The translations under genes and the position numbers were made by a program. Under the pieces are notes generated by a model. The model saw nothing but the letters and a program-made list of their open reading frames with translations. It did no database searches and was not told the origin of the DNA. From Deltaproteobacteria bacterium RBG_13_61_14 (GTDB lineage: Bacteria; RBG-13-61-14), in NCBI GenBank assembly GCA_001797815.1, contig MGQK01000061.1:1307-10878 (forward strand): a DNA stretch of 9,572 bases. Reading direction: 5' to 3'. Shown piece by piece: positions 1 through 9,572 of the stretch. Within the stretch, counting starts at the first letter, position 1. Each line of letters opens with the position of its first letter.

Positions 1-35
1 GCTATTGGCACCGTTGAAAAATGCTGGCAAAACTA

Positions 36-64
36 TTGACATTGAAAAAAGCGTGTCCTATATT
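36..64 (+). promoter_or_regulatory. Strong sigma70-type promoter of the left operon
   Basis: A perfect -35 box TTGACA (36-41) is followed after exactly 17 bases by TATATT (59-64), five of six matches to the -10 consensus. Transcription would start near 70-72 and run into the gene at 257 and probably the whole plus-strand block to about 5347. The -10 region is followed by ATTATCGC, which resembles the ATATCGC repeats at the right-hand promoter near 8161-8187, so one repressor could control both; that link is inference. Confidence 0.7.
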
Positions 65-70
65 ATCGCT

Positions 71-256
71 GACCCGAATATAAAAATCGGGTGAGGTCGA
101 ACGCCCGAGCGTTCACCGACTTGCGCCGATGAGCGGCACAACGATGCCGCCCCGGAGGACAAACCCGGCTGAAATGCCGGGCATGGCACACGGCGGAACG
201 GTCCTGACTTTTCCGCACGAGGTTGCCATGGCAACCCAAAGCGGAGGTTGCTCCTC
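71..256 (+). promoter_or_regulatory. Long structured leader without a convincing gene
   Basis: About 185 bases separate the predicted transcription start from the first gene. The stretch holds three short hairpins: ACCCGA/TCGGGT (72-77/87-92), GAACGC/GCGTTC with a 4-base loop (99-104/109-114), and CCCGGC/GCCGGG with a 6-base loop (164-169/176-181). A 16-bp perfect palindrome follows at 221-236. A frame from ATG 129 stays open to 314 but lacks a ribosome binding site and runs into the next gene, so I do not call it. The leader may be a regulatory RNA region or a repressor binding region. No known riboswitch class is recognisable. Confidence 0.4.
221..236. repeat. 16-bp perfect palindrome, candidate operator
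   Basis: GGTTGCCATGGCAACC is identical to its reverse complement and lies 21 bases upstream of the ATG at 257. A further half site, GGTTGC, occurs at 246-251, overlapping the ribosome binding site. A dimeric HTH protein encoded by the element could bind here. In RNA it would form an 8-bp stem only if the centre were unpaired, so DNA binding is the simpler reading. Confidence 0.45.
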
Positions 257-679
257 ATGGCGCAAGACGAAAAAATCCCATTCCAGCCGGAGGTCGATAC
301 CCTCCGCCGCCTAATCGCCCGCAAGGGACTCAACGCCAACAAAGCCGCCGTGTTCATTCCTTGCTCCGGCATGGAGGTGCGCAATTGGCTGGCCGGACGG
401 CGAAAGCCGACACGGGGCTTTGCCATCCTACTCCGGGCGGCGATCAAAAAAATCAAGGCGCTTCCCGACAAGCCGAATTGGCAAGAGGTGGAGCGCACCC
501 TTTCACTCTACCGCACCATGAAGGCGCACTTGACGCTGGAGGAGAAAGAGGCGCTTTTGGAGTCGGGCGACATCACCGAATACGGCGAACGGCTCCGCAC
601 CCTGGCCCGGAAAATCCAAAAGCGGTGCGCTCAAGGCACGCCAGCCGAAGCGGCGGCCAACGAGTTGCTGAAGGAGTGA
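257..679 (+). CDS. HTH-like early regulatory protein, 140 aa
   Basis: The ATG at 257 is chosen because GCGGAGG (241-247) sits 9 bases upstream; the more upstream TTG at 248 directly abuts that site. Residues about 13-55 show an HTH-like arrangement (TLRRLIARKG, then a turn and VRNWLAGRRKPTRG), similar in layout to lambda-repressor/Cro-type folds in which the recognition helix is followed by a basic wing-like stretch. The C-terminal half is charged and helical with no family I can name. It is the first gene after the strong left promoter and ends five bases before the excisionase-like gene, which suggests an early regulator of the element. The exact role, activator or repressor, cannot be read from the sequence. 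It could instead be a DNA-binding accessory protein. Confidence 0.7.
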   Translation: MAQDEKIPFQPEVDTLRRLIARKGLNANKAAVFIPCSGMEVRNWLAGRRKPTRGFAILLRAAIKKIKALPDKPNWQEVERTLSLYRTMKAHLTLEEKEALLESGDITEYGERLRTLARKIQKRCAQGTPAEAAANELLKE

Positions 680-683
680 CGGC

Positions 684-860
684 GTGGAGCGCATGCTGAC
701 GCTGGCCCAAGTGGCCGAGGCGCTGGGCGTTTCGGTGCTCACGGTCCGACGCTGGGCGCTCAAGCGCCGCTTTGCTTCACACAGACTCGGCGGGCGGGTG
801 CGCATTGCGGAGCGGGACTTGGAGCGCTGGCTGGCCGAAAACCGACGGGAGGCGCTTTGA
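684..860 (+). CDS. Excisionase-type HTH protein, 58 aa
   Basis: This short gene starts at GTG 684, with AAGGAG (671-676) seven bases upstream; the in-frame ATG at 693 is too far from that site. The protein reads MERMLTLAQVAEALGVSVLT, then VRRWALKRR, a basic stretch GGRVRIAERDLERW and a short tail. This is the MerR-like winged HTH of the excisionase family (helix_turn_helix_17 type): L-T-x2-E/Q-V-A-x2-L-G-V-S at the start and R-I-x3-D-L-x2-W near the end. Such proteins bend DNA at attachment sites to favour excision, or act as regulators. The tyrosine recombinase at the far end of the window is a plausible partner. Length is normal for the family. Confidence 0.82.
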   Translation: MERMLTLAQVAEALGVSVLTVRRWALKRRFASHRLGGRVRIAERDLERWLAENRREAL

Positions 861-862
861 TC

Positions 863-1102
863 ATGCGTCGCCGTTTCAATTACACCGACTATCTCCGCTC
901 GCCGGAGTGGGCCGAGGTGCGCCGGAAAATTATCAAGCGGTACAAGGGCCGCTGTGCGATCTGTAATGGGCCGGGTGAGGCCGTGCACCATTGGCACTAT
1001 CGCACGCTTGGCCGGGAGCGGCTTTTCGATTGCGCACTTGTATGTACGTCCTGTCATTCGGCGTGGCACCAGCGGCTCGGTGCGGAGGTCCGGGTTGATT
1101 AG
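863..1102 (+). CDS. Small HNH endonuclease, 79 aa
   Basis: ATG 863 follows GGGAGG (847-852) at 10 bases; the upstream TTG at 857 is too close to it. The protein carries the Cys-rich HNH layout: C31-x2-C34, a central VHHWHY with H42-H43 as the catalytic-type histidines, and C61-x2-C64-H65-x3-H69. The Cys pairs bind structural zinc, and the beta-beta-alpha-metal core cuts DNA. Free-standing HNH proteins of this size often lie beside phage terminases, where some are needed for DNA cleavage during packaging. Here the terminase genes lie about 0.9 kb downstream on the same strand. The gene ends in TAG, so TAG is used as an ordinary stop in this element. A role as a solitary homing-type nuclease is the alternative. 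Confidence 0.87.
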   Translation: MRRRFNYTDYLRSPEWAEVRRKIIKRYKGRCAICNGPGEAVHHWHYRTLGRERLFDCALVCTSCHSAWHQRLGAEVRVD

Positions 1103-1109
1103 CAATCAC

Positions 1110-1184
1110 AGCGGGAGCGGCCATGGGCCTTTTGCTCGGGCGGCGGCGCCGAGGCGACGTGCGGCGCTCCGCCCCGCTCCCGCT
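1110..1184 (+). terminator. Nested inverted repeat followed by T run; terminator or structured RNA
   Basis: An 11-bp perfect inverted repeat (AGCGGGAGCGG at 1110-1120, its complement at 1174-1184) encloses further complementary segments: GGGCGG 1138-1143 with CCGCCC 1169-1174, and GCGCC 1146-1150 with GGCGC 1163-1167. The right arm runs straight into TTTTT and a second TTTT (1191-1194). This could terminate transcription after the HNH gene. The large interior also fits a structured RNA, or a packaging or cleavage site next to the HNH gene. I cannot decide between these. Confidence 0.45.
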
Positions 1185-1217
1185 TTTTCATTTTGGCGGC
1201 TCCGGGGGCGGCCCGTG

Positions 1218-1262
1218 TTGGCTCGCACGGGTGACAGCCCCCGCCCGCCGCTTACGAGCCAA
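1218..1262 (+). repeat. 8-bp inverted repeat just before the winged-helix gene
   Basis: TTGGCTCG (1218-1225) is the reverse complement of CGAGCCAA (1255-1262), which ends one base before the ATG at 1264. The next gene has no clear Shine-Dalgarno site, so this stem would fold the region immediately before its start codon. An operator for the winged-helix protein itself is an alternative. Confidence 0.35.
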
Positions 1263-1263
1263 A

Positions 1264-1599
1264 ATGAGCAAGAAACGTGACCGCCGCTCATATGTCGGAC
1301 TTCACAAGGAGTGCGTCAATTCCAAGGAGTACGCCGAATTGAGCTTGAGAGCAAAGGCCCTGTATCCGCTTTTCAAGGTCAAGTACAACCCGCTTAAAAA
1401 CGACGGCCTCGTCCGGCTCTCACAACGTGAGGTGAAAAGGAAAAAGTGGCCCGGCTTCGGACGCCATGAGGCAATCGCCGCCACAATTCAAGAGCTGATT
1501 AACAGGGGCTGGCTAGAGCTGGCCGAACCGGGCGGCCTCCTCTCCGGCGCCCCAGCATACCGCCTCACTTTCCGCTTTGACGAGTACGGCAAAAGGTGA
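1264..1599 (+). CDS. Replication-type winged-helix protein, 111 aa
   Basis: The protein runs from MSKKRDRRSYVGLHKE to FRFDEYGKR. Its middle (residues about 23-105: LSLRAKALYPLFKVKYNPLK, NDGLVRLSQREV, HEAIAATIQELINRGWLEL, then AYRLTF) matches the pattern of a winged-helix domain frequent in phage replication or regulatory proteins: 'LS..ARALY..LK.RYN..NNG...LS.REA', then a recognition helix, a G-(W/F)-(I/L) turn and a beta wing. It is shorter than true replication initiators and has no helicase-loader or primase domain. Although the frame is open back to 1123, the 1123-1263 translation is low-complexity and covers the inverted repeats, so ATG 1264 is preferred even without a clear ribosome binding site. 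It lies directly upstream of the palindrome array, its most likely binding target if it starts replication or controls late genes. Confidence 0.72.
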   Translation: MSKKRDRRSYVGLHKECVNSKEYAELSLRAKALYPLFKVKYNPLKNDGLVRLSQREVKRKKWPGFGRHEAIAATIQELINRGWLELAEPGGLLSGAPAYRLTFRFDEYGKR

Positions 1600-1610
1600 C
1601 CGCCATGGGA

Positions 1611-1628
1611 ATGGTATATATATATAAT
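1611..1628 (+). promoter_or_regulatory. AT-rich run with a -10-like box beside the palindrome array
   Basis: In GC-rich surroundings, 1611-1628 is a TA-repeat tract ending in a perfect TATAAT (1623-1628). No acceptable -35 box lies 16-18 bases upstream, so it would need an activator, or it may be an easily melted element of a replication origin. The first 18-bp palindrome starts three bases later, exactly where a repressor would block a start site. Confidence 0.4.
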
Positions 1629-1630
1629 CC

Positions 1631-1755
1631 GTGCGCACTTATGCGCACACCCCCCCGTGCGTACTTATGCGCACGCCTAACAGGCGAGAGCCGTTGCCAT
1701 GCCCTTTTTGAGAAGGCCCAAAGTGTGCGCACATATGCGCACGCAGGTGTGCGCA
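1631..1755. repeat. Array of 18-bp interrupted palindromes (iterons or operators)
   Basis: Three copies share the form GTGCGCA-N4-TGCGCAC: 1631-1648 (spacer CTTA, perfect arms), 1657-1674 (spacer CTTA, one arm base changed to T) and 1725-1742 (spacer CATA, perfect arms). A single half site GTGCGCA follows at 1749-1755. CACCCCCC at 1648-1655 is complementary to GGGGGGTG at 1758-1765, so the two ends of the array could also pair. Repeated dyads beside an AT-rich run and after a winged-helix gene are typical of a replication origin with iterons or of a multi-site operator. No coding frame through it is convincing. Confidence 0.72.
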
Positions 1756-1772
1756 ACGGGGGGTGCGGGCAT

Positions 1773-1991
1773 ATGGCTGAAGGCACGGCCAAACAAAGGC
1801 GGCCCGAGGCCCCGGCCATGGCCCCAGCCCGGCCCCGAGATCACAAGGACAAGCGGGGGCTACGTAGTCCAACGCTCCGGCGGCCCGCATATGGGGGGAA
1901 TGAGGCGGGAGCCGCTGGCGTGTGCCGCACGTGTGCCATGTTTTCGGGCGCCCGGCCCCATGCTGGAGGTGATTGGAGGATGAGAACATGA
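1773..1991 (+). CDS. Uncertain small ORF upstream of the terminase module
   Basis: This 72-aa frame starts at ATG 1773 after a weak G-rich site. Its stop overlaps the next start as ATGA (1988-1991), a junction used elsewhere in this element. The product is basic and Ala/Pro/Arg-rich and ends with one Cys pair (VCRTCAMFSGARPHAGGDWR). The frame from ATG 1699 to the TGA at 1981-1983 overlaps it and shows stronger G/C preference at third codon positions, so I cannot say which frame, if either, is translated. No family is recognised. The 1600-1987 stretch is best regarded as mainly regulatory. Confidence 0.25.
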   Translation: MAEGTAKQRRPEAPAMAPARPRDHKDKRGLRSPTLRRPAYGGNEAGAAGVCRTCAMFSGARPHAGGDWRMRT

Positions 1992-2485
1992 GCCGAAAAA
2001 GCCGGGGCATTTTGCCGCCAGGGCCGGACCGCCGCCATGGGAGCCACACGTACTTGACGACGGGCAAGCTCCCGGCGCACCGGGCATACTTGCGGGAGTT
2101 TCTGATCGAAGCACGGGCTGGCCTCGTGCGTGATCACGGGCCGACGGAGGAGGACTTGACCATGGCCCAGCGGCTCTTGATTGACCGGGTGATCAGCAAG
2201 CTGGGCGTCATGCGGTGCTTGGAGGAGTGGGCCAGGGACTACGGCGTGATACAGGGCGGCGACTTGGCGGGGCCGTTTAGGGAAAGCTATCTGGCGTACG
2301 CCAACAGCATGCGCTTTGACTTGACGGCGCTGGGCGTGAAGGTGCGGGCTGGGCGTGAGGCGTTGTCGGTTTTGGAGGTGCTGGCGGAGGACAAAAAGGC
2401 GGAGGAGAAGGCGGAGAAGGCTGACAAGGAGGTGGAGGGTGAGAAACAACACACCGATGAAGGCAATAGTGGCGTTTTGCCTTGA
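1988..2485 (+). CDS. Terminase small-subunit-like protein, 165 aa
   Basis: ATG 1988 follows GGAGGA (1975-1980) at seven bases. The N-terminus is basic (MSRKSRGILPPGPDRRHGSH). A helical core follows (residues about 30-130) with FRESYLAYANSMRFDLTALG at 97-116, a pattern of tyrosine, asparagine and leucine seen in small proteins just upstream of phage terminase large subunits, including P27-type small subunits. The tail from about 133 is a charged, Lys/Glu-rich helix, probably flexible or coiled. A small subunit would recognise packaging-site DNA and hand it to the large subunit encoded 250 bases downstream. The call rests on position, size and the pattern, not on a sure family match; another helical phage DNA-binding protein is possible. 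Confidence 0.6.
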   Translation: MSRKSRGILPPGPDRRHGSHTYLTTGKLPAHRAYLREFLIEARAGLVRDHGPTEEDLTMAQRLLIDRVISKLGVMRCLEEWARDYGVIQGGDLAGPFRESYLAYANSMRFDLTALGVKVRAGREALSVLEVLAEDKKAEEKAEKADKEVEGEKQHTDEGNSGVLP

Positions 2486-2603
2486 GTGCGTCGGCGGTAG
2501 CAAAAAAGAGGTTGAGGAGTGTGAGGCTAGGGCGTGCCCGTTGTGGCGGTGGAGGTCACGGACCGCTCGTAGAATCGAACGGCAAGCTGATGTCATTAGT
2601 TAG
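2439..2603 (+). CDS. Small conserved Cys-rich phage protein, 54 aa
   Basis: The best start is GTG 2439, with AAGGAGGT (2426-2433) five bases upstream; the in-frame ATG at 2457 has no site at a proper distance. The core reads MKAIVAFCLECVGGSKKEVE and then ECEARACPLWRWR. This matches a family of very small phage and prophage proteins with the signature CLxCxGGSxKEVxxCxxxxCPLxxxR. Four cysteines (CxxC plus C-x5-C) probably form a small zinc site. Family function is unknown, but members occur in phage gene blocks, often near packaging genes. It overlaps the previous gene by 47 bases in another frame. The usual CPLYPYR is changed to CPLWRWR here, and the C-terminus is extended. Confidence 0.82.
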   Translation: MRNNTPMKAIVAFCLECVGGSKKEVEECEARACPLWRWRSRTARRIERQADVIS

Positions 2604-2654
2604 AGGCTCTTGTGGGAGGCGTTTTCTTTATGGGGCGGCAGGGGTGGTAGCGGG

Positions 2655-2735
2655 GTGCTCGTGAAAATCGAAATTAGGGCCGTTTCCGTGCGGTTTATTG
2701 CTTGTCGGTTTTTTCTGAAGGTGACAATGCCGTGA
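2655..2735 (+). CDS. Possible 26-aa peptide coupled to the terminase
   Basis: GTG 2655, about 10 bases after AGGGG, opens a 26-codon frame reading MLVKIEIRAVSVRFIACRFF then LKVTMP. Its TGA (2733-2735) overlaps the terminase GTG start (2732-2734), a typical coupled junction. The alternating hydrophobic pattern VKIEIRAVSVRFIACRFFLKV suggests a single beta-hairpin-like peptide or a membrane-touching strand. It fills the only gap between the Cys-rich protein and the terminase. I do not recognise a family with certainty. It is short enough to be chance, but the junction and the ordered composition argue for translation. Confidence 0.42.
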   Translation: MLVKIEIRAVSVRFIACRFFLKVTMP

Positions 2736-4141
2736 ACATATTGGAGGCGATGGCCGACGCCCGTTTTTTCAAGCCGTTGTTCAAGGACGCCGCAACGTGG
2801 GAGGCGTGGCGTGTTTTCCTTGCGGCGCTTTTCGAGCCGGGGGAGGCGGGGTTTCGGTTGTACAAGGAGGCGACGGGGCGGGGCAAGTGGCCGGGGGGGG
2901 CGGCCCAGCGGGCTTTTGTGATCGCCGGGCGGCGCTCGGGCAAGTCGTTTATCTCGGCGCTTGTGGCCACGTACTTGGCGGCGTTTCGGGAGTGGAGGCC
3001 GCACTTGTCGCCGGGTGAGCGGGCCATGGTGCTGGTGATTGCGGTGGACAAGGAGCAAGCGTCCATTGTGCGGCACTATGTGGGCGGGTTTCTTCGGGCG
3101 GTCCCGGCGCTCCGGGCCATGCTGGAGAAGGAAACCGCCGAGGGGCTGGCGCTCAAAAACCGGGTGACAATTGCGGTCAAGGCGTGCAATTTCCGGGCGC
3201 TCCGGGGCTTCACCGTGGCCGCCGCCATTTTGGAGGAGTTGGCGTTTTGGCGGAGTGAGGAGTCGGCCAACCCGGACCGGAAGGTGATGAGGGCGCTGGA
3301 GCCAGCGCTGGCCTCGGTGCCCGGCTCGCTCTTGCTCGGGATAAGTACACCGTATTCACGGAGCGGCGCCTTGTGGGATGAGTTTCGGGCGGGCTTCGGG
3401 GTTGAGGACGGGCCGCTCGTGTGGCGGGCGCCGACGGCCACAATGAACCCGACGCTTGCCGCCTCCACAATCGAGCGGGCCTTGCGGGTTGACCCGGAGG
3501 CCGCACGGGCGGAGTGGCTGGCCGAGTGGCGGGAGGACTTGGCGGGCTTTGTGTCGTCCGAGGTTGTGGAGGCGGTCACTTATCCGGGCCGCTTTGAGTT
3601 GCCCAAGCTCCAGGGCGCCGCATACGTTGCGGCGATAGACCCGAGCGGCGGGCGGAATGACAGTTTCACTTTGGCCGTGGCGCACCGTGATCAAAAAACC
3701 GAGCGGGCCGTGCTTGACGTTTTGCGGGAGGTCAAGCCGCCGTTCAAGCCGCAGGGCGTTGTTGAGGAGTTTTCCCGGCTCCTCAAGGACTACGGCTTGC
3801 GGGAGGTTGTGAGTGACCGCTTCGCCGGGGAGTGGGTTGCGGAGGCTTTTGACAAGTGCGAGGTCAAAGTGGTGCCCGCCGAGCTTACGGCCTCGGAGGC
3901 GTACTTGGAGCTTTTGCCCTTGCTTATGAACGGCGGGATTGAGCTTTTAGATCACAAGCGGCTCAAGGCACAGTTGAGCGGGCTTGAGCGCCGGGTGCGG
4001 AGCGGGGGCAAGGATATTGTCACCCACTACCAGGGCGGGCACGACGATTGCGCCAACGCCGTGGCGCTGGCGCTCCTCCAAGCCAAGCGGAGCGCCGAGA
4101 GCGGCTTTTATATCGGCTGGAGCCGCCGCAATGTTTGGTGA
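2732..4141 (+). CDS. terL: Phage terminase large subunit, 469 aa
   Basis: This is the ATP-driven DNA packaging motor and nuclease. GTG 2732 is chosen because AAGGTGA (2718-2724) lies seven bases upstream and the preceding small frame overlaps it. Domains: an N-terminal ATPase with Walker A AGRRSGKS (65-72), Walker B ending in acidic EE (ILEELAFW, 166-173), and the coupling motif LLGISTPYSRSG (201-212). A C-terminal RNase-H-like nuclease follows with three acidic positions, AIDPSGG (D303), VVSDRF (D362) and GGHDDCANA (D438/D439). All key residues are present, and length is normal for the family, so the protein looks functional. It follows the small-subunit-like gene as expected, but no portal gene follows; instead a 66-aa gene overlaps its end. 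Confidence 0.95.
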   Translation: MNILEAMADARFFKPLFKDAATWEAWRVFLAALFEPGEAGFRLYKEATGRGKWPGGAAQRAFVIAGRRSGKSFISALVATYLAAFREWRPHLSPGERAMVLVIAVDKEQASIVRHYVGGFLRAVPALRAMLEKETAEGLALKNRVTIAVKACNFRALRGFTVAAAILEELAFWRSEESANPDRKVMRALEPALASVPGSLLLGISTPYSRSGALWDEFRAGFGVEDGPLVWRAPTATMNPTLAASTIERALRVDPEAARAEWLAEWREDLAGFVSSEVVEAVTYPGRFELPKLQGAAYVAAIDPSGGRNDSFTLAVAHRDQKTERAVLDVLREVKPPFKPQGVVEEFSRLLKDYGLREVVSDRFAGEWVAEAFDKCEVKVVPAELTASEAYLELLPLLMNGGIELLDHKRLKAQLSGLERRVRSGGKDIVTHYQGGHDDCANAVALALLQAKRSAESGFYIGWSRRNVW

Positions 4142-4331
4142 CTTTGTGGGCCGCCTTTTCCGCCGTGTCGTGGCCACGGGCCGCAAGCACCGTGACGCCA
4201 TGGCCGAGGACGAGCAATTGCGGCCCGGAATGTACGAGGAGGACGAGGATTTTATCCTGGCCGAGCGGGCGCTCCGCAAGCACGACGAGCTTGTGGAGGC
4301 CATTGTGAACGATGAGCGGAGGAAAAAATGA
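4131..4331 (+). CDS. Hypothetical charged protein after terminase, 66 aa
   Basis: ATG 4131 overlaps the last codons of the terminase gene, with GGAG (4119-4122) eight bases upstream, so translation is probably coupled. The protein begins MFGDFVGRLFRRVVATGRKH, an amphipathic, basic N-terminus. It continues with an acidic helical part (EDEQLRPGMYEEDEDFILAE) and ends DERRKK. There are no cysteines and no membrane segment. I recognise no family. Where most phages encode a portal or a head-associated protein, this element has this small gene, which makes it part of the case for a reduced or satellite-type element. Confidence 0.6.
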   Translation: MFGDFVGRLFRRVVATGRKHRDAMAEDEQLRPGMYEEDEDFILAERALRKHDELVEAIVNDERRKK

Positions 4332-4384
4332 GGCCGCCCGGAGTTTCCGTCATGCGCTCCTCCGGCTCCGAGTGCGGCCTCATT
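4327..4384 (+). promoter_or_regulatory. Strong hairpin over a start codon, possible translation switch
   Basis: AATGAGGCCGC (4327-4337) is the perfect complement of 4374-4384. Inside it, CCGGAG (4338-4343) pairs with CTCCGG (4360-4365), so the arm is almost continuous. The start codon ATG 4328-4330 lies in the stem. A second copy of the right arm, GCGGCCTCA at 4433-4441, could pair with 4329-4337 instead, giving two exclusive folds. Six A residues (4323-4328) precede the stem, so on the minus strand it would look like a terminator with a T run. Function is inference. Confidence 0.45.
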
Positions 4385-4579
4385 CGGATACAAGCGGGGG
4401 CGGCTCGGGCTGAAAGCCCAGCCCGAAAAAAGGCGGCCTCACCAGACGGGCCGCTGTGCCGCTCCCGCTGTCCAATACGTGAGGAAAACAAGCGCCTCCG
4501 CCAAGTGGTGCGGAGCCTCCGTGGCACCGTGCACAAGCTGGCCGAGGACTACGCCAAATTGAAAACGCAAGGAGAGTGA
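4328..4579 (+). CDS. Hypothetical coiled-coil protein, 83 aa
   Basis: ATG 4328 overlaps the preceding stop as ATGA, and GGAGG (4318-4322) lies five bases upstream. The first 45 residues (MRPPGVSVMRSSGSECGLIR and on) are low in order and rich in Ala, Ser, Pro and Arg. The C-terminal part (IREENKRLRQVVRSLRGTVH, then KLAEDYAKLK) has clear heptad spacing of L, V and I and would form a coiled coil, possibly a dimer. C60 and C64 (PLCRSRCPI) precede it. The last codons carry the ribosome binding site of the next gene. The N-terminal codons fold into the hairpin described separately, so a later start such as ATG 4352 is possible. No family is recognised. Confidence 0.5.
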   Translation: MRPPGVSVMRSSGSECGLIRIQAGAARAESPARKKAASPDGPLCRSRCPIREENKRLRQVVRSLRGTVHKLAEDYAKLKTQGE

Positions 4580-4580
4580 C

Positions 4581-5075
4581 ATGACGAAACAAAAGACTAT
4601 GGGACTTTTGCAGACCGTTGACTTGCCGGACCTGGGCGAGCGGGAGCCGCCGGAGCCGTTGCTCAAGCCGGAGGAGTTTCTGTCAACGCACGAGCTGGGC
4701 AAGGACGGGCGGCGCACGGTGACGGACCGGGACTATTGCTTGCGCTTTGCCAACGCCGAGGAGTTGGCCGAGCTTCGAAAGCGGGTTGAGAAACGGCGGG
4801 CCGCACTCCCGGCGTGGGCCTTTGTCATTTGCCACAAGTGCGGCTGGCGGGGCAAGGTCCGGGGCGCCCTCCAGCCCAGCACGAGTTGCCCGGTGTGCAA
4901 CCGTGGCAATTACAAAAAGGGCGCCAAGCTGGAGCTTATGAGCAAGGGCGAGCTTTCCGACTTTGAGAAGGCCGAGCGGGAGCGGGCCGTGCGGGCCGGA
5001 AAGGCGCAAAAGGAAACGGCCAAGGCCAACGCCGCCGCCTTCCGCACCAAAGTGGCCCGAGGGGATTTTCAATGA
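4581..5075 (+). CDS. Hypothetical zinc-ribbon protein, 164 aa
   Basis: ATG 4581 has AAGGAGAG shortly upstream, inside the end of the previous gene. The N-terminal third is acidic and Pro-rich (LPDLGEREPPEPLLKPEEFL). The middle is helical, followed by a zinc ribbon made of ICHKCGWRGK (C84, C87) and SCPVCNRGN (C103, C106). The C-terminal tail is a highly charged Ala/Lys/Glu/Arg helix (FEKAERERAVRAGKAQKETA and on). Zinc ribbons of this kind bind nucleic acid or proteins; I cannot assign a precise role. Tight spacing to its neighbours indicates one operon with the terminase. It may be a packaging or transcription accessory protein, but that is a guess. Confidence 0.68.
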   Translation: MTKQKTMGLLQTVDLPDLGEREPPEPLLKPEEFLSTHELGKDGRRTVTDRDYCLRFANAEELAELRKRVEKRRAALPAWAFVICHKCGWRGKVRGALQPSTSCPVCNRGNYKKGAKLELMSKGELSDFEKAERERAVRAGKAQKETAKANAAAFRTKVARGDFQ

Positions 5076-5347
5076 GCGCCGACAAATACACGGACCCGAA
5101 ACTAAATCCGTTCATTCCGGCGGAGCCGGGCGATCACACGGACCCGGCGGAGGACCGGGCGCCGTTCACCGTGCCCGCCGCCGTCGTGGCCCGCCGCATT
5201 GCCGAAAGGCACCCGGATAAAAACGAGTTGGCGCTGGCCGGGCATGCGCTCGTGAAAATGGCCGACGGCTCATACAAGGTCAACGGCACGCCCATGGCCG
5301 AGTTATCGCCCAGCATGCTCCTTGAGTTGCTGAACGCCCTCCGTTGA
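5072..5347 (+). CDS. Hypothetical small acidic protein, 91 aa
   Basis: ATG 5072 overlaps the preceding stop as ATGA, with GAGGGGA upstream at a good distance. The first half is Pro- and Asp-rich and probably unstructured (MSADKYTDPKLNPFIPAEPG). The second half looks like a compact domain: AAVVARRIAERHP, then LALAGHALVKMADGSYKVNG and SPSMLLELLNALR. There are no cysteines, signal peptide or membrane segment. I recognise no family. It closes the plus-strand backbone operon; base composition becomes more A+T-rich directly after it. Confidence 0.65.
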   Translation: MSADKYTDPKLNPFIPAEPGDHTDPAEDRAPFTVPAAVVARRIAERHPDKNELALAGHALVKMADGSYKVNGTPMAELSPSMLLELLNALR

Positions 5348-5402
5348 GGCTCGTAGCGCTCGTCTGTGATGGCGGGGCACAATGGCAGGGGTTAAGTATT
5401 GC

Positions 5403-5431
5403 TTGACAGGCGTATTGGCTTTCTTTAGGAT
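5403..5431 (+). promoter_or_regulatory. Own promoter of the lipoprotein cargo gene
   Basis: TTGACA (5403-5408) and TAGGAT (5426-5431) are separated by exactly 17 bases, placing the start near 5438, about 36 bases before the ATG at 5474. The promoter is bracketed by a 7-bp inverted repeat, GGCAGGG (5384-5390) and CCCTGCC (5452-5458). An independent promoter in front of an A+T-richer gene inside a phage operon is the hallmark of a moron, a cargo gene expressed outside the phage cycle. Confidence 0.6.
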
Positions 5432-5473
5432 TTGGTCAAGGGGCCAGCAGACCCTGCCTTTTGGAGCGGAATA

Positions 5474-5923
5474 ATGAGAACATCGTGGACCGATTCCAGT
5501 CCTGCTTTTCATTATGGGAAGCGAGTTCACATCCTTGTGGCGGCGCTCTGCGCCGTTGGGATTGTGCTGGCCTTATCATGTGGCTCTGAGGGTCCAACTT
5601 CTCCAAAATATGTCCCATTGAAAATAGCAATCACGGGTACAGTCACAGACTCAGAAACGCATGCAGGAATTGATGATGTGCTTATACAGGCAAATGAGTT
5701 CAGTAGTCCCATTTCTAATGAACCAATTTTGATAGCAGAAACAAGAACTGATAGTGACGGTCGATATGAACTCAAGTTCGAGGTCAACAAGTCAACCTGC
5801 AGGGAAGGGAAATATCGCCTTTGGTTTCTTAAGGATTCTTATGAAACAGGTCCAGGCTCCGGGGACATTAATTGTACAAGCGATGTGCAAGTAATTAATA
5901 TTCAACTTATCCCCCAGCAATGA
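5474..5923 (+). CDS. Lipoprotein with carboxypeptidase-regulatory-like domain, 149 aa
   Basis: ATG 5474 has GGAG (5463-5466) seven bases upstream; the frame is open further back but lacks such a site. Residues 17-35 form a basic-then-hydrophobic signal (KRVHILVAALCAVGIVLALS) ending at C36, an acceptable lipobox for lipid attachment and membrane anchoring. The mature part carries ITGTVTDSETHAGIDDVLIQ and TRTDSDGRYELKF, the G-x-V-x-D ... G-x2-V-x-I/V ... T-D-x-D-G-x-Y-x-L signature of the CarboxypepD_reg beta-sandwich fold, with two further cysteines (109, 134) that may form a disulfide. Such domains bind proteins or sugars at the cell surface. Codon use is more A/T-rich than the phage backbone, suggesting transfer. 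A role in superinfection exclusion or surface change is possible but unproven. Confidence 0.8.
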   Translation: MRTSWTDSSPAFHYGKRVHILVAALCAVGIVLALSCGSEGPTSPKYVPLKIAITGTVTDSETHAGIDDVLIQANEFSSPISNEPILIAETRTDSDGRYELKFEVNKSTCREGKYRLWFLKDSYETGPGSGDINCTSDVQVINIQLIPQQ

Positions 5924-5980
5924 GGCGGGAGGGGCCGGGCACAATGCGCCGAGCGTTTTTAAAGTCACAGGGGGATTCAT

Positions 5981-6811
5981 ATGTGGCCCTTCACAAAGAA
6001 ACCAAAGCAACCTGAACCGAAAATCGAAGAAGAAAAACCCCTACTGGAGTTTGAAGTCAAGGTGACAGTTGACCCAGAGACAGTGGCGCCCCCTATGGAG
6101 CCCAAAGAACCGGACCAGCCAGAGATGAAACCCGAACCACTGAAAAAAACGCAGTGGAAGTGCCCGACCTGCAAGCAAGCATTCCCTGGGAGAGCGACAA
6201 GGAGCAGGTTCAAGTGTCCTCATTGCCGAAACTGGGTTTACTTCTTAGGTGACAACCTGGTGACGATGGAAGACCACGGACGATTAGCCGAAAAGTATTA
6301 CCAGGACCGATACCGAGGAAGATTGCGGGAGACAATGAAGGAAGAACTTGCGAAGATGGGCTTGACCGAAGAAAAGCTCAAGCGAAGAGAAAATGAGCTG
6401 TTGGCTAAGATGGGTGTTCAGCCGCAGAAGATTTTCGTCATCCTGAGCGTATTCAACGAAACCATTTTGAAAGTTAAAAACCTGAACGAGAAGTGCGAGC
6501 GATACTTAAGCCTTGCCGACATCCTCCGCAAAGGTGGAGAAGACACTTTCCACATTCTTCAAATCGCCGTAAAAGCGAAGCTCGCTGCTCTGAGAAAAGA
6601 CGGGTTCATCAACGTATCCATCATTGCGAGCGGGATGTGTGAGCGGTGCAAAAAAGTGGACGGTAAAGTATTGTCAATTGAGCAAGCGCTGAAAACCATG
6701 CCGATTCCGATAAGGGAGTGCCAAAACCGGGGGGAGGACGAGAATTACGGCTACTGCATCTGCGAGTATTACCCCGAACATGACGACGAGTACTGGAAGA
6801 ACCAGCCTTAA
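5981..6811 (+). CDS. Protein with N-terminal zinc ribbon and C-terminal Cys cluster, 276 aa
   Basis: ATG 5981 follows AGGGGG at six bases. Residues 1-55 are a Lys/Glu/Pro-rich linker (MWPFTKKPKQPEPKIEEEKP). Residues 61-82 form a zinc ribbon, CPTC (61, 64) and CPHC (79, 82), followed by the aromatic NWVYFLG. Residues about 100-145 are a charged helix, 150-205 a helical core, and 210-262 a second Cys cluster: SGMCERCKKVDGKVLSIEQA, then REC (247) and YGYCICEYYP (259, 261). The motif C-x2-C-x3-D/N-G-K-x-(12-20)-C-x(10-12)-C-x-C recalls the zinc-binding end of phage Mu gpF-like minor head proteins and related unnamed bacterial proteins. It is not close enough to assign. It lacks a clear own promoter and may share transcription with the lipoprotein gene. 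Confidence 0.7.
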   Translation: MWPFTKKPKQPEPKIEEEKPLLEFEVKVTVDPETVAPPMEPKEPDQPEMKPEPLKKTQWKCPTCKQAFPGRATRSRFKCPHCRNWVYFLGDNLVTMEDHGRLAEKYYQDRYRGRLRETMKEELAKMGLTEEKLKRRENELLAKMGVQPQKIFVILSVFNETILKVKNLNEKCERYLSLADILRKGGEDTFHILQIAVKAKLAALRKDGFINVSIIASGMCERCKKVDGKVLSIEQALKTMPIPIRECQNRGEDENYGYCICEYYPEHDDEYWKNQP

Positions 6812-6818
6812 CAGAGGT

Positions 6819-6834
6819 ACCGCCATGAGGCGGT
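6819..6834. terminator. Short hairpin between convergent genes
   Basis: ACCGCC (6819-6824) and GGCGGT (6829-6834) form a 6-bp GC-rich stem with an ATGA loop in the 69-base space between two convergent genes. No T run follows on either strand, so any termination would be weak or Rho-assisted. Confidence 0.3.
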
Positions 6835-6880
6835 TGGAGGCCAGTGGTGTGTAGGAGTCAGAGGTTTGAGCTAACGCACG

Positions 6881-7654
6881 CTAGAGTGGATTCCCTTGCC
6901 TCCATTTTTCATTAAAAGCGGAAATGAGCTTTTTGAGTAAATCTGGAACCAAATTCTTATCCAGACTGATTATGAATGATTCCTTGCCTCCAATATCCTT
7001 TAATCCATGACCAAGTATCAATAGTAATTGGTTGGTCAAAATATATCGGTCATGCAATTCATTTGGGCGTGCAACTTGGCGAAACGAAACTTGAGGTCGT
7101 TCCCTTTTAAAATCATTGATTGCCCCTTGAAGTCGTCTGCCCGTTTCATTTGTTTTGCAGGTAATAAACCTTATTTCACAAGCCCTGGGGACCAGGTCTA
7201 GTGAATCCAAAGTCCTGATACCATAATAAGGATCACATATCCTTACTTCGCCTCTAAGGCTAGAGAGAATGTCACTCAATTTCATTCTGGCCGTCCTTGG
7301 CTCATTGCTTTTTATGTAAACGACGGACATCAGTTTTTTGCCAAGCAGAGCATCAATTTCCCTTTGGCCCTTTATCATAAGCTTAAATGATGTTTCGCCA
7401 TCAGCATTTAGTTTTCTTGATACTCTATTATAAGCCCTGGCAAGTGCGTTCTTAATAGATCGTTTTGATACCGCAACTCCCGCACACTCTAAACACGCCG
7501 CAATATGTTCCGAAGTCAACTCTTCTATTCCGCAAGCTTCTTTTGCGAGCTTTAAAGCAGCGAAGGATAAAAGGAGCGGGGATTCGATATCAGCTAACTG
7601 CTCTTTTTGGTGTTGTTCCAGAGAGCTGAACGTGTTCAACAGACTCTTTTTCAT
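6881..7654 (-). CDS. Winged-helix plus phospholipase-D-like protein, 257 aa
   Basis: Second gene of a two-gene minus-strand unit, starting 15 bases after its partner's stop with only a weak ribosome binding site, so coupling is likely. Residues 26-105 are helical with a winged-helix-like order (LLLSFAALKLAKEACGIEEL, ECAGVAVSKRSIKNALARAY). Residues 125-257 resemble a phospholipase-D-like fold of the MIT_C type: GEVRICDPYYGIRTLDSLDL, EIRFITCKTNE, then NELHDRYILTNQ (H201, R203) and ILGHGLKDIGGKESFI (213-228). The classical H-x-K is replaced by H-D-R and only one copy is present, so nuclease activity would need dimerisation or may be lost. Function is unknown. The place between cargo and integrase suggests a defence or toxin-like role, by inference. 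Codons are much more A/T-rich than in the backbone. Confidence 0.75.
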   Translation of the reverse strand: MKKSLLNTFSSLEQHQKEQLADIESPLLLSFAALKLAKEACGIEELTSEHIAACLECAGVAVSKRSIKNALARAYNRVSRKLNADGETSFKLMIKGQREIDALLGKKLMSVVYIKSNEPRTARMKLSDILSSLRGEVRICDPYYGIRTLDSLDLVPRACEIRFITCKTNETGRRLQGAINDFKRERPQVSFRQVARPNELHDRYILTNQLLLILGHGLKDIGGKESFIISLDKNLVPDLLKKLISAFNEKWRQGNPL

Positions 7655-7669
7655 ACTGATATCATCCGG

Positions 7670-8041
7670 TCAATAATTTATATAAACCCAACCTTTTTTC
7701 TCTTTTATTCTGCGCAAGGTCTTTTTCCTGGTCAAACGAAGTAATGCTGGAGAAAGACTCTCTTGGGCATAAATATGGCCTTTTTCCTCTAATTTTTTTT
7801 GTATATCGCCCATGACTCTTTTGCCCTTGAAGTACCCTTCTTTTGCCAGTTCTAAAATTAATTGTTGAGGACCTCCACGTCCAGGAGTAGCTTTTTGGGT
7901 TGTTACCCTCGTAAGCCCTTTCTTTTTTTCAGATTCACCAGTTGGCTGCGAAAACATTTTGAGGATTTTTGTCACTTCCTGGGGACCGCCTTCGATAAGC
8001 ACAGTTGTCCCATTGGGTAGTTTAAAGCTTGCTTTGGCCAT
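7670..8041 (-). CDS. Small winged-helix partner protein, 123 aa
   Basis: The start is the ATG at 8041 reading leftward, with AAGGAGG (8053-8047) five bases before it; the GTG two codons upstream overlaps that site. Residues 1-30 (ASFKLPNGTTVLIEGGPQEV and TKILKMF) look like a small beta-strand pair and helix. Residues 31-55 are a flexible Lys/Thr-rich linker. Residues 57-123 (GGPQQLILELAKEGYFKGKR, VMGDIQKKLEEKGHIYAQES, LSPALLRLTRKKTLRRIKEK, GWVYINY) form a winged-helix domain with a recognition-like LSPALLRLTRKKTLRRI and a final wing WVYI. It probably binds DNA or the partner protein encoded next to it, and could repress the unit through the palindrome in its own promoter. I know no name for the family. 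Base use is A/T-rich like its partner. Confidence 0.75.
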   Translation of the reverse strand: MAKASFKLPNGTTVLIEGGPQEVTKILKMFSQPTGESEKKKGLTRVTTQKATPGRGGPQQLILELAKEGYFKGKRVMGDIQKKLEEKGHIYAQESLSPALLRLTRKKTLRRIKEKKGWVYINY

Positions 8042-8061
8042 CGGCACCTCCTTTTGTCCTT

Positions 8062-8091
8062 AGAATATTACCGAAGGACTTATTAAGTCAA
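8062..8091 (-). promoter_or_regulatory. Promoter of the minus-strand pair with embedded palindrome
   Basis: Reading leftward, TTGACT (8091-8086) and TATTCT (8067-8062) are 18 bases apart; TAATAT (8070-8065) with 15-base spacing is an alternative. The 13-base near-palindrome GACTTA-T-TAAGTC (8077-8089) overlaps the -35 box and spacer, where a bound repressor would block the promoter. The start would lie near 8055, just before the ribosome binding site. Confidence 0.5.
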
Positions 8092-8143
8092 GCCAGTTTG
8101 AGGCGCTCAGTATCCTATCAATTTCGTTTGAAAGTTACTGCAA

Positions 8144-8185
8144 CAAGTACTTGACAAACAATATCGCATGATATAATGTTATATC
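8144..8185. repeat. Overlapping palindromes at the HTH-integrase promoter, candidate operators
   Basis: The palindrome GATATAA-TG-TTATATC (8170-8185) covers the -10 box and the start site. ATATC-GCAT-GATAT (8161-8174) overlaps it, and ATATCGC occurs twice (8161-8167, 8181-8187). The 10-bp palindrome CAAGTACTTG (8144-8153) overlaps the -35 box. The small HTH protein encoded immediately downstream is the natural candidate binder, implying autoregulation. Confidence 0.5.
8151..8177 (+). promoter_or_regulatory. Promoter of the HTH-integrase unit
   Basis: A perfect TTGACA (8151-8156) and a perfect TATAAT (8172-8177) are present, but only 15 bases apart, two fewer than the best spacing. Such a promoter is often weak or activator-dependent. 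The start would lie near 8184, leaving about five bases before the ATG at 8189, so the transcript may be almost leaderless. Confidence 0.6.
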
Positions 8186-8188
8186 GCC

Positions 8189-8377
8189 ATGACAAAGCAG
8201 GGAACGGTCAAACAGCTGAAGGCTTACAAGGAAAAAACGGGCTTCTCCAACGCCCGGCTGGCCGCTGAAATCGGCGTGCACAAGCTCACGCTGACGCTGT
8301 GGCTGGAGGGAAAATTCAAGCCTTCCAATATGGCCGAGCGGCTGGTGGAAAATTATCTGGCAGGGAGGACAAAATGA
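8189..8377 (+). CDS. Small HTH (Xre/Cro-like) DNA-binding protein, 62 aa
   Basis: The protein is little more than a helix-turn-helix: residues 9-45 read LKAYKEKTGFSNARLAAEIG and VHKLTLTLWLEGKFKPS, with the A-R-L-A-A-E-I-G-V turn and a following recognition helix typical of the Xre/Cro class. It probably binds as a dimer to the palindromes in its own promoter and acts as the element's repressor or an integrase regulator. The ATG at 8189 has no Shine-Dalgarno site and lies a few bases after the predicted transcript start, so leaderless initiation is likely. Its end overlaps the integrase start as ATGA (8374-8377), so the two are co-expressed. Base use fits the GC-rich backbone, not the cargo. 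Confidence 0.75.
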   Translation: MTKQGTVKQLKAYKEKTGFSNARLAAEIGVHKLTLTLWLEGKFKPSNMAERLVENYLAGRTK

Positions 8378-8808
8378 CAGGACGGGTTTATTCTCGGAAG
8401 ATCAAGGGCGGCACCACGTGGGCAATTGACTACACGGAGCCGGGGGGCCGGAGGGTGCGGCAAATAATCGGCCCGAGCAAAACGCTGGCCAACGAGGTGC
8501 TGACGGCCCGGCTGGGCGACGTGGTGCGGGGCACCAACAAGCTGGCCCCGAAAAAGGCGCCGAGGGTGCGGGAGTTTCGGGAGGAGTATCTTGCCACGAT
8601 CAAGGCGAGTGGCCGCTTTTGGCGCCGCCACGCCGTGTCGCTCAAGCGGCTGGCGGTGTTTTTCGGTGACATAGCGCTTGATAAAATCCGGCTCTCCGAC
8701 TTGGTGCGGTACAGAAACGAGCGCCAGCGCAAGGTTGGCCCGGCCACGGTCAACCGGGAGTTGGCGTGTCTCCGGCACATGTTCAACACGGCCAAGCGCA
8801 TGGGCTAG
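8374..8808 (+). CDS. int: Tyrosine recombinase, N-terminal part ending at an in-frame amber
   Basis: ATG 8374 follows GGGAGGAC closely and overlaps the HTH gene's stop as ATGA. The 144 residues hold the arm-type DNA-binding region (about 1-60: MTGRVYSRKIKGGTTWAIDY and on) and most of the core-binding SAM-like helical domain (about 65-144: FREEYLATIKASGRFWRRHA to RELACLRHMFNTAKRMG). Translation stops at TAG 8806-8808, exactly in frame with the catalytic part that begins at 8812. In related integrases this point is read straight through (an A-x-R-x-G, then a residue or two, then ENP pattern), so the stop interrupts one gene. TGG to TAG by one base is the simplest origin. Confidence 0.85.
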   Translation: MTGRVYSRKIKGGTTWAIDYTEPGGRRVRQIIGPSKTLANEVLTARLGDVVRGTNKLAPKKAPRVREFREEYLATIKASGRFWRRHAVSLKRLAVFFGDIALDKIRLSDLVRYRNERQRKVGPATVNRELACLRHMFNTAKRMG

Positions 8809-8811
8809 GTT

Positions 8812-9498
8812 ATGGGCGAAAACCCGGTGACAAAGGACGCCTTTGTGAAAGAGTCACCCAAGATCAAGCGGGACATGACGGCGGAGGAGATCGCCCACTT
8901 GCTCCGCTCGTTTGACGAGAAAGCCAAGCACGCCCGGCTCGTGGCCGTGGTGGTGCTCAACACGGGATTGCGGCAAACCGAGGCCACGGGCCTCCGCTGG
9001 GACAACGTGGACTTTGAGCACGGGCGCATAATCATTGACAAGACCAAGGACGGCACGGCGCATTGTGTCGCCATGACGCCAACGCTGGCCGCCGAGCTTC
9101 GGGCGTGGCCCAAGGTGAGCAAGTACGTTTTCCCGACGCTCACCCGCAAGGACAAGGGACCGCAAAGGGAGCGGCCCATGGGTTCGATCAAGCGGGCGTT
9201 TGCAACCGCCGTTGACAAGGCCGCCAAGGAATATCCGGCGCTCGCTGGCATGACGCTCCATCACTTGCGGCACCACGCCGGACGTGTTCTAATACGGCAC
9301 GGGGCGAGCGTCGTTGTGGCCCAGGCGCTTCTCGGGCACAAGGACGTGCGCACTACGATGAGGTACTTGCATGTGGCCAGCGAAGGCTATTTGAAACAAG
9401 CCGCCGAGGCCCTGGAGGACGAGAACGCCCGGCAAAATGGCACACCTACGGCACACGAGCCTTTCCGTGGCACCAAGGAAAGCAAGGCAACGAATTGA
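8812..9498 (+). CDS. int: Tyrosine recombinase, C-terminal catalytic part, 228 aa
   Basis: This frame continues the integrase after the amber codon and begins with ATG only three bases beyond it, so re-initiation could yield a separate catalytic polypeptide. It starts with the ENPV linker and carries the complete tyrosine-recombinase catalytic set: R54 (NTGLRQTEATGL), a lysine in the beta-turn (IIIDKTKDG, K77 or K79), H150-x2-R153 (LHHLRHH), H176 (LLGHKDV) and the nucleophile Y185 (RYLHVA). The enzyme cuts and rejoins DNA at attachment sites; alone, this part lacks most of the core-binding domain. The tail after about residue 200 is hydrophilic. No catalytic residue is lost, so inactivation, if any, is recent. 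The tRNA gene follows after 13 bases. Confidence 0.88.
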   Translation: MGENPVTKDAFVKESPKIKRDMTAEEIAHLLRSFDEKAKHARLVAVVVLNTGLRQTEATGLRWDNVDFEHGRIIIDKTKDGTAHCVAMTPTLAAELRAWPKVSKYVFPTLTRKDKGPQRERPMGSIKRAFATAVDKAAKEYPALAGMTLHHLRHHAGRVLIRHGASVVVAQALLGHKDVRTTMRYLHVASEGYLKQAAEALEDENARQNGTPTAHEPFRGTKESKATN

Positions 9499-9511
9499 AT
9501 ATAAATGAGTT

Positions 9512-9572
9512 GCGCCCGTAGCTCAGTGGATAGAGCGGTGGACTTCGAATCCAAAGGTCGGGGGTTCAAATC
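9512..9572 (+). tRNA. tRNA-Arg(TCG), 5' part, truncated by window end
   Basis: The acceptor arm GCGCCCG (9512-9518) is followed by TA, the D stem GCTC/GAGC (9521-9524/9533-9536) with loop AGTGGATA, and the anticodon loop CTTCGAA with anticodon TCG (9545-9547), reading arginine CGA and related CGN codons. The variable region and the start of the T arm (GGGGGTTCAAATC) follow. The anticodon stem has four good pairs and a G-A mismatch at the base. About 15 bases of the 3' end lie outside the window. tRNA genes are common integration targets for tyrosine recombinases. Confidence 0.9.

Follow-up and report, generated by a model that had tools for sequence, protein, structure and literature searches.

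A putative iteron-type replication origin beside a winged-helix gene in a phage-satellite-like element of a deltaproteobacterium

An integrative element of Deltaproteobacteria bacterium RBG_13_61_14 carries an array of palindromes flanked by an AT-rich box, just downstream of the gene for a short winged-helix (wHTH) protein, and we consider the array and box to be, with good probability, a replication origin of the iteron type that is bound by this protein. We favor this reading because the array and box are conserved together with the wHTH gene, because the protein family is initiator-like, and because phage lambda and phage satellites offer parallels. In the mechanism that we propose, the 18-bp dyads would act as iterons for the wHTH protein encoded immediately before them, probably with one dimer bound per dyad and with cooperation between dimers. 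The bound dimers would then bend or wrap the DNA and melt the A/T run and TACCA box next to the array, so that a helicase of the host or of a helper phage could load there once the element has been excised. Each of these steps, i.e., wHTH binding, melting, helicase loading, and replication, is one that we infer from comparison of sequences.

Results

The window, meaning the whole stretch of DNA that was analyzed, comprises the final 9572 bases of a 10,878-base contig from a 4.7-Mb genome, whose phylum is represented by only three genomes in our collection. It holds an integrative, phage-satellite-like element of roughly 9.5 kb, as judged from an integrase gene, a repeat at a tRNA-gene junction, and the lack of a full set of virion genes. 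The recognizable features of the element outside the array are as follows.

684–860, plus strand: HTH_17 (excisionase/AlpA-like) gene (Pfam HTH_17, 1e-14)
857–1102, plus strand: HNH endonuclease-like gene (PHROG 119, 7.5e-9)
1264–1599, plus strand: gene for the 111-aa wHTH protein, the proposed origin-binding initiator (homology to relatives)
1988–2485, plus strand: probable small terminase (TerS), 165 aa, with 43% identity to the product of the gene immediately before TerL in viral contig L030
2732–4141, plus strand: large terminase (TerL; PHROG 2, 8e-25; relatives in L021 and L025–L030)
8374–9498, plus strand: tyrosine integrase with an in-frame TAG at 8806–8808 (Pfam Int_N, 4e-7, and Phage_integrase, 8e-29, one per half)
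9512–9572, plus strand: tRNA-gene-like sequence, right junction

The element also carries small genes of no recognized family, and searches against Pfam and PHROG families found no capsid, portal, helicase, primase, or loader family in it. At its left junction, a sequence resembling the beginning of a tRNA gene (GCGCCCGTAGC...) lies at contig positions 1259–1269, before an N gap, and a longer copy forms the right junction at the contig end. ARAGORN called no tRNA at either copy, presumably because both are cut. The TAG codon in the integrase gene separates the N-terminal from the catalytic part; the element may have become immobile, or an assembly error may account for the base. On the contig upstream of the window (L013, 806–1249), just before the left tRNA-like junction, there is a short frame with an integrase-like C terminus (VRKLVGHSSLLVTQRYIHAD), which is probably left over from a previous integration there. 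The TerS and TerL genes (1988–4141) stand without portal or capsid genes, while the same pair in L030 is followed by a portal-type protein (identified by reading); the element thus seems, from its gene content, to have kept only the packaging motor. In G178 (L021), a similar TerL gene has an integrase gene as its neighbor, and a RadC-like gene comes next. We also noted a perfect palindrome, GGTTGCCATGGCAACC, at 221–236, upstream of the first gene of the element.

The array and the adjoining box lie between the wHTH and TerS genes and consist of the following parts.

1604–1630, minus strand: AT-rich block with TACCAT (the TACCA box), the proposed unwinding element, located with a matrix from relatives; the plus strand reads ATGGTATATATATATAATCC from 1611
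1631–1648, unstranded: dyad site 1, GTGCGCA-CTTA-TGCGCAC (GTGCGCACTTATGCGCAC), an exact dyad
1650–1656, plus strand: run of seven C's between sites 1 and 2 (direct reading)
1657–1674, unstranded: dyad site 2, GTGCGTA-CTTA-TGCGCAC (GTGCGTACTTATGCGCAC), with one mismatch
1725–1742, unstranded: dyad site 3, GTGCGCA-CATA-TGCGCAC (GTGCGCACATATGCGCAC), an exact dyad
1749–1755, plus strand: half site GTGCGCA (direct reading)
1758–1763, plus strand: run of six G's (direct reading)

An earlier, sequence-only reading of this DNA had described three GTGCGCA-N4-TGCGCAC sites and a half site behind a TATA run containing TATAAT, and all of these were found again, site 2 with its one mismatch. The TATAAT lies at 1623–1628 within an A/T run of 14–15 bp (about 1615–1628), so that, as looked for in an iteron origin, at least three repeated sites, here three dyads and a half site, stand beside an A/T-rich stretch. 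The 8-base complementarity of the outer C-run and G-run that had also been pointed out holds as well: CACCCCCC at 1648–1655 is complementary to GGGGGGTG at 1758–1765, and the two runs pair in the folded single strand. When the window was shuffled with its dinucleotide composition preserved, none of 300 shuffles gave any comparable pair of palindromes (two N4 palindromes that agree at 16 or more of 18 positions and lie within 150 bp), vs. three pairs in the real window. Across the whole 4.7-Mb genome, no place other than the three dyads matches with fewer than two mismatches. Since the dyads are confined to the element, the protein that reads them is probably encoded by the element too. In viral contigs, the exact dyad motif gave four single, scattered matches, which we judged to be due to chance. 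The iterons of the window have no central A tract, the A/T element is short, and GC skew around the array showed no clear origin-like switch.

An open reading frame at 1605–1991 was considered as a coding cause of the repeats and rejected, the full sites falling in three different frames and the codon score being −0.18. For comparison, nine of 10 element genes scored from +0.19 to +0.56, and the small HNH gene scored −0.03. Thus, the stretch is not coding; a conserved protein encoded here is what the earlier reading had named as a finding that would count against it.

Searches with the wHTH protein alone, which is too diverged for this purpose, found no close relatives in viral contigs, named genome contigs, or phage records, and a direct search of viral contigs found no close relatives of TerS. 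The bridge to relatives was TerL, which is 42% identical in G178. Two-sequence TerL alignment then yielded six loci in two collections (37–45% identical), including a Fulvimarina prophage (L029) and viral contig L030. The wHTH protein of the Fulvimarina prophage is 32% identical to that of the window (pairwise E 7e-9), and five GTCACG-AAAAC-CGTGAC-like sites lie across the 3' end of its gene and the bases after it. The same wHTH gene was present in eight further viral contigs, again with arrays at the gene ends, and the array spacing was 23/32/22/44 wherever all five sites were clear. Both arms of the palindrome change together, to GTCATG..CATGAC in L036 and to GTCCCC..GGGGAC in L040. To judge from these sequences, a motif that drifts yet stays palindromic is the pattern of a co-evolving protein–site pair.

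Using profiles A2 and A3, which were built from these sequences, we found the wHTH family in further genomes of the order, class, and phylum to which Fulvimarina belongs and, beyond that phylum, in a few more. Among 59 nonredundant wHTH loci, the mean repeat score was 3.71 in the 360 bp around and after the end of the wHTH domain, compared with 2.39 in an upstream stretch of the same length and 2.18 for shuffled sequence, with repeats being hard to see in some loci. A further locus, L112 (G002), comes from the same bacterial order as the source genome; downstream of its wHTH gene lie four CGCTTCAATTCTTAAAGCG-like palindromes and GTATATATCTACCAGGGG. Together, the 59 loci and L112 show that sites of this kind are linked to a cognate wHTH gene across relatives, as would be expected of an iteron origin. 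Loss of the repeats from relatives that keep the wHTH gene, which the earlier reading had regarded as evidence against itself, was not what we saw, as relatives, which belong to prophages or to small integrative elements, mostly carry a cognate array at or just beyond the 3' end of the gene.

In the relatives, the box is A/T-rich, about 10–15 bp long, and lies beside the last repeat; it ends in TA(N)CCA(T), usually TACCAT, and is often followed by G's. The A/T run of the window, which abuts site 1, is an inverted form of this conserved box, a point that the earlier reading had overlooked, and it points back toward the wHTH gene. When a weight matrix built from 38 relatives, with the window left out, was run over both strands of the whole window, the best score was 19.9 bits for minus-strand positions 1604–1630 (GGATTATATATATATACCATTCCCATG), the next being 13.0; the same positions were the top match of the window with the matrix from the leave-one-out series. 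In L112, which had not been used for the matrix, the top match was the GTATATATCTACCAGGGG element noted above (20.8 bits). A strict regular expression found the box on the gene strand in 30 of the 59 loci, on the other strand in seven, and upstream, counting both strands, in five. By leave-one-out scanning of a roughly 3-kb stretch per locus, the top match fell between −30 and +330 of the wHTH domain end in 39 of the 59 loci, compared with 6.6 expected by position, and 20 loci had no top-scoring box in place. The box seeds had been picked by eye in the same regions, a bias that leaving one out only partly cures; among the loci not used as seeds, the box was in place in eight of 23 (about 2.6 expected). 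Of the 39 boxes in place, 37 point downstream and two, those of the window and L094, are reversed. In L111, the box overlaps the last codons of the gene and is only the second-best match in that locus; it is probably another reversed case. For an origin, we expect that such inversion would matter little.

We also asked what the wHTH family resembles. In a 13-member alignment (A3), nine members matched phrog_186, a DnaD-like helicase loader (4e-9), and the replication initiation families phrog_270 and phrog_428 were matched by seven and six members, respectively, and the O-like phrog_345 by five. Among PHROGs, the family matches replication-initiator models most often; general HTH models match it as well, with several members matching MarR, Crp, or IclR HTH models. 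The window protein had no significant PHROG family match of its own, its link to initiators running through relatives at about 30% identity, and its sole Pfam match was RepA_N (PF06970; E 0.17, 12.2 bits vs. a cutoff of 30). When the family profile was compared with solved structures, the closest were the HTHs of transcription factors, over the HTH portion only, and chains of the RepA N-domain appeared at E about 0.06. A single-sequence fold reached a pLDDT of 41 and a 10-sequence fold a weak 61, and a PDB search gave no useful match. Among plasmid records, the wHTH protein occurred only in three large replicons (0.36–1.7 Mb), with no small plasmid having it as sole Rep. The earlier suggestion of iterons with a melting element is well supported by the homologues, which keep the array and AT-rich box and most of which match phage replication-initiator models.

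The elements examined share a module composed of an integrase gene, usually an HTH_17 gene, the wHTH gene, and the array with its box, often with a DUF6074 gene next. An HTH_17-type gene also stands ahead of the wHTH gene in L062 and L114 and, as a weak match, in L054. The module lies about 9.5 kb from TerS–TerL in L054 and occurs without a recognized packaging gene in L062 and L114. No other replication gene was recognized in the window, L054, L060, L061, or L062.

Three further observations concern neighbors and variants of this module. A DUF6074 gene lies directly 3' of the array in L029, L054, L060, and L061, which are of the alphaproteobacterial type, and none was recognized in the window; DUF6074 is a candidate partner, possibly one that recruits the helicase. 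In L050 (G457), a protein of ~560 aa has two tandem wHTH-like domains, and copies of GGCCTCA(A/T)(A/G)AGCGGAACAC occur in its gene just after the second. Besides its wHTH gene, the phage-like contig L115 (G218) has four copies of a GCGCTGTAGATTAGCGC-like site in an array with a reversed box, and its opposite strand carries a DnaB-like helicase gene; in larger phages such as this one, the gene content suggests that the wHTH protein may share in initiation rather than act as sole initiator.

Discussion

Could the array serve transcription rather than replication? If the wHTH protein were a transcriptional regulator, the dyads would be its operators and the AT-rich TACCA box a promoter (−10 and start) controlled from them. 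Such folds and palindromic sites are typical of repressors, and the matches to MarR, Crp, and IclR models fit this picture, as do the TATAAT, −10-like boxes of L051, L062, L072, and L073 and the predominance of one orientation (37 plus vs. two minus). However, no −35 element lies at a usable spacing from the TATAAT of the window, and a scan of 1100–2800, which covers the sigma-70 type only, found no −35/−10 pair. As a promoter, the reversed box of the window, L094, and probably L111 would drive antisense transcription into the wHTH gene, and the pairing of an invariant TACCA with a flank that is A/T-rich in a loose way does not resemble a promoter consensus. Moreover, the sites lie 3' of the wHTH gene and not at its own promoter, the downstream genes vary (TerS, DUF6074, HTH/Int) and so form no common regulon, and it is initiator PHROGs that the family matches most commonly. 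We therefore regard an operator array as unlikely, and the repressor-controlled start of the packaging operon that the sequence-only reading had offered as its second option finds no backing: a −35 is lacking, the box faces the wHTH gene, and L062 and L114 carry the module without a recognized packaging gene.

The remaining explanations are less probable still. A packaging site (cos or pac), with the dyads as terminase-binding sites like the R sites of lambda cosB and the box as the cleavage region, would suit the position of the array between an HNH gene and TerS–TerL, where cos is often found in HK97-like phages, and TerS proteins can themselves be of the wHTH type. Since the element has a separate TerS beside TerL, and the module lies far from this pair in L054 and apart from any recognized packaging gene in L062 and L114, we think this improbable. 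Some plasmid centromeres likewise pair a small wHTH gene with an adjoining repeat array, a layout matching that of the window, and a partition site of a one-protein segregation system (TubR- or StbA-like) could be imagined on these grounds. Yet no ParA- or TubZ-like gene was recognized in the element, integrative elements rarely need partition, and the family matches replication rather than partition PHROGs, which makes this very improbable. Hardly credible, finally, is a chance or compositional repeat or a set of RNA hairpins acting in the transcript. The plus strand of the array does fold better than shuffles (z −2.7 as RNA and −3.7 as DNA), and in RNA a G-U pair would accommodate the mismatch of site 2; against this, shuffles produced no such repeats, the array and box recur with homologous wHTH genes, and a strand-specific element would not tolerate the reversed box of the window, L094, and probably L111.

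A replication origin read by the wHTH protein has parallels in well-known systems. In the lambda origin, which served as a positive control, TCCCTC-AAAAC-GAGGGA iterons lie inside gene O, an A/T-rich stretch adjoins them, and they share both the 6-N5-6 geometry and the AAAAC center with the iterons of the Fulvimarina prophage. In both types, a short series of dyad iterons follows a wHTH initiator gene or overlaps it, and A/T-rich DNA borders the series on one side. Here, however, the protein consists of one short domain, the iterons of the window have a 7-N4-7 form, and a TACCA box is conserved in the family. Comparison of A3 and A2 with O by hhalign gave a probability of 0.2–0.6%, while some relatives do match O-like PHROGs, and no helicase-loader family was found in the element such as gene P supplies beside the lambda initiator. 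The origins of PICIs lie immediately 3' of the rep gene and combine iterons with an AT-rich stretch (PMC6092414). The element resembles these integrase-bearing phage satellites (SaPI/EcCI) in having such a region directly 3' of the initiator gene (PMC6092414), but PICI iteron sets flank the AT stretch on both sides and belong to a primase/rep module, whereas the window iterons lie on one side only and the wHTH protein is without an enzymatic domain. Iterons of RepA_N initiators are inverted repeats converging on an A tract, and a PLE satellite uses them as well (PMC7145576). In pSK41/pTZ2162 and in RepA of the Vibrio cholerae PLE, a wHTH N-domain binds inverted-repeat iterons, which, together with the use by a phage satellite, resembles our proposal (PMC7145576); the window protein differs in falling below the Pfam cutoff, with weak matches, and in having no C-terminal domain.

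An iteron origin beside a wHTH initiator gene is thus of a known kind, and by sequence the wHTH family is not lambda O and stays below the RepA_N cutoff. We found no description of the combination of a single-domain protein, a one-sided array, and a shared TACCA box in the literature, which we consulted mostly in non-subscription journals. The layout, with its motif spelled differently each time, is found again in similar elements from many unrelated bacteria, apparently without having been described. It is conceivable, though we are doubtful, that these elements form a widespread and undescribed class of minimal replicons across several phyla, in which a single-domain wHTH protein with a private, co-evolving dyad array and a shared, invertible TACCA box relies on host machinery, with no helicase, primase, or loader encoded by the element.

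Many small integrative elements lack a recognizable replication gene, and the module, if the proposal is true, would supply one. The wHTH gene, the array, and the TACCA box together make a signature that can be searched for across several phyla, and the element-specific sites make the family naturally suited to studying how wHTH proteins recognize DNA. Should a conserved host factor use the TACCA box, the box would be a pointer to how short initiators load the helicase.
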